A DNA stretch of 64,000 bases from Prosthecobacter sp. Its GTDB lineage: Bacteria > Verrucomicrobiota > Verrucomicrobiia > Verrucomicrobiales > Verrucomicrobiaceae. Each line of letters opens with the position of its first letter. The stretch's first letter is position 1. A program made the position numbers and the translations under genes. The stretch is taken from assembly GCA_021733925.1 (NCBI GenBank), contig JAIPJY010000001.1, positions 62,001 through 126,000 on the forward strand, given 5' to 3'. This document shows positions 1 through 64,000 of the stretch, one piece after another. The notes under the pieces were generated by a model. It was not told the DNA's origin. It saw nothing but the letters and a program-made list of their open reading frames with translations, and did no database searches.

Positions 1-1
1 G

Positions 2-1264
2 CTCATGCATTCGTTCGATCTCGCCTTCAAAACCGGCGACAGATTCATCATCGAAGTGCATTCGCATGACCTTGGTCATCCCTCCGATCCGCATCTCGTT
101 ATCGAGAACCTCAAGCAGGACGCCGCAGGCAAGGAAACGCTCACGCCCCAGGCTGAAATCGCCGACGCGCCCGCCATCTCGCCCGCTCCCAGCATCAACC
201 TTCCCAATCGTGATCCCTCCTACGCCTACACGGCGAAGGCCGATGGCGTCTTTCGCCTCACCCTGCTCGACAACTTCAACACCACCGAACCTTTCGAACT
301 GCGCATTCTCAAGGATGCACCCATTCCCGCGCCGATCATCGCCCTCAATGCCATCTATAGCGGAACCACGACCAAGACCGCCGAGATTGGCAGCGCCAAT
401 GTGCTGCGTGGCGGCATCACAGCGCTTGAAGTGATCGCGCCAAATCGTAACGCTTTCAGTGAGCCCATTGAGCTCAAGACTGGCGGGCTTCCTGCAGGTG
501 TCACCTGCCTCGGCGGATTCATCGGTAGAGGCCAGTCGCTTGGCTACATCGCATTTCAAGCCGCTGCTGATGCGCCCGCCGGAGCCGGCATCCTCGATGG
601 CATCCCGCAGAGCCTCTTCGTGAGCTTTGCCCTTCCAGATATGACCAGGGGGTACACCCAGTATCGCACCACAGGTGCTCCTGTCCTCGGTGTCAGCACC
701 CAAACTGCGCCCGCCTTCATTCAAACCGAGAAGACCGACATCTTCGAAGTCGCCACCGACGCCAAACTTGAAATCGCCCTCAAAGTCACCCGTCATGCCG
801 ACTTCACTGAGGCTCTCAAGCTCAAAGCCCTTGGCCTCATCGACATCGCCAAAGCTCCCGATGCCGACATCCCTGCCAAAGCCGCCGCAGGCAAACTCAC
901 GCTCGATGTGAAAGCCCTCAAACTCGCCCCTGGTGACTACGGCTTCATCCTCCAAGGCCCTGCAAAGATGAAAATCCGCCGAGGTGTTGAAGAACTCAAC
1001 GCTGCCGAAGCCTCTGCCAAAAAAGCCGCCGAAGCTCAAGTTGCAGCCAAAAAGCAGCTCGACACCGCGAATGCCGACGCATCGCCGAAAAAAGCCGAAC
1101 TCGTCAAAGTCGCCACCGTCGCCCTCAAGACGGCTGACACCGCCAAAGCCGCCGCCGACAAGCTCGTCAAAGACCTTGCCGCGAAGTCCGTCGCCAAAGA
1201 TGCCACCTTCATCGTCTGTTCCAATCCCATCCGCATCCGCGTGAAGGAGGTCGCCAAGAAATGA
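2..1264 (+). CDS. Secreted PPC-like protein with C-terminal coiled coil, 5' end missing
   Basis: The reading frame is open to the left edge, so the first ATG (position 5) is probably internal and only the C-terminal ~420 residues are seen. The early part (HSFDLAFKTGDRFIIEVHS, then DGVFRLTLLDNF) resembles a beta-sandwich of the bacterial pre-peptidase (PPC) kind, which PVC bacteria often place beside heme-binding WD40 proteins. Near the end is an Ala/Lys-rich stretch of about 70 residues predicted to be coiled coil, then a short beta segment. The stop overlaps the start of the next gene by 4 bp (ATGA), so the two are probably translationally coupled. No catalytic motif was recognised; binding or scaffolding outside the cytoplasm is an inference. 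Confidence 0.6.
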   Translation, partial: LMHSFDLAFKTGDRFIIEVHSHDLGHPSDPHLVIENLKQDAAGKETLTPQAEIADAPAISPAPSINLPNRDPSYAYTAKADGVFRLTLLDNFNTTEPFELRILKDAPIPAPIIALNAIYSGTTTKTAEIGSANVLRGGITALEVIAPNRNAFSEPIELKTGGLPAGVTCLGGFIGRGQSLGYIAFQAAADAPAGAGILDGIPQSLFVSFALPDMTRGYTQYRTTGAPVLGVSTQTAPAFIQTEKTDIFEVATDAKLEIALKVTRHADFTEALKLKALGLIDIAKAPDADIPAKAAAGKLTLDVKALKLAPGDYGFILQGPAKMKIRRGVEELNAAEASAKKAAEAQVAAKKQLDTANADASPKKAELVKVATVALKTADTAKAAADKLVKDLAAKSVAKDATFIVCSNPIRIRVKEVAKK

Positions 1265-3717
1265 GAATCATCCTTCCACTCGTCATTCTTCATTCGTCAT
1301 TCGCCATGGCCGCGGCTCCCGCGCTCATTGATTACGACCAGCAAGTCCGTCCGTTCTTGAAGGACAACTGCATCGCCTGCCACAACAAGACCACCACCAA
1401 GGGCGGCCTCAACATGGAGACCCCCGAGCTCATGGCCAAGGGTGGCGAGAGCGACAAGGGCATCCTTCCCGGCAAAGGCGCGGACAGCGTCATGTATCAG
1501 GCCGCAGCGCACACCTGGGACTCCGAGATGCCGCCGAAGGGCAACAAGGTCGGTGCAGTGAATCTCACCGCCGAACAGCTCGCACTCTTCAAAGCATGGA
1601 TTGATCAAGGCGCGAAAGCCTCACCCAAAAAATTGCAGGTCATCGCCTGGGAGCCCCTGCCTGCGGGCTTGAATCCCATCTATGCCATCGCCGTTGCACC
1701 CCAGGGGGATTTCGCCGCTGCTGCCCGTGCAAATCAGATCAGCATCTACCATCTGCCCACGCAGAGCCTCGTCACCAAGCTCACAGATGAAACCCTTCGC
1801 AAATCCGGCCTCTACAAACAAGCCGGTGTCGCCCATCGCGATCTCGTGCAGTCTCTGGCCTTCAGTCCAGACGGCACGCACCTTGCCACCGGCAGCTTTC
1901 GCGAGGTGAAACTGTGGAAACGCAACGCCCCCGCAGCCCCCGCCTTCGCTCCTTCCGCCAAATTCACCGCGACTCAGGAAGCCGACAACTCAATCAAACT
2001 GACCGAAACCGCGGGTGGCAAACTGATCGCCCTCATTAAATCCGATCTCACCGCCGAGCAGGCCCTCGCTCAGCACAGCCTCACCGCTGTGCGTGCTGCC
2101 TTGGAAGTAACGTATCAAAATGAAGCCATCAAAAAATCAGAAACGGACTCCACCGAGCAGACCAATCGTTTGAAGAAAGCCAACGAACTCGCGGAACTCG
2201 CCAAAAAGGCGCTCGAAGACAAGAAGAAGGACATCAAGCCCAAGGAGGATGCCAAAGTCGCCGCCGACAAAGCAGCCAAAGAAGTCGCGGATGAAGTGGC
2301 CAAAGCCAGCGCCGGCAAGCCAGATGAAGCGCTCGCCAAAAAGCAGGCGGCTGCACAGGCCAGTCTTGCCACAGCCGCAACCGACCTTGCACAGGCTCAG
2401 GCCGCTCTCCAACGCGCTGAAGCTGCCATGGCAGTGGTCGCCACCGAAATCAAAAATGCCACCACCGATGCTAAAAAGGCGGCCGCGTTGACCGAACTCG
2501 TGGAACTCGCGAAGACAGGCCTCGCAGAGAAACAAAAGACATTCAAGTCCAGGGAAGCTGTCAAAGCCGCTGCCGACAAGACGGCGAAAGAAGTCTCCGA
2601 TCAAATGGCCATGCTGCCCAAGAGCAAACCGGATGACGCCTTGGTCAAAAAGAACACCGATGCCCAGGAGAAGGCCACAAAGGCCGCCAGCGACCTCAAA
2701 CTCGCCCAGGAAGCCTTCACCCGTGCCGAGGCCGCCATCACCGACACGGCGAATGAAATCAAGCTCGTCACCGAAAACGAAAAGAAGGCCAAGCAGACTG
2801 TCCTTGATGCCAAGGCACGCCTCGAAGTGGTGAAAAAGGCGGCGGAGAAAGCAAACGCGGATCGTGACCTCATCGCCAAAACACTCACCACGGGCCTCAA
2901 GAAAGCCAAGTCGCTCCAGTTCTCCACGAACGGCCTCGAACTGATCGCCGAACAGGACAGCGGCCCTCCGCTCGCCTGGAGCACCGTGAATGGCAAACCC
3001 ATCGTTCCCGGCAGCACGACTGAGATGTGGACCCTCGAACGCACCTTTGGTACCGGCGATGGCAATTCCTTGATCACCGACCGTGCGAACAGTCTCGCTT
3101 TCAGCCCCGACGGCAAAACACTTGCCATCGGCAGCGGCGAGCCCTCCCGCAGCGGCGACATCACCCTGTGGGACATGTCGACTGGAAAGCTCACCAAGGA
3201 CTATGCTGAGCGCCATCTCGACAGCATCTTCGCGCTCGACTTCTCGCCCGATGGCAAGCTCCTCGCTTCCGGCGGCGCTGACAAAGCCGTGCGCATCACC
3301 GACTTGAGCACGGGCAAAGTCGTGAAAGTCTTTGAAGGCCACACGCACCATGTGCTGGGCCTTTCGTGGCGTGCCGACGGCCGCCTCCTGGCCAGCAGCG
3401 GTGCCGACAACGTCGTCAAAGTATGGGACTGGACCACCGGCGACCGTCGCAAGAGCGTCGACGGCTGGGACAAGGAAGTCACCGGCATTCACTACCTCGG
3501 TGCCGCCGATCAAATCGCCACCAGCGCCGGCGACACCAAGCTCCGCCTCATCACCAGCGACGGCGGCGTAGTGAAACTGCTTCCCGGCTCCACCTCCTTC
3601 CTCCAATCACTCGCCACCACCCGCTCCGGCGACGTGGTTCTCGGCGGCGATCAAGACGGCAACGTCCGCGCCTGGGATGTCGCCACGGCGAAGGAGATCG
3701 CTGTCTTCAAGCCCTGA
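1261..3717 (+). CDS. Secreted cytochrome c/WD40 protein with duplicated coiled-coil insert
   Basis: 818 aa. Residues 1-19 form a signal peptide whose core (VILHSSF) comes from a dispersed repeat. A planctomycete-type cytochrome c domain follows with one heme motif CIACH (C37-H41). WD40 units are seen near residues 200-220 (LAFSPDGTHLATGS) and, after a gap of almost 400 residues, near 615-730 (LAFSPDGKTLAIGSG, FSPDGKLLASGGADKAV, LLASSGADNVVKVWD). The gap is filled by an Ala/Lys/Glu-rich coiled coil made of two ~103-residue tandem copies (about 309-411 and 412-514). The family is abundant in PVC bacteria, but its biochemical role is not established; a periplasmic electron-transfer or scaffold protein is likely. 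The start is fixed by the ATGA overlap with the upstream gene. Confidence 0.8.
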   Translation: MRIILPLVILHSSFAMAAAPALIDYDQQVRPFLKDNCIACHNKTTTKGGLNMETPELMAKGGESDKGILPGKGADSVMYQAAAHTWDSEMPPKGNKVGAVNLTAEQLALFKAWIDQGAKASPKKLQVIAWEPLPAGLNPIYAIAVAPQGDFAAAARANQISIYHLPTQSLVTKLTDETLRKSGLYKQAGVAHRDLVQSLAFSPDGTHLATGSFREVKLWKRNAPAAPAFAPSAKFTATQEADNSIKLTETAGGKLIALIKSDLTAEQALAQHSLTAVRAALEVTYQNEAIKKSETDSTEQTNRLKKANELAELAKKALEDKKKDIKPKEDAKVAADKAAKEVADEVAKASAGKPDEALAKKQAAAQASLATAATDLAQAQAALQRAEAAMAVVATEIKNATTDAKKAAALTELVELAKTGLAEKQKTFKSREAVKAAADKTAKEVSDQMAMLPKSKPDDALVKKNTDAQEKATKAASDLKLAQEAFTRAEAAITDTANEIKLVTENEKKAKQTVLDAKARLEVVKKAAEKANADRDLIAKTLTTGLKKAKSLQFSTNGLELIAEQDSGPPLAWSTVNGKPIVPGSTTEMWTLERTFGTGDGNSLITDRANSLAFSPDGKTLAIGSGEPSRSGDITLWDMSTGKLTKDYAERHLDSIFALDFSPDGKLLASGGADKAVRITDLSTGKVVKVFEGHTHHVLGLSWRADGRLLASSGADNVVKVWDWTTGDRRKSVDGWDKEVTGIHYLGAADQIATSAGDTKLRLITSDGGVVKLLPGSTSFLQSLATTRSGDVVLGGDQDGNVRAWDVATAKEIAVFKP
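1270..1307 (+). repeat. Dispersed CATTCGTCATTC repeat inside a signal peptide
   Basis: The sequence reads ...cactcgtcattcttcattcgtcattcgcc, a short tandem motif that recurs between genes at 15993-16021 (opposite orientation) and 52508-52545. Here it is translated as LVILHSSFA and forms the hydrophobic core of the signal peptide of the cytochrome/WD40 protein. Confidence 0.6.
2185..2802 (+). repeat. Diverged tandem duplication encoding coiled coil
   Basis: Two adjacent ~309-bp units encode residues about 309-411 and 412-514 of the cytochrome/WD40 protein. Matching landmarks keep a constant 103-residue offset: ELAELAKK with ELVELAKT, VAADKAAKEV with AAADKTAKEV, and RAEAAMAVVATEIK with RAEAAITDTANEIK. 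The copies have diverged strongly at DNA level, so the duplication is old and retained as protein structure. Confidence 0.75.
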
Positions 3718-3801
3718 TCAGGCACAATCTCAGCGCAGAGTGAAGCCGCGAGAAAGGATGCTGACAGCGTCGCGTTAGCCTGCTGTACTCATCCAATCAT
3801 C

Positions 3802-4662
3802 ATGCGTCGCCTTCATACCCTCCTTCTTCCCCTCCTCGCTTCAGCCCTTCTCGTTCCCAATCGTGGCACTGCGGAAATCGCCGTCAAAAACGGCGAGAAA
3901 ATCGCCTTCCTCGGCGATTCCATCACTGCTCAAGGCTGGGGCAATCCCGCAGGCTATGTGCGCCTGGTGATCGCCGGCTTGGAAGCCAATGGCATCAAAG
4001 CCGAGCCTGTGCCCGCCGGTATCGGTGGTCATAAATCCGACCAGATGCTCGCACGCCTCGACAAGGACGTGCTGAGCAAGAAACCCCAGTGGATGACTCT
4101 GAGCTGCGGCGTGAACGATGTCTGGCACGGTGCGCGTGGCGTGCCCCTTGATGATGCCATGGCAAAAAGCGGCACCTACGACGCCAATGTGGTCACCCGT
4201 GGCACCTACAAGAAGAACATCACCGCGATCATCGATCAAGCGCAGGCCGCAGGCGTGAAGCCGGTCATGCTCACGGCCACCGTGATTCAAGAAAATCTCG
4301 ATAGCAAAGAAAACGGCCTGATCGCCCCCTACAACGCCTTCCTCCGTGAACTCGCAAAAGAAAAGCATCTCCCTTTGGCAGACCTGAACTCGATGTTTCA
4401 AGAGCGCATCAAAGCCGAGAACAAGCCGAACGTGAAAGTGCTCACCAGCGATGGCGTCCACATGAATGTCGAAGGCAACAAGCTCATGGCCATCGGTGTT
4501 CTGCAGGCGCTGGGCCTCAATGCCGCCGAACTCGACAAAGCCAAAGCCTCCTGGCAGCCGCTCGAAGCTGCTGGTATCATGGCGGCGCAGAAAGCTGCTG
4601 AAGCCAAAGCCAAAGCTGCCGCTGAGAAGGCCAAACAGAATTCAGCAGTGAAGCAAAAGTAA
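3802..4662 (+). CDS. Secreted SGNH/GDSL hydrolase
   Basis: 286 aa with an N-terminal signal peptide (MRRLHTLLLPLLASALLV). SGNH blocks are visible: block I FLGDSIT (Ser about 40), block III CGVNDVW, and block V DGVHMN giving the catalytic Asp and His. The family removes acyl or acetyl groups from carbohydrates or lipids. The last ~30 residues are an Ala/Lys-rich helix (AAEAKAKAAAEKAKQ) like the coiled-coil tail of the first gene in the window. It is followed after 16 bp by a BNR-repeat protein, so the two are probably co-transcribed and act on the same glycan. Exact substrate unknown. Confidence 0.85.
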   Translation: MRRLHTLLLPLLASALLVPNRGTAEIAVKNGEKIAFLGDSITAQGWGNPAGYVRLVIAGLEANGIKAEPVPAGIGGHKSDQMLARLDKDVLSKKPQWMTLSCGVNDVWHGARGVPLDDAMAKSGTYDANVVTRGTYKKNITAIIDQAQAAGVKPVMLTATVIQENLDSKENGLIAPYNAFLRELAKEKHLPLADLNSMFQERIKAENKPNVKVLTSDGVHMNVEGNKLMAIGVLQALGLNAAELDKAKASWQPLEAAGIMAAQKAAEAKAKAAAEKAKQNSAVKQK

Positions 4663-4678
4663 CCGGTTTTCCCCAGTC

Positions 4679-6289
4679 ATGAAATTCCTGCTTTTAGCAT
4701 GGGGTGTTGTCGCGTTGAGCAGCCGGCTCAGCGCCGCTGATGACATCACCTGGCTTATCAATTACGATGGCAAAACATTGCCTGACGCGACCTGGGCCAC
4801 CGTCGGTACGGTGAACGCAAAATTGGAAAGCGAAGGCCTGCGCCTCATCGATGACGGCAAGGACTTCGGTCACTTTCGCGCTTCGTGGAAAGCGAGTCCC
4901 GGCGACGAGATCATCGTCGAGGCCACGGTGAAAACGGGCGTCATCACCGGTTCGCAGGCGAAAAAACCCGTGACCTCGCTCTGGCCCTGGCGCGATGGCG
5001 CACCTGTGATGGTGCACGTGAGCGATGGCAGGCATCAGGAGGGACTGGTCTTGTTTCCAGCGCAGGCGACGAGTTTCACAGATCGCTTCATCCCGATGGA
5101 CACCTCGAACCGGTTTCACACCTACCGCCTCATCATTCGTGACACGGACATGAGCATGTGGGTGGATGGCGTTCAGAAAGTGACGGGCCAAAACGCCTTC
5201 TGGAAACCTGCGGATTCACCCGAGCCTTTCATTCAATTCGGATCAAGCGCCAAGGTTGCCACTGGCGAAGCCATCTGGTCGTCGGTGAAACTCGGCGTGC
5301 GCAAAGCCGCCGCGCCATTGCCACCCGATCCGGTCAAACTCACGATCAGCGAGCCATGGCTGATCCCACGGGAAGACGTGAAGCAGACGCGGCCTTACCT
5401 CTATGACATGGGCCGGGGGCTGCTCCTCACGAGTGTCGCCCAGGGGCCGGATGCTTTCTATGAACCCTATGGCCTGCTCAAATCCACCGATGCAGGCAAA
5501 ACATGGGCGCCCATCCCCGGCCTCGACAAAGTCGACACCACCCCGCTGCCCTGTGTGCGACGTCCCGATGGCAGCATCCTCGGCATCTCACGCTGGACGC
5601 GCACCCAGCCGGACGGGCGCATAGTGGGCAGGACAACCAGGCTGAATGAAGACGCCACCAGCTTCACGATGATGGACAATGAGATCATCCTGCCAAAGCA
5701 GTACACCAATGAGTCCAAAGGCGACCAGATCATCTGCGAGCGCCACATCTGGAATGATGACGATGGCGGCATCACCATGGTGGTATGGAGCCGCAAGGCG
5801 GTGAAGCTTGCGGACGGCCGCAACAACACGGTCCGCTGGTCACACCTCATGCGCAGCACCGACGAAGGCAAAACGTGGAATTATTTCTCCACCGTCGGCC
5901 CTGGCGGCGAACCCGCCGTCGTGCGCCTCAGCGCCACCGAGCAAACCGCCGTGATTCGTGGCGACCGCAATTCACGCATGAAACAGACATTTTCTCACGA
6001 CAGTGGCAGGACATGGAGCAAGCCCGTCGAACTCGAAGTCGGCAGAGTGCTGCCCGATCTCGTGCTCATGAGCAACGGCGTCCTCGCCTGCAGTTACGGC
6101 CGGCCCGCAAGCTGCCTCATGTTCAGCCTCGATGGCGGCAAAACCTGGCCCTCTCATCATGTGGTCTCCGAAAAGACCGGTTTCAATTACACCAGCATCC
6201 GCGAGATAAGCCCCGGACGGCTGCTCTATCTGCACGATGCACCCAAGATGAGCGGCTTCTTGATTGATGTGGAGAAGGTCAATCCTTAG
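4679..6289 (+). CDS. Secreted BNR-repeat (sialidase-like) protein
   Basis: 536 aa with a signal peptide (cut near SRLSA-ADD). The N-terminal ~200 residues look like a laminin-G/DUF1080-type jelly roll (HTYRLIIRDTDMSMWVDG). The C-terminal half is a beta propeller with four Asp boxes: STDAGKTW, STDEGKTW, SHDSGRTW and SLDGGKTW. The arginine motif (F/Y)RIP of true sialidases was not found, so sialidase activity is unproven; many such PVC proteins act on, or only bind, other glycans. It lies between the SGNH hydrolase and a second jelly-roll protein. Confidence 0.75.
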   Translation: MKFLLLAWGVVALSSRLSAADDITWLINYDGKTLPDATWATVGTVNAKLESEGLRLIDDGKDFGHFRASWKASPGDEIIVEATVKTGVITGSQAKKPVTSLWPWRDGAPVMVHVSDGRHQEGLVLFPAQATSFTDRFIPMDTSNRFHTYRLIIRDTDMSMWVDGVQKVTGQNAFWKPADSPEPFIQFGSSAKVATGEAIWSSVKLGVRKAAAPLPPDPVKLTISEPWLIPREDVKQTRPYLYDMGRGLLLTSVAQGPDAFYEPYGLLKSTDAGKTWAPIPGLDKVDTTPLPCVRRPDGSILGISRWTRTQPDGRIVGRTTRLNEDATSFTMMDNEIILPKQYTNESKGDQIICERHIWNDDDGGITMVVWSRKAVKLADGRNNTVRWSHLMRSTDEGKTWNYFSTVGPGGEPAVVRLSATEQTAVIRGDRNSRMKQTFSHDSGRTWSKPVELEVGRVLPDLVLMSNGVLACSYGRPASCLMFSLDGGKTWPSHHVVSEKTGFNYTSIREISPGRLLYLHDAPKMSGFLIDVEKVNP

Positions 6290-6353
6290 CTATGGAAGCG
6301 CCTTCGCGGCCAGAGACAGATGCTTCTTCGCAACCTCATTCCCCGATCAATCC

Positions 6354-7115
6354 ATGAACCTCCTGCGTCATTTTCTTCTCTTCTCAGCAATCCTGCCGCT
6401 CGCAGCCGCAGACACCCCACGTGATGATGCCGCCTGGCTGCGCGAAAAAGGCCAGATGATCTTCCATGACGCCTTCGAGCGTGAGGAGGACGGCAATCTC
6501 GCCAAAGCCATCGGCAATGGTTGGAACAGCGCCACGGCAGACCGTGTACCACAAATCAAGATGGCCGATCTCGATGAGGGCATCCTGAAAATAGCCAGTG
6601 CCTCCAAAGAAGCCGGTCATGCCGCGCACATCCATCACGAAGCGGGCTTCACCGATGGCGGAGCGGTGGTCCGCTTCAGCTTCCCCGGTCTCTCAAAAAG
6701 CGAATCACTTCAGCTCGGTTACGTGGATCGCGAATTGAAAGGCGTTCACGCCGGGCATCTCTGCTACGGCATTCTGAGCCAGAGCAGCATCACGCTGATC
6801 GATCAAAAAACCGGCATCATGAACCTGGAAAACCGCAAGCGCCGCGATGACTACCTGGCCCGCAAGGAAAAGCCACCCGCTGATTTCGAAGCCCTGCTCA
6901 ATTCCAAGAAAGTCGGCGTCCCGTGGAAAGCCGATCACGAATGGCACGAACTCGTCCTCGTCACCGAAGGTGACCAAATGCGCCTCAGCCTCGATGGCAA
7001 AGTCATCGTCAGTCATCACTCGGAAGGTTATGCCCACACGATGAAACGCTGGTTCAGCTTCTTGGTGCCGAACACAGTGTGGATTGACGACGTGAAGATT
7101 TGGAAAGTGAAGTGA
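6354..7115 (+). CDS. Secreted DUF1080-like jelly-roll protein
   Basis: 253 aa from the ATG at 6354, chosen because it opens a proper signal peptide (NLLRHFLLFSAILPLAAA) and avoids overlapping the previous gene; an ATG at 6264 is in frame but adds an unlikely 30-residue leader. The mature part has features of a concanavalin-like fold (MIFHDAFEREEDG, HEWHELVLVTEGDQMRLSLDGK, WIDDVKIWKVK). Proteins of this type are common in planctomycetes and verrucomicrobia near sulfatases and probably bind or cleave sugars. It resembles the protein at 34591-35268 in architecture. Confidence 0.7.
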   Translation: MNLLRHFLLFSAILPLAAADTPRDDAAWLREKGQMIFHDAFEREEDGNLAKAIGNGWNSATADRVPQIKMADLDEGILKIASASKEAGHAAHIHHEAGFTDGGAVVRFSFPGLSKSESLQLGYVDRELKGVHAGHLCYGILSQSSITLIDQKTGIMNLENRKRRDDYLARKEKPPADFEALLNSKKVGVPWKADHEWHELVLVTEGDQMRLSLDGKVIVSHHSEGYAHTMKRWFSFLVPNTVWIDDVKIWKVK

Positions 7116-7121
7116 TCCACC

Positions 7122-7874
7122 ATGAAGCCCGTCCACATTGCCATCGCGGCACTCCTGCTCACCGCCGCATTGGCCTGGCGCTCCATCGCCGTCGAGCCAG
7201 TCGCAGAACGTCTGGTCGTGCTCACCTTTGACGACTCCGTAGCCAGCCACGCCACCTTTGTGGCTCCTCTGCTCAAAAAGCACGGCTTCGGCGCAACCTT
7301 CTTCATCACCGAAGGCTTCGAATTCCTCGTGGACAAGACGCACTACATGACCTGGGAACAGATTCAGGCGCTGAACGCCGATGGCTTCGAGATCGGCAAT
7401 CACACCCGCAAACACGCAGGCGTGGCCAAACAAAAACCGGAGCAACTGGCCGTCGATGTGGAATTCATCGAGCAGCAGTGCGCCAAATACGGCATTCCAA
7501 AACCCGTGAGCTTTTGCTATCCCGGCTATCAGACCAGCGAGCCTGCGGTGAAGCTCCTGCGCGAGCGTGGCTACCAGTTTGCCCGTGCAGGCGGTGCGCA
7601 GGCCTTTGATCCATCCAAGGATGATCCGCTCACCATCCCCCAGGCCTTCGATGGCAAACCGGACAGCACACTGGAGCAGTTCAAAGCCGCAGTGGCTCAG
7701 GCACACGATGGCAAGATCGCCGTGATGACCTTCCACGGCGTGCCCGACATCCAGCATCCGTGGGTCAACACCGAACCCGTGAAGTTCGAGAGCTACATGC
7801 AGCATCTCAAAGACGAAGGCTGCAAGGTCATCGCCATGCGCGATCTGGCGAAGTATCTCTCAGCACGGAAATAA
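7122..7874 (+). CDS. Polysaccharide deacetylase (NodB-type, CE4)
   Basis: 250 aa with an N-terminal signal or anchor segment (IAIAALLLTAALAW). The NodB fold is shown by motif 1 LTFDDS (D37/D38), motif 2 NHTRKH (H94 and H98) completing the Asp-His-His metal triad, and the later FCYPGYQ and MTFHGV motifs. The family removes N- or O-acetyl groups from polysaccharides. It starts 6 bp after the jelly-roll gene, supporting one operon devoted to an acetylated glycan. Confidence 0.85.
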   Translation: MKPVHIAIAALLLTAALAWRSIAVEPVAERLVVLTFDDSVASHATFVAPLLKKHGFGATFFITEGFEFLVDKTHYMTWEQIQALNADGFEIGNHTRKHAGVAKQKPEQLAVDVEFIEQQCAKYGIPKPVSFCYPGYQTSEPAVKLLRERGYQFARAGGAQAFDPSKDDPLTIPQAFDGKPDSTLEQFKAAVAQAHDGKIAVMTFHGVPDIQHPWVNTEPVKFESYMQHLKDEGCKVIAMRDLAKYLSARK

Positions 7875-7904
7875 GGCAGAATGGCGGCGTATAGGTCACC
7901 AACC

Positions 7905-8762
7905 ATGAAACTCATCCTTCTCGCCACCCTCGCTTGTGCCTCCACTGCGTTCTCTCAGAGCGTGAAGTCCAACATCCCCTATGTCGAAAACGGTCACGCA
8001 CGCTACGTGCTCGACATCTACTCACCGCCGAACGCCAAAAACCTGCCCGTCGTGTTCTGGATCCACGGCGGCGGCTGGACTCAGGGCGACAAAACCGATG
8101 TGAAGCTCAAACCCCAGTGGTTCATGGACAAAGGCTTTGTGGTTGTTTCCACCAACTACCGCCTCCTCCCTGAGGTGGACATGGGTACGCTCACACGCGA
8201 TGTCGCCAAAGCCTTCGGCTGGATGGAAAAACACATCGCTGAATACGGCGGCGACCCAACGCGAGTCCTCGTCGGCGGTCACTCCGCCGGAGCCCAGCTC
8301 GCGGCGCTCCTTTGCATCGATGACCGTTACCTGAAGGCCGAAGGTGCATCCTTCGACTGCCTCATCGGCTGCGTCCCAGTGGACGGCGACACCTACGACG
8401 TGCCCGCCATCATCGAGACAGCGGAGACTCGTCTCCGCGTCCACCATCTGCCACCGCGTGTGAACGGCCACCGCGAAAAGTTTGGCGGCACACCAGAAAA
8501 GCATGTGGACTTCTCCGCCGTCACCCATGTGGCCAAGGGCAAAGGCATCCCCCCATTCTTCATCCTGCATGTGGCCGCTCATCCAGACACCAGCGCACAG
8601 GCCGCACGGCTTGGCAATGCGCTGAAGGAAGCCGGAGTTCCAACGACAGTCTTCGGTGCCAAAGACACCAGTCACGTGAAACTCAACGACGACCTCGGCC
8701 TGCCCGACGATCCCGCGACGAAGGCCTTGGATTCCTTCGTGTCGGCTGTGCTGAAAAAGTGA
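7905..8762 (+). CDS. Secreted alpha/beta hydrolase (carboxylesterase, BD-FAE/HSL-like)
   Basis: 285 aa from ATG 7905, which begins a clear signal peptide ([19 protein letters not shown]); an upstream in-frame ATG at 7881 gives only a short polar leader. The oxyanion motif HGGGW lies at residues 54-58 and the nucleophile elbow GHSAG has Ser at about 127; His is in DTSHVKL near the C terminus. The family hydrolyses short acyl or feruloyl-type esters, which fits the deacetylase just upstream. Confidence 0.85.
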
Positions 8763-8817
8763 CAGCATCGGCCCATGTCCGATTCGGCCAAAATCATGTC
8801 TGTATCATGCTAAGGCC

Positions 8818-8862
8818 GGTGGTTGTTTGTATAAGCAGGGTTGCCAACCTGCTCCAACCACC
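8818..8862 (+). repeat. Nested hairpin ending at a start codon
   Basis: The outer arms GGTGGTTG (8818-8825) and CAACCACC (8855-8862) pair perfectly, and inside them AGCAGG (8834-8839) pairs with CCTGCT (8848-8853). The structure ends on the base before the ATG at 8863, covering the whole ribosome-binding region. It resembles the dispersed palindromes elsewhere in the window and may either be a recently inserted repeat or control translation. Confidence 0.55.
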
Positions 8863-11800
8863 ATGAAACATCTCTGCGTTCTCCTGTTCGCCACGCTGCC
8901 TCTTTGCGCTGAATCGATTTTCGACGGCAAGACTCTCGAACATTGGTCCGGCAAGGCTGAGCACTGGCGCGTTGAAGACGGAGCGATCACCGGTGAAATC
9001 CCCGCGAATCAGCAGCTCAAAGGCAACGAGTGGATTTTCTGGGACGGCGAGGTGCATGACTTTGATCTCACCGTGGAGTTCCGCATCACCGGCGGCCCCA
9101 GTGCAAACTCCGGCATCCAGTATCGCTGCCAGCAGAGCCCCGATGGACACGCCAGCGGTTATCAGGCCGATCTCGATCAAGGCGCGGTATGGCTGGGACG
9201 CATCTACGACGAGCATGGTCGTGCGTTGCTGGTGGAGCGCGGCTCACGCGTGAGCATCGCACCAGATGGCCGCCGCTGGGCAGATGTGTTTGCCGAGCCA
9301 AAAAGTCTCGCCGCTGTGATCAAAGCCAACGACTGGAACAAATACCAGATCACCGCCACCGCATCCCACGTCGAGGTGCGCGTGAACGACGTCCTCATGA
9401 GCGTGCTCGATGATCACGAGATCAAAGCCGCCGAGTGGAGCGGCAAGATTGCCTTCCAGCTCCACAGCGGCCCAGGCCCGGCCAAGGTGCAGTTCCGCAA
9501 CATCCAGCTCACCCATCTCGGCAAAACAGCAATGCCCCAGCGCAGTGATGCGGGCACTCCTGCCCGCACCACCGACGTTCCCTCCATCCTACCGCCCGCC
9601 GAACTCAATCTCGGCTTTGAAACCGGCACCCTCGCAGGCTGGAAAGCCGAAGGCGATGCCTGGGAAAAACAACCCATCGAAGGTGACACCGTCACGATCC
9701 GCAAGCGCGGCAACTCACAGCACGCAGGCAAATTCTGGCTCGGCGGCTACGAACGCATCGGCGACAAAGGCACCGGCACCCTCACCTCCACAAGTTTCAC
9801 CGTCACTCACCCATGGGCCAGCTTTCTTCTCGGAGCCGCAGCCGATGCAAACACTGAGCGCGTCGAGATTGTCGAAGAGGCAACTGGCAAAGTCATCCAA
9901 AGCAGCAGCGCCATCCAGCAAGAAAACATGAAGCGCGTGGCAGTGAATCTGGAAAGCGTCGCCGGCAAACGCATCTTCATCCGCATCGTCGATCAATCCA
10001 AATCCGGCTGGGGCCACGTGAACTTCGACGACTTCGTCTTCCACGATCAAAAACCAGTCTTCGCCGCCGCAGCTCTAAGCATCAGCAACGATCGCTCGAA
10101 GCGTGGTGATGAAAGCCCTGTCCTCTGGCATCTCCTGCCAAATCCCGCCAAACCCACCAGCGTGAAAAGCGAAGCCGCACAAAAGCTCGTCGCAGGCATG
10201 AAACTGCAGGACGGCTTTCAAGTCGAGCTGATCGCCGCAGAGCCGGATGTGCGCCAGCCCATCGCCTTCTGCTTCGATGAACGCGGCCGCATGTGGGTGG
10301 CGGAAGCCTTCAGTTATCCAAACCGCCAGCCCGAAGGGCAGGGGAAAGACCGCATCAGCATCTTCGAAGACGCGGATGGCGATGGCTCATTTGAAACCAA
10401 AAAAGTCTTCTGCGAAGGCCTGAATCTCGTCAGCGGCATCGAGGTCGGCTTCGGCGGCGTGTGGGTCGGCGCTGCACCCTATTTGTTGTTCATTCCGAAA
10501 GATGCGAATGATGCAGCCGGCAAGCCGCAGGTTCTCCTCGACGGCTGGGGCTACCAAGACACCCACGAAACCCTCAACAGCTTCATCTGGGGCCCCGACG
10601 GCTGGCTCTATGGCAATCAAGGCGTCTTCACCCAATCCCTCATCGGCAAACCCGGCACATCCAATGACCAGCGGATCACTCTCAATGCAGGCGTCTGGCG
10701 TTATCACCCCGTGAGGCATGAATTCGAAATCTTCTGCCACGGCGGCAGCAACCAGTGGGGCCTCGACTACAACAGCAACGGCCACTTCTTCATGACCCAC
10801 TGCCGTAGCTTCTGGGGCAAAGGCGGCACCACCAACGCCATCCGCAACGGCCACTTCTGGAATCAGGCCAACAGCAAATACGCCCCCTTCATCTCCGCCA
10901 CCGCCCCGGACTTTGCGCCCGACCTGCAAAACTACCTCCCCGCCTCCGCTCGCTATGACAGCGGTGAAGGCGGCGCCGGCAAGCCCGGCACCACCGCCGT
11001 CTATGGCGGTCATTCCCACGTCGGCACCCTGATCTACAACGGCGGCAACTGGCCCGCCATCTATCGTGACCACCTCTTCACGCACAACCTCCACGGCCAT
11101 CAGATCAATCAGCAGCACATGGTCCGCACCGGCAGCGGCTATGAGACTTTCCACGCCGGCTACGACCTCCTCTACAGCCCCGCCCCGGACTACATCCCCG
11201 TCGATCTCCAAACCGGCCCCGACGGCGCCGTCTATGTCATCGACTGGACCGACACCCAGCACTGCCACAATCCCGAAGACGAAAAATGGGACCGCACCAA
11301 CGGTCGCATCTACCGCATCTCATGGAAGGAGACCTACAAGCCGGTGAAGGTGGATTTGGGGAGCATGAGTGATGATCAGCTTCTCAAGTTGCAAACGAGC
11401 ACCAACGACTGGCACGCCAGAACAGCCCGAAAACTCATTCAAGAACGTCCTGCGCCCTTTGATGCAGTTGCCAATGGAACCACCATGATTTCACAGCGCG
11501 ACAACAAGCCTGAGCTGACCTTGAGACTCATGTGGCTGCTTCATGCGGCGAAAGCCCTAAATCCGCAGATATTGGCTTCATTGACCAGCCAGGAAGATGA
11601 CATCGTCCGCTCCTGGGCCATTCAACTCGCCACTGAAGAAGCCGGCAAACCCAAACTCAGCACCGACACCCTGCTCAAACTCGCCCAAACCGACCCCTCA
11701 CCCACCGTCCGCCTCGCCCTCGCCTCTGCACTTCCAAAGCTAGACGCCAAGACCGTCTGGGAAGTCGCCTCCGCACTCGCCATGAACGGCGAAGACAAAG

Positions 11801-13008
11801 ACGACCGCTTCCTCCCCAAGATGATCTGGTTCGGCCTCGCCCGAGTCATAGCAGAAGACTGGCCCCGCAGCCTCGCACTCGCGGCTAAAACTCCACTCCC
11901 ATCCCTGGCCGACTCCATCCGCTGGTTCGCCGCCACAACTCCCGCAGGCCGCGAAGCACTGATTCCCACCATCCAAACCGAGCGTGATTTGAAAATCCTC
12001 GCCTTCGGCATGAAGGACGAGGCGAAGGCGGTCATGCCCAAAGCATGGCCCCAACTACAAGCCAAGTTTCCCGGTACCACGGCTGACCAAATCTCCGCCC
12101 TATTCGGCGACAAGACCGTCCTGGCAAAAATGCGCAGCATCTTGGCGGATGAATCTCAACCTCTGCCGCAGCGGCGCAGCGCTTTCGACCTGCTGAAGCG
12201 TGTCGGCGATGCAGAAGCGACGCCGATCTTCGCCAAGCTGCTCGATCAACCCGACTTCACCAGCGCCGTCATCCCCTTGCTCTCACGCTCCAGCGATCCC
12301 GCCACCGCAACAGCGCTCATGACTCGCTTCACCAAACTCAATGACACGGACCGCAGCGCCGCCTTGGGAACCCTCACCAGCCGCGCAGAACTGGCCCTGC
12401 CTTTGCTCGCTGCGGTGAAGGCAGGCACCTTCGACAAAAAGTACCTCAGCTCCCTGCAAATTCGCCAGATGCGCAATCTCAACCACAAGGAGGTCAATGT
12501 ATTGCTCGATGAAACCTGGGGCAAAGTGAACGACTCCAGCGAAGCCGCCAAAGCCAGCATCGCCAAACTGAAGAAAGCCTACCAATCCGCCCCTCTTTGG
12601 GCCTTCAATGGCAAAGCAGGCGAGGAAACCTTCAAGCAGGTCTGCGCCGTGTGCCACTCCATGGGCGGTGTCGGCGGCAAGCTCGGCCCCGATCTCGCCG
12701 GATCATGGCGCAACGGCCTCGATTACTTCCTCGAAAACATCATCGATCCGAATGCCGTCGTCGGAGACAACTTCCAGCTTCACGTTCTGACCAAGAAAGA
12801 CGGCAGCGTCATCTCCGGCGTCATCGAGCAGGAAACCGACACCGCCATCACCGCCCGCACCGTCACGGAATCCCTCATCATCTCCAAAGCCGACCTCAAA
12901 AGCCGCCAGAAAATGCCCGTGTCACTCATGCCCCCCGGCCTCCTCGAATCCATGCCCGAGCGCAAGGCCCTGGAGCTGCTCAAATATCTGCTGAGCAAGC
13001 GGGAGTAA
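8863..13008 (+). CDS. Large secreted DUF1080/PVC dehydrogenase/HEAT/heme-binding protein
   Basis: 1381 aa. A signal peptide (KHLCVLLFATLPLCA) is followed by a DUF1080 jelly roll (about 20-225), a second beta-sandwich (about 245-400, ending NFDDFVFHD), a propeller of the PVC membrane-bound-dehydrogenase type (about 440-830, GFQVELIAAEPDVRQPIAF), a HEAT-like helical region (about 830-1240) and a C-terminal heme domain with CAVCH (C1261-H1265) and GGKLGPDLAGS. The propeller and heme parts match a recognised PVC architecture thought to oxidise sugars extracellularly; the activity is inferred. ATG 8863 is preferred because the 12 residues before it in the longer frame are encoded by the hairpin repeat. 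A small palindrome at 9549-9568 encodes the linker between the first two domains. Confidence 0.85.
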   Translation: MKHLCVLLFATLPLCAESIFDGKTLEHWSGKAEHWRVEDGAITGEIPANQQLKGNEWIFWDGEVHDFDLTVEFRITGGPSANSGIQYRCQQSPDGHASGYQADLDQGAVWLGRIYDEHGRALLVERGSRVSIAPDGRRWADVFAEPKSLAAVIKANDWNKYQITATASHVEVRVNDVLMSVLDDHEIKAAEWSGKIAFQLHSGPGPAKVQFRNIQLTHLGKTAMPQRSDAGTPARTTDVPSILPPAELNLGFETGTLAGWKAEGDAWEKQPIEGDTVTIRKRGNSQHAGKFWLGGYERIGDKGTGTLTSTSFTVTHPWASFLLGAAADANTERVEIVEEATGKVIQSSSAIQQENMKRVAVNLESVAGKRIFIRIVDQSKSGWGHVNFDDFVFHDQKPVFAAAALSISNDRSKRGDESPVLWHLLPNPAKPTSVKSEAAQKLVAGMKLQDGFQVELIAAEPDVRQPIAFCFDERGRMWVAEAFSYPNRQPEGQGKDRISIFEDADGDGSFETKKVFCEGLNLVSGIEVGFGGVWVGAAPYLLFIPKDANDAAGKPQVLLDGWGYQDTHETLNSFIWGPDGWLYGNQGVFTQSLIGKPGTSNDQRITLNAGVWRYHPVRHEFEIFCHGGSNQWGLDYNSNGHFFMTHCRSFWGKGGTTNAIRNGHFWNQANSKYAPFISATAPDFAPDLQNYLPASARYDSGEGGAGKPGTTAVYGGHSHVGTLIYNGGNWPAIYRDHLFTHNLHGHQINQQHMVRTGSGYETFHAGYDLLYSPAPDYIPVDLQTGPDGAVYVIDWTDTQHCHNPEDEKWDRTNGRIYRISWKETYKPVKVDLGSMSDDQLLKLQTSTNDWHARTARKLIQERPAPFDAVANGTTMISQRDNKPELTLRLMWLLHAAKALNPQILASLTSQEDDIVRSWAIQLATEEAGKPKLSTDTLLKLAQTDPSPTVRLALASALPKLDAKTVWEVASALAMNGEDKDDRFLPKMIWFGLARVIAEDWPRSLALAAKTPLPSLADSIRWFAATTPAGREALIPTIQTERDLKILAFGMKDEAKAVMPKAWPQLQAKFPGTTADQISALFGDKTVLAKMRSILADESQPLPQRRSAFDLLKRVGDAEATPIFAKLLDQPDFTSAVIPLLSRSSDPATATALMTRFTKLNDTDRSAALGTLTSRAELALPLLAAVKAGTFDKKYLSSLQIRQMRNLNHKEVNVLLDETWGKVNDSSEAAKASIAKLKKAYQSAPLWAFNGKAGEETFKQVCAVCHSMGGVGGKLGPDLAGSWRNGLDYFLENIIDPNAVVGDNFQLHVLTKKDGSVISGVIEQETDTAITARTVTESLIISKADLKSRQKMPVSLMPPGLLESMPERKALELLKYLLSKRE
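9549..9568. repeat. Palindromic repeat in a domain linker
   Basis: TGCGGGCA (9549-9556) and TGCCCGCA (9561-9568) form a perfect 8-bp stem around CTCC. It is translated as part of SDAGTPARTT, exactly in the low-complexity linker between two beta-sandwich domains, so the reading frame and folds are unaffected. Confidence 0.6.
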
Positions 13009-13095
13009 GGGCTCAGCCAAGGCCTCCCGGGCTTCATCAGAAGTGAATAAAGATCATTCAAAACCGGATTGGCATATCCGGACTCGTCTGCGCGT

Positions 13096-14493
13096 ATGAT
13101 TCCGATCATGAATCCTGTTTTCCCGATCCTGGCCTTCGCGTTTGCATTCGTTCTACAGACCTCGGCACAGACGCCCGAATGGAAAGCTGCGGCCGCCAAG
13201 ACGATCATCACACCGACAGAGCCGATGTACCTCGCCGGATTCGCGAACCGGGAAGTTCCTGCCGAGGGGACAGCGATGGAACTCCATGCGAAAGCGCTGG
13301 CGCTTCAGGACGCGCAGGGGGAACGCTTCGTGATGGTCACGCTAGATCTGGTGGAGGTGACGGTTCAGCTTCGAGATGCAGTGGCGGAGGCCGTGAAGGC
13401 CAGGTTTGGTTTGCCTGACAAGGCGCTGTTGTTGAACTGCTCGCATACGCATTGCGGTCCGGAACTGCGTTACACGGAGCTGGAATTCATGAGCTTCACA
13501 GATCCTCTTCGCAAGGAGCGCTGCCTGCGCTACAACGCATGGCTGAAAGACAAGATCGTCGGCATCATCGGCGAGGCATTGCAGCAGGTGGAACCGGCGA
13601 CGGTCAGTTATGGCCATGCGCGTTGCGGTTATGCCATGAACCGCAGGCTCAAGAGCGACAAGCCGGCGGGCGATCCCTACTTGAACAGCCCCAATCCCGA
13701 GGGCGTGGTGGATCATGATGTGCCAGTGCTCACGGTTCAAACGGCGGCTGGCAAGCTTAACGCCATCGTCTTTGGCTACGCCTGCCACAACACATCGATG
13801 AGCATCAAACAATGGCACGGTGACTATGCCGGTCATGCGCAGCAGTTGATCGAGGAGGCACATCCAGGCACCATCGCATTGTTCATGATGGGCTGCGGTG
13901 GTGATCAGAACGCCTATCCACGTTTCAGTCCGATCTTCAGTCTTCGCCACGGTCAAAGCCTCGCCACGGCGGTGGAGGCGGCTCTGGATGCAAAACCGAA
14001 ACCGATCCATGGCCCGCTGCGCATTGACTGGCAGACGACGCGGCTTGACTACCAGTCCATTCCCACGGCAGACCAGATCGAAAAACGGCTGAGCACGGGT
14101 GAAGGCTATGAAAAAAGCTACGAGGTCTATCAGCGCAAGTGGGATGAAAAGCGCTTGTATGCGATCAAGCACACCGGACTGCGCGACCACTACGACTACC
14201 CGCTTCAGGTGGTGCATTTCGGTTATGATCTGACCTTCGTGGCGCTCAGCGGGGAGACTTGCGTGGATTATTCGCTGCGCCTGAAGCACGAGTTCAAAGG
14301 GCCTGGAGCATTGTGGGTCGCAGGCTACAGCAACGACATCCTCGCCTACATCCCGAGCAGACGCGTGCTGCGGGAAGGTGGCTATGAAGCATTTCGTTCG
14401 CTCATGTACTGGTCCAACCCGCTGCATCCAGACAAGTTTGCGGACACACTTGAGGAACGCATCATCTCCAAGGCGCAGAAAATGATGCAATAA
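13096..14493 (+). CDS. Neutral/alkaline ceramidase-family protein
   Basis: About 465 aa. ATG 13096 or ATG 13108 both precede a signal peptide (NPVFPILAFAFAFVLQTSAQ); the TTG at 13069 is less likely. Ceramidase-like hallmarks are the N-terminal AAAKTIITPTEPMYLAGF, the metal-binding SHTHCGPEL, and YACHNTSMSIKQWHGDY with another His. The family hydrolyses the N-acyl bond of sphingolipids, but PVC genomes carry many shorter paralogues of unknown substrate. The C-terminal immunoglobulin-like domain of classical ceramidases seems absent. It stands between the giant heme protein and a sulfatase. Confidence 0.8.
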   Translation: MIPIMNPVFPILAFAFAFVLQTSAQTPEWKAAAAKTIITPTEPMYLAGFANREVPAEGTAMELHAKALALQDAQGERFVMVTLDLVEVTVQLRDAVAEAVKARFGLPDKALLLNCSHTHCGPELRYTELEFMSFTDPLRKERCLRYNAWLKDKIVGIIGEALQQVEPATVSYGHARCGYAMNRRLKSDKPAGDPYLNSPNPEGVVDHDVPVLTVQTAAGKLNAIVFGYACHNTSMSIKQWHGDYAGHAQQLIEEAHPGTIALFMMGCGGDQNAYPRFSPIFSLRHGQSLATAVEAALDAKPKPIHGPLRIDWQTTRLDYQSIPTADQIEKRLSTGEGYEKSYEVYQRKWDEKRLYAIKHTGLRDHYDYPLQVVHFGYDLTFVALSGETCVDYSLRLKHEFKGPGALWVAGYSNDILAYIPSRRVLREGGYEAFRSLMYWSNPLHPDKFADTLEERIISKAQKMMQ

Positions 14494-14525
14494 AGGTTCG
14501 CCTTGAGAGTGATGAGCCAGAGCCT

Positions 14526-14563
14526 GACGCAATTACTTTCTTGCGTCGGAGCAGCATTTTTTT
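14526..14563 (+). terminator. Possible intrinsic terminator after the ceramidase-family gene
   Basis: GACGCAA (14526-14532) and TTGCGTC (14541-14547) form a 7-bp stem with an 8-nt loop, followed after 9 nt by a run of seven T. The gap between stem and T-run is longer than ideal, so the pair could instead be an operator for the sulfatase that starts at 14576. Confidence 0.35.
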
Positions 14564-14575
14564 CATGCTGTGCCC

Positions 14576-15997
14576 ATGATCCGATTTCTCTTCGTTCTCA
14601 GCCTCTGCGTAGTCGCCACACTCCACGCCCAGGAAAAACGCCCCAACATCCTCTGGCTCATCGCCGAGGACTTCGGCCCGCATCTCGGCTGCTATGGCAC
14701 CAAGGAAGTCTCCTCCCCGGTGCTCGACGCGCTGGCTGCAAAGGGCATGCGCTTCACCCGCTACTACACCACGGCCCCCGTGTGCTCTGCCAGCCGTTCG
14801 GCATTCAACACGGGAATGTATCAGACGACCATCGGCGCGCACAATCACCGCTCGCATCGCGATGATGGCTACACCCTGCCTGAAGGGGTGAAGGTGATCA
14901 GCGAGCGCATGCGCGAGGCGGGTTACTTCACAGCCAATGTGAAGGAATTGCCCCCTGAGGCGGGATTCAAGGGCACCGGCAAGACCGACTGGAACTTTCA
15001 GGGGCCTGACAAACCGTTCGATTCGTCCAGCTGGGATGACTTGAAACAGCATCAGCCCTTTTATGCGCAGCTCAATTTCTCGGAAACGCATCGCACCTTC
15101 CGCGCCCCGCCCCATGCAGACCCCGCCAAGGTGGAGATCCCGCCCTATTACCCCGATCATGAAATCACGCGTAAAGACTGGGCGGAGTACCTCGATGCCG
15201 CGACGGAACTGGATCGTAAAATCGGCAAGGTGATGGAACTGCTCCAGCGCGACGGGCTGATGGAGAACACCGTGATCTGCTTCCTGGGCGATCATGGTGC
15301 CGCCCATGTCCGTGCCAAGCAGTTCTGCTACGAGGAAGGACTGATCACGCCGTTCATCCTGAGCTGGCCTTCCGGTATTCCTGCCCCCGCAGGCTATGAG
15401 GCCGGCAAAGTCAGCGACCGTCTGCTGATGTCGATCGATCTCACCGCCACCTCTCTCGCATGGGCCGGCATTCCAAAACCGAAGGGCATGCAGGGGCAGG
15501 TGTTCATGGGCCCCAATGCGGAACCCCCACGCGAGTACGTTTTCGGTGCGCGTGATCGCTGCGACATGACGGTGTTTCGCTTCCGCACCGTGGCGGATGC
15601 GCGCTATCGCTACATTCGGAACTTCACGCCGGACCGGCCCTTCCTGCAACACAACGCCTACAAGGAAAAGCAGTATCCTGTCTGGAATCTAATCAAAGAG
15701 CTTGCCGCGCAGGACAAGCTGACGCCAGCCCAGGCCGCGCTTGCAGCACCTACAATGCCCGAGGTGGAATTCTACGATCTGCAGACCGACCCCTTTGAGA
15801 TCCACAATCTCGCGAAGTCGAACCTGCCTGAGCACCGCGCCGCACGCGAGCGCTTGAGTTCCGTTTTGAATGCATGGATCGAGCGGACAAACGATCAAGG
15901 TCGGATTCCAGAGCCCGAAGAGGTGGCAAGAAATGAAGGCCGTACCAAAGAGGCACCCCCAGCGAAGCAGGGGAAGGGAAAGAAGAAAAAGGAATGA
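14576..15997 (+). CDS. Secreted sulfatase (formylglycine type)
   Basis: 473 aa starting at ATG 14576 with a signal peptide (IRFLFVLSLCVVATLHAQ). Sulfatase family S1 features: RPNILWLIAEDFG metal-binding start, VCSASRSAFNTGMYQT with Cys about 70 as the residue converted to formylglycine, and FLGDHGAAHV in the middle. Such enzymes remove sulfate esters from polysaccharides in the periplasm or outside. The C terminus ends in a Lys-rich tail (KQGKGKKKKE). A maturase is required; the only SUMF1-like protein in the window lacks the catalytic Cys pair, so the activator must be encoded elsewhere. Confidence 0.9.
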   Translation: MIRFLFVLSLCVVATLHAQEKRPNILWLIAEDFGPHLGCYGTKEVSSPVLDALAAKGMRFTRYYTTAPVCSASRSAFNTGMYQTTIGAHNHRSHRDDGYTLPEGVKVISERMREAGYFTANVKELPPEAGFKGTGKTDWNFQGPDKPFDSSSWDDLKQHQPFYAQLNFSETHRTFRAPPHADPAKVEIPPYYPDHEITRKDWAEYLDAATELDRKIGKVMELLQRDGLMENTVICFLGDHGAAHVRAKQFCYEEGLITPFILSWPSGIPAPAGYEAGKVSDRLLMSIDLTATSLAWAGIPKPKGMQGQVFMGPNAEPPREYVFGARDRCDMTVFRFRTVADARYRYIRNFTPDRPFLQHNAYKEKQYPVWNLIKELAAQDKLTPAQAALAAPTMPEVEFYDLQTDPFEIHNLAKSNLPEHRAARERLSSVLNAWIERTNDQGRIPEPEEVARNEGRTKEAPPAKQGKGKKKKE

Positions 15998-16021
15998 ATG
16001 ACGAATTCAGAATGACGAATG
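15993..16021 (-). repeat. Dispersed CATTCGTCATTC repeat
   Basis: Reads gaatgaatgacgaattcagaatgacgaat on the plus strand, the reverse complement of the motif at 1270-1307 and 52508-52545. It occupies the whole gap between the sulfatase and the next start codon and overlaps both gene edges. Confidence 0.6.
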
Positions 16022-16798
16022 AGCCGCCCCGGCCATTCTCAAGAAGTGAAGCTGCTCCCTAACCATCACGCGCATGACGCACGGCATCTCATCCAGCGCT
16101 GGCGCTCGCTCGCTCGCACAGCTGGCTGCCGCGTGAAGACCTTGTGCAAAGTGGGCGACATGCCGGTGATCGTGCTCGAATCTGCGGCGGCGCAGGCGGG
16201 ACAACCAGCGGTCTATCTTTCCACCGGAGTCCACGGCGATGAGGCGGGTTCAGCCTGGGGCCTCCTCACTTGGGCTGAGAAGCACATGAACGAGCTGAAA
16301 CGCGGGTCATTTTTGATCGCCCCCTGCCTCAATCCAGTAGGACTCACGCTCAATACGCGTGCGGACCATCGCGGCTTCGACATCAATCGCCGCTTTCACG
16401 ATGCAACCGATGACATCTGCGGACCATGGCAGCAATGGATCACCGGCCGGGCGATGCGCTTCGGCCTCTGCCTGCACGAAGATTACGACGCGCAGGGGAT
16501 CTATCTCTATGAGCTCAATCAAGCACCCCAAACAGTGGGCCATGAAATCATCGAACGCTGCGCACGTGTGATCGCGCCTGATCCACGAAAGAACATCGAA
16601 GGCCAGCGCGCCAACCTTGGCGTGATCCGTCGCCGTACACTGCCGACGCATCTTCCCGGCATGCCAGAAGCCATTGAACTGCACGTGCGCGGCTGTCCGG
16701 TGACGCTGACCTTCGAATCACCTTCGGAGTTTGATCTCGATAAACGCGTGCGGGTGCAGGTGAAATTCGTGGAGTCGGCATTGGCCGTTCTTGATTAA
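16019..16798 (+). CDS. M14-like/succinylglutamate desuccinylase-type metallohydrolase
   Basis: 259 aa without an evident signal peptide. The zinc motif of the carboxypeptidase/aspartoacylase fold is visible: STGVHGDEAGSAWGLL supplies His and Glu, NRRFHD and LCLHEDYD provide the substrate Arg pair and a third ligand. The family cleaves C-terminal amino acids, peptidoglycan stem peptides or N-acyl amino acids. ATG 16019 lies in the short repeat that follows the sulfatase. The next gene begins 3 bp after its stop. Confidence 0.7.
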   Translation: MSRPGHSQEVKLLPNHHAHDARHLIQRWRSLARTAGCRVKTLCKVGDMPVIVLESAAAQAGQPAVYLSTGVHGDEAGSAWGLLTWAEKHMNELKRGSFLIAPCLNPVGLTLNTRADHRGFDINRRFHDATDDICGPWQQWITGRAMRFGLCLHEDYDAQGIYLYELNQAPQTVGHEIIERCARVIAPDPRKNIEGQRANLGVIRRRTLPTHLPGMPEAIELHVRGCPVTLTFESPSEFDLDKRVRVQVKFVESALAVLD

Positions 16799-16801
16799 AC
16801 G

Positions 16802-17782
16802 ATGAACTCAACACTCATCCAGTGCCTGATTGTACTGACGGTTATTACCGTCTTGTCCGGGTGTGCCTCGGTGAAAAAAATAGCCGCAGGTCGTGGCGTG
16901 CTGTGTGCCGAGGACTGGGTGAGCTACGATGGCAAAACCATGCCGTGGAAATCGTGGCCGGTGCCTGCCGGTGTGACACCGCGCGGAGTGGTCATCACCA
17001 TTCATGGTCTGAGTGGCGCAAAGTCAGATTTCTGGTATCTCGGCGAACAACTCCCGCTGCGCGGCTATGCAGTCTATGCCTACGATCTTCGCGGGCAGGG
17101 AAATGATCCTGTAGTAGCGGAGCGTGGCGACATCTCGGGAGCGAAGGCTTGGCAGCGTGATCTGGCGACGTTTCACGCGCTGGTAAAGCGCAGGCATCCC
17201 AAGACCCCCGTGTTTTGGTACGGTGAGAGCCTTGGCAGTCTCATCGCCCTGCACACGGCGGCGGATTTGCTCGGCAATCGCAGCGACCCCAGCGGCATCA
17301 TTCTCGCATCACCCGTGGCCGGGTTGCGAATGACCCTGAGCGGCTTCCAGCGTTTCCTGCTCGAAACAGCGGCCAAGCTCTCCCCACGCTCGCGTTACTC
17401 ACTCGGCGAACTGGCAGGCGTGGATGAATCCAAGATTAAAGTCACCTCCCATTCCACGCATGGCGGTCAGATGGCGGTCACACCCCATCACATCAGTGCC
17501 TTCTCGCTGCGCCTGCTCTCAACGATCGGCGGCATGCTGGATAAGAACACGGATTCGGCCCATCGCTTGAAAATGCCGGTGCTGTTCGTCGCCTCGCCGA
17601 ATGATGTGCTGTCTTCGGCAGATCAGATCCAGGCCCTCTTTGCCCAGATCCGCAGCCGGGACAAAAAGCTGCTGTGGTACACGCGTTCCTACCATCTGCT
17701 GCTGCATGATGTGCAGCACGAGGAAGTCGTGCACGATGTGTCACACTGGTTGGACCGCCAGGTAGACGCCATCCACCGCTGA
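16802..17782 (+). CDS. Lipoprotein alpha/beta hydrolase (monoacylglycerol-lipase-like, S33)
   Basis: 326 aa. The N terminus ends in a lipobox (LSGC, Cys about 21), so the protein is membrane-anchored by lipid. Catalytic landmarks are IHGLSGAKSDFW, the nucleophile elbow YGESLGSL, Asp in VASPNDVLS and His in SYHLLLHD. The pattern YAYDLRGQGND is typical of serine aminopeptidase S33/lysophospholipase-like hydrolases. It follows the M14-like gene by 3 bp and precedes the next gene by 6 bp. Confidence 0.8.
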   Translation: MNSTLIQCLIVLTVITVLSGCASVKKIAAGRGVLCAEDWVSYDGKTMPWKSWPVPAGVTPRGVVITIHGLSGAKSDFWYLGEQLPLRGYAVYAYDLRGQGNDPVVAERGDISGAKAWQRDLATFHALVKRRHPKTPVFWYGESLGSLIALHTAADLLGNRSDPSGIILASPVAGLRMTLSGFQRFLLETAAKLSPRSRYSLGELAGVDESKIKVTSHSTHGGQMAVTPHHISAFSLRLLSTIGGMLDKNTDSAHRLKMPVLFVASPNDVLSSADQIQALFAQIRSRDKKLLWYTRSYHLLLHDVQHEEVVHDVSHWLDRQVDAIHR

Positions 17783-17788
17783 ACCGCA

Positions 17789-18643
17789 ATGACACTCGAA
17801 CATGCCATCCAAGATGCCTTGAGCCGCAGCGAACTCCCGCTGAAAGCAGCGGAGATCGCCAAGATCGTGAAGCCAGCAGTGGGGCGCACAGCCACACCCA
17901 AGACAGTGGCTGCAGCCCTTGAAGCGTTGTCCTCATCGGGCGTGCTGAGCTGCATTATCGCAGGAACCCGCAGCAAACCGCAGCCGCTCTTCACGCCGCA
18001 CAGCTTGGAAACTTCTGCCGCAGCTTTCCTAAAGCATTTCATTCATGCAGCCAGTAAAGAGCAGCAGGCCATGAAGCTAAAAGCAAAGCTGCCGGCAGGT
18101 CTGCAGCCTTTCTTTGAGGCTGCACTGGATCACCTCGTCGCCACTGGCGCTGCATTTGTGCTCCCAGGTGGCAAACGGTTGGTATTTGCCCACAAACCCC
18201 AGCCTTCCCAGCTGCTGGATGCCACGCTGAAACGTTCCCTTCAAAAGGTCCTCCAGACCGTCAACAGCGTCCGCACGCCGCCCGCGACCTTGGACGATCT
18301 AATCGCATGGCTGGACGCGGCACCTCCTCCTCCGCCCGTCGAAACCGTCTGCATTCCGGAAGAGTCCGAACTCCGCGCCTGGTATGATCTCGACCGACTC
18401 CGCTCTTCCACAGTGATGATCCCCATTCCCCAAACCTTCGCCCGTTATCAGGCCTGGGCGACCGAGCATGGAAGCGTGGCTGATAGTCAGGTTTTACGAA
18501 GTTTGATTGAGACGCTTTACAACAATGGGCACCTCCTGTTAGAACCTTGCGAAAGGCCGCAAGACCTCCCGGATCATGAACGTGCCCTGCTGGTTCCCAT
18601 GTCTCTCGGTCCGCCTGGCTACTCCTGGTGCTGGATTTCCTGA
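17789..18643 (+). CDS. Uncharacterised protein with possible N-terminal winged helix
   Basis: 284 aa, cytoplasmic by appearance. I do not recognise a family. Residues 1-60 (LEHAIQDALSRSELPLKAAEIAKIV, TVAAALEALSSSGVLSC) look like a winged-helix domain of the kind that reads short DNA or pairs with an ATPase. The central part is Pro-rich (AAPPPPPV), and the C-terminal ~75 residues (FARYQAWATEHGSVADSQVL) form another helical unit. It ends 44 bp before the preferred start of the ATPase gene, whose longer alternative start overlaps it, so the pair is probably one functional unit. Confidence 0.55.
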   Translation: MTLEHAIQDALSRSELPLKAAEIAKIVKPAVGRTATPKTVAAALEALSSSGVLSCIIAGTRSKPQPLFTPHSLETSAAAFLKHFIHAASKEQQAMKLKAKLPAGLQPFFEAALDHLVATGAAFVLPGGKRLVFAHKPQPSQLLDATLKRSLQKVLQTVNSVRTPPATLDDLIAWLDAAPPPPPVETVCIPEESELRAWYDLDRLRSSTVMIPIPQTFARYQAWATEHGSVADSQVLRSLIETLYNNGHLLLEPCERPQDLPDHERALLVPMSLGPPGYSWCWIS

Positions 18644-18687
18644 TCCAGTCCCGCTCACTCCCGAATACTGAACTGACTCCCAAGACC

Positions 18688-21021
18688 ATGCCCTCCTATG
18701 CTGACCTGAATCCATTCATGTCCACGAGTGTGGGCGAGAATGATCTGTGGAATGCGGCCTCCTTTCTGGACGTGCCTTACATTCACTCCGTGCCGTTTGG
18801 CGCGTTACGCATCGCGGTGGATCAGGTGCGGGCCCAGCACCGCAGCCAGGTGCGTTTTGTACGGGGCGCTGGCGGCTCGGGCAAATCACATCTCTTTTCG
18901 CGGCTTCGTCGTGAGTGTGCGGACAGCATTTTTTATGCGTATGCGCCCAATCCGCCGCTGCAGCCGGAGGCATTGGAAAATTTCATCCTCACACGATTCG
19001 TCGGCAGCCTGCGTCATCCGGCACGCAGCAAGGAGGGCAGGGAGGCCCCCTACAGCCAGCTGCGCCTGCTCGCATATGCGCTGCTCAAGCCCGTGGTGGA
19101 GCAGGATTTCACCTTTCCTCAACTGCACGAGGCCTGGGCGGGGATCAGCCTCGAAACCCGCAAGGAGATGATCCATCAGGCGGTGCAACTGCTGGAAGCC
19201 GAGCACCCGATGGTGCCGCGCAGCGTACTGCGCTGCCTGCTCAATGTGTTGCGTGATGACAAAGAACACATCGCCGCACAGTGGCTTTCGGGTGCCGCCT
19301 ACCTCACGGAAAATGAACTGAAGTTCCTCGGTGTCCCAGAGCCGCTGTCACGCGCGGAGATGGGCGGCGTCATTCAGCTCTTTGGCAAGCTGGCCTCACA
19401 GGCGGGTTCGCCCGTGGTCCTGGTGCTCGACCAGCTCGACCTCGTGGTCACCCAGCCCCAGTTTGATGAGATGCAGCGGCTGCTCTTTGCGCTAATCGAT
19501 CAAAGTGAAAACTGGGTCGTGCTCATCGGTCTCGTCGTAGAACGTTTCGCCGCATGGGACGCCGCGCTCTCCCAGGCCCTGCGTGGGCGTGTCGGTGTGC
19601 CCGATTCAAATGCGCCTCTGGGCTTCCGCCTGCCGGTCATCGACATGCTGCCTGTCGCCAATGAGCAAAAGCACCTCCTCCTCAGCTGCCGGCTCGAAAC
19701 CCCGGCGCTCATCGAGCAACGCCGTAAGGACGGCATCACTTCAGCCATTCATCCGCTGTTGGAGGAGGACGTGGCCCGGCTCACCGCCGGTGGAGCGATC
19801 TTCCCGCGTCACCTCCTCGCAGCTGCTGCCGAAGTCTATGCCATGCGCACCACGACGTCCGCACTGCCACCCGAAATTGTTGCGGCTGCCGCAACGCAGC
19901 CCGCACCTCCTCCTTTGCCATCGCTGCCAGTTTCTGCCCCAGGGATGCCGGTGGCCGTAGCGGTGATGGAAGACGCGAATGATGGCCCTGTAGTCTCGGC
20001 CATTCCAGTGCCCACAGCGGTGCAGTCAATGCCCCTGCCACCCCCTGCCTCAGTACTGGCAGTCTCCAAGACAAGTCTGGCTGAGAAAGTGGATGCGCTG
20101 CTGCAGCAGGCCGTGGCTGCGGCCAAGGCCGATACAGCTTCACCCAGCCCCATCGACCTTGGCGAACGGGCGCGCGATCTCATCGAACTCATGGTCGCCC
20201 CGCCGGTAACCATCAGTGAAGGCGACATTCGCAAAACCTACGACAATTTCGACGGCTCCGACCGCTGGTTTGAATGGGGTGGTGCCAGAGTACGCATCGT
20301 CACAAGCGATGCCATGCGCGGCAGCTTCATCGCCGTGCTGGAACGGATCAAGGAAGCCGGCGGTGACACGCTGCTGCTGCGCAATGACATCGCCCCTGTG
20401 TCTGGCCAGCTCACGATGGAACTGCTCAACGCCTTCAAGGCGAAAAACACTTTCCATCACATTCCTGCCGCTGAGACCGCCATCCTGGCTGCACTTGGCA
20501 GCATGCTCGCCGCCCAGCGCGAAGGCTCATACGATCAGCTCGCCACCGAGCCCCCCGCAACAAAGGACAACGTGCTGGCCGCCCTGCGCGCACATCCGCT
20601 GCTGCGTGGACTCAGACTCTGGGAAATGATTCAAAAGGTGCACGCGCCGAAGCAGGCACCATCCGGGCCGCCGCCGTCTTCCGTGCTCTCGTCGATCATC
20701 CGGCCATCGGCTGTGCCCATGGCCAAACCACCGGTGATACCAGGTGCTATGCCTCCAGTGGTGCCAGGTGCCAAGCCGCCAGTCGTACAAAGTGCGATGC
20801 CACCGGTGGTGCCAGGTGCCAAGCCGCCATTAATGCCGGGTGGAAAGTCGCCGCCCCCACCCCCTTACACTGGCGCGACCAAACCTCTCGCCAGGCCGCC
20901 TTCGGCACCGGTTTCAAAACCCATCGCGAAGCCACCGGCTCCGCCCACCAAGCCACCCACAGGTGTGGCGCGTCCGCCCATGGCCAAGCTGCCGCCTCCT
21001 TCGCACGGCACCGCCGCCTGA
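18688..21021 (+). CDS. P-loop ATPase with proline-rich repeat tail
   Basis: 777 aa from ATG 18688; a GTG at 18628 would add 20 residues overlapping the previous gene. Walker A is GAGGSGKS (60-67) and Walker B VVLVLDQLD (243-251), followed by a sensor-like stretch NWVVLIGLVVERF. The N-terminal ~420 residues therefore form an AAA/STAND-type ATPase. After a Pro/Ala linker comes a second domain (about 490-650: ARDLIELMVAPPVTISEGDIRKTYDNF and RVRIVTSDAMRGSF). The tail is Pro-rich with five 8-residue repeats. No signal peptide is present. Function unknown: DNA handling, stress response or defence are open possibilities, and no nuclease or protease partner is adjacent. Confidence 0.65.
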   Translation: MPSYADLNPFMSTSVGENDLWNAASFLDVPYIHSVPFGALRIAVDQVRAQHRSQVRFVRGAGGSGKSHLFSRLRRECADSIFYAYAPNPPLQPEALENFILTRFVGSLRHPARSKEGREAPYSQLRLLAYALLKPVVEQDFTFPQLHEAWAGISLETRKEMIHQAVQLLEAEHPMVPRSVLRCLLNVLRDDKEHIAAQWLSGAAYLTENELKFLGVPEPLSRAEMGGVIQLFGKLASQAGSPVVLVLDQLDLVVTQPQFDEMQRLLFALIDQSENWVVLIGLVVERFAAWDAALSQALRGRVGVPDSNAPLGFRLPVIDMLPVANEQKHLLLSCRLETPALIEQRRKDGITSAIHPLLEEDVARLTAGGAIFPRHLLAAAAEVYAMRTTTSALPPEIVAAAATQPAPPPLPSLPVSAPGMPVAVAVMEDANDGPVVSAIPVPTAVQSMPLPPPASVLAVSKTSLAEKVDALLQQAVAAAKADTASPSPIDLGERARDLIELMVAPPVTISEGDIRKTYDNFDGSDRWFEWGGARVRIVTSDAMRGSFIAVLERIKEAGGDTLLLRNDIAPVSGQLTMELLNAFKAKNTFHHIPAAETAILAALGSMLAAQREGSYDQLATEPPATKDNVLAALRAHPLLRGLRLWEMIQKVHAPKQAPSGPPPSSVLSSIIRPSAVPMAKPPVIPGAMPPVVPGAKPPVVQSAMPPVVPGAKPPLMPGGKSPPPPPYTGATKPLARPPSAPVSKPIAKPPAPPTKPPTGVARPPMAKLPPPSHGTAA
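20725..20844 (+). repeat. Five 24-bp tandem repeats encoding a proline-rich tail
   Basis: Five in-frame copies of an 8-codon unit encode KPPVIPGA, MPPVVPGA, KPPVVQSA, MPPVVPGA and KPPLMPGG near the C terminus of the ATPase. Such tracts are typical SH3-like-partner or spacer sequences and can change copy number by slippage. Confidence 0.8.
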
Positions 21022-21033
21022 GTAGATTCAAAC

Positions 21034-21075
21034 GCTTTGTGGCTACAAAGCCCTGCTGCGCGACGTTAATCGCGC
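21034..21075 (+). promoter_or_regulatory. Two short hairpins just upstream of a sulfatase start
   Basis: GCTTTGT (21034-21040) pairs with ACAAAGC (21045-21051), and GCGCGA (21058-21063) pairs with TCGCGC (21070-21075). The second ends three bases before the ATG at 21079. They could terminate the ATPase transcript or mask the sulfatase ribosome-binding region; no T-run follows either. Confidence 0.3.
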
Positions 21076-21078
21076 ACC

Positions 21079-22587
21079 ATGAAAGCATTTGTCTCTCTCC
21101 TGCTCTGTACCTTCGCGTTTCACCTGTTCGCAGCAGACGCGAAGCGTCCAAACATCCTCTTCATCTTCGCCGACGACCAATCGACGAAAACCGTCGCCTG
21201 CTATCCCGGTTCTTGGCCTTGGGTGAAGACCCCGAACATCGATGCCCTTGCGACCAACGGCGTGCGCTTTCATGCCGCCTACCTCGGTTCCTGGTGCATG
21301 CCTTCGCGTGCCACCATGCTCACCGGGCGCCATCCGCACGGCATTGAGTCCATGTCGATGGCCGGCAAATACCCTGGCAGCACCTACGATCCCGCGCAGT
21401 GCCCCTTCATCCCCGCGGAAATGCGCAAGCAGGGCTACCACACGGCGCAAATTGGAAAATGGCACACCGGCACAGACACAGGCTGGGGCCGTGACTGGGA
21501 TCATCAGATCGTTTGGAACCGTCCACTGCATCCCGAAAACGCCGGGGCCTATTACGAAACGCAGATCATGAGCGTCGATGGCAAGGAGCAGACCATCGAA
21601 GGCTACCCTGCCGACAACTACACGCAGTGGTCGCTCGATTACATCCGTGGCAAAAACCGCGATGAGACCAAGCCCTGGTACCTCTGGGTCTGCTACGGCA
21701 GCATCCACGGCCCGTCCACCCCGGCCAAACGCCACAAAGGCAGCTACAAGGACACCGCTGTGCCCGTCCCTGCCGACATCTTCCCACCCCGCGAAGGCAA
21801 GCCCGATTACCTCAACAAAATGCAGGCATGGACCAAAGGCCCCGACGGCTATCCCATGGCAAAAAAAGGCGGCGAAGCCTTCGGCGAGAGCAAAAAAGGC
21901 AAACGCTTCGATGACTGGGTGCGCCAGGTGAACGAATGCGTCCCCGCCATCGACGAAGGCGTCGGCCAGTTGATCGCCGCTCTCAAAGAGTCCGGTCAGT
22001 ACGACAACACCCTCATCATCTACACCGCCGATCAAGGCTTTTCCATGGGTGAGCACGGCTTCCGCACCAAGCTCGCCCCCTATGACGCTAACTACCGCTC
22101 CCCGCTCATCATCAGCATGCCGTCACGTTTCCCCACCGGCAAAGTCTCCAATGCATCCGTCAATGCCCCCGATCTCGCCGCCACCTTCCTCTCCATCAGC
22201 GGCGTGAAAGTGCCATGGCAGACCCATGGCCGTGATCTCACACCATTGCTCGAAAAGCCGGAAACCGCATGGCCGCACGCCTGCTACTACGAGCACATGG
22301 GCAATGAGTATGGCTCAAAAGTCAGCCAGACCATCCTCACCGGCGCGAAGCAGGACAATCACCAAGGCGTGCCGCTCTACAGCGCGCTCGTGCAGGATCA
22401 GTTCAAGTTCGTCTTCTACCTCGATGGCGTGTCTGGCGAAGAACTCTACGACCTCAAAAACGACCCCGAAGAATTAAAGAACCTCATCGGCGATGCCTCA
22501 CACGCAGAACGCATCACCCAGCTGCGTGCAGTCATGAAAGCCGAACTCAAACGCACCGAGGCGGGATTCATAGATTTCGTGAAGTGA
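21079..22587 (+). CDS. Secreted sulfatase (formylglycine type)
   Basis: 502 aa with a signal peptide (FVSLLLCTFAFHLFAA). It has RPNILFIFADDQS at the metal site, GSWCMPSRATMLTGRHPHG with Cys 73 as the formylglycine precursor, and TADQGFSMGEHGF and DLAATFLSISGV as later family landmarks. The ending (YDLKNDPEELKNLIGD) is the usual C-terminal subdomain of S1 sulfatases. It is more canonical than the sulfatase at 14576 (CMPSR rather than CSASR) and probably has a different substrate. Last plus-strand gene before the strand switch. Confidence 0.92.
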   Translation: MKAFVSLLLCTFAFHLFAADAKRPNILFIFADDQSTKTVACYPGSWPWVKTPNIDALATNGVRFHAAYLGSWCMPSRATMLTGRHPHGIESMSMAGKYPGSTYDPAQCPFIPAEMRKQGYHTAQIGKWHTGTDTGWGRDWDHQIVWNRPLHPENAGAYYETQIMSVDGKEQTIEGYPADNYTQWSLDYIRGKNRDETKPWYLWVCYGSIHGPSTPAKRHKGSYKDTAVPVPADIFPPREGKPDYLNKMQAWTKGPDGYPMAKKGGEAFGESKKGKRFDDWVRQVNECVPAIDEGVGQLIAALKESGQYDNTLIIYTADQGFSMGEHGFRTKLAPYDANYRSPLIISMPSRFPTGKVSNASVNAPDLAATFLSISGVKVPWQTHGRDLTPLLEKPETAWPHACYYEHMGNEYGSKVSQTILTGAKQDNHQGVPLYSALVQDQFKFVFYLDGVSGEELYDLKNDPEELKNLIGDASHAERITQLRAVMKAELKRTEAGFIDFVK

Positions 22588-22893
22588 TCCTCATCCCGGT
22601 TTACCCAGCGCTGTTCCGTAGTTCCGGCTTCAGCCGGTTCCGGGATCCAGCGCAGCATTCCACCCGGCGCGGAGTGGTCCGCACATTCCATGTGCGGTCT
22701 GGAATCCGGACATGGAGCTGCCCGGCAATTCATGCTCGATACGCGAACGCCCAGCGCAAGGTAGGGCGGACTGTCCTCAGTCCGCCGCCGTCGAAGCCCA
22801 TGACTGTCTAATAAAAGAGTGCCTGCTGATTGGAAACGAGTTCTGAAAACTGCTGTGAACATCCCATCCTCCGCACGCACCACATCCGCAACA
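22588..22893. repeat. Intergenic block of palindromic repeats
   Basis: This 306-bp convergent gap has no credible gene and holds several dispersed palindromes: CCGGCT/AGCCGG (22624-22637); a unit with stem CCGCACAT/ATGTGCGG (22679-22697) that recurs at 48841-48869 with one mismatch over 29 bp (22669-22697 here); and GGCGGACTG/CAGTCCGCC (22765-22786). Any could serve as a terminator for the two converging transcripts. Confidence 0.65.
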
Positions 22894-24432
22894 TCACTCA
22901 GCTCTCAGTACCGCTCCCTGCTTCATCAGCACAGCCTGCATCTCCTTCACCGGCACCTTGCGCAGCTCCACGTTTTGCTCGATCGCCAGATGCGCCGCCA
23001 CACCTGCCGCCTGACCCAGCGCCATCCACGTCGGCTCCAGCCGGATGCTGGAAAACGCCACATGTGTCGTGCTCGCAGGCACAGGAACAATGAGCCCATC
23101 AATCTTCTTCGGGATCATAATCCGATACGGAATCTGATAAGGCCGCGTGATCTTCTTCAGCATGCCAAGATAACCCTCCAGCACGACCGTGTCACCCGGC
23201 TGACGCTTCTGCATCGGAAAGCTGTCGATGGGAAACTCCCCCACCGCGATCGCATCCTCATGCATCCTCTCTGAAGGCAGTCCCGGCTGCTCAGTGATGT
23301 TGCGCTCACTCAGTGTAAACTCCCCCACCAACCGCCTGCCTTCACGCACATAGAGCTGAAACGGAAAGTGATCGTATTCAGGAAACTCATCGCGGCAGGG
23401 CTGATGCTTGAGCGCCGTCTCATGCGCATTTTCCGGCACCTCACTGTCGTGCTGCAAAAACCACAGCAGCCCCAGCGAGAGATCACGGATCTTCGCAGTG
23501 ATGCGTTCACGCTCCGTCCAACCAGCCTCGATGTAGCCCACGTTTTCCTCAGCAAACACAAACCCCAGCGGCAGCGGTTTCATGTTCAGCTCCACCTTCT
23601 CATTCGGCAGCTTGCGTACCGTGAAGGCAATGGTGGTCAGGTTTTTTCCGAACCTACCGCCCTTGAGATCATCAAAATAGCCAAGGTAACGCGTGCGGTC
23701 ATATCCCGCTGGCGGCGCAGTCAGCGGCACCTGATTCTCCGGGTTCGACGAGAGCGGAATCCGAAACGTAAAAGCCTGCATGCGCTTGTCCCCCGCACCC
23801 GTGCCCCCAATGCGTTCACCTCCGGGAATATTATAAATATGCCATGCATGCGGCTCGCCGAAATCATCCCGCGCTTCACGCCCCAGTCGAAACTCCGCCC
23901 CTGCGGCGGCAATCAAATCCCCCTCATAAGTCCCATCCACAAACACCTTCGCGTTCAGCTTCTGCTCCACCTTCGTGGCCCGGTTCAGAATCGTCACCGC
24001 CACCACCCGCCCATCCTTCACCTCGGCGCTCACGAGCTGATGATGCTTCAACACCGTGATCAGCGGCTGCTCCACAACAAAACTCTCAAACACCTTCTCC
24101 GCCACCCGAGGTTCATACCAGTAACCATCCTTGCACAGTTTCACTGCTTCGGATTCCGCGCCATAAGCTGCCACATAGTGCGCCTTCACTCGATCCACGA
24201 ACTCACGAAAAAATCCCTGAATCATCGCCCGGTTCTCAATGTCGCTCGCCCCGAGGCCGCTGGCGCTCATGCCGCCGATGCGCTGGTGATACTCCACCAA
24301 GGTCACCCTGTGGCCCAGCCGCGCCGCCGTCACCGCCGTGGCGATTCCACCCGGAGTTCCACCAATGACGACGACATCCTGCGCGTGCAGAGCCGTGACG
24401 ATTAGAGTGATAACAAAGCAGATAAGTCTCAT
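22894..24432 (-). CDS. Secreted FAD-dependent oxidoreductase
   Basis: 512 aa with a signal peptide (MRLICFVITLIVTALHAQ) directly followed by a dinucleotide-binding motif VVVIGGTPGGIATAVTAARLG and the acidic end of beta strand 2 (TLVEY). The C terminus (LEPTWMALGQAAGVAAHLA) is the usual FAD-closing segment of the FAD_oxidored family found in PVC glycan clusters. Substrate unknown; oxidation of sugars is an inference. Its ATG overlaps the stop of the upstream FG-GAP gene by 4 bp. It is a paralogue of the protein at 30617-32245. Confidence 0.82.
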   Translation of the reverse strand: MRLICFVITLIVTALHAQDVVVIGGTPGGIATAVTAARLGHRVTLVEYHQRIGGMSASGLGASDIENRAMIQGFFREFVDRVKAHYVAAYGAESEAVKLCKDGYWYEPRVAEKVFESFVVEQPLITVLKHHQLVSAEVKDGRVVAVTILNRATKVEQKLNAKVFVDGTYEGDLIAAAGAEFRLGREARDDFGEPHAWHIYNIPGGERIGGTGAGDKRMQAFTFRIPLSSNPENQVPLTAPPAGYDRTRYLGYFDDLKGGRFGKNLTTIAFTVRKLPNEKVELNMKPLPLGFVFAEENVGYIEAGWTERERITAKIRDLSLGLLWFLQHDSEVPENAHETALKHQPCRDEFPEYDHFPFQLYVREGRRLVGEFTLSERNITEQPGLPSERMHEDAIAVGEFPIDSFPMQKRQPGDTVVLEGYLGMLKKITRPYQIPYRIMIPKKIDGLIVPVPASTTHVAFSSIRLEPTWMALGQAAGVAAHLAIEQNVELRKVPVKEMQAVLMKQGAVLRAE

Positions 24433-26420
24433 GGTTTGGTTTGCAGTTTTTTACCCGGCAGCAGAAACATGCGCCCGGCCTCATTACAGATCAGCAGATT
24501 GGGCCCGCTGCCACCAAGCATGGTTCCCACAGCCCCGGTTTCATGCGCACCACCCGGCTGGATGACCTGCCCCTCTTCATCCTGAAACGTCAGCGGCCGC
24601 TCAAATCGCATCTTCGTATTCGTGCCCGTGTTCAGCATCACCAGCGGCGTTCCCAGCGTCTTCTTCAGCTTCGTCGGTAGCGCGGAATCGACCAGCTTCC
24701 CGATCAATCCACCCACCACCGGATTCTGCCCCAGCGCCGCCATCGGGTAACCCGTGATGCGATCAGGAATCGAACACACGCGCCCCGTCCCGAGCACAAA
24801 ATCAAGCTTCCCATCCTGATTCCAGTCAAAGAAGTCCAGCTTGCAGCGTCCGCTCATGCCACCCACACCACCGCTCGCACCAATACGTCCCCCGTCATCC
24901 AGCAGGAGCTTGCCACCGTCCCAGACGTTATAGTCATCAATGCGCCAGTAGAGATGAAAATGGTCGTCTCCATCCACAATGGCCAGCGCCACCCGCTCGC
25001 CAATCCTCGCCAATGCCGGACGGCAGCGCCACATGCCATGCAGGTCAATGCCATCACAATAAATCGGATGCGCAGGATCAAGCTTCGGCTCCGTCTTCGT
25101 TCCACGATTGAGATAAATCAGATAATTGCCCGTAATGTCACCAGTGATGATGTCCGGCAGCGCATCTCCATTCCAGTCGATCACATTCGGCGAGAGATAC
25201 CCCCAGCGCGCCTCCTGCAAACCCTGCAAACTCCCGGCATAGCCCGCCTGCACCTGAATCTCACGACCACCCGCCTGCACTCGTATTGCGGGTAGAAACT
25301 TCGGCTCTTCATTGCTGCCGATGTTCTTGAAAAACAACACAAAGCCCTCCGAATTCCCCGCGAGAATGTCCAGCGCCCCATCACCATCCCAATCCACCGT
25401 CGTTGGCGTTGGCAATGTGCCCGCGTAAAGATCCGCATGCTCCTGCAGCACCGAAACCGGTTCCTTGCAAACAGGCGCACCCAACTTCGTGAACTTCCCC
25501 GTGAAGCGATAAAAATAGAGCGATCCCTCACCGCAGGCGATGAGCCCACCACCATACGCACACACACTCGGATTGTTGCTCGGATGCCGCAGCGCATTGC
25601 CATCCTCCCCCGCAATGAGGCGCTTCGCTTCAAGATCAAAACCGCTCGCCACCTTGTTGTGATAATACACCAGATTCCCCTGCCGCGATCCCGTCACAAG
25701 GTCGCGCTCATGACCTGCTCCGAGGTTCACCCCCGTGATTCCATGCATGGAAAAATAGACCTCATTCTTCGTCTTCGTGATCTGCTTCGCCTCCCCCTTG
25801 GCGCTGACACCCATGAGGTAACGATACCGCAGCTCCCCCACCGCGATCCCAGATGAGTTGAACGGCCGCCACTCCTCCGTGTTCGGGCTGCCCTCGGCCC
25901 CCTTGCCACCATTCGACATTTCAAACGCGGCATCGTAACTGCCGTCATCATTCACCAGCACTCCTAGACTACCCGGTGACTTCACCGCCTTCGCCAGTTT
26001 CTCGCGCTTCGTTTCACGAAACTCCAGCTTCTCACGATCAAACTCCGTGGTCACCAGTTCATCCTTGTCGATCCACAAGCCGACAATGGCCCCATCCTTC
26101 CGCTGAAACACACTGCCCTTGTCCTTGAAGGCGCATTTCACCTCCACCGGCTGCGCAAACACCGGCGCACCCGCTTCCGCCGTGTCTACCCATCGAAACA
26201 AATGCACCGCCTGCGGGCCTCCGTATCCGGCCACAAACAAATCCGGCTCCTTCCCATCAAACACCCGCGCATGCCCGAGCACATGATGATTCAGATTCAC
26301 CAGCGCCAGCGGTCCGCGTCCGTTCGCCGCCGCCGATGGCAGCGCCTTCGTACCCGCCGGCAGATGAGGCTCTGCGCGGCACAATGCGGTAAGAAAGAGA
26401 AACAGGAGAAGCGGCTTCAT
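24429..26420 (-). CDS. Secreted FG-GAP/VCBS-repeat beta-propeller protein
   Basis: 663 aa from ATG 26420, which opens a signal peptide (KPLLLFLFLTALCRA); a start six codons earlier is possible. At least three calcium-binding-like repeats are visible: VDWDGDGALDILAGNSEG, DWNGDALPDIITGDITG and DWNQDGKLDFVLGTG. This indicates a seven-bladed propeller of the integrin/VCBS kind. The role is probably polysaccharide binding or lyase-like cleavage, but no catalytic residues can be assigned. Its stop overlaps the next start by 4 bp (ATGA). Confidence 0.78.
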   Translation of the reverse strand: MKPLLLFLFLTALCRAEPHLPAGTKALPSAAANGRGPLALVNLNHHVLGHARVFDGKEPDLFVAGYGGPQAVHLFRWVDTAEAGAPVFAQPVEVKCAFKDKGSVFQRKDGAIVGLWIDKDELVTTEFDREKLEFRETKREKLAKAVKSPGSLGVLVNDDGSYDAAFEMSNGGKGAEGSPNTEEWRPFNSSGIAVGELRYRYLMGVSAKGEAKQITKTKNEVYFSMHGITGVNLGAGHERDLVTGSRQGNLVYYHNKVASGFDLEAKRLIAGEDGNALRHPSNNPSVCAYGGGLIACGEGSLYFYRFTGKFTKLGAPVCKEPVSVLQEHADLYAGTLPTPTTVDWDGDGALDILAGNSEGFVLFFKNIGSNEEPKFLPAIRVQAGGREIQVQAGYAGSLQGLQEARWGYLSPNVIDWNGDALPDIITGDITGNYLIYLNRGTKTEPKLDPAHPIYCDGIDLHGMWRCRPALARIGERVALAIVDGDDHFHLYWRIDDYNVWDGGKLLLDDGGRIGASGGVGGMSGRCKLDFFDWNQDGKLDFVLGTGRVCSIPDRITGYPMAALGQNPVVGGLIGKLVDSALPTKLKKTLGTPLVMLNTGTNTKMRFERPLTFQDEEGQVIQPGGAHETGAVGTMLGGSGPNLLICNEAGRMFLLPGKKLQTKP

Positions 26421-26544
26421 GGCAGATTCGACGAACAATCGGAACGATAGGTTACTCGTAACGCTGCATTCCCATCAGCATTTATCCACCTTCAGCACCG
26501 AGTTGATGCCGAATCTTGAACCCGCATGAGCATTTTTGACATGC

Positions 26545-26567
26545 AGCTTCGACTGCCAATCGAAGCT
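26545..26567 (-). repeat. Palindrome carrying the stop codon of the NTF2-like gene
   Basis: AGCTTCGA (26545-26552) and TCGAAGCT (26560-26567) form a perfect 8-bp stem around a 7-nt loop. The TAG stop of the gene at 26566-27006 overlaps the right arm. Only a short A/T run follows on the minus strand, so it may be a weak terminator or another dispersed palindrome. Confidence 0.5.
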
Positions 26568-27006
26568 ACTTCGTGGGCGGATTCAATTTGCACGACTGCC
26601 AGGCCAGAAAGTGCCACTGCCCGCCCTCCAGACGCCACACCGCCAGGAAGGCCAGCGTGGGCGCGATCTCACCCGTTTCGAGGCCGATCTTGAAGTTGGC
26701 GCTTCCGCTCATCAGCGCGATGCCCGGGGCAGGGAAGGTGAACTGACGCTCCACATAATCGACAGCCAGATACTTAGTGCTGCCCTTGAGCAGCGACTCA
26801 ATGAACGATGCCTTGGTATCCACCACTCCTGAGGAGTGCGAATAGCGAAGTTCGTCAGAGAAGATCGCGCTGAGCTTGTCGCGGTCCGGCGATTTCATCG
26901 CAGCGACTCGCGCATCATCCGCCGCCTGCACAGCAGCAAGGGGCGCCTCTTCAGCAAAGGAGATGAGACTGACGAGACAGATCAGGGAAGTGAGCAATGT
27001 TTTCAT
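26566..27006 (-). CDS. Secreted NTF2-like (DUF4440) protein
   Basis: 146 aa with a signal peptide (KTLLTSLICLVSLISFA). The rest fits the small cone-shaped NTF2/SnoaL-like fold: VQAADDARVAAMKSPDRDKLSAIF, DELRYSHSSGVVDTKASFI and WRLEGGQWHFLAWQSCKL. In other families this fold carries ketosteroid isomerase-like or purely binding functions; no function can be assigned here. The start overlaps the stop of the upstream deacetylase-like gene by 4 bp, and the stop codon lies within a palindromic repeat. Confidence 0.75.
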   Translation of the reverse strand: MKTLLTSLICLVSLISFAEEAPLAAVQAADDARVAAMKSPDRDKLSAIFSDELRYSHSSGVVDTKASFIESLLKGSTKYLAVDYVERQFTFPAPGIALMSGSANFKIGLETGEIAPTLAFLAVWRLEGGQWHFLAWQSCKLNPPTK

Positions 27007-27788
27007 GGTGTTGGTTTTTTAGCAGTCATTTGTGGCTGTTTGGACTGCGTCTTTTTCAAATACTCCGATGGTGTCATGAACTCAACGTTCTTCGATTTGA
27101 GGAACCCGATGATCCCCGTAAAACCCGCCCAGCGCTTATCATCCCATTGATCAGGGTGACCCTGCAGCACCAGCACCTCGCGTTTCGCAGCCTTGGCCTC
27201 GTAGAAGCTTTTGAACTTCTCCAAGTCAGGCACAAACGTGGGATTCTCCAGCGCCATCACACGCGGAATGCTCAGCCGGGTGAAGAACTTCGGCTTCTCC
27301 GGCCCATAAAGCCAGATGGTCACCTCCGGCACCTTCTCCATCGCCTCATCCGTGGCCTCCGTGGTCCCGCTCCAGTGCGGGCCAAAGGCCGGCAGTGTGA
27401 AGCCCAGCTTCTCCTTCGCCAGCTTTTCACCCTTCGCCAAAATCGAACGCTGCGCCTCCGCCGTCCCATGCTCAAACTCACCCGGCTCGCTGGCCGTCTT
27501 CATGTGATACCCATGCATCCAGAACTCGATCAACCCCGCAGCCTGCACCTCCTTCAGCCACTGAAAATACATCTCATTGTCCTTCTCCAACGACTCCGTG
27601 ATGATGCCAAACGAACCCTTGATCTGGTTCTCCTTCAAATAATAATGCACCTTCAGCCACCGGTCCGACACCGGCTTCGCCCCCACGCGTCTCGCAACGA
27701 CATCATCCAGTTTTAGCAGGATGATCTGCTGGGCCTTGGCGAAGGATGTTAGAAGAACAGCAGAGGTAAAAAGAAGAGTTCTGATCAT
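27003..27788 (-). CDS. Secreted polysaccharide-deacetylase-like protein
   Basis: 261 aa from ATG 27788, which gives a signal peptide (IRTLLFTSAVLLTSFAKAQ); a longer start only adds polar residues. The NodB-like first motif is LLKLDDVVARR, with the acidic pair, and the HxxxH-like pair is MHGYHMK; a late His lies in LQGHPDQWDD. The motifs are degenerate compared with the protein at 7122-7874, so it belongs to a distant branch (DUF2334-like). It is linked to the NTF2-like gene by a 4-bp overlap and to an esterase-like gene by a 20-bp gap. Confidence 0.65.
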   Translation of the reverse strand: MIRTLLFTSAVLLTSFAKAQQIILLKLDDVVARRVGAKPVSDRWLKVHYYLKENQIKGSFGIITESLEKDNEMYFQWLKEVQAAGLIEFWMHGYHMKTASEPGEFEHGTAEAQRSILAKGEKLAKEKLGFTLPAFGPHWSGTTEATDEAMEKVPEVTIWLYGPEKPKFFTRLSIPRVMALENPTFVPDLEKFKSFYEAKAAKREVLVLQGHPDQWDDKRWAGFTGIIGFLKSKNVEFMTPSEYLKKTQSKQPQMTAKKPTP

Positions 27789-27808
27789 GGCGGGAGAGGA
27801 ATGACTTG

Positions 27809-28585
27809 TTACGGAGTGGCCTGCTTCAACACAAAGTCCACCAGCTCCCGGCACTCGAAAAACGACGGCCCCACCTTGTGGCCTTCACCCGGGATAACCT
27901 TCACCTGAATCTGCCCACCACCCGCAGCATACCTCTCTTTCAGCAGTCCCGTGTTCAGCTCATAAGGCACCACCACATCCGAGTCGCCATGCACCACAAA
28001 CATCGGCACCTTGTTCGCCAGTAGCCCCTTCAAATTATCCACCGGATTGAACTCACTCAGCTTGGCCACGAGTTCCGCCTCCGGCATGCCAAAGTCCGCC
28101 AGCGTCTGCGCCTTGGAATTTTTCAGCGGCCAGCTCGCGAGATTGCACACCGGATAGATGCCCACCCACGCGCGCACCTTGTCAGGATTCCGAAACGCCC
28201 ACGCCAGCGTCATCATGCCACCACGGCTCTGCCCCAGCAGGATCGGTTTCGTCGAATAGCCACGCTTCACCATCTCCTCATAAAAGAGCGTGAACTTTGC
28301 CGTGCTCGCCGGTGAGCCGCGCACCTCGCCCAAATCGTAACCCGCAATGCTGATGCCCGTCTTCATGCAGGCCTCGAAATACATCTTCCGGCCAAAGAGC
28401 GAGATACCGTTCAAAGTCGGCGCATACCACAGCCACGGCTTGCCAGTGGTGGGCGTGGGTGCGGCATAGAGAAAGGCTTTGTGACCGTCGATCTCAAAAA
28501 CCTCCGCCGTCTTCGGCAGAACTTCCTGGGCTGTCACGGACAACGTGAGGCACGAAAACAGAATGAGCAGTGGGCGCGTGTTCAT
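27809..28585 (-). CDS. Secreted alpha/beta hydrolase
   Basis: 258 aa with a signal peptide (PLLILFSCLTLSVTAQ). The nucleophile elbow is GQSRGGM, the acid is in VHGDSDVVVPY and the His in PGEGHKVG. The shape is that of prolyl-oligopeptidase-like or acetyl xylan esterase-like hydrolases. It sits 13 bp after the SUMF1-sialidase fusion and 20 bp before the deacetylase-like gene, so an O-deacylating role on the same glycan is likely. Confidence 0.8.
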   Translation of the reverse strand: MNTRPLLILFSCLTLSVTAQEVLPKTAEVFEIDGHKAFLYAAPTPTTGKPWLWYAPTLNGISLFGRKMYFEACMKTGISIAGYDLGEVRGSPASTAKFTLFYEEMVKRGYSTKPILLGQSRGGMMTLAWAFRNPDKVRAWVGIYPVCNLASWPLKNSKAQTLADFGMPEAELVAKLSEFNPVDNLKGLLANKVPMFVVHGDSDVVVPYELNTGLLKERYAAGGGQIQVKVIPGEGHKVGPSFFECRELVDFVLKQATP

Positions 28586-28598
28586 GGAGTGAATGGAA

Positions 28599-30620
28599 TT
28601 ACGGCAGGTCTTTCAACCACGCGAGATTGAAGACATAGTGATTCTTGCTCGTGATGAGCTGAACATTGCCATCACGAGTTTGCGTGGCGGAGAGATATCC
28701 GCAGGGTTCGGCCATCGTGCCGCTAAGTTCGAACATGACGCGGTCAATCGCATTGATGGACTTCTCCTTGCCGCCGGGCGTGATGAGTTTTCGCACCGGC
28801 CAGGTCTTCCCCTCATCAAAGGACACCGCAGCAAACATGCCGTATCCGGTGAACTCCCCCGTCTTCGATTTGAAGCTCATGCCCTTTCTGTTTTTCCAGT
28901 CGCGCCATTGATCCGTGAAACTGCATAACAGGATGCCGCCTTCCTTCAGTCGGATCATCGCGGCACGTTGCACGCTGCTGATGGCAGGGAACTCACTGGC
29001 GGCGTAAGTCCACGTCTTGCCGAGATCGCTGCTATAACTGATTGGCGTTTTGAGATCGAACCTAGCCTGGTCTTCAGGTGGATCATTGCGGCTGAATGCC
29101 ATGATACGCCCATCCGTTAGCTGAACAATAGGCGCATGAATGCCCGGATATCGAAAGCCCGTGCCGCCGGGTCTGAAATCACTCGCACGTTGCTTCACAT
29201 CATTGAAGTCCCACGTTTTGCCATCGTCATGACTGAAGACCAGACTGCATTGTCTCGCATCATTCGTGATGACCAGCGTGCCATCCGCGAGACGGATCAT
29301 CTGATTCCCAAACTCGCCGACGGGCTGCACAACGATGGGCGGCGACCACGTGGCACCGTTGTCCGTGGAGGTGCGCACGAGGTTCTCATCCCGACCGCGC
29401 ACCAGATGATACAAAGTCGATTTCCCATCCCACCAAATCTTCGGCCCGTGATCATTCACATCCGCGCCATCCCAAAAAGGCGAAGCCGCCTCCCATTCGC
29501 TCGCACCACGCCGCAGTCGGCTCGCGATGTTGCAAAGTTCCGCACCGCCTTCATCGACGCAGGAATACCACACCGCCAGCAGATCCCCGTTCGGACATTC
29601 GGTGATGCCTGCGCTGTGATTGTGCGCGGTGAACAAGGGGCCATACGAATTCAGCGCAATCTTCACATACGGCTTCGGTGCGGCAAAGAACGGCGGCTCG
29701 TTTGGGCCCGGCATGTCATACCTTACCACCACCTGCCGCACGTTTTGTGCATTCAAAGGCGGCGCGGTCGGTGGTAGCATTTTCCCAGAAGGCAGCTCTC
29801 CCAGCACCACACGAAAACCCACCCGGTTGCTCCGTGTCTGCGGCAGCCATGCCGCACGGTTCGCTGAGCGAAGCATGCGTGCAAAGCTGGAATGATGGCC
29901 GCTGCGAATCACGCGAAATTCACCCGCGCTGCGCCCCGGCGGATCAGTCTGTTCCGCCGCTTCATACGGCCCATACCAGTCGAGACACCACTCGGAGACA
30001 TTGCCGTGCATGTCATGCAGTCCCCACGCATTGGCAACGGTCTGCGCCACGCGGAGGCTGGCCTTGGCTTCCCTGCGATAGGGTTGTGGAAATGTGCCCA
30101 TGGTGAAATACCGCTCCGCATAGCCGATGTCGCTCCACCACGGCTGGAAGCCATCTGGCAATGCATCCCCCGTGTGAAACAACGTCGTGGTGCCCGCACG
30201 GCAGGCATACTCCCATTCGGCCTCCGTCGGCAGCCGGTACGTTTTGCCCTCCTTCTTCGACAGCCACTCACAAAACTTCATCGCCTGCTCCCAGTTCACC
30301 GCATTCACCGCGTTATCCCCCGCATCCTTCGGGCGAAAACCAGCCTCATAGTGCCGATACTGCCCCACCGTCACCTCCGTGACCGCCACATGAAACGGCT
30401 GCGTGATCGTGACCCGATGCGCCGGCTTCTCATCCCAGTCAGCGTCATCAAACTTCGCCGGATGCTTCGTCATTTTGTAATCCGCCGCCGGTCCATCCTG
30501 CCCCATGGTAAACGAGCCCGGCCCAATGCGCACCAGCTTCATGCCGATGGAGTTGGTGATGGGCTCGGCGGCGTGCAGAGACGTCAGCAGGGCAAGGCTT
30601 AGCACGAGGTGGAGTTTCAT
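28599..30620 (-). CDS. Fusion of a SUMF1/FGE-like domain with a sialidase-like propeller
   Basis: 673 aa with a signal peptide (LHLVLSLALLTSLHA). Residues about 20-270 are a SUMF1/formylglycine-generating-enzyme-like domain (NSIGMKLVRIGPGSFTMG, FCEWLSKKEGKTYRLPTEAEWEYACR, NVSEWCLDWYG, SNRVGFRVVLG). The Cys pair that oxidises sulfatases is missing from its usual place (RSGHHSSFARMLRSANRAAW), so it is probably a binding module. Residues about 310-670 are a BNR propeller with Asp boxes STDNGATW, SHDDGKTW, SSDLGKTW and SFDEGKTW; no (F/Y)RIP motif was found. The stop-start overlap with the upstream FAD gene is 4 bp. Confidence 0.82.
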   Translation of the reverse strand: MKLHLVLSLALLTSLHAAEPITNSIGMKLVRIGPGSFTMGQDGPAADYKMTKHPAKFDDADWDEKPAHRVTITQPFHVAVTEVTVGQYRHYEAGFRPKDAGDNAVNAVNWEQAMKFCEWLSKKEGKTYRLPTEAEWEYACRAGTTTLFHTGDALPDGFQPWWSDIGYAERYFTMGTFPQPYRREAKASLRVAQTVANAWGLHDMHGNVSEWCLDWYGPYEAAEQTDPPGRSAGEFRVIRSGHHSSFARMLRSANRAAWLPQTRSNRVGFRVVLGELPSGKMLPPTAPPLNAQNVRQVVVRYDMPGPNEPPFFAAPKPYVKIALNSYGPLFTAHNHSAGITECPNGDLLAVWYSCVDEGGAELCNIASRLRRGASEWEAASPFWDGADVNDHGPKIWWDGKSTLYHLVRGRDENLVRTSTDNGATWSPPIVVQPVGEFGNQMIRLADGTLVITNDARQCSLVFSHDDGKTWDFNDVKQRASDFRPGGTGFRYPGIHAPIVQLTDGRIMAFSRNDPPEDQARFDLKTPISYSSDLGKTWTYAASEFPAISSVQRAAMIRLKEGGILLCSFTDQWRDWKNRKGMSFKSKTGEFTGYGMFAAVSFDEGKTWPVRKLITPGGKEKSINAIDRVMFELSGTMAEPCGYLSATQTRDGNVQLITSKNHYVFNLAWLKDLP

Positions 30621-32245
30621 GGCTTTTGAAGAGGTACCCCGGCTTCACTCAGTCGCTTTTGAAGTTCGGTTGGGTTCACGCGTTGCACGGGGACCTTGTC
30701 CTGGCCGACCAACGCGGCGGCCGTGCCGGCGGCTTGGCCGATCATCATCCAGGTGGGCTCGACGCGCAGGGAGTTGAAGGCAACGCGGGAGCTGCTGAGC
30801 GCGCAGGTCACGAGGAGGTTGTCGCATTCGGCGGCTTTGGGGGTGAGGATGCGATACGGGATTTCATAGATGGGCGGGATGACGAGGTAGCCGCCTTCGT
30901 TGATGACTTCTTGGCCGTCCGGTGTGGCAAGACGGCGCACCGCATGGGAATCGACCGGGAAGCAGCCGAGCGCGATGGCATCGGCCTTGCCGGTGTCGTC
31001 AAAAAGATCGCGCTGCGTCATGGTGAAGTCGCTGATCATGCGGCGGCCTTCGCGGGCGTAGAGGTCGTAGGGCCAGTGGCCATTGTCGGTGAACTCGTCC
31101 TTTGGCAGGCCCCACTGCTGGATATTCTGCCGCATGGCCTCGGGCAGGTCGACATCCTCGCGCAGGAACCAGAGCAGCCGGCGGGTGTAGTCGCGGTGGG
31201 TTTCCCAGATGCGACGACGCTCCGCTACGGTGGCGGCCGGATAGGCATCCGCGCCACTGACAAGGCCCCAGTGCAGCAGGTAGTTCACGCCGTCATTCAT
31301 CTTGGCTTTGTCTGCCGGGACGCCGCCACCGAAACCAAAGCGTGCGTCTTTGCCAAGGCGCGCGATCTCCCGGCGCAGCAGCTCAAACTCAGCAGGATCG
31401 TAGTTTTCCGGCGCGGTGAGTTCGACGCGGTTGGCGGGATTTTTGGTCAGACAGACGTAAAGATTGGCGCATTGCAGATGGGTGTCGCCATCGCCTTCAC
31501 GCACGTCGGTGGTGAGGCCGTGCACATGCGGGAGCAGGGTCTTGCCATCGGCAGCGAAGCCGCTGATGGGGCTGCTCTTCACAGGAAGATCGATGGCACC
31601 GGGCGGATTCACGAGTTTCAGGAGAACACCCGCGAGCGACTCGCCATACTGCGCGCGCGACTCGCGGCCGATGGTGAACGCCACATCTGCCAGCGGCAGG
31701 AGATCGCCATAGTAAGTGGCGTCGATGAAGACCGCCGCGCCGATCCTTTGGCCGTCATCTGCGATGAGGCGGTCAAGATGCGCGCCGCTTTTCTCAGCAC
31801 GCGCTGGCCGCCAGTTCTTCAAGACGCTTACACCTTCCTCCTTCAGCCAGTCTTCAAGAATGCGTTCCTGCACATGCGGCTCGGGCGTGGATGTCGGTTT
31901 GCCATAATAAGCATCCACTTTGGCCCGCAGTTCCGTCCATAAACCGCCGACCGTCTCAGGCTTCATGCGGTCAATTTCACCAAACCCAATCGTCTCAGCG
32001 AATCGCCCACCGACATGCGCTGAAGGCTCGATCAGCGCGACCCGCGCCGCACCCGCCCTTTTAGCCGCAATCGCCGCAGCAATGCCTGCCGGGGTGGCCC
32101 CGATGATGGCTGCATCGAAGGTCTGCTCGTTGGGATTGCGACCTTTCGCATTCTTCGATGGCGCGGAATCTGCAGCGTGCAGAGTCGTCAGCAGCGCAAG
32201 GATTAGCACAAGAGTTCGTGTCATGAGTAGAATCGCGGTCTTCAT
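30617..32245 (-). CDS. Secreted FAD-dependent oxidoreductase, paralogue
   Basis: 542 aa, with a start at 32245 or seven codons later (TRTLVLILALLTTLHAAD is the signal peptide). The FAD fold is marked by DAAIIGATPAGIAAAIAAKRAG, VALIEPSAHVGGRF and the C-terminal RVEPTWMMIGQAAGTAAAL. It shares order and length with the protein at 22894-24432, and both lie in the same transcription unit, suggesting duplication and specialisation on related substrates. The start is preceded by a 33-bp gap from the lectin-esterase gene. Confidence 0.82.
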   Translation of the reverse strand: MKTAILLMTRTLVLILALLTTLHAADSAPSKNAKGRNPNEQTFDAAIIGATPAGIAAAIAAKRAGAARVALIEPSAHVGGRFAETIGFGEIDRMKPETVGGLWTELRAKVDAYYGKPTSTPEPHVQERILEDWLKEEGVSVLKNWRPARAEKSGAHLDRLIADDGQRIGAAVFIDATYYGDLLPLADVAFTIGRESRAQYGESLAGVLLKLVNPPGAIDLPVKSSPISGFAADGKTLLPHVHGLTTDVREGDGDTHLQCANLYVCLTKNPANRVELTAPENYDPAEFELLRREIARLGKDARFGFGGGVPADKAKMNDGVNYLLHWGLVSGADAYPAATVAERRRIWETHRDYTRRLLWFLREDVDLPEAMRQNIQQWGLPKDEFTDNGHWPYDLYAREGRRMISDFTMTQRDLFDDTGKADAIALGCFPVDSHAVRRLATPDGQEVINEGGYLVIPPIYEIPYRILTPKAAECDNLLVTCALSSSRVAFNSLRVEPTWMMIGQAAGTAAALVGQDKVPVQRVNPTELQKRLSEAGVPLQKP

Positions 32246-32278
32246 GTCGGCTTCGAGGGGCTCGGATTAGAAGTTCAA

Positions 32279-34486
32279 CTACAGCTTCGTCCCCGTCATC
32301 TTCGTCCACGGACTCCACGCCCCCATCGCATGCTGCAAAATCTTCCGCTTCCAGATCTTGTTCCCGCAAAAAGCATACAGTGTGTCCTTGTCCTTCCCAC
32401 CAATCGCCACCGCCGTCACCCGGCTCCGATCCGGCACCGGTAGAATGATCTGCGTGGGCCCATCATCCGCGCTGATCTGCACCCCGCTCTTCGTCGCAAT
32501 GAACTGCCGTCCCTCAATCGAGTAGCACACACACTCAGGCCCCGCGTCATCCTCCCAATCCGCCACATACAGGTGGAAAAAACGCTCCTTATTTTTAAGC
32601 GTGCCATCTTCATCAATCTGATAGCTGTACGCCCACTTCGAGTGCCCTTCCGCCACAGTCAGCAGCCATTGGTCCGGACGGTAAGCCATGCCGGTGGCAA
32701 ATTTGATGCCCTTGTCCACCTGCGTCTTCTTGCCGTCTTTGACATACCACACCGTCCCTTCCTCCCTCGGCTTGTCGCCATTGGTCGTCACATAGAGACC
32801 TCCGTTCGGCATCGCGAGGATCGAGTGCCCCAGTATGCCTTCCATCACCACGCTGCCCGCACCACTGGCATCAAAGCTCATCAGCTTCCCCGACTTCTCG
32901 GAGATCGTGTAAAGCTTGCCATCCGCCCCCATAGACACGCAGTGCGCATTCGTATCACCCACGAACTCACTAACTTTCCCATCCAGTCCGATCCGGTGGA
33001 TCTTGTTGTTCGACGTGTCCGCAAAGAACACCTCGCCGCTCTCACTGCACGTCGGCCCCCGCGTGCTCTTAAAGCCCTCCGCCAGCAGCTCCCAACCTTC
33101 GCCGGGAATGATCACCTCCTGCGCACGCGGCGCGCTCGGCCCCGCCTTCACACGCTCCGGCCAGCCCTTCCACAGAAAGGCCATCGCCTCCAGATAGTTC
33201 TCCGCATAGCCCGCCACGTGGCGTCCTTCGATGCTGCGAAACTGGTAGTCATAGCCCGAAAACTTCAGCGCCTTGTCCATCTCCAGATCAATCAGATACC
33301 AGTCACCCGCGCAGTTCTCCATGTCATGCGTCGCCGTGGTGAGATACGCGCGGATCGGCTTCGCCTCAAACTTGCGCACCATCGTCGGAAACTCATGCCC
33401 GCCACGAAACGCCACCCAGCTCCCGCTCGCCGCATACACCCGGCTGAAGGCCTCCGGCCTGTGCCACGCCGCCGTGAATGCCGCAATGCCACCGCTGCTC
33501 CCACCCGAGATACACCGGTCATTGCCATCCGTGGACAGCTTCAAATCAAACTCCTTCGCCACAAACGGCAGCAGCTCATCATTGAGGAACCGCACATTCT
33601 CATCGCCCACGCCATCATACTCCAGATCGCGATTCCGCCGGTCCATCGTGCCTTTCATCGGCGCGGGCAGCGTGCCCGGCTTCACAAAAACCCCGATGGT
33701 CACCGGCATTTCTTTGGTGGCGATCAGTGTTTCCATGAAAGTCTTCTCGCGTGCATTGTAGCCATCCGTTTTGACATAAACACACGCAGGCTTGGATCCA
33801 TCATACTGCGCTGGGATAAATACCGTCACATCGCGCACCGTGCCGGGGAAGACCTTGCTCTGGTTGAACTGCGTCTGCTTGATCACACCTTCCTTGATGT
33901 CTTCCGGTTTGATCGTAGGTGCGACGTATGTGGGCGCAGCGGCAGCAGCTTCGGCTCCTGCGATGGCGGTGCCCGCCAGCGGTTTGATCTGCCACTGCAG
34001 ATGTTGATCATTCGGGTTGAACTTCCACAGATCAATCTTGGACCCCGGCTCCTTCTTGCCGCCCAGATCATCGAGTCCCATGCCCGGGGCATGCTGCGGA
34101 ATGAGCGAGTACGATCCGCCTTCGTTCTTCTGAATCTGCCATTGCTGCCAGGGTTTGCCGCTGTCGGTTTCCAGCACGATGTTTGAACCGACTTTCACAC
34201 CACCTTCAGCAACAGCCAAGACCAAGGTCGAGCTGTAGGAAGGTCTGATGGTATAGAAGCCATCGCCCTTGGGAACAATGAACCATTTTTGGTTGGGCGC
34301 GCCAGCCGGATCGCCAATCGATACTCGCGTGCCGTCGCTGGTTCCCGCATCAACGGCTTCCAGCACCATCGCCGGAGCGCTCACAGGTGTGATGACATAG
34401 GCTCCCCAGTCCTCTGCGGAAAGATGTGTGGTAAAACTGATGGCTGCTGCCAGGAACGAGCAGCGAAGTGTTGCGAGGGACATCAT
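32279..34486 (-). CDS. Secreted ricin-type lectin/esterase/SMP-30 propeller protein
   Basis: 735 aa from the ATG at 34486 (MMSLATLRCSFLAAAIS). Three modules are seen. A ricin-B-like lectin occupies about 25-185 (NQKWFIVPKGDGFYTI, KPWQQWQIQKNEGG, HLQWQIKPLAG). An esterase of the enterochelin/feruloyl type with elbow GGSSGG and late His (EGRHVAG) spans about 205-450. A gluconolactonase/SMP-30 propeller spans about 470-735 (GEVFFADTSNNKIHRIGLDGK, MGADGKLYTISEKSGKL). Together they suggest binding of a sugar, ester removal and lactone hydrolysis in one polypeptide. Each activity is inferred from its family. Confidence 0.8.
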   Translation of the reverse strand: MMSLATLRCSFLAAAISFTTHLSAEDWGAYVITPVSAPAMVLEAVDAGTSDGTRVSIGDPAGAPNQKWFIVPKGDGFYTIRPSYSSTLVLAVAEGGVKVGSNIVLETDSGKPWQQWQIQKNEGGSYSLIPQHAPGMGLDDLGGKKEPGSKIDLWKFNPNDQHLQWQIKPLAGTAIAGAEAAAAAPTYVAPTIKPEDIKEGVIKQTQFNQSKVFPGTVRDVTVFIPAQYDGSKPACVYVKTDGYNAREKTFMETLIATKEMPVTIGVFVKPGTLPAPMKGTMDRRNRDLEYDGVGDENVRFLNDELLPFVAKEFDLKLSTDGNDRCISGGSSGGIAAFTAAWHRPEAFSRVYAASGSWVAFRGGHEFPTMVRKFEAKPIRAYLTTATHDMENCAGDWYLIDLEMDKALKFSGYDYQFRSIEGRHVAGYAENYLEAMAFLWKGWPERVKAGPSAPRAQEVIIPGEGWELLAEGFKSTRGPTCSESGEVFFADTSNNKIHRIGLDGKVSEFVGDTNAHCVSMGADGKLYTISEKSGKLMSFDASGAGSVVMEGILGHSILAMPNGGLYVTTNGDKPREEGTVWYVKDGKKTQVDKGIKFATGMAYRPDQWLLTVAEGHSKWAYSYQIDEDGTLKNKERFFHLYVADWEDDAGPECVCYSIEGRQFIATKSGVQISADDGPTQIILPVPDRSRVTAVAIGGKDKDTLYAFCGNKIWKRKILQHAMGAWSPWTKMTGTKL

Positions 34487-34590
34487 GGGAAGGTTGGAAA
34501 TAAAGCGAAGCGGGAATGTAACGCGGAGCATGCCGCATTCATTCCCTCCAAAATCGTCAAACCGTGATTCGCCCTGCCTATTGATTGGGA

Positions 34591-35268
34591 TTATGATTTC
34601 GGCTGCGCACTCCAGAGGCTGAAATTGCGAAACTGCGCACCCTCACCACGAGCCACCATGCCGATGCGCCCCTTGCGGTCTTTGAAGCGCTCATGCGTGG
34701 CCTCCAGAGTATGATCATCAATGCGTGCAAACCAGCGGTCACCGCAGACTTCCACGGTGAAACGATGCCACGCTGTCGGATCGAGCTTCACTTCGATCTT
34801 CGTCAATTCCTCGCGGCGCGTTTCCTTGGCAATGCCGCTCATCTTTTGTATCCAAATGGCGGTGGGCGTGATGACCACGCGGCCCTGGTGCAGGTTCGGC
34901 TTGTTCGAATCGCGGCAAACAAATCCAACCTGAGGTGAGGCACCAAGCTTGAACTCGCCGGTCAGGACGTAGTCACCCAGATCCACGAGGTGCTCGCACA
35001 CGGCCTCATGGCCGTTGGGTCGGTTCTTGCTCGGCCCTTCCTGCTTCGCATACGCCGCACCATCCACGATGCTCCACGTGCCGATGCCCGCCCGCCAACC
35101 ATCCGTGCCCGGCTGACGTTCTTTGGCAAAAGACTCGGCCCGGTCAAACTTCTCGGCGGCGATCAGCTGCGTCGTCTGGCAGATTTGAGTGGTTGGTTGT
35201 GCGGGCGTTTCAGCAACAGCGGTCAGCTGCATGCCAAAGAGGGCGATGAAGAGCGAGATGGATTTCAT
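34591..35268 (-). CDS. Secreted DUF1080-like jelly-roll protein
   Basis: 225 aa from ATG 35268 (signal peptide KSISLFIALFGMQLTAVA); ATG 35277 is almost equally good. The mature protein has EKFDRAESFAKE, WSIVDGAAYAKQ, DYVLTGEFKLGASPQVGFVCRD and RFTVEVCGDRWFARID, a laminin-G/concanavalin-like fold. No catalytic residues can be named. It lies between the 420-aa helical protein and the lectin-esterase gene. Confidence 0.7.
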   Translation of the reverse strand: MKSISLFIALFGMQLTAVAETPAQPTTQICQTTQLIAAEKFDRAESFAKERQPGTDGWRAGIGTWSIVDGAAYAKQEGPSKNRPNGHEAVCEHLVDLGDYVLTGEFKLGASPQVGFVCRDSNKPNLHQGRVVITPTAIWIQKMSGIAKETRREELTKIEVKLDPTAWHRFTVEVCGDRWFARIDDHTLEATHERFKDRKGRIGMVARGEGAQFRNFSLWSAQPKS

Positions 35269-35293
35269 GGAGAGCATTCGAATTGAAGTTATT

Positions 35294-36556
35294 TCAGGGA
35301 GCCAGCAAATGGTTGCGGCGCGCCTTCCAGTACGCCGCCAGATGGTAGATGATGCCGCAGCTCGAATTGTGAGCGTAATCAAAGCGTCGGATCAGTTCTG
35401 CCAGAGAGCTCTGCTGCGCTGCGGAGACTGAAGCGGGATCAATCATGAGGAGAACGACTGCGGATTCACCCGCCTCACGTGTGAGGTGCCAGATTTCCCG
35501 ATACGGCCCCCACTGCGGGTTCAGGTAGCCTTTCTGATTCTTCCATACAGGCACGTCCCGCCAGTCAGGCCCGAGCACATGCATTTCTTCAGTACTCTTT
35601 TTGGCGATCTGCGATCGCACGCTGGCAAAACGCTTCGCCGCCAGATCGCGCACATGCGTCATGCGCTCATGGATCGTCGCCTTCAGCGCGGCATCCGGCT
35701 CAAGCTCGTGCAGCACTTCCAGCGAGCACTGCATTTGCAGCAGCGCGTAGGCGGGTTTGTTCTCACCGGGGTTGGCGGATTGCGCGATGGCATCCGCCGC
35801 ATAGCGCCGCCATTCTTTGCGGTAGCGCTCATCACGCGTCACATCCCACGCCGCCGCATAGATCATCGGCAGCCGCGCCGCCTCATGCGCCTGCACATTC
35901 CACATGCGGCAGATCCCCAGCGGGCAGCGCTTTCCGTCAGCACGGCAGAAATCATAATCATTCTCCGGCGTCACAAACTCGATCATACGCTCCGCCACAT
36001 CCGCCAGCACCACACGGATTTCCTTCTTCGTGGCCTCATCCGGCAAAGGACTCCGATAATACTGCCACAAGCCATGCGCTAAGTGCGTCACCTGATCGCG
36101 TGAAGAGTTGATGTACACACTCTTGCCATCTTCCCGGCACACATTGCGTGCCACGAATCCCCGCACCCCATGCACCGTGGCGCACAGCTTCAGCCCCGCG
36201 AACACCTGGGCCGCCTGCGCACGCAGTCCTTCATCTCCAGTCACCGCAAAGCGATCACACAGCACACTGAGCATGGCACCACCCAAAATCGCCCCATCCT
36301 CCATGCCCGTGCTGTAGCCACACGGATTCGGATACTGCCGCTGCACCTCCTCAGCCGTCGGCAAATGCGCCTGCTCCTTGCCCTTCTCGTAGCTGCTCAG
36401 GTAGTCACCAAACGTCTGCACCTGCGGCAGATAAAAACGGCTCCACGTCACATCCCAGGCCTGAGCAATCTGAGTGGAAAGCACCGAATCCTGGGCGGGC
36501 GCATGGATCGCACCGATTGTGGCGAAGATGGAAAAAAGAAGCGGGCCTGGTTGCAT
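35294..36556 (-). CDS. Secreted protein with probable alpha/alpha barrel
   Basis: 420 aa with a signal peptide (QPGPLLFSIFATIGAIHAPAQ). I do not recognise a named family. The long helical repeats rich in Trp, Tyr and His (YSTGMEDGAILGGAMLSVL, THLAHGLWQYYRS, YAAAWDVTRDERYRKEWRRYA) look like an (alpha/alpha)6 barrel as in unsaturated glucuronyl hydrolases, GH105 or polysaccharide lyases. The position between two sialidase-like or jelly-roll genes supports a glycoside-processing role, which remains unproven. Confidence 0.6.
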   Translation of the reverse strand: MQPGPLLFSIFATIGAIHAPAQDSVLSTQIAQAWDVTWSRFYLPQVQTFGDYLSSYEKGKEQAHLPTAEEVQRQYPNPCGYSTGMEDGAILGGAMLSVLCDRFAVTGDEGLRAQAAQVFAGLKLCATVHGVRGFVARNVCREDGKSVYINSSRDQVTHLAHGLWQYYRSPLPDEATKKEIRVVLADVAERMIEFVTPENDYDFCRADGKRCPLGICRMWNVQAHEAARLPMIYAAAWDVTRDERYRKEWRRYAADAIAQSANPGENKPAYALLQMQCSLEVLHELEPDAALKATIHERMTHVRDLAAKRFASVRSQIAKKSTEEMHVLGPDWRDVPVWKNQKGYLNPQWGPYREIWHLTREAGESAVVLLMIDPASVSAAQQSSLAELIRRFDYAHNSSCGIIYHLAAYWKARRNHLLAP

Positions 36557-36568
36557 GCGGACAATGAA

Positions 36569-37627
36569 TCACTGCGGCCACTGTCCGTCCACGATCGGTT
36601 TCAGCGTCAGCTTGGCCGGATCAACAACGACATGCTTCACCTTCAGTCGTTTCCACGTGTAGGTGATGTGCACAAGACCATCGCTCGTTTGAATGATCGC
36701 AGGATAGCTGAATTCCTTTTTCGGCTCGTCTTCGAGCACAAGAGCCGCCTCCCACACCTTGCCATCCTTGCTCAGGGCAAGATTCAGCGGACTGCGCCCC
36801 TTGGACGTATGATTGTAAATGAGCAGATGTTGGCCATCCTTGAGAGTAACAGCATCCGTGCCGGAGTTCGGATTCGGCAGCTCAGTGAGTGAGATCTCAC
36901 CCCAGGTGCGCCCTGCATCCTCAGACTGGATTTGAAAAACCTTGCCCTGCCTCGTGCGGCCCACCGCCTGGAGTTTGTCACCACCGAGGAAGAGAATGCT
37001 CGGCTGAATCGCACTGACCTGCAAACCATCGTGCAGCAGCTTCGTGCGCTCCCATGTTTTGCCCAGATCGCTCGAACGCTCAAAGTAAATGGCCCACTCG
37101 CTCGGCTTCGTATCAGTCTCATTGCTCGTGGGGCAGAGGATGTCCCCATTCTTCAACTGCACCGGTTTGTTCTTGATCGGACCAAAGATGCCCTCAGGCA
37201 GCTTGCGCGCCGCCGACCACGTCTTGCCACCATCCGTGGAAGTTTTGAGTTCCCCCCACCACGTGCTCGGCGAAGGTCCAACCTTGTAAAACAGCATCAA
37301 AGGCGCCCCACGCGGCTGAAACAGCACCGGGTTCCACGTCGGATGTCGCATCCCATCGGGCTGCACCCCATTGGCAGTTTCGACGCTCTCCGTCCATTTC
37401 CCATCCACCAGCCGCGAAACCCAGATGCACACATCCGGATTCCTCTCCGCCGTGCCGCCAAACCACGCCGAAACCATCCCCGTCGGCGTCTCAACAATCG
37501 TCGTCGCATGGATGGATGGATAAGGCCCCGTATCGTAAATGTACTCCGTTTTAAGAACAGCAGGATCAGCTTGGGACAACCACGGAATACACAGAATACA
37601 CGGAAGAATGAGTGATAGTTTTTTCAT
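36569..37627 (-). CDS. Secreted sialidase-like BNR protein with repeat-derived signal peptide
   Basis: 352 aa from ATG 37627. Asp boxes (STDGGKTW, SSDLGKTW) and YPSIHATTIVETPTGMVSAWFGG identify a BNR propeller close to bacterial and plant sialidase-like proteins that lack the (F/Y)RIP arginine, so the substrate may not be sialic acid. Codons 8-17 (PCILCIPW and the flanking Leu residues), the hydrophobic core of the signal peptide, are encoded by one arm of the 28-bp inverted repeat that bounds the GxxExxY unit. The ATG sits 17 bp beyond the GxxExxY stop. Confidence 0.8.
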   Translation of the reverse strand: MKKLSLILPCILCIPWLSQADPAVLKTEYIYDTGPYPSIHATTIVETPTGMVSAWFGGTAERNPDVCIWVSRLVDGKWTESVETANGVQPDGMRHPTWNPVLFQPRGAPLMLFYKVGPSPSTWWGELKTSTDGGKTWSAARKLPEGIFGPIKNKPVQLKNGDILCPTSNETDTKPSEWAIYFERSSDLGKTWERTKLLHDGLQVSAIQPSILFLGGDKLQAVGRTRQGKVFQIQSEDAGRTWGEISLTELPNPNSGTDAVTLKDGQHLLIYNHTSKGRSPLNLALSKDGKVWEAALVLEDEPKKEFSYPAIIQTSDGLVHITYTWKRLKVKHVVVDPAKLTLKPIVDGQWPQ

Positions 37628-38103
37628 GAAGTTTGCAGTTGAGTTCAAAGGACGATGCGTTCGATTTCAATCAATGGGTGATGGCAGAAGTTGACCAGAA
37701 AGGCGGGTTTAAAGCCAGTAGCTTTGTGATAATTTTGAACTTGAGCGCGATGGGACTCAGTCAGCTCTTTGACGGCCTTGAGTTCAACGATGATCTTCTC
37801 GTAACAGATGAAGTCAGGGATGTATTCGCTTCTCAGCTTGGTTCCTTTGTAATCAAGCTGCAGCCCGGGTTGCGGGATGGCTGGGACATCAGACAGCGGG
37901 AACTCGATTTCCAAGCATTCCTGATAAACCGGCTCAAGAAACCCAGCACCTTTATTCCGATACACCTCAAACAGGCATCCACGAATAGCGAAGCTCTCTT
38001 CAGGATAAATCAGCTTGGGATTCATGGATAAAAAATTTTCAACCACTGAGAGCACGCAACAAAAAGCAGTCAGGTTTCCGTGTATTCTGTGTATTCCGTG
38101 GTT
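37578..38103. mobile_element. IR-flanked GxxExxY nuclease-like cassette
   Basis: An exact 28-bp inverted repeat lies at 37578-37605 and 38076-38103; pairing breaks at the next base on both sides. Each arm has two offset copies of GAATACACxG. The only gene inside is the PD-(D/E)XK-type protein at 37645-38025. The right end is five bases from the stop of the lyase gene, and the left end is inside the sialidase-like gene. No target duplication was recognised. Mobility is inferred from structure; no transposase is present, so any movement would need help in trans. Confidence 0.55.
37645..38025 (-). CDS. GxxExxY protein, PD-(D/E)XK nuclease-like
   Basis: 126 aa from ATG 38025. The name-giving motif is GAGFLEPVY (G28, E31, Y34), and the nuclease-like core is PDF...VELKA (P70-D71, E81-x-K83), as in PDDEXK_3 proteins. 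The small family is widespread in Bacteroidota, Verrucomicrobiota and Planctomycetota, often in many copies per genome; its biochemical role is not established. It is transcribed in the same direction as the glycan operon but has no signal peptide, unlike all its neighbours, and it is bounded by exact inverted repeats, so it seems to be a guest in the operon. Confidence 0.85.
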   Translation of the reverse strand: MNPKLIYPEESFAIRGCLFEVYRNKGAGFLEPVYQECLEIEFPLSDVPAIPQPGLQLDYKGTKLRSEYIPDFICYEKIIVELKAVKELTESHRAQVQNYHKATGFKPAFLVNFCHHPLIEIERIVL

Positions 38104-38108
38104 AAAAA

Positions 38109-39020
38109 TCAGGCCTTGATCAAACCAAGGTTCACGAGTCTTTCACGAATGATCGCACGTTCCGGGTCACGGAAACGGTGAAACGGCTCAGCCATATGGT
38201 CTTCGCAGATGCCAAGGAGCGAGAGACCACACTTGATGCCCTTGATGATCGCCGACTTGTGCCGCCCCACGGTGTAAATGCTTCCCGCCAGCTGCATCAC
38301 CTTGGCGTGCAGTTCGCGCGTGAGTTTCAAATCCTGCGCCGCTGCGGCCCGATACATCTCCACATAAAGCTTCGGGTGTAAATTGGCCCCTCCGTTGATG
38401 CCCCCATGCCCCCCCAGCAGCACGGCTTCTGCCGTCAGTTCCTCCGGCCCCACCAGCACGCTCCAGTCAGCCCGTTGCTTCGCCACTTCCATCAAGCGGT
38501 GAAAATAGATCATGTCACACGAGCTGTCCTTCACTCCGCAGATGCCCGGCATGTCCAGCGCACGGCGCACCAGATCAATCTCAAAGCTCACCTTCGTCAG
38601 ACCGGGCATGTTGTACAGAAACATCGGCAGTGGCATCTCTGCGACGAGGTCTTGAATGTATTCCTGCAGCTCCGGCGGTGCCGCAGGGAAGTAATACGGC
38701 GGCGCAGTCACCACATGCGTGGCACCCGCCTCGGCGCTATGTCTGGCTAGGTTCACGCTTTCTGTGAACGAAGTATCCGTAATTCCCACCAGCACCGGCA
38801 CGCGCCCCGCCGTTTGCTTGCACGTGCGCTCGATCAGTTCACGCCGCAGGCGGTAGCTCAGGCTGGGGCCTTCCCCCGTGGTGCCCAGAATGAACAGGCC
38901 GGACACACCACCGCCGATGAGATGCTCGATCAGGCGCTCCAATCCGGCGTGGTCGAGCAAATCGCGATCACGCAACGGCGTGACGAGCGGAGGAATGATG
39001 CCAGAGAGTGGTTGGGACAT
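38109..39020 (-). CDS. DapA/NanA-family class I lyase
   Basis: 303 aa from ATG 39020. The frame extends to 39254, but that part overlaps the divergent gene and lacks family similarity. Signature positions are GTTGEG (46-51), Tyr 136 in YNMPG and the Schiff-base Lys 164 in CGVKDSS. The superfamily includes dihydrodipicolinate synthase, N-acetylneuraminate lyase and keto-sugar-acid aldolases. A biosynthetic DapA role is unlikely in this context: it heads a run of secreted glycan genes and is divergent from an AraC regulator, so cleavage of a 2-keto sugar acid released by the cluster is favoured. It is the only cytoplasmic enzyme in this unit. Confidence 0.82.
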   Translation of the reverse strand: MSQPLSGIIPPLVTPLRDRDLLDHAGLERLIEHLIGGGVSGLFILGTTGEGPSLSYRLRRELIERTCKQTAGRVPVLVGITDTSFTESVNLARHSAEAGATHVVTAPPYYFPAAPPELQEYIQDLVAEMPLPMFLYNMPGLTKVSFEIDLVRRALDMPGICGVKDSSCDMIYFHRLMEVAKQRADWSVLVGPEELTAEAVLLGGHGGINGGANLHPKLYVEMYRAAAAQDLKLTRELHAKVMQLAGSIYTVGRHKSAIIKGIKCGLSLLGICEDHMAEPFHRFRDPERAIIRERLVNLGLIKA

Positions 39021-39151
39021 ACTCCACAAGGGACTTCGGAGGTGCCTAAATTGCAACCCACCAGTGCGTCGATTGTTTGCCGGTGAAATGACGATTCTTG
39101 ACCCTTTGCCGCAAGATTCATGCGCTTGGAAACTTTCTGCTTGTCCCCACC
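39021..39151. promoter_or_regulatory. Divergent control region between lyase and AraC regulator
   Basis: 131 bp separate the divergent starts at 39020 (-) and 39152 (+). It should contain both promoters and the regulator binding site, an arrangement usual for AraC-controlled sugar genes. I could not define a -10/-35 pair or operator with confidence. Confidence 0.45.
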
Positions 39152-40012
39152 ATGCCCGCCACCGACCAGGCTGACTACTTTTCGAAGCAAGTCGTACGCA
39201 CCCGCCGCTTCTTCCTCCCGGAGTGGGAAGACCGTCAGCGCGATGCGACGACATTGTGCCTTGTAGGCGGCGGCTGCGAGTGGTGTGCGTCGGATTTCGT
39301 CGTGGATCGGCAGAAGTTCCCCTTCCTCGCCTTCGAGTTCGTATCCAAGGGCCATGGCAGCGTCATGCTGGCAGATCAAACCCATGACATCGAAGCCGGA
39401 CACGCCTTCGTCTTCGATTCCACCACTCCCCAGGTCATCCGCAGCTCAGCCGAGGAACCGATGGTGAAATACTTCTTCAATTTCACCGGCACACGCGCCG
39501 CGAAGCTGATGAGCGATCTTGATCTCGCCCCCGGCAGCGTCCTGCGCGTCACAGACGCCTCACGCATCGACTCATTGCTGGAGGAAGTGATCGACCACGC
39601 CCTGCGCGGCGGCCGCTTTGGCCTGCGCGCCGCTTGTTCAGCACTGGAGCACGCCTTGGTGCTCTGCGCCGACTCCCGCCAGCCCGCCACCGCCAAAATG
39701 GACCCCGCCTACGCCACCTACCTGCGCTGCCGCGGCCACCTCCTGCGCAATTATCCCGTGCTCAGCAGCATCGAGCAGGCCGCCAAAGCCTGTTTCGTCT
39801 CCGCCGCTTACTTCACCCGCCTCTTCCAGCGCTACGACACCGAAACCCCGCTCGCCTGCCTCACCCGCCTCAAGCTCTCCCAGGCCGCCATCAAACTCCG
39901 CCAGCCCGATGCCCTGGTCAAAGGCGTCGCCGCCGAGCTCGGCTACAAATCCGCCGCACATTTTTCGCGCGCATTCAAAGCATGGAGTGGAAGATCCCCC
40001 CGCGGAGGATAG
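39152..40012 (+). CDS. AraC/XylS-family transcriptional regulator
   Basis: 286 aa from ATG 39152; a TTG 18 codons earlier is in frame but less convincing. The N-terminal half is a cupin-like sensor (FLAFEFVSKGHGSVMLAD, GHAFVFDSTTPQVI). The C-terminal ~100 residues hold the two helix-turn-helix units: IEQAAKACFVSAAYFTRLFQRY and KGVAAELGYKSAAHFSRAF. It probably controls the divergent lyase and the downstream glycan operon in response to a sugar. The last codons (SPRGG) fall inside a palindromic repeat that provides the stop. Confidence 0.88.
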   Translation: MPATDQADYFSKQVVRTRRFFLPEWEDRQRDATTLCLVGGGCEWCASDFVVDRQKFPFLAFEFVSKGHGSVMLADQTHDIEAGHAFVFDSTTPQVIRSSAEEPMVKYFFNFTGTRAAKLMSDLDLAPGSVLRVTDASRIDSLLEEVIDHALRGGRFGLRAACSALEHALVLCADSRQPATAKMDPAYATYLRCRGHLLRNYPVLSSIEQAAKACFVSAAYFTRLFQRYDTETPLACLTRLKLSQAAIKLRQPDALVKGVAAELGYKSAAHFSRAFKAWSGRSPRGG

Positions 40013-40054
40013 GCCTCCGGCCTGTCACCGGATCGAGGCGTCCCGCCTTCGATC
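40003..40054. repeat. Palindromic repeat at the end of the AraC gene
   Basis: Two small hairpins follow one another: CGGAGG/CCTCCG (40003-40019) around the TAG stop, and GATCGAGGCG/CGCCTTCGATC (40031-40054, one bulge). The repeat encodes the last residues and stop codon of the regulator and could also end its transcript. Confidence 0.5.
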
Positions 40055-40150
40055 TGGCAAAGTGACAAAATTTTCGACAGCCGGTCTGTCTCCCGGTGGT
40101 TGAAATGCAGCAAGGACGTTACATGTTCGTTTGCCCACCATTTCACCCCC

Positions 40151-41812
40151 ATGCTTTCTTTTCTCAAAATCCGCCATCTGGCCCTCGTTGAAGACGTGAC
40201 CTGGGAGCTGGCCGCCGGTCTCATCGGCGTGACAGGAGAAACCGGCGCTGGCAAGTCGATCATCGTGGGCGCTTTAAAGCTCATTCTCGGCGAAAGAGCC
40301 GACCGCAGCCTCATCCGCAACGGCCAGGACGCCTGCACCGTGGAGGCCGGTTTCCATCTGAAAGACACCCGGTCCATCGACGCCGTCCTGGAAGAAGCCG
40401 GTCTGGACCCCTGCCAGGACGGCGAACTCCTCATCAAACGCACCATCAGCACCAGCGGTGCCAACAAGCAGTTCGTCAACTGCTCCCCCGTGACCATCCA
40501 GGTCCTCAAAAGCCTCGGCGAGTTTCTCGTCGATCTCCACGGCCCCCACGATCACCAGTCGCTCAATTCAAAAGACCGCCAGCTCGAAATGCTGGACAAA
40601 TATGCCAGCGTTGAAGAAGTGCTCGGCAAATACCAGGACTCTTGGAAGCTCTGGCGCTCTGCAGCCGCGGAACTCGATGAGCTCGAAAATTCCGAGCGTG
40701 CCAGCAGCCAGCAGATCGACATGCTCAAGTTCCAGGCGAACGAAATCGCCGCCGCCAGCCTGAAGCCCGGCGAGGAAGAAGAAATCGAATCCCGCCATCG
40801 CATCGCCGCAAACGGCGCCCGCCTCGCCGAACTCTGCGGCAGCATTACCGGCCGCCTCAGCGAAGGCGAAGGCAGCGTCATCGACGGCCTGCGCGAGATC
40901 AGCCGCAGTATCCACGAACTGGAAAAAATCGACCCCGCCACGGCGACAATGTTCGAAGGCTTCAAGTCCGCCCAAATCGAACTCACAGAGCTCGAAAGCA
41001 GCGTGCAGGATTACGCTGATGATCTGGAAATCGACGCCGCCGAACTCGACAAGCTCGAAAGCCGCATCCACACCATCCAGACCCTGAAGCGCAAGTACGG
41101 CCGCACCATCGCCGAGATCCTGGAGTTCCTCGCCGAAACCGAGCGCAAACTCGCCAAGATGGAGAACCGTGGTGAAGAAATCGCCAAGCTCCAAAAGCTC
41201 GTCAAAGAGCGCGAAGCAGACGTGACGAAGCTCGGCAAACAGATCTCCAAGAAGCGCAATGATGCCGCTCCCAAGCTCGCCAAAGAAGTCGCCTCCCATC
41301 TCCTCGACCTCGGCTTCAAACGCAGCGTCTTCGAAGCACAGCTTGCCGTGCTCCCATCACCGGAACGCAACGGCCTCGAAGAAGTCGATTTCCACTTCGC
41401 ACCCAATCCCGGCGAGCCTTCCAAGCCTCTCCGCCTCACCGCCTCCAGCGGTGAAATGTCTCGCGTCCTTCTCGCCGTGAAAAGCGCCCTCGCAAAACAA
41501 GACGCAGTCCCCCTCCTCGTCTTCGACGAAATCGATGCCAACGTCGGCGGCAACATCGCCGAGGCCGTCGGCCGCAAGATGGCAGCACTGGGCACCACGC
41601 ACCAGGTCATCGCCATCACCCACTTCCCGCAGGTGGCTTCGTTGGCAAAGAGCCACTTTGTCGTGACCAAGGAAATCACCGGCAATACCACCCGCTCACA
41701 GATTCAGGCCGTGAGCGACGACCAGCGCGTCGATGAACTCGCACGCATGCTCGGCGGCAGTGCCGACAGCGCGCGAGTCCATGCGCTCAGTTTGCTCAAA
41801 GGCGCGGCGTGA
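40151..41812 (+). CDS. recN: DNA repair protein RecN
   Basis: 553 aa from ATG 40151, the usual RecN length; the frame opens earlier at a TTG but without family similarity. SMC-like features are the N-terminal LSFLKIRHLALVEDV with Walker A GETGAGKS (29-36), a long central coiled coil broken by a hinge, ABC signature TASSGEMSRVLLA, Walker B PLLVFDEIDANVGG and the H-loop ITHFPQVASLA. RecN holds DNA ends during double-strand break repair. In many bacteria it is LexA-regulated; no clear SOS box was recognised in the 138 bp upstream. It meets the next gene head-on at a shared TGATCA. Confidence 0.95.
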   Translation: MLSFLKIRHLALVEDVTWELAAGLIGVTGETGAGKSIIVGALKLILGERADRSLIRNGQDACTVEAGFHLKDTRSIDAVLEEAGLDPCQDGELLIKRTISTSGANKQFVNCSPVTIQVLKSLGEFLVDLHGPHDHQSLNSKDRQLEMLDKYASVEEVLGKYQDSWKLWRSAAAELDELENSERASSQQIDMLKFQANEIAAASLKPGEEEEIESRHRIAANGARLAELCGSITGRLSEGEGSVIDGLREISRSIHELEKIDPATATMFEGFKSAQIELTELESSVQDYADDLEIDAAELDKLESRIHTIQTLKRKYGRTIAEILEFLAETERKLAKMENRGEEIAKLQKLVKEREADVTKLGKQISKKRNDAAPKLAKEVASHLLDLGFKRSVFEAQLAVLPSPERNGLEEVDFHFAPNPGEPSKPLRLTASSGEMSRVLLAVKSALAKQDAVPLLVFDEIDANVGGNIAEAVGRKMAALGTTHQVIAITHFPQVASLAKSHFVVTKEITGNTTRSQIQAVSDDQRVDELARMLGGSADSARVHALSLLKGAA

Positions 41813-42127
41813 TCACACCATCGCAGCCATCCGTGGCGGGCGTCCCTTCACCCGGCTCAGCGTGGCGCGCAGCGCCAGTGAGCCCAGCTGTGTCTGCGGG
41901 TTCCAGCCCTTGGGGGCCTTTTTCCCAGTGCTGGTCCACGCCATGCCGTCGGCGATCCATTGCTGGCGGTAATCATCGTAGCTGACACCTTGGTCATCGT
42001 CAGTGACGCCAAATTGAAATCCGCAGCACGCGCAGATTTCCATGGAGGCGCCGCCGGTGCGGTTGCGTGGCGGTTCTGCAAGCTTGTCATAGCCGCAGAC
42101 GGGGCAAAAGTTGAGGTTCGATTTCAT
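41813..42127 (-). CDS. Cysteine-rich CPCC-like zinc-ribbon protein
   Basis: 104 aa from ATG 42127. The zinc-ribbon pairs are CPVC (C8, C11) and C32/C35 in EICACCGFQFG, followed by the acidic VTDDDQGVSYDDYRQQWIADG. This pattern fits the small CPCC family of unknown function. It shares a palindromic TGATCA with recN so that the two stop codons abut without a single spacer base; a terminator for either gene would have to lie inside the other. Confidence 0.7.
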   Translation of the reverse strand: MKSNLNFCPVCGYDKLAEPPRNRTGGASMEICACCGFQFGVTDDDQGVSYDDYRQQWIADGMAWTSTGKKAPKGWNPQTQLGSLALRATLSRVKGRPPRMAAMV

Positions 42128-42160
42128 GGTTGGTTTTTTTGAAATTTGTCGGGGCATTTT

Positions 42161-42907
42161 TCAGCGCGAGGAAAAGCGGAGATCAGCGGGTTTCACTGCG
42201 CGCCCTGGCTGGCGCTGCCAGTAGGTGGAATTGTCCGGTTTAAAAAAGGTCTTGGTCCTTCCTGCACGGTTATACGCACCAAATACGCGTGTGGCCGGGT
42301 CAAAGACGCGTAGCGTACCATCCGTGTCGTCGATCTTCATGGGCAGGCTCTCCTCTCGGGCGCGTTGCAGAAAGAGCCAGGCCTGGGCAGCATAGTCATC
42401 CGGCGATTTGCTGGCGAAGTCACGGCCATGGCGGTCAAAATGATCCTGCAATGAATCCAGGTGCCCCCACGTCTCGCGCGTGGGCGGCGCTTGCACCTGC
42501 ACCACCGCTGGCTCCGCCTTCGGCCCCGGCGTGATGACATTCAGCACCCGGCGTATCAGGGAAGGATGCGGCCCCGCTGCAGTTGCGCCGCCTGCTGTGG
42601 TAAAGCTCCCTGTGCCAAGCTTCGCCCGCGCACTCCCCACGCTGAAATAATACGTCGTGCCAGGTGTCAGTGCTTCCAGCTGGATGGCATGGTCACGGGT
42701 TACGCCGCCTTCCGCCTTGCCGTTCAGCGTCGTGGCGTTCACCCCAAACTGCAACCGCGTGCCGCATTCCACATCGGTGCGCCATCGGATCGTGGCGCTG
42801 TTGGCCGTCGTTTCCGTTTGCGGTTTCCCGATCAGTTCAACAGCATGAAGCAGCGTGCCAACAAGACACGCAATCACGCAAACCAGACCATGAACGATAG
42901 CTCTCAT
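42161..42907 (-). CDS. Secreted protein with fibronectin type III-like domain
   Basis: 248 aa from ATG 42907 with a signal peptide (VHGLVCVIACLVGTLLHA). Residues about 25-110 form a fibronectin III/purple-acid-phosphatase-N-type beta sandwich (TANSATIRWRTDVECGTRLQFG, HAIQLEALTPGTTYYFSVG). The C-terminal half contains a segment (YAAQAWLFLQRAREESLPMKI, LRVFDPATRVFGAYNRAGRTKTFF) found in small secreted proteins of unknown function. Transcribed towards the zinc-ribbon gene with a 33-bp gap. Confidence 0.65.
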   Translation of the reverse strand: MRAIVHGLVCVIACLVGTLLHAVELIGKPQTETTANSATIRWRTDVECGTRLQFGVNATTLNGKAEGGVTRDHAIQLEALTPGTTYYFSVGSARAKLGTGSFTTAGGATAAGPHPSLIRRVLNVITPGPKAEPAVVQVQAPPTRETWGHLDSLQDHFDRHGRDFASKSPDDYAAQAWLFLQRAREESLPMKIDDTDGTLRVFDPATRVFGAYNRAGRTKTFFKPDNSTYWQRQPGRAVKPADLRFSSR

Positions 42908-43151
42908 TAAAAGTGCGACACCCAATGCATCTATAGTGCGACAGTCTTAAGTGAAGACCGTTCAAACTAACCGATGCAACATGCTATTTCCATGCGCTCA
43001 TCTCGCGGGTAAGTCAATACTCTCTCTCAAAACGAAGGGCACTATCCTGATCCAAATATTAGTTTAGTCTGTTTAAGCCTTATGCCTAATGTGGACAGCG
43101 GCTGCCCGTGTCACGGGCAGCTTGATATGCGGCTTCTTGAGTCCTTGAGAA
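42908..43151. other. AT-rich intergenic gap between galE and the fibronectin-like gene
   Basis: 244 bp, lower in GC than the surroundings. The motif agtgcgaca occurs twice near 42911 and 42930. A perfect 10-bp stem, GCTGCCCGTG/CACGGGCAGC (43101-43121), lies 31 bp after the galE stop and may end its transcript, although no T-run follows. No gene is seen. Confidence 0.5.
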
Positions 43152-44156
43152 TCAATCCGAATACCGCCCATGCCGCTCTCCATTCATCCATCTCCAGGCA
43201 GACTCAATATGCTCGCGTGGGTCCCTGTGAACGGCTTCCCACTCCAATATGTCTTTAGCCAGTTTAGGGTCTGCGATGAGTTCTGAGGGGTCACCCGCGC
43301 GGCGTTCGCCATAGCTCACTGGAATCTTTTTTCCGGTGACAGCTTCGGCCGTCGTGATGATCTCTTTCACACTGAATCCTCGACCAGTACCGAGATTCAC
43401 GGCGACTGTTTCTCCGCCTTTGCGCAGATACTTCAATGCCAGCGCATGAGCCGACGCGAGATCACAAACGTGGATATAATCGCGGACGCAGGTGCCGTCC
43501 GGCGTCGCGTAGTCCGTGCCAAATACGGTGATATTCTCTATCTCACCTGTGGCGGCCATCAGGATACGAGGGATTAAATGCGTTTCCGGATTATGATCTT
43601 CACCGATTTCGCCGCTCGGATGACACCCGCTGGCATTGAAGTATCGCAGAAAGACAGACTTCAGTCCCCACGCGTTTCCACAGTCGCGCAGCACGCGTTC
43701 CAGCATCCACTTGCTGGCGCCATACGGATTCACCGGCGCCTGCGGATGGGTTTCATCAATGGGGATGCGCACAGGGTCGCCATACGTCGCGCAGGTGGAG
43801 GAAAAGATGAAGCGCTTGCAGCCATGACGCTGCATGGTTTCGAGGAGCGTGAGCGGTGCCGCAAGATTGTTCCGGTAGTACTTCAGTGGATCCGTCACGG
43901 ACTCACCGACATACGCGAAGGCGGCAAAATGCAGCACCGCTTCCGGTTGGTGTTCGGTGAAAAGTTTTTCCATCAGCGCAGCGTCAGCCATGTCGCCTTC
44001 CACAAAGCTCACGCGGTCCATTGGCAGCGCTTCACGATGGCCAAAGACAAGATTGTCGAGCACCACGACACGTTCGTTTTGTTCGAGCAAATGACGCACG
44101 GTGTGTGAGCCGATGTATCCTGCGCCGCCAGTGATGAGAAGAGTTCCTTGTGACAT
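43152..44156 (-). CDS. galE: UDP-glucose 4-epimerase
   Basis: 334 aa from ATG 44156. The NAD-binding motif TGGAGYIG begins at residue 9, SSTCATYG and the catalytic YGASK (Tyr 145, Lys 149) follow, and VNLGTGRGFSVKEI is typical near the C terminus. The enzyme interconverts UDP-glucose and UDP-galactose, needed for galactose use and for surface polysaccharides. It lies 76 bp downstream of a tiny ORF with a small inverted repeat (AATTAC/GTAATT, 44207-44223) between, so it may have its own promoter. Confidence 0.93.
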   Translation of the reverse strand: MSQGTLLITGGAGYIGSHTVRHLLEQNERVVVLDNLVFGHREALPMDRVSFVEGDMADAALMEKLFTEHQPEAVLHFAAFAYVGESVTDPLKYYRNNLAAPLTLLETMQRHGCKRFIFSSTCATYGDPVRIPIDETHPQAPVNPYGASKWMLERVLRDCGNAWGLKSVFLRYFNASGCHPSGEIGEDHNPETHLIPRILMAATGEIENITVFGTDYATPDGTCVRDYIHVCDLASAHALALKYLRKGGETVAVNLGTGRGFSVKEIITTAEAVTGKKIPVSYGERRAGDPSELIADPKLAKDILEWEAVHRDPREHIESAWRWMNGERHGRYSD

Positions 44157-44232
44157 TGGGGAAATACAGCAGTCGTAGAGGCCGCTGCCAAACAAAGAAT
44201 GCCTTAAATTACCCTGAGTAATTGGCCGGGGC

Positions 44233-44295
44233 TTACTTTTCCTCCTGCCGCTTCTTTTCCATGGCCGCCTTCAAACCGTCATATTCGGTGTTCAT
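44233..44295 (-). CDS. Possible 20-aa peptide, translationally coupled
   Basis: A 20-codon frame (MNTEYDGLKAAMEKKRQEEK) whose ATG overlaps the stop of the 49-aa membrane ORF by 4 bp, as that ORF overlaps the heme-protein gene. The peptide is a charged amphipathic helix. Such a short frame can occur by chance, and only the repeated ATGA spacing supports it. Confidence 0.3.
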   Translation of the reverse strand: MNTEYDGLKAAMEKKRQEEK

Positions 44296-44441
44296 GCCTG
44301 GGCCTGGACTTTCACTCGCTCCTTCAATGTCTTGACGACATCACGGCTGTTCTTGTTGAAAAGCAGCAGCGCGATCATGCCGAAGAACAGCAGCCAGCCT
44401 GGACCGGGCAGGAATTTGCGACTGAGAATGGAGTTGCTCAT
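44292..44441 (-). CDS. Small single-pass membrane protein, 49 aa
   Basis: The ATG at 44441 overlaps the stop of the large heme-binding protein gene by 4 bp (ATGA). The sequence is a short N terminus, one hydrophobic helix (PGWLLFFGMIALLLF) and a positively charged cytoplasmic tail (DVVKTLKERVKVQ). Size and position recall small subunits that accompany heme proteins at the membrane, for example CcoQ-like proteins, but no specific homology is claimed. Confidence 0.55.
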   Translation of the reverse strand: MSNSILSRKFLPGPGWLLFFGMIALLLFNKNSRDVVKTLKERVKVQAQA

Positions 44442-47299
44442 GGCGCTTTGGGCAGTGGAACTTGCACCGGATGCATCAGATAGGCAATCAGATCGCGCAC
44501 CTGATCCGGCTGAAAGGCCAGCAGCAATCCCTCCGGCATCATGGACAGCGGCGACGTTTCCTGTTTGACGATGTCAGCACGGTCCAGGGTCAAAGTTTCG
44601 GTCATCGTGCGCAGCGTGATCGTTCGTGCGTTCGATTCCGTCACAACACCGCTCAGCACTCGGCCGTCTTTGTGCGTCAGCTGGCTCATGCGGAAGTCCG
44701 CGCTCACCACCCCGCTCGGATCGGCAATGTTTTCCAGCAGGTAGTCCAGATTCGCACGGCCTGAGCCCGTCAGATCAGGCCCAATCTTCCCGCCCTGCCC
44801 GTACATCGTGTGGCAGGATCCACAGATGAGGGAGAAAAGCATGCGGCCCTGGCTCAGATTCGCCTTGGCCAGCACGGCCGGAGTGAGCTGCGCCTTCACC
44901 TTTTCGATCAGCTCCTTTTTATCCGCCGCCGATTCACGCAGCTCACCCCACACCTCGACCAGTTGCTTCGTGAGCGCTTCATCTTTAAAAGCATTGATCT
45001 GGCGCGCATGAAAGGCGCTCAAGTCAGCCCGTGGGATCTTGCCGGCGGCCATTTCTTTGAGCAGCACTTTCGCAAATGCCGGGCGCGAGACCAAAGCATC
45101 AATGACCGTGGGACGATCACCCGGGGAGAACTTGCGATAGCTGCCCGCCAGCTTCTGCCCGATCTCAGGATCATTGAAGAGTGCGAGTCCGCGCACGGCC
45201 ACAGCGTTCAGTCCCCGCACTTCCAGCAGCTGCAGGCAAATCTCACGCAGATCATCCGGCCGGTTCTCGATCAGCGTCTTCAGCGCCGACTCCCGCGCAG
45301 TCAGATCCGCCTTCTCATCCAGCGCCAGCTTCTTCACATCATCCAGCGCCCGCCCGTCTCCAAAAAGAATACTCAATTCCTGAACCATCTGTTTCGTCGT
45401 CTCGGCTGTAGCTTGTTTTGTAGTCCCGGCTTTAGCCGGCTCTGCGTACCTAGTTCGGGCTTTAGCCCGCTCTGGATCCGCACCCGTCGCCTTCGCCACA
45501 AACCCCTCCCAAGCCTCCGGCTTCGCCGCCTTGCGAATGCCCTTGAACGCATCCGCCATCCCCTCAAGAATAAACTCCGTCTGCTCCACCTTCGCCTGTG
45601 CCAGCAGCTTGTTCAGCGCCTCCGGCTGCGTGGCCAGACTCCGCGCCATCCACCTCAGTGTCTTCGGCCAGGTGCAATCCTTCGCCAGCCTCACCAGCGC
45701 TGCCGGATCATCCTTCGCCAGCGGCGAAATGCCATACCATACCAGATACGGCAAAAACGGATCATTCGCATCCTCCGCGTGCGCCAGCAGCGCCGCTCCC
45801 AGTTCAGCGCGCTTGGCCACAGGCAGGCGCTGCAGCGTCGATGCCAGCGTTAGCCGCACAAAGCTCGACTTCTCCTCCTTCGCCATCTTAACCGCATCAA
45901 ATCCCAGCTCCGGATACACCGCGCCCGCCATCGGCCCCGTGATCGCATCGATCGGCGAGAACTGCGTCAGTTCACGGATCGCCAAAGCACGCGCATGTTC
46001 GTTCGCCGCGTTCAGATCCGCCTTCGGCCACGGCTTCCGCCAGGCAAACGGCGTCTCCGGCTTCTTCACCTCACCATGGCTGATGCGGAAAATTCTCCCG
46101 CTCGTGCGATGCACACCGGTCGAGTCATGGCACTCACCGGTATCACTCCAGTCCAGAATGAACCCGCTGCCATCCGGCCCCGTGCTGATTTCAATGCCAC
46201 GAAACCACGGATCATCGCTCAGAAAAACATCCGGCTCATGCTTGCCCACATAGCCGCTGCCGTTGCGCTCCAGCCGCTCCACATTCGCACGACGTCCATG
46301 CATGTTCAGCGTGAAGAGCTTGTTCCGGTATTTCGCCGGCCACTGCTCCGCCTGATAAATCATCATCCCAATGTGCGCATGGCCACCCCCCAGGCTGTTC
46401 GCTTTGCCACCGCGAGATTCGGTCCAGCTGCCACTGCGGTCGTAGTGATAGTGATCGGCGATGGTGTCGAGCTTCTCATACACCAACGGATTTTCCTTGC
46501 TGGAGTCCATGAGGTGCGCGCCCTGCATGAGATGCCACAGATGTCCCGTGACCGTGTTGATGAAGAACATCTCACCATCCTTGTCCCAGTCATGCCCCCA
46601 GGGGTTCGTCGTGCCATGCGTCAGCACTTCCACAATCTTCTTCTCCGGATGGTAGCGCCAGATGCCCCCCTTCATCGGCACTCGCTTCTCATCCGGCGTG
46701 CCCGGCACACCGAGCCTGCCCGGGCAGGAGTGTCCGCAGCGTCCATACAGCCAGCCATCAGGGCCAAAGCGCAATCCATTGGCAAAATTGTGATAGTTGT
46801 CCTTCGCCACCGTGAATCCATCAATCACCACCTCCGGCTCCCCGTCCGGAATATCATCATGGTTACGGTCAGGAATAAACAAGACCTGCGGCGGACACAT
46901 CAGCCACACCCCATCACGGCCCACCTCCACGCTGGTCAGCATCTGCACATCCTCCGTGAAAACCTTGCGCGTCTCCGCCACGCCATCCCAGTCCTTGTCT
47001 TCCAGAATGATGACCCGGTCCTTCAGCCCCAGATCAAACCGCTTTGCCCGCTCCGCATACGTGTAGTTCTCCGCCACCCACATGCGCCCGCGTGCATCCC
47101 ACGCCATGCCGATCGGATTCTGCACATCCGGCTCCGCAGCAAACAGCGTCGCCTTGAAACCCTCCGGCAGCTTCAGCATCTTCAACGCCTCCTTCGCCGG
47201 TGTCGGCTGCGGATTCCCCGGGTCACTGTTGTACAGCGCAGGAAACTCCGCAGCAGCGGCAAACGACGAAAAAACAAGGGCAAGCAGGACAGGCTTCAT
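44438..47299 (-). CDS. Secreted PVC dehydrogenase/HEAT/heme-binding protein
   Basis: 953 aa from ATG 47299 with a signal peptide (KPVLLALVFSSFAAAA). A propeller of the PVC membrane-bound-dehydrogenase type (about 35-430: FKATLFAAEPDVQNPIGMAWDARGRMWVAENY) precedes HEAT-like helices (about 430-830) and a heme domain with CGSCH and GGKIGPDLTGSG. It resembles the central and C-terminal parts of the protein at 8863-13008 without the jelly rolls. About residues 607-632 (ADPERAKARTRYAEP and following TTKQATAE) are encoded by a double dispersed repeat, so this loop is a recent insertion. Confidence 0.85.
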   Translation of the reverse strand: MKPVLLALVFSSFAAAAEFPALYNSDPGNPQPTPAKEALKMLKLPEGFKATLFAAEPDVQNPIGMAWDARGRMWVAENYTYAERAKRFDLGLKDRVIILEDKDWDGVAETRKVFTEDVQMLTSVEVGRDGVWLMCPPQVLFIPDRNHDDIPDGEPEVVIDGFTVAKDNYHNFANGLRFGPDGWLYGRCGHSCPGRLGVPGTPDEKRVPMKGGIWRYHPEKKIVEVLTHGTTNPWGHDWDKDGEMFFINTVTGHLWHLMQGAHLMDSSKENPLVYEKLDTIADHYHYDRSGSWTESRGGKANSLGGGHAHIGMMIYQAEQWPAKYRNKLFTLNMHGRRANVERLERNGSGYVGKHEPDVFLSDDPWFRGIEISTGPDGSGFILDWSDTGECHDSTGVHRTSGRIFRISHGEVKKPETPFAWRKPWPKADLNAANEHARALAIRELTQFSPIDAITGPMAGAVYPELGFDAVKMAKEEKSSFVRLTLASTLQRLPVAKRAELGAALLAHAEDANDPFLPYLVWYGISPLAKDDPAALVRLAKDCTWPKTLRWMARSLATQPEALNKLLAQAKVEQTEFILEGMADAFKGIRKAAKPEAWEGFVAKATGADPERAKARTRYAEPAKAGTTKQATAETTKQMVQELSILFGDGRALDDVKKLALDEKADLTARESALKTLIENRPDDLREICLQLLEVRGLNAVAVRGLALFNDPEIGQKLAGSYRKFSPGDRPTVIDALVSRPAFAKVLLKEMAAGKIPRADLSAFHARQINAFKDEALTKQLVEVWGELRESAADKKELIEKVKAQLTPAVLAKANLSQGRMLFSLICGSCHTMYGQGGKIGPDLTGSGRANLDYLLENIADPSGVVSADFRMSQLTHKDGRVLSGVVTESNARTITLRTMTETLTLDRADIVKQETSPLSMMPEGLLLAFQPDQVRDLIAYLMHPVQVPLPKAP
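45414..45475. repeat. Double dispersed palindrome inserted in frame in a HEAT region
   Basis: Two tandem units are seen: one with stem CCGGCT/AGCCGG (45426-45439) and one with CGGGCT/AGCCCG (45456-45469). They match the element at 50105-50145, sharing tgttttgtagtccc and the stem-loop-ctctgg layout. The insertion length keeps the reading frame of the large heme-binding protein open. Confidence 0.7.
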
Positions 47300-47787
47300 G
47301 GAAGCCAAAGCCTATTGCGGACTGATAATCTGACAACATACTCCAATAATAAAATAAGGGCGTGAAGGGCCACTCGGTTAAGAGCGGTCATCGCGGAATT
47401 GACCATCGCAGACCAAAGGGTCCCGGAGCACGGACTTCCAGTCCGCAGCACTCCGCTTGCACCCATGTCTCCGCACGGATCTCCAGCATCTCGACCTCCA
47501 GCGTGGTGTCTTGCTGAACGTCCTTGTCTGACTGACTCCATCTTCCACCCAGACGCAGCTTGCCTCTGCATAGCGCAGCGAAGAACGGGCCACGCAGCAG
47601 CTCAGCACCATAGGTGCGGTCTATCGCAGCCCAGGGCAACGCCCTGGGTTTCCGCCATCAAATCCGGAAAGCAAATCCAGCACTCCGCCACACGCATAGA
47701 CCACCAGAAGCGTTTTCAACACGCCCCGCCGCACCCAAACCGTGCCGCTATCTCCCAACCCCCCGCTCACATTCTTCCTCCCCCTCA
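47300..47787. repeat. Intergenic block of dispersed repeats
   Basis: 488 bp with no convincing gene. Recognisable palindromes are CGGACT/AGTCCG (47431-47445), GCACC/GGTGC near 47614-47626 and CCCAGGGC/GCCCTGGG (47630-47648, loop AAC). The part 47300-47400 upstream of the heme-binding protein gene should contain its promoter, but none was defined. Confidence 0.6.
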
Positions 47788-48555
47788 TCACCCCCAGATC
47801 AACCACGTAGCCGCAAACGCCGTCAGCCAGAACAGCACATTCTCAAACAGCTTCTGCGGCAGTCGTTTCAGAATCCACCACCCAATCACAACGCCCACCA
47901 CCACACACGGCATCAAGGTCAGATTCGTCATCAGCGACTTCGGATTGATGATACCCAGATCGGCGTTGAACGGCACCTTGAAGAGGTTGATGAACAAAAA
48001 GAAACGGCTGAAGACCCCCAGATACTCCTTCTTCTCCAGGTGCTGCGCCAGCAGATAGACCGTCATCACCGGTCCAGCCGCATTGGCCAGCATGGTCACC
48101 ACACCCGCCAGAAAGCCCATCCCCCAGGTGAAAACCTTGTGCTCCGTGAGGGCTAGGAAGTCCTGCCGCCGCTTGTTCAGCACCCAGTTAAAAATGAGCA
48201 GCACAATGATGATCCAGCCGATCACCACCCGCGCCATTGCATTGTCAAATTTACCCAGCAGCAGCCACCCCACCACCACCCCCGCAATCGCCGGCGGCAC
48301 CATCGGCACAATGCGCCGCCAGCTCCCGCCCTTGCGGTTGATCAGGTAGCCCATGAAGTCGGCAGCAATGAGCATCGGCAAAATCACCCCCACCGACTGC
48401 TTCGCCCCAAAGATCTGCGCCATCAGCACCACATTCAGCGTCGAAGTCCCCGAAAGCCCCGCCTTCGACATCCCAATGCACATCGCCCCCAGCGCCGCGA
48501 GCACAAGCGACCAGACATCAGCGGGCAGGAGCGTGTGATCAGTGAGCCAGGTCAT
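47788..48555 (-). CDS. TauE/SafE-family sulfite or organosulfonate exporter
   Basis: 255 aa from ATG 48555; a start seven codons earlier is possible. Seven to eight hydrophobic helices are seen, with the duplicated family motif beginning LAALGAMCIGMSKAGLSGTSTLNVVLMAQIFGAK and echoed by VFTWGMGFLAGVVTMLANAAGPVM. The family moves sulfite, sulfonates or related small anions across the inner membrane. In a region with sulfatases, export of sulfur oxyanions released from sulfated glycans is attractive but inferred. Confidence 0.85.
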   Translation of the reverse strand: MTWLTDHTLLPADVWSLVLAALGAMCIGMSKAGLSGTSTLNVVLMAQIFGAKQSVGVILPMLIAADFMGYLINRKGGSWRRIVPMVPPAIAGVVVGWLLLGKFDNAMARVVIGWIIIVLLIFNWVLNKRRQDFLALTEHKVFTWGMGFLAGVVTMLANAAGPVMTVYLLAQHLEKKEYLGVFSRFFLFINLFKVPFNADLGIINPKSLMTNLTLMPCVVVGVVIGWWILKRLPQKLFENVLFWLTAFAATWLIWG

Positions 48556-48953
48556 GGGCCAGGACGAATGCCGCATGCCGAACCCCGGACAAGCACGGAT
48601 TCATGAAAGTACTATCGAGCTTGAGCTCGTTCTGGAAACACGCCGTCTCCTCGGAGACGGCCAGTCCATTTGGAAGGGCATCACTGAATAGGATCCATCT
48701 AAAGCGCGTAGCGCTGGCACAATCGTAGCCGTGGGTGCTAACCCACGGTTCGCGCAACCACGTTCGTTTCTATTCCGTGGAACCGCGTAGCGGTGACACA
48801 GATCTCCCTTCCTCTCCCCGCGCTTCCATTCTGCCCCAGCGCGGCGTGGTCCGCACATTCCATGTGCGGCGCTCCGCCATCTCCCATCACTCCTCATCCT
48901 CCAACACCCCTCTCCTCAACCATCGCCAACCACCGCAAACAACCGCCAACCTC
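48556..48953. repeat. Intergenic block of dispersed repeats
   Basis: 398 bp without a credible gene, packed with palindromes: GCCGTCTCC/GGAGACGGC (48642-48661), CCGTGGGT/ACCCACGG (48729-48748), ACCGC/GCGGT (48782-48793) and CCGCACAT/ATGTGCGG (48851-48869). The last, with its left flank, matches 22669-22697 in 28 of 29 positions. The order of different repeat types suggests repeated nesting of small elements. Confidence 0.65.
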
Positions 48954-50246
48954 TTAAAGCGCCATCAACGGCGCAGGCACCAGAAACGCATGCTGCTCCA
49001 GCAAACTCCACGTCCCATTCCAAGACAAATACGGCGTGAAATACACCACCAGCGTATACGCCAGCGCCACCGGCAAAATACCCAGCCTCGCCACCCAGCG
49101 CGGAAACCAATGCCTCGGCTGCTCATGGCGCATCGCCCGGTTCATGGCCCACCCGGTAAGAATGCGCGCCGGAAAAATGAAGATCACAAACAGCAGGCTC
49201 GGCAGCCACGCCAGCTCACGCGGCGTGAGTTCAATCTTCAGCAAATACAGCGGCACTGCAAACAGCAGCGTGATCAGCAGCGCAAACCAAAACGCCAGCG
49301 GTGCCCGCAGAAACAACCGCCGCACCTCACGCAGCTCAAAGATCGCACTGAAGCGATTCGTCTGCGCGAAATGCGCCTGCAAAAACGGCAGATGAATCGC
49401 CACAAGCAGCAGCAGCAATCCGCCCAGCAGCGAGAGCAGCACCGAACCCCCAACCGGCAGACGCGTGGCCGCAAGCAGGATTCCCACCGGAACAATCAAC
49501 CACAGCAGCGCTCCCACAAACCCACGCAGGCCCAGCCAGAAATAAAACGGCAGGCGCAGGCCCATGACATAATCGGTGATGGTGCTCTGGAGGTTGCCGA
49601 ACTTCCCCGGGGTGCGCAGCCAGCGCCTGAAACGCAGCGGCTGCGGCCACAAAAAATGCCGCAGCTTCCCGCCGCGCAGGCAGGCCCACACAATGTGCGC
49701 GAGTGTGAGCACAATCACGACGATCAGCCCCGCATGCCACGCCTTCGCAATCCCACTGCCAGGAGAGATCAGTTCGGCATCACGCCAAAAATCGGACAGC
49801 AGGCGTGCCGGCCACACCACGATCCAAACACCCGCTGCAATGCTGCCCAGCACGGCGGCCTTGCGCACGCCAATAAAGCCATCACGGAATCGCCCCGTGC
49901 GGGCAATCGTCCCACTCACATGCAGCAAGTAACCCAGACTGAGGAAATTCAGCACCGGAATCACCGAGCACGCAGCCAGCAAAACGAGCAACGCGGCCAA
50001 GCCAAAAAGCCAGTCGAGCCCCGAGGCGATCTTGCCGAAAAAACGTGGTCGCTCCACCAATGACCCTGTGGCACTTGGGCTGTCATGTGGCCCCACTGAG
50101 AGCGTGTTTTGTAGTCCCGCCTTTAGGCGGTCCGGTCCGCTCTGGAGGAGTTCAGAGCTTGTCTGCGCCGGAGGTGCCACTGCTGCCTCACCCGGAACGG
50201 GCAGGGGAGGGGGCGGTGGAATGAGCAGCGGAGAAAGTTCAGACAT
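48954..50246 (-). CDS. Multi-pass membrane protein of unknown function
   Basis: About 430 aa from ATG 50246 (or 50258). A Pro-rich cytoplasmic N terminus (LIPPPPPLPVPGEAAV) is followed by about eight hydrophobic helices (LAALLVLLAACSVIPVLNFLSLGYLL, VVIVLTLAHIVWACL, LLSLLGGLLLLLVAI). It resembles DUF4013-like bacterial membrane proteins only loosely. Residues about 34-47 (LQSGPDRLKAGLQNT) come from a dispersed repeat in frame. It is divergent from the DUF1549 gene with 108 bp between starts. Confidence 0.7.
   Translation of the reverse strand: MSELSPLLIPPPPPLPVPGEAAVAPPAQTSSELLQSGPDRLKAGLQNTLSVGPHDSPSATGSLVERPRFFGKIASGLDWLFGLAALLVLLAACSVIPVLNFLSLGYLLHVSGTIARTGRFRDGFIGVRKAAVLGSIAAGVWIVVWPARLLSDFWRDAELISPGSGIAKAWHAGLIVVIVLTLAHIVWACLRGGKLRHFLWPQPLRFRRWLRTPGKFGNLQSTITDYVMGLRLPFYFWLGLRGFVGALLWLIVPVGILLAATRLPVGGSVLLSLLGGLLLLLVAIHLPFLQAHFAQTNRFSAIFELREVRRLFLRAPLAFWFALLITLLFAVPLYLLKIELTPRELAWLPSLLFVIFIFPARILTGWAMNRAMRHEQPRHWFPRWVARLGILPVALAYTLVVYFTPYLSWNGTWSLLEQHAFLVPAPLMAL
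50105..50145. repeat. Dispersed palindrome inserted in frame in a membrane protein
   Basis: Stem CCGCCT/AGGCGG (50117-50130) with the same left (tgttttgtagtccc) and right (ctctgg) flanks as the element inside the gene at 44438-47299. Here it is read in another frame as LQSGPDRLKAGLQNT within the cytoplasmic N terminus. Confidence 0.7.
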
Positions 50247-50354
50247 GCGGGAAAGCATATGAAAGTCTGTATTGATCTGATGGTTGCAAAGATTGTGAGG
50301 AAACCGAATCTGCATTCGCGTGTTACAGACAGGCTGCAAGCGCAGCATCCCGTC

Positions 50355-52016
50355 ATGAATTCCGCCCCTCCCTCCTCAAACTGGCTGCTCTGGCTGCGCA
50401 ATACGGCCATTCTCGGAGCGCTGGCAGTAGGCGCATTCTTGGGGGTGGCTGAACTGCTGACCCCCCCGGTGGCTGAGCTTGGAAGCGCTCCCGGTCTGCC
50501 TAAAGCGCAGTTGGAAGACATTCAGCGGACAGCGCAGGCGGTGAATGCGGACTTTGAAAAAGCATGGGCTCAGCAGCAGATCCTGCCCACCGCAAAAACC
50601 GATGACCTCACTTTGGTGCGCCGCCTTTCCCTGGCACTCACAGGCAGCATTCCATCCTTGCAGGAGATCCGCATGCTGGAGTCCCTGAAAAGCGCGGACG
50701 TGCCCCAATGGTGGCTGTCCCACCTGCTGTCGGACCGCCGCACCAGCGACTATCTCGCAGAACGTCTGGCCCGTGTCTATGTGGGCATCGAAAACGGCCC
50801 CTTCCTGATGTACCGCCGCCGCCGGCTGGTGGACTGGCTCAGCGACTCAATCCAGCAAAACCGCCCTTATGACCAGGTCGCCCGCGCCTTGATCGATTCC
50901 AACGGCGTCTGGACCACCAATCCGGAAGTGAACTTCGTCACGGTGACCAACCAGATGAACAAAAAGGGCCCAGACGAGGTGAAACTCGCCGCCAAAGTGA
51001 GTCGTGCCTTTCTCGGCGTCCGCATCGACTGCGTCCAGTGCCACGACGGCAAGCTCGGCAGCACCTGGAAGCAGACCGATTTCCATCAGCTCGCCGCCTT
51101 CTTCGGCCAGGCAGACTTTTCCTTGAACGGCCTGCGCGATGATCCCAAGCAAAACTACAAAGTCCGCTACCTGGGCAAGATGGAGGATGAAAAGGTGCCT
51201 GCCAAAGTGCCGTGGAAGCCTGAACTGCTGCCCTCCAGCGGCACGCCACGTGAAAAGCTGGCCACCTGGGTCACGGCAAAGGAAAACAAGGCCTTTGCGC
51301 GTGCCATGGTCAACCGCATGTGGGCGCTGCTGTTCAATCGTCCTCTGGTCGCGCCCGTGGATGAAATCCCTCTCGAGGGACCCTTTCCTGCCGGCATGGA
51401 ATTGCTGGCCGATGATTTCATCTCGCATGGTTACGACATGCAACGCCTGATCCGTGTGATCGTCGGCACGCAAGCCTTCCAGATGTCCAGCCAGTCCAGC
51501 GACCCTGACCATCCGGTGACAGTGGCGGCGGAGAATGCCTGGGCGGCGTTCCCAGTGACACGTCTGCGCCCCGAGCAGATGGCCGGCAGCGTCATCCAGG
51601 CCGCCTCGCTCAGCACCATCGATGCAGAGACGCATGTCCTCTTCCGCCTCAAGCGCGACATCGACGTGACCAACTTCGTGAAACGCTACGGCGACTCCGG
51701 CGAGGACACCTTTGACGATGGCGGCGGCACCATCCCCCAGCGCCTTCTGCTGATGAATGGCAACATGATCAGCAACAACACCGGCAACAATCCACTCATC
51801 AACGCGAGCACCCGCATCGGCATGCTGTCCCCTGACAATGCCACCGCTGTGGAGGCCGCCTACCTTTCCATTTTCACCCGCCGCCCCACACCGGCCGAGC
51901 AATCCCACTTCACCGGCCTGTTGGCCACCTCCAAGAGCAGAAGCTCGCGCAGCATCGCCATGTCCGACCTCTACTGGACCCTCATGAACGCCACCGAGTT
52001 CTCCTGGAATCACTGA
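50355..52016 (+). CDS. DUF1549/DUF1553 (PSCyt2/PSD1) protein
   Basis: 553 aa from ATG 50355. One N-terminal membrane helix (LRNTAILGALAVGAFLGVAEL) anchors the protein. The DUF1549 part (about 55-240) ends in RIDCVQCHDGKLGSTWKQTDFHQLAAFF with a heme-like CxxCH, and the DUF1553 part (about 300-540) has LATWVTAKENKAFARAMVNRMWALLF and RLIRVIVGTQAFQMSS. These proteins occur in PVC bacteria almost always with a DUF1501 partner, which is found next downstream. They are suspected to act in extracellular glycan oxidation, without proven chemistry. Confidence 0.9.
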   Translation: MNSAPPSSNWLLWLRNTAILGALAVGAFLGVAELLTPPVAELGSAPGLPKAQLEDIQRTAQAVNADFEKAWAQQQILPTAKTDDLTLVRRLSLALTGSIPSLQEIRMLESLKSADVPQWWLSHLLSDRRTSDYLAERLARVYVGIENGPFLMYRRRRLVDWLSDSIQQNRPYDQVARALIDSNGVWTTNPEVNFVTVTNQMNKKGPDEVKLAAKVSRAFLGVRIDCVQCHDGKLGSTWKQTDFHQLAAFFGQADFSLNGLRDDPKQNYKVRYLGKMEDEKVPAKVPWKPELLPSSGTPREKLATWVTAKENKAFARAMVNRMWALLFNRPLVAPVDEIPLEGPFPAGMELLADDFISHGYDMQRLIRVIVGTQAFQMSSQSSDPDHPVTVAAENAWAAFPVTRLRPEQMAGSVIQAASLSTIDAETHVLFRLKRDIDVTNFVKRYGDSGEDTFDDGGGTIPQRLLLMNGNMISNNTGNNPLINASTRIGMLSPDNATAVEAAYLSIFTRRPTPAEQSHFTGLLATSKSRSSRSIAMSDLYWTLMNATEFSWNH

Positions 52017-52550
52017 AGCCATGAACCCGAGCGGCACAGTCAAAAGCGCCACTTGTATCTCCAAGGTGGTAGGCTGTGCCGTCTGTGTGAGTCCGAGTGC
52101 AAGGGGGCCAGAAATAGAGAGAGGAGATTCACTTCGTGTTGTTCTGAATCTCCATCGACGTCACAACGCGTCACTCCTCTCCCCGTCGAGGACACGTTGG
52201 GTATCACCAGCCGTCGGGGAGAGGTCGGGTGAGGGGTCATCCAAGCCCTTCAAGTGCCGTTGGTTCTCGACGTCCCCAAGCTCCATACCCTTTCCCAGCG
52301 CCTCGCAACACGCCAGCCCCAACGGGGCTGCGCATCACAGCGAAGGGTTGCCGAGCCTCAGCGAGGCTACCCTGGTACAGGCCGCACCCCTCCGGACAGC
52401 AAACCCAGCGCCCCCTTTTCCCACCGCGCCTTCCAGCAGCGTCCCAACGCCCCTCCGCCGCATTCCGCGTCCTCGCTCTCGCCCAGCACTCGTTTCCCCC
52501 GGCGTTAACCATTCGTCATTCGTCATTCTGCATTCGTCATTTTTCACGCC
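52017..52550. repeat. Intergenic repeat block separating the DUF1549 and DUF1501 genes
   Basis: 534 bp with no credible gene. It has a stem CCTCTCCCC/GGGGAGAGG with a long loop (52176-52224), CAGCCCC/GGGGCTG (52314-52330), AGCCTC/GAGGCT (52354-52368) and, just before the next ATG, tandem CATTCGTCATT copies (52508-52545). Genes of this pair are usually adjacent, so the block has probably been inserted between them. Confidence 0.65.
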
Positions 52551-53846
52551 ATGAACACCTCTCCCTGCCACAGCCCCTCTCATCTCACCCGCCGCTCCCT
52601 CCTCCGCGGCACCGGAGCCGCAGGCATCTCCTGGCTCACCCCTCTCGCCGATCTCCTCGCCGTCGAAGCCGAATCCGCCCCCATCGGCAAACCCGCCCGC
52701 TCCGTCATCCTCCTCTGGCTCGGCGGAGCCGCCTCCCAGCTCGACACCTTCGACCCGCATCCTGAAACAACGATCGGCGGCGGCGTCAAAACCATCCCCA
52801 CCGCCATCAAAGGCGTGAACTTCGCTGCCGGTCTCGAACAAACCGCCAGCGTCATGCAGGACGTCTCATTGATCCGTTCCATGGTCAGCAAAGAAGGCGA
52901 CCACGAACGCGCCTTTTACAACATCAAGACCGGCTACCGCCCCGATCCCACCCTCATCCATCCCAGTATCGGCGCCATCGTCTGCCACGAACTGCCCGAG
53001 GCCAAAATCGAAATCCCCACCCACGTCTCCATCCTCCCAAATCAATGGCCCGCACGCGGCGGCTTCTTCGGTGCTCAATACGACGCCTTCCAAATGTACG
53101 ACCCCAAGTCCCCCGTGCCAGATGTCAAAGCACGCGTGGATGACAAGCGCCTCGACCGCCGCATGGAAGGCCTCGCCGTGGTCGAGCAGGCCTTTGCACG
53201 CGGACGCGAGCCCGACATGGATCAAAACAAAACCCTGCACCAGATCTCCATGCAGCGTGCGCGGAACATGATGTCCTCCGATCAATTGAAGGCCTTCAAT
53301 GTGACAGACGCCCCAGCCAAAGAACTCAACGCCTATGGCGACACCCCCTTTGGTCGCGGCTGCTTCGCCGCCGTCCGCCTCATCCAGGCCGGCGTCCGCT
53401 GCGTCGAAGTCACCCTCAACGGCTGGGACACCCACGCCAACAACTTCGAAGGCCAGGCCACCCAGGTCAAAATCCTCGACGCCGCCTACGCCTCCCTGAT
53501 CCGCGACCTCAAAAAACTCAACCTCCTCGAAAGCACCATCGTCGTCTGCGGCGGCGAGTTTGGCCGCACCCCCAAGATCAACAACGTCGGTGGTCGTGAT
53601 CACTGGCCCCACGCCTTCAGCATGCTCGTCTCCGGTGGCGGATTCGCCGGTGGTCGCGTCATCGGCTCCACCGATCCCCAAGGTGAGAAGCAGGAGCCCG
53701 AAAAACCCGTCCTCGTCGAAGACCTCCACGCCACCGTTCAAAACCTCCTCGGCATCGATTACAGCCGCGAAGTCATGACCCCCGTCGGCCGCCCCATGGC
53801 CCTCAGCAAAGGCGAGCCCGTCAAAGAACTCCAAGCCCACGCCTGA
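52551..53846 (+). CDS. DUF1501 protein with Tat signal
   Basis: 431 aa. A twin-arginine signal (TRRSLLRGTGAAGISWL) sends the folded protein across the membrane. Family landmarks are SVILLWLGGAASQLDTFDPHP, LIRSMVSKEGDHERAFYNIKTG, VCGGEFGRTPKINNVGGRDHWPHAFSM and GGGFAGGRVIG, typical of DUF1501, an alkaline-phosphatase/sulfatase-like fold. It is the usual partner of the DUF1549/DUF1553 protein. It ends at a TGATCA shared with the converging cytochrome gene. Confidence 0.92.
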   Translation: MNTSPCHSPSHLTRRSLLRGTGAAGISWLTPLADLLAVEAESAPIGKPARSVILLWLGGAASQLDTFDPHPETTIGGGVKTIPTAIKGVNFAAGLEQTASVMQDVSLIRSMVSKEGDHERAFYNIKTGYRPDPTLIHPSIGAIVCHELPEAKIEIPTHVSILPNQWPARGGFFGAQYDAFQMYDPKSPVPDVKARVDDKRLDRRMEGLAVVEQAFARGREPDMDQNKTLHQISMQRARNMMSSDQLKAFNVTDAPAKELNAYGDTPFGRGCFAAVRLIQAGVRCVEVTLNGWDTHANNFEGQATQVKILDAAYASLIRDLKKLNLLESTIVVCGGEFGRTPKINNVGGRDHWPHAFSMLVSGGGFAGGRVIGSTDPQGEKQEPEKPVLVEDLHATVQNLLGIDYSREVMTPVGRPMALSKGEPVKELQAHA

Positions 53847-54578
53847 TCAGCGCCCGGCGCTCTCAAACGGGCTGCCTTCGATGATCTGCCTTTTCTGTTC
53901 TTCTGGCGAAGCCGCCGGGTCAGGATTGAGCGTCATGATGTAGGCCACCACGTCCCGCAGCATCTGCTCGTCTTCGACGAAGAAGTTGGTGATCTGCACC
54001 ATCTTCGCGCCGTTCACATCATTCTTGATGGCTCCACGTTTGCCAGATTTGAATTTCTTGAGCTGCTCCTCCAGATACCAGCTCTGCCGGCCAATGAGCG
54101 GCGGGCTTCCAAAAGCCATTTCACCGCTGGCGTTATAGCGGTGGCACTCCATGCAGCGCTCCTGAAACAGTCTCATGCCATCCTGCGCATTGGCATTGGC
54201 GATTGCACGGTCTTTGCCCATCGGCACCTGCATGGGCATCTTTTCAACATGCGCCACCACCGCCTTGATCTGCTCCGGCTGCAGCGCCTTGGCGACCGCC
54301 GCCATCATGAATGACTGCGGATCGGTCGCATCGTGGCCGCGACGGCCTTCCCTCAGATTGGCGAACTGCGTGGTCACATACCACGAAGGCATCCCCGCAA
54401 TGGACGGCGATTTGAGCTCCACCTTGCCTTCACCAGCGGTCCCATGGCATTGCGCACACACCGTCTGGAAAATTGTCTTCCCATCCGCCGCTTTGGTGGT
54501 GATCACAGGATCGGCCGCATGCACCACTCCGCCGATGCTAAGCAGCATGATTGCGAGTTGGCTTTGAAAGTTCTTCAT
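53847..54578 (-). CDS. Secreted di-heme cytochrome c
   Basis: 243 aa from ATG 54578 with a signal peptide (FQSQLAIMLLSIGGVVHA). Two c-type heme motifs are seen: CAQCHGTAGEG and CMECHRYNASGEM, each with a following Met-rich region for the axial ligand (SIAGMPSWY, LIGRQSWY). The duplication is that of cytochrome c4-like proteins, which feed electrons to a terminal oxidase. A role in taking electrons from the extracellular heme and FAD enzymes is plausible but inferred. Confidence 0.88.
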   Translation of the reverse strand: MKNFQSQLAIMLLSIGGVVHAADPVITTKAADGKTIFQTVCAQCHGTAGEGKVELKSPSIAGMPSWYVTTQFANLREGRRGHDATDPQSFMMAAVAKALQPEQIKAVVAHVEKMPMQVPMGKDRAIANANAQDGMRLFQERCMECHRYNASGEMAFGSPPLIGRQSWYLEEQLKKFKSGKRGAIKNDVNGAKMVQITNFFVEDEQMLRDVVAYIMTLNPDPAASPEEQKRQIIEGSPFESAGR

Positions 54579-54713
54579 GGCCCAAAAAACGCCGTAAGTT
54601 GCACGAGCGTTGCAACAATGCGGCAAACACCCCTTTCATTGCCAAATCCGACACACTTAAGGACAATTTCGGAGTGTGCTTGCACCCGCAAGCCGCCTGT
54701 GCCTTTTTGCCCT

Positions 54714-55865
54714 ATGGCCTCACTTCCAGCGAACGTCGTCGAACTTACCCAGGCGCTCGTGCGCATCCCCTCGGTGAATCCTGACGGAGATCCCGGCACC
54801 GACGGCATCGGCGAGCAACAATGCGCGCTGTTTGTCGCAGATTTTCTACGTTCTTCTGGTGCAAAGGTGACGCTGGAGGAAGTGGAGCCTGCGCGTCCCA
54901 ATGTAATCGGTCGTTTTCCAACGCATCCAAGCGCAAATGGCAGCACCAAGCCGCGCATCCTCTTCGCACCCCACACCGATACGGTAAGCGTCGGCGGCAT
55001 GACCATCGAGCCCTTCGGCGGAGAACTGCGCGACGGTAAAATCTGGGGCAGGGGAGCCTCCGACACCAAGGGGCCCATGGCCTCAATGCTCTGGGCCCTG
55101 CACGAAATGCGCCACGAGATCCCCTCCCTGCCCGTCGAAGTACACTTCGTCGGCTTCATGTCCGAGGAGAGCGCCCAACTCGGCTCGCAGCATTTTGCAA
55201 AACATCATGGGCGGTATGATCTCGCCATCATCGGTGAACCCACGAGCCTGAAGACCGTGTTTCGTCACAAAGGCTGCCTGTGGGCAGATGTGCACACCAC
55301 GGGTGTTGCAGTACATGGCGCCACGCCGCAACTGGGGGTAAATGCGATTGTGAAAATGGCGAAGCTCGTGTCGGCGCTCGACACGGAGTTCCGCGAGATT
55401 CTAGCCGAAGCGGGTGGTGAAGACGAATGGCTCGGGGCCAGTTCGATCAACCTCGGCATGATTCAGGGCGGCACGCGTAGCAACATTGTCGCAGATTCAT
55501 GCAAACTGCGGGTGGACATCCGCACCACGCCGGGCCTGCAGCGCGTCGGCGGTGCGCTGTCATTGCTGAAGGATTTTGTACACCGAATCGACAAATCCGC
55601 CCAAGTCACCGTCGCCAGCGAAGCGTTTCATCTCGACACAGACCCCACAAATCCGCTGGTGCAGAAATTGCTCGCGGCAGGCTCTGAACTGACCGGCGCG
55701 CCGTGGTTCTGTGATGCCGCCTTTCTTTCTGTCGCCGGCACCCCCGCCATCGCCATCGGCCCTGGCTCAATTGCACAGGCGCACACGAAGGATGAGTTTA
55801 TCGCCGTGAGCGATCTGGAGGCGGGTGTGGCCTTTTTCCTCCGTTTTCTGGCGGGTTTGAAGTGA
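54714..55865 (+). CDS. M20-family metallopeptidase (ArgE/DapE-like)
   Basis: 383 aa from ATG 54714; the much longer open frame upstream is antisense to the cytochrome gene and not used. Metal ligands of the M20 fold are visible in FAPHTDTVSVGG, GRGASDTKGPMAS and GFMSEESAQLGSQ, and the dimerisation domain starts near HTTGVAVHGATPQLGVNAI. The family hydrolyses acylated amino acids or dipeptides. No signal peptide. Which substrate is used cannot be decided. It ends at a TGATCA shared with the protease gene. Confidence 0.88.
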   Translation: MASLPANVVELTQALVRIPSVNPDGDPGTDGIGEQQCALFVADFLRSSGAKVTLEEVEPARPNVIGRFPTHPSANGSTKPRILFAPHTDTVSVGGMTIEPFGGELRDGKIWGRGASDTKGPMASMLWALHEMRHEIPSLPVEVHFVGFMSEESAQLGSQHFAKHHGRYDLAIIGEPTSLKTVFRHKGCLWADVHTTGVAVHGATPQLGVNAIVKMAKLVSALDTEFREILAEAGGEDEWLGASSINLGMIQGGTRSNIVADSCKLRVDIRTTPGLQRVGGALSLLKDFVHRIDKSAQVTVASEAFHLDTDPTNPLVQKLLAAGSELTGAPWFCDAAFLSVAGTPAIAIGPGSIAQAHTKDEFIAVSDLEAGVAFFLRFLAGLK

Positions 55866-58800
55866 TCACGGAATGCCCACCCGGTAGAAGCGGCGGGTTT
55901 TCTTGACCGCGTTCAAGTCCGTCCATGTGGAGGATGGGTCAGTGGCGGTGAAGATGTCGGGCGTCCAGGTTTGCAGGTCGTCGCTGTATTCGATCAGGTA
56001 GTCGTTGCCCGGCACAGAGGGAAACTGAAGCGTGGTGCTCGTGGTGCGGGAGAGAACTGTCAGCGGGAAACTTCTGGGATCGGAGTCACTGGTGCCAAAC
56101 CAAGTCTCGAGGTCGGAGTGGACGCGATCGCCGTCGTTGTCGTAATAAATTCCAAATTGATCGACCAGACCGGAGTCGAGGCCGGAGGCGGTATAATCAT
56201 CTTTGATGTAGGCCCATTTCAGGGTGTGTGTCCCGGCGGGGATCAGATAGCCTTTGCGGGTCCAGCCGACTTCGCCGCTGATGGCCTCCTTCTCAACGTC
56301 GTCGATGTAGAAGCGCATGAAATCGTAGTCGGCCTCGGAAGAGACGCCCCAGTAGAAGGTGACTTTGCACGGTCCCGTGACTTCAGTGGTCATCACACTC
56401 TGCTGGAGATCGCCGATGGGGCCGCTGCGCGCCGCGTCACTGCCGTCATGCGCGTAAAGCCACTGCGGCACCCACTTCAAATCGCCCGAACTTGTCATGG
56501 TCTGTGCCGGCGCATCCACAGCTTCCGCCAGACCCTGCTCCAAGGTGCCGACCTGAAGGGTGATGACCTGGGTGGTGGTGCCGAACGTGTTCGTGGCGTG
56601 AATCGTGATCTGGTAGGAGCCAGGAGTGGCCACGCTGCCATAGAGCAGACCCGTCGTCGCATCCAGTGTGAGCCCGTCCGGCAGACCTTCGGCGGTGTAA
56701 CTCGAAGGAGCGTTTGAGGCAATGATGGTCTGCCGGAAGTACACGCCCTCGTAGGCATCCAGCGTGTTAGTGGTGATGACCGGAGCTGCGGTGGTTGGTG
56801 TGATGACGACTTGATCGATCCAGCCCGCGTCCTGTCCTTTGGCCACCGCCTGATCCTTGATGTAGTAGATGTCGATGTTGTGAGGGCCGGGACCCACATC
56901 GGTCGTGGATGTTTTCCAGTCGATCTCTCCGGTGATGTAATCGCGTACGTAGCCATCCACAGTGAGCACGAGGTAGTCGTAGTTCTTTTCGGAAGAAACC
57001 TTCCATTGAAATTCCAGCCGCGCCGGACCGTCCACGGTGAACTCCAGGCCGGAGTACTCATCGTCATCGACCGCTGCGGTCTGCACCGCATCCACGCCAT
57101 CATGTGTCGTTAACGTCTCGCTGTAGGAATCACCATAGCCAAACGGCACGATTTTGAGGCTGGTCGGCTGCTCCACGGCGTCAGACAGGGCGGGAGTGGC
57201 AGCAAGAATGTAAAAGTAGGCAAATTCAATGTCAGTACCGGTGGCGTTTGTGGCGCTTTGCCAGCCGTCAAACAAACCGGTTTCCTGCGGTGTGCCCGTG
57301 ATTAGTCCGGTGGTTGGATTGAGCGATAGGCCAGCAGGCAGCGTTCCGGTGGCATTGGTTCCCGCATCAAAGCTCGTGGTGAAATTGGAGGCGGTCATCT
57401 GCTGGCTCATCTCCCAGCCTTCACGGCCCGTGACGATCCAGTTGGAGGTGATGACGGGCAGGGGCAGCGCGCTGTCCGTCGGCGTGCCGTAAAATGTGAT
57501 GGTGGCGTCTGTCAGTGTGCCGACATCCCCCACCACTTGGTCGATGGCCTGCAGCTTCCAGTCGCCCACAGAGCGCTCGCCCCAGCAATGCGTGGTCATG
57601 AAGGTCCAGTCGAGATCGGCCCCGTTGTCGTTGAAGCGGGAGCGGGCCAACCGCACCGAGATGCCACTGGGGGAAACGAGACGCCACTCCAAGTTACCGC
57701 GATTTCTGTGAGCGGCTTTGACATGCACGGTGATGTGTTCCAGCCGCAGATTGTCGGCGAGGGGAACGGTGAAGGTTTTGGAGACACCGCTTCTGTCGTA
57801 GTCCGGTATGGGCAGGTTCAGCGCCGCGGCCGCATAGGTGTGAGACTGGCGCGGAGCGACGTTGGTCCAGGTGGAGGCCTGGGCGACGGCCTGCTGCGCG
57901 TTCACCAAGCCGGCACCGTATTTGACGTTGAAGTGAAAGCCAGCCCCGTTGGTGATCCAGTCGCCGTCATATGAATCATTCTGCGTGGCGCTTCTCACGA
58001 GGATTTCCTGCACATCGCGCGTGGTGAGGTTCGGATTCGCCTGCAGCATGAGCGCCACCACGCCCGCCACTGCAGGTGTTGCCGAGGAGGTGCCGCCAAA
58101 GGTGTTCGTGTAGTCGGTATCCTCGTAGTCCGGGTACTCGACCGTGCCGCCATCTTCGTTGTAACCCTGCGCACCGGTTCGATCCGTGGTGGTGATGCCT
58201 TCTCTGCCGCCATTGGAGGGCGCACAGACAAGAATGTTGGAACCCGGTTCGCTGTAGAAGGAGGACCTGCCTTTGTCATTCATGGCGGAGACGGCGATGG
58301 CGTGGATCGAATTCGCCCAGCCGTCATAGTTGGAATCATCACCGGTGCCGTTGCCATTGCCGGCCGCCCAGAGAAACACGGTGCCTTTGCCGCTGCGCCC
58401 CGTCGTTGCAGCATCTTCCAGCGCCTGCGCACTCAAGACATCGGGACCGCCAGAGCCGAACGCGCCGTCGTAGGGACCCCAGCTGTTGCTCTTCACCGCG
58501 ATGAGGTCCGTCAGATAGGAGAAGGCGTCCGCCTCCTGCTGGTCGGTGGTGGGCGCGGCGATTAGGCGCAGGCCCACCAGCGTTGCCTCGGGAGCCACAC
58601 CGGAGCCGCCGATGCCGTTGTTTCCTCGTGCCGCCGCCACCCCCGCGCAAGACGTGCCATGGAAATCACTCACACCAGGGGAGGGATCGCTGTCATTGTC
58701 GTTGAAATCGAAGCTGTTGCTGAGATCCACGTTCGGGGCGAGGTCTGGATGCGCGACCTCCAGGCCGTCGTCCACAATGGCGATGCGCACCCCTGTGCCT

Positions 58801-59318
58801 TTGACGTTGTCCCAGGCACTCACGACGTTCAGATCCGAGCCCGCAGTGCCGCCGTTCTGGCCGGTGTTGCTCAAATGCCACTGGTAGCCCGGATTCGCGG
58901 CGTTGTAGGCGAAGTAAGGGTCATTGGGCACATAGCGGCGGAACAACTGATGTGCGAGCATCGGCTCCGCCGAGCGCACACCCGCCACCTTGCGCAAACG
59001 AGCTGCTCCCCCGATCGCCACATCCGCATTTCCCGCAAACTCCACCACCGCATACTTGCCTCGCGGCATCGTCTGGGTGACACCCGCCACCTGCGCCAGC
59101 GCCGCCGCTGGCACACCTGGAGCCAGCTCCACCAGCACGCGCTTGGTGAGCCAGCGCCGCGTTCCCTCAGACTGCGGCGCTCCCTTCTCATACATCACCC
59201 ATTCACCCTTCGTTCCGATCTCGCTCAAAGATCGCTCAAACCGCTTCCCGCCTACCACGATCTGCCCCAGCAGTGAGCTGCTGCAAAGAAGGAAGATCAG
59301 AAGGGTGGCAAAACGCAT
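55866..59318 (-). CDS. Secreted kexin-like S8 protease with P domain and Ig-like repeats
   Basis: 1150 aa from ATG 59318 with a signal peptide (FATLLIFLLCSSSLLGQ). After a propeptide come the subtilase residues: Asp 183 (IVDDGLEV), His 220 (FHGTSCAG), Asn 321 (AAGNGNG) and Ser 411 (GGTSSATP). A proprotein-convertase P domain spans about 515-625 (RGNLEWRLVSPSGI, DWKLQAIDQVVGDVGTL). The rest holds putative Ig (LSLNPTTGLITGTPQETG; LTLDATTGLLYGS) and two jelly-roll-like modules (LEFQWKVSSEKNYDYLVL; VTFYWGVSSEADYDFMRF), ending in a verrucomicrobial-type C-terminal module. Probably a secreted degradative or processing protease. Confidence 0.88.
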   Translation of the reverse strand: MRFATLLIFLLCSSSLLGQIVVGGKRFERSLSEIGTKGEWVMYEKGAPQSEGTRRWLTKRVLVELAPGVPAAALAQVAGVTQTMPRGKYAVVEFAGNADVAIGGAARLRKVAGVRSAEPMLAHQLFRRYVPNDPYFAYNAANPGYQWHLSNTGQNGGTAGSDLNVVSAWDNVKGTGVRIAIVDDGLEVAHPDLAPNVDLSNSFDFNDNDSDPSPGVSDFHGTSCAGVAAARGNNGIGGSGVAPEATLVGLRLIAAPTTDQQEADAFSYLTDLIAVKSNSWGPYDGAFGSGGPDVLSAQALEDAATTGRSGKGTVFLWAAGNGNGTGDDSNYDGWANSIHAIAVSAMNDKGRSSFYSEPGSNILVCAPSNGGREGITTTDRTGAQGYNEDGGTVEYPDYEDTDYTNTFGGTSSATPAVAGVVALMLQANPNLTTRDVQEILVRSATQNDSYDGDWITNGAGFHFNVKYGAGLVNAQQAVAQASTWTNVAPRQSHTYAAAALNLPIPDYDRSGVSKTFTVPLADNLRLEHITVHVKAAHRNRGNLEWRLVSPSGISVRLARSRFNDNGADLDWTFMTTHCWGERSVGDWKLQAIDQVVGDVGTLTDATITFYGTPTDSALPLPVITSNWIVTGREGWEMSQQMTASNFTTSFDAGTNATGTLPAGLSLNPTTGLITGTPQETGLFDGWQSATNATGTDIEFAYFYILAATPALSDAVEQPTSLKIVPFGYGDSYSETLTTHDGVDAVQTAAVDDDEYSGLEFTVDGPARLEFQWKVSSEKNYDYLVLTVDGYVRDYITGEIDWKTSTTDVGPGPHNIDIYYIKDQAVAKGQDAGWIDQVVITPTTAAPVITTNTLDAYEGVYFRQTIIASNAPSSYTAEGLPDGLTLDATTGLLYGSVATPGSYQITIHATNTFGTTTQVITLQVGTLEQGLAEAVDAPAQTMTSSGDLKWVPQWLYAHDGSDAARSGPIGDLQQSVMTTEVTGPCKVTFYWGVSSEADYDFMRFYIDDVEKEAISGEVGWTRKGYLIPAGTHTLKWAYIKDDYTASGLDSGLVDQFGIYYDNDGDRVHSDLETWFGTSDSDPRSFPLTVLSRTTSTTLQFPSVPGNDYLIEYSDDLQTWTPDIFTATDPSSTWTDLNAVKKTRRFYRVGIP

Positions 59319-59409
59319 CGGAAAGGAGACAATCGAGCCTGAAACATGCTCAGAAGTTGCCCAAATTGCCACCTAAATGAACGTTCGTTCCATCCGATCG
59401 GATGTCAGC

Positions 59410-59640
59410 TCAGCGCCGCTTGATCGCCTGGATTTCCTGCTGCACATCCGCGTCAGCCGCCAGCGTATCGGCCACTGTCTGTTCCAAAATGCCTCGCATC
59501 CGCTTTCGCAGTCGCGAGAGATGCACACGCACCGCCGTCTCAGAAATCCCCAGCGCCTGCGCTGCCAGAGCCGTTTCTCCATGCGATGGGTCGGCAAAAG
59601 CAGCGACAAAGGAGGCTGTCCGGATGCCGACGGGGCTACT
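59410..59640 (-). pseudogene. Remnant of an ECF sigma factor (region 4)
   Basis: The frame encodes ETALAAQALGISETAVRVHL followed by SRLRKRMRGIL and a helical tail (ADVQQEIQAIKRR), matching region 4 of verrucomicrobial ECF sigma factors, which ends with their usual tail and a stop. Nothing resembling regions 1-2 is present upstream; the frame runs instead into the 3' end of the lipoprotein gene. It is therefore the surviving ~70 C-terminal residues of a truncated sigma gene. Confidence 0.7.
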
Positions 59641-60223
59641 TGCGGGTAAGGGTAAGGTTGCGTTGCAACTGCGCCATGTTTTCTTCCAAGAGGGCAAGCA
59701 TGGTCTCCTTGCTGTGTACCTGGTGATAGCTGCCGCCGGTGGTCAGGATCAGGAAATCGTTTGATCGCTTTACCACCAGGATGACAGCGATGGAACCCTG
59801 ATTTGGGTGAGGAAAATCAATGATCGCACTGGTGGCAGGCAATCCGGCAAACATGGTGCGTGTCTGGCGTATGACGATCACTTGGCGGTGGTGCATCAAC
59901 GGCCGTTGGTTCCATTCTACCAGCGCCTGCTCGGTCGTCCTAGCACTGGAGTTTTTAAAAGGAGTCACGAAATACAGACTGTCAGAATACTCTGTGCGCA
60001 GGGTTATCCCGCCAGCGGTCGGCTCCCCACGGTTCGCTCGCAGACACGTGTCAGGACAGCGCAGGATGAAACCATCGCCAGTTAGTGCTTTTCCCACCGG
60101 GAGTTCTCGAGCCCTATTAATCGAAATGACGACGCCCTCAATCAGCAGGCCGCAGGATGTGAGCGACAAAAGAGTGAGGGACAGGAGCCCACGACGGATG
60201 ATAGAGGAGGTCAGAGGTGTCAT
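59636..60223 (-). CDS. Predicted lipoprotein of unknown function
   Basis: 195 aa. The signal ends in a lipobox (LTSC) about residue 24. The rest is mostly beta strand (GFILRCPDTCLRANRGEPTAGG, RQVIVIRQTRTMFAGLPATSAIIDF, IAVILVVKRSNDFLILTTGGSYHQV) with a C-terminal helix. No family was recognised. Its 3' end abuts the sigma remnant, so its last codons may have been set by the same rearrangement. Confidence 0.6.
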   Translation of the reverse strand: MTPLTSSIIRRGLLSLTLLSLTSCGLLIEGVVISINRARELPVGKALTGDGFILRCPDTCLRANRGEPTAGGITLRTEYSDSLYFVTPFKNSSARTTEQALVEWNQRPLMHHRQVIVIRQTRTMFAGLPATSAIIDFPHPNQGSIAVILVVKRSNDFLILTTGGSYHQVHSKETMLALLEENMAQLQRNLTLTRK

Positions 60224-60380
60224 AGGACCGCAGTGATTCGCCAGCGCTTCTATGATGGCGCATCGAAAAAAACGATCCCCTTATTGATGAAAACGAAGAA
60301 GGCTTATTGAGTCGTGGTTTCTGTTTTCAACCAAGGTGACGCGGTCCTTGGTAATCGATTGCCAATCGGCTCAGCGACAA

Positions 60381-60411
60381 AAAACCCGGGGCTCAATGAA
60401 CCCCGGGTTTT
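60381..60411 (-). terminator. Intrinsic terminator after gltD
   Basis: AAAACCCGGGG (60381-60391) and CCCCGGGTTTT (60401-60411) form a perfect 11-bp GC-rich stem with a 9-nt loop, 24 bp beyond the gltD stop. On the minus strand the stem runs into TTTTTT, the classic U-tract. The best-defined terminator in the window. Confidence 0.88.
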
Positions 60412-60435
60412 GAAGAAGCAGGCTTGGTGACTGGA

Positions 60436-61914
<1,479 letters not shown>

Positions 61915-61971
61915 GGTCTCTTGTCTGTTAAAAAGGTGATGTCTGTTGGTTTGTAACGCGTGAGGTCGATG

Positions 61972-63999
61972 CTAGCTGCCGCCGATACGGGCGACGTCGC
62001 GGGCGTTGGCTTCAAAGGCGGCGTTGAGGGCGTCGTCGCCGGTGAGGCCGTCGTCGGTGGCCTTTTTGATGGCCTGGAGCACACGCTTGTAATCCTTGGG
62101 CATCACTTTGACAAACTTGGGCACCATTTGCTCCCAGAGTGCGAGAACCTTGAAGGCTTTCTGGCTCTTGGTGAGGTCGGCGTGCTTTTTGATGAGTTCG
62201 TAAAGGCCGTCGATCTCGGCTTTGTCTTCGAGCTTTTCGAGGCCGACCATCTGCGTGTTGCAGCGCGTGGCGAAATCGCCCGCTTCGTCCAGAACGTAGG
62301 CCTCGCCCCCGCTCATGCCTGCGGCGAAGTTGCGTCCGGTGAGACCGAGCACGACCACCCGGCCGCCAGTCATGTATTCGCAGCCGTGGTCACCCACGCC
62401 TTCGACGACGGTATCGACGCCGGAATTACGCACCGCGAAGCGTTCGCCCGCCATGCCGCGCAGGAAGAGCTCGCCGCTGGTCGCGCCGTAGAGCGCGGTG
62501 TTGCCGGCGATGGTGTTTTCATCAGCGGCAAAGTCGGAGCCTTCCGGGGGATAGATGATGATGCGTCCGCCGCTGAGGCCCTTGCCGATGTAGTCATTGC
62601 CGTCGCCTTCGAGTTCGAGGGTGATGCCCTTCGGAACGAAGGCTCCAAAGCTTTGACCGGCGGTGCCATTCATCTTGAGATGGATGGTGTCGTCCGGCAG
62701 GCCGTGCCAGTGGCGCTTGGTGACCTCGTTGCCGAGGATGGTGCCGATGGTGCGGTTGACGTTGCGGATGGCGACGGTGGCGTTGACTTTTTCACCCTTC
62801 TCGATGGCCGGTTTGCACAGGTCCAAGAGCGTGGTGATGTCGAGCGAGCGGTCGATGCCGTGGTCCTGCACCTCGGTGCAGAAGCGCCCGACTTCAGGGC
62901 CGACGTCTGGCTTATAAAGCAGGTTGGAGAGGTCGATGCCGCGTGCTTTCCAGTGATCGACGGCAGCGCGGGATTCGAGAACCTCCGTGCGGCCCACCAT
63001 TTCCTGCAGGGTGCGGAAACCGAGCTGGGCCATGAGTTCGCGCACTTCCATGGCGATGAACTTCATGAAATTGGCCGCGTGATCGGGATCGCCGGTGAAT
63101 TTGGCGCGCAGTTGCGGATCCTGGGTGGCGACACCGACAGGGCAGGTGTTCAGATGGCAGACACGCATCATGATGCAGCCCAGTGTGACGAGGGGTGCAG
63201 TGGCAAAACCGAACTCCTCAGCGCCCAGCAGGGCAGCGACGATGACGTCACGGCCGGTCTTCATCTGTCCGTCTGCTTCGACGACGATGCGGCTGCGCAG
63301 ATTGTTCAGGACGAGGGTCTGATGTGTTTCGGCGAGGCCGAGTTCCCAAGGCAGGCCGGCGTGTTTCACGGAGGTCTGCGGGGAGGCACCCGTGCCACCG
63401 TCGAAGCCAGAGATGAGCACGACGTCGGAGTGCGCCTTGGCCACACCGGCAGCGATGGTGCCGACGCCGACTTCGGAAACGAGCTTCACGCTCACGCGGG
63501 CGGCGCGGTTCGCATTCTTCAGGTCGTGGATGAGCTGGGCCAGATCCTCAATGGAGTAGATGTCGTGATGCGGCGGGGGCGAGATGAGGCCGACGCCCGT
63601 CGTGGAGCCGCGCACCTTGGCGATCCAAGGATACACCTTGGTTCCAGGAAGCTGACCACCTTCACCGGGCTTGGCACCCTGGGCCATCTTGATTTGGATT
63701 TCCCTGGCTTGAGAAAGGTAGAGGCTGGTGACGCCGAAACGACCGGAAGCCACCTGCTTGATGGCGCTGTTCTTGGAGTCGCCCTTCTCGTTGGTCCAGG
63801 TGTAACGTGCCTCATCTTCACCGCCTTCACCCGTGTTCGACTTGCCGCCGACACGGTTCATGGCGATGGCGAGCGCTTCGTGCGCTTCGCTGGAGATGGA
63901 GCCATAGCTCATCGCGCCCGTTTTAAAGCGCTTCATGATGGACTCGACGGATTCGACTTCTTCGATTGGCACCGCTTTGCGCGTCTTGAACTCCAGCAA
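61972..63999 (-). CDS. gltB: Glutamate synthase, large subunit, 3' part
   Basis: The C-terminal 675 residues; the gene continues past the right edge, where the frame is still open and the apparent start is only an internal TTG. Visible parts are the FMN-binding synthase barrel ([63 protein letters not shown]), the 3Fe-4S ligands [20 protein letters not shown], and the C-terminal GXGXG beta-helix ([17 protein letters not shown]). The upstream glutaminase domain is outside the window. Confidence 0.96.
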
Positions 64000-64000
64000 G

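What the first reader, a model, noticed from the sequence alone, without database searches (positions are those of the whole stretch)
37578..38103. Exact 28-bp inverted repeats bound a PD-(D/E)XK-type GxxExxY gene
A 526-bp unit starts and ends with the same 28-bp sequence in opposite orientation, without mismatch and with divergence from the next base on. Inside is one gene of the GxxExxY family, with P70-D71 and E81-x-K83 of a nuclease-like core. No transposase is present. The unit lies between a lyase gene (5 bp from its stop) and a sialidase-like gene in an otherwise secreted-protein operon. This looks like a minimal mobile cassette whose nuclease-like product could mediate or guide its own movement. 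The GxxExxY family is known, but its function and any defined element structure are not, to my knowledge.
Basis: partly seen in the sequence, partly recalled or inferred. Interest (0 to 1): 0.78.

Follow-up and report, generated by a model that had tools for sequence, protein, structure and literature searches.

The report
Nuclease gene with matching repeat arrays
A tiny gene for a DNA-cutting-type protein sits between two mirror-image sets of short repeated DNA words, and in its relatives the words differ in step with the family branch of the protein, which suggests an undescribed kind of small, spreading DNA element.

Summary
In detail: exact 28-bp inverted repeats (37578-37605, 38076-38103) bound a GxxExxY gene. 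The 28-mer is three 7-bp units with 2-nt spacers. The same architecture with other units flanks GxxExxY genes in many phyla: inverted arrays at 91 of 139 own-phylum and 41 of 78 cross-phylum loci, controls 1 of 176 and 0 of 156. Unit class follows the protein tree (4 changes, minimum 3; GC-stratified shuffles 23.2, 0 of 1000). Arrays without the gene are dispersed; of 24 read, 19 have an inverted partner. The gene is in 103 of 109 genomes with arrays of two tested kinds (gene flanks counted) and 125 of 278 without. At the window locus three congeners lack the gene; two already carry the downstream arm inside the sialidase-like signal peptide. In a Flavobacterium genus sample one spacer is, by species, empty, an array hairpin, a GxxExxY element or a GIY-YIG gene. 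Best reading: a small PD-(D/E)XK nuclease recognises its heptad arrays and drives their insertion. It works like RAYT/REPIN systems but is not a member. Binding, cleavage and movement are inferred.

The parts
38076..38103 (-). upstream array (arm): (C)CACGGAA-TA-CACAGAA-TA-CACGGAA, AACC outermost, 5 nt from the lyase-like stop codon
37645..38025 (-). GxxExxY / PDDEXK_3 gene (ATG 38025; GTG 38055 possible); G28-x-x-E31-x-x-Y34, D71, E81-x-K83, Q95-x-x-x-Y99 in ATG numbering
   Evidence: invariant columns of 24 members; numbers shifted by one; model pLDDT 90.7
37578..37605 (+). downstream array (arm), inside the signal-peptide codons of the sialidase-like gene; 26 of 28 bases shared with the gene-less orthologues G190 and G199, both differences in spacers
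   Evidence: bases compared by eye
38041..38059 (+). degenerate inner array AACCACTGAGAGCACGCAA, in the geometry of the gene-less hairpins together with the upstream arm
   Evidence: by eye
36569..37627 (-). flanking sialidase-like secreted protein gene (host; ATG read by eye); its signal peptide holds the downstream arm
38109..39254 (-). flanking N-acetylneuraminate-lyase-like gene (host; ORF as listed, true start probably inside; name by eye)

Best explanation
The unit is a member of a widespread class of repeat-associated single-gene elements. The GxxExxY protein, a minimal PD-(D/E)XK nuclease whose fold is nearest the Cas4/lambda-exonuclease/RecE branch, recognises arrays of its own 7-bp unit, typically three copies with 1-3 nt free spacers, in inverted pairs with CC outermost. 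By nicking or trimming DNA at such arrays it promotes copying or insertion of array-bounded DNA: mostly pairs without the gene, sometimes the gene-bearing unit. In the window the unit was probably added next to an array-like stretch already present in the sialidase-like signal peptide, the two arms then being identical by copying or conversion. Shown: arrays, congruence of unit class and protein, dispersal, association of gene and arrays across genomes, sites without the gene and with other occupants, conservation of one orthologous gene. Inferred: binding, cleavage, which DNA intermediate moves, and direction of change.
Against: No binding, cleavage or movement is shown. No target-site duplication was found. 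48 of 139 own-phylum and 37 of 78 cross-phylum loci miss the threshold; in the own genome 3 of 8 places pass it and 4 of 8 in the slightly different version (read); a looser reading gives 7 of 8, L007 none. The direct-orientation control is not negligible (32/139, 20/78). Six array genomes lack the gene, one (G281) with 13 copies. CACAGAG genes predict CACAGAG arrays only weakly, 6/10 vs 10/39, p=0.06; class I position 4 is not congruent (78/1000). The element between pheT- and pheS-like genes is at one place in two genera, so the gene moves rarely. Part of the gene-array association is trivial, because gene flanks are arrays.
Confidence: 0.6

Rival explanations
1. Arrays and gene-bearing units are moved in trans by another enzyme (for example an HUH transposase, or a replication or repair process); GxxExxY is cargo that binds or protects the arrays.
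For: Y1 transposases are common in array genomes (99/109) and weakly associated even among gene-bearing genomes (OR 2.4, p=0.047). 4-helix-bundle (TIGR02436) genes, a family not known as nucleases (recalled), have flanking heptad arrays of another style (10/28 vs control 0/56).
Against: Ten array genomes have no Y1 match, including G228 (19 arrays) and G156 (20). The gene association is stronger and survives stratification. Unit class follows GxxExxY clade.
Confidence: 0.2
2. Homing-like element: the nuclease cuts array-like host sites lacking the gene and is copied in by repair, so the arrays are target sites.
For: Two gene-less orthologues hold the downstream arm with only 2 spacer differences; one Flavobacterium species has a gene-less array pair of the same unit type where others have the element (G517).
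Against: The arrays far outnumber the genes; G187 (by eye) and five species of the Flavobacterium set show no array at the empty site. Loss of the gene with one arm left behind would give the same pattern.
Confidence: 0.12
3. The arrays are operators or RNA or termination signals of the gene; no mobility is involved.
For: Arrays lie close to the gene (median 11.5 nt from the start of the stop codon, 96 loci); the units of the two arms can pair.
Against: Dispersed arrays without the gene, other occupants of one orthologous spacer and sites without the gene; spacers match much less between arms than units.
Confidence: 0.08

Closest known systems
RAYT (TnpA-REP) / REP-REPIN systems (PMC3116915 and PMC8266576, passages read)
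   Same: Single gene, each kind mostly in one copy per genome, flanked by its repeats; dispersed inverted repeat pairs; repeats and protein co-vary.
   Different: RAYTs are HUH enzymes and REPs are palindromic; here a PD-(D/E)XK nuclease and arrays of heptads with no palindrome of 12 nt or more inside an arm.
TIGR04256 GxxExxY / PF13366 PDDEXK_3
   Same: The protein is a member by score.
   Different: Profiles of the protein alone; no element structure or function found in print.
SSO0001, lambda exonuclease, LHK-Exo, RecE (that SSO0001 is a Cas4 is recalled)
   Same: Best fold matches; D, ExK and QxxxY pattern (motif names recalled). PMC8934634 (passage) tells of a pipeline reporting a GxxExxY domain where another program saw cas4.
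   Different: Shorter chain (128 residues modelled against 194-229 for most of these); no set of four conserved cysteines in A1 or A3.
23S rRNA intervening sequences with S23/4-helix-bundle ORF (PMC4990558, passages read)
   Same: Inverted repeats, and tandem heptamers upstream of a small ORF.
   Different: Different protein, rRNA location, excised by RNase III.
TAACTGA heptamer repeats of Beggiatoaceae, Cyanobacteria and Bacteroidetes (PMC4679880, passages read)
   Same: Dispersed, mostly intergenic 7-bp repeats; [quoted passage not shown]
   Different: Direct repeats of another sequence; no cognate gene named in the passages read.

Membership tests
GxxExxY protein (TIGR04256) / PDDEXK_3 (PF13366) | profile match above curated cut-off | tested here: met
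   116.3 vs 35 bits; 114.3 vs 22 bits
RAYT/REPIN (REPtron) | HUH Y1 catalytic domain | tested here: not met
   the protein's only Pfam match is PDDEXK_3 and its only NCBIfam match GxxExxY; model resembles PD-(D/E)XK nucleases
RAYT/REPIN (REPtron) | gene present as single, distinct copies | tested here: met
   81 same-genome pairs, median 43% identity, one above 65% (only part of each genome's copies compared)
RAYT/REPIN (REPtron) | gene flanked by its repeat; inverted doublets dispersed | tested here: met
   19 of 24 arrays without gene have an inverted partner
RAYT/REPIN (REPtron) | each repeat itself palindromic | tested here: not met
   no palindrome of 12 nt or more within either arm of the window unit
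RAYT/REPIN (REPtron) | protein and repeat co-evolve | tested here: met
Insertion sequence / DNA transposon | transposase gene inside | tested here: not met
   the 526-bp unit holds the GxxExxY ORF and one antisense frame of 132 aa; only GxxExxY was scanned, no transposase match
Insertion sequence / DNA transposon | target-site duplication | tested here: inconclusive
   none evident against gene-less sites, but orthologues are diverged
Homing endonuclease element | insertion at a pre-existing recognition site | tested here: inconclusive
   two gene-less orthologues hold the array; loss cannot be excluded
Homing endonuclease element | cleavage of the unoccupied site | not testable with these tools
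   needs protein
Cas4 | PD-(D/E)XK fold with QxxxY | tested here: inconclusive
Cas4 | four Fe-S cysteines (recalled) | tested here: not met
   no invariant cysteine in A1, one in A3

The most novel reading that the evidence does not exclude
There is a guild of minimal mobile elements, each made of one small protein (PD-(D/E)XK GxxExxY, GIY-YIG, perhaps 4-helix-bundle) and its own inverted short-repeat code, that compete for the same intergenic sites across Bacteria. The arrays are the replicating units, and the nuclease's heptad specificity evolves with them: a non-HUH counterpart of the RAYT/REPIN partnership.
Probability: 0.45. Interest if true: 0.92.

Novelty: new variant of a known kind. 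Interest (0 to 1): 0.82.

Why it matters
It gives a function hypothesis and a ready-made substrate for a large, unexplained nuclease family (228 of 387 genomes of this phylum sample), and a possible origin for a class of dispersed short repeats. The unit classes form a natural specificity series (ending AG, AA, AT, or ACAGGAT), so DNA recognition by a very small nuclease becomes directly testable.

Tried and rejected
Chance origin of the repeats: rejected. RNA stem between arms as sole explanation: disfavoured, spacers match much less than units. HUH transposase as sole driver: disfavoured. Plasmid or phage carriage: 6 plasmid records and no phage record at E 1e-5 with the window protein; the Bacteroides finegoldii record looks chromosomal by its annotated genes. 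PADLOC: no match at E 0.01. PDB sequence search: three rows up to E 1, best 0.0019 and no stretch passing on its own for it. Gene-less site for one array pair without gene (L024): left flank not syntenic, no answer. A first alignment (A1) was too diverse for the cross-phylum scan.

Literature: the family names gave two papers for GxxExxY (one passage read, PMC8934634; the other, PMC12085832, seen in the listing only) and one for PF13366 (PMC9756366, listing only); PDDEXK_3 with inverted repeat gave none. Six array sequences gave five papers, none about genomic repeats by title. Searches gave no description of these elements in the rows listed. The library holds open-licence PMC papers only, searched by exact words; supplements were not searched.

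Full report
What is there. The window holds an exact 28-bp inverted repeat at 37578-37605 and 38076-38103 around one gene, 37645-38025(-), a GxxExxY/PDDEXK_3 protein. The 28-mer reads AACCACGGAATACACAGAATACACGGAA: three 7-bp units (CACGGAA, CACAGAA, CACGGAA) with TA spacers. A 22-mer core of it occurs 23 times in the 7.3 Mb genome with up to 1 mismatch (some matches overlap), reversed-pattern control 0. Several copies are inverted pairs about 26 bp apart without a gene between.

Other GxxExxY loci of the same genome. One search finds nine matches at eight places. Around them lie inverted repeats of different sequence (by eye: units such as CACTAAT, CACGGAT, ACAGGAT, CGCAAA). Under a strict flank test 3 of 8 places pass (L004, L005, L006) and 4 of 8 (also L009; read). 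Reading loosely, 7 of 8 have an array pair nearby and L007 has none.

Survey. TIGR04256 occurs in 228 of 387 genomes of the phylum sample. I read 139 loci, the nine own-genome rows (L001 and L008 are one place) and otherwise the highest HMM scores, and 78 of 80 loci from a cross-phylum scan (L266 and L278 dropped for short flanks; one protein, L038/L315, is in both sets and passes in neither). A local alignment of the 300 bp upstream with the reverse complement of the 300 bp downstream scored 16 or more in 91/139 and 41/78. Same-locus control pairs scored so in 1/176 (with the first 99 loci, of which 61 pass) and 0/156. The direct-orientation control scored so in 32/139 and 20/78; by eye this is because arrays also repeat in the same direction nearby. 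Hosts of the scan include Bacteroidota, Chloroflexota, Proteobacteria, Planctomycetota, Acidobacteria, Spirochaetes, Verrucomicrobia and others by record title.

Architecture. Of the 132 loci passing, 119 had an upstream arm of at most 70 nt, 108 gave unit calls and 96 gave six good copies. Between the two arms of a locus units agree at 1872/2016 positions but spacers at 196/350, while spacer lengths agree in 174/192. This set was chosen by alignment score and gap penalties favour equal lengths, so these figures are upper bounds; the contrast of unit and spacer is the point. A CC-type or GACAGG outer motif is found near the outer end of both arms in 63 of 96 by a loose pattern, and the downstream arm starts a median 11.5 nt from the beginning of the stop codon.

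Repeat class follows protein. Four unit classes (ending AG, AA, AT, or ACAGGAT) were assigned by pattern to 93 of the 96 loci (3 others set aside); 92 entered a protein tree (one outside the length filter). The classes need 4 changes where 3 is the minimum; shuffles need 23.1 (0 of 200 as low), and shuffles within GC quartiles 23.2 (0 of 1000). Within class I, positions 2 and 5 are also congruent (0/1000 each), position 4 is not (78/1000). The tree has few columns and many weak forks. Eight genomes hold loci of two of the four classes, so host composition alone does not explain the link.

Dispersed arrays. CACAGAG triples occur in 45 of 387 genomes, up to 82 copies; CACGRAA triples in 85; I see one match of the reversed pattern in each listing. 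The gene is present in 103 of 109 genomes with either, and in 125 of 278 without. Gene flanks are arrays themselves, so part of this is trivial; among 46 genomes with six or more copies of one class, 45 have the gene (G281 lacks it). Y1 transposases (PF01797) are less associated (99/109 vs 180/278), ten array genomes have none, and among Y1-less genomes the gene association remains (8 of 10 vs 21 of 98). Among 49 genomes with typed genes, class II genes predict class II arrays (9/11 vs 10/38) and not class I arrays (2/11 vs 14/38); CACAGAG genes predict CACAGAG arrays only weakly (6/10 vs 10/39, p=0.06). Of 24 strict arrays read in G125, G228, G225 and G314, 19 have an inverted partner of two or more units within 280 bp on the inner side and 0 on the outer side. 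By eye the DNA enclosed differs from pair to pair and one pair is nested in another.

Sites without the gene, and other occupants. At the window locus the congeners G190, G199 and G187 have the lyase- and sialidase-like genes adjacent without the gene. In G190 and G199 the sialidase-like signal peptide contains the downstream arm, 26 of 28 bases identical, both differences in spacers and both changing the amino acid; in G187 it is not array-like (by eye). So the arm is host sequence that predates the unit, or a leftover after loss; either way arm and unit separate. Another own-genome element sits between pheT- and pheS-like genes (names by eye); it is at the same place in G190, G187 and G217 (another genus) and absent in G199, G234 and G066, G199 having a gene-less CACTAAT-type array there. 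Its gene looks conserved by selection (G187 vs G190: proportion of differences 0.73 synonymous, 0.07 nonsynonymous; synonymous sites are near saturation). For a Flavobacterium locus (L320, host G447) I searched 121 genomes of its genus and read 44 of them (the 30 loci returned less three unusable, plus 20 I chose from the listing, three repeated). The spacer after a hemW-like gene (name by eye) holds 17 GxxExxY elements, 3 GIY-YIG-like genes (by pattern; the one scanned matches PF01541) with other repeats beside them, 5 empty spacers of 10-19 nt, and 19 without either gene. Nine of the 19 hold outward-CC class I units, in each case more than in any of 300 shuffles (the pattern was chosen after seeing them); eight look like CGGAT-type arrays by eye (four of the five tested passed, G475 did not); G541 holds a DUF3291 gene and G459 an ORF without Pfam match. 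The 'gene' labels printed are unreliable and were replaced. In a Bacteroides finegoldii record the same sandwich lies between radA and an FAD-dependent protein gene.

Mechanism. Most likely the protein binds heptad arrays and processes DNA there, so that array-bounded DNA is copied or inserted. The gene itself rarely spreads within a genome: 81 same-genome pairs have median identity 43%, one above 65%. This is how RAYTs behave with REPINs (PMC3116915, PMC8266576, passages read), but the nuclease superfamily and repeat architecture differ. 4-helix-bundle genes show a related pattern (inverted heptad arrays at 10 of 28 loci, two of 30 dropped at contig ends, direct control 2 of 28, pseudo-gene control 0 of 56), which recalls the heptamers upstream of the S23 ORF in the Coxiella intervening sequence (PMC4990558, passages read). 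This widens the idea but also supports the rival that another enzyme does the moving.

Limits. No binding, cutting or transposition is shown; the surveys were not random; loci from one genome are not independent; gain and loss cannot be told apart at single sites; the literature search covers open-licence PMC text only.

Noticed in passing
L173-L202: 4-helix-bundle (TIGR02436) genes are often bounded by inverted contiguous heptad arrays such as TCAGTTG repeats; strict test 10 of 28.
   Followed up: partly
L371, L386, L393: Small GIY-YIG-like genes in the Flavobacterium spacer after the hemW-like gene, with GATGCTGAAA/TTCAGCATC repeats beside them.
   Followed up: partly
L001/L008 (G000:C88): Two GxxExxY domains in one open frame, the second without the usual D and ExK, inside a 37-bp perfect inverted repeat (residues by eye).
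   Followed up: no
L010-L012 (G000:C14:110908-111570): Three arrays of the window type in direct orientation within 0.7 kb.
   Followed up: no
L166: A CGCGAAG-type array pair nested inside a CACAGAG array pair (by eye).
   Followed up: no
L074, L081, L115, L118: First unit apparently split by an insert (as in ACCAC-CCGCTTCGCT-AGAG), seen at several loci (by eye).
   Followed up: no
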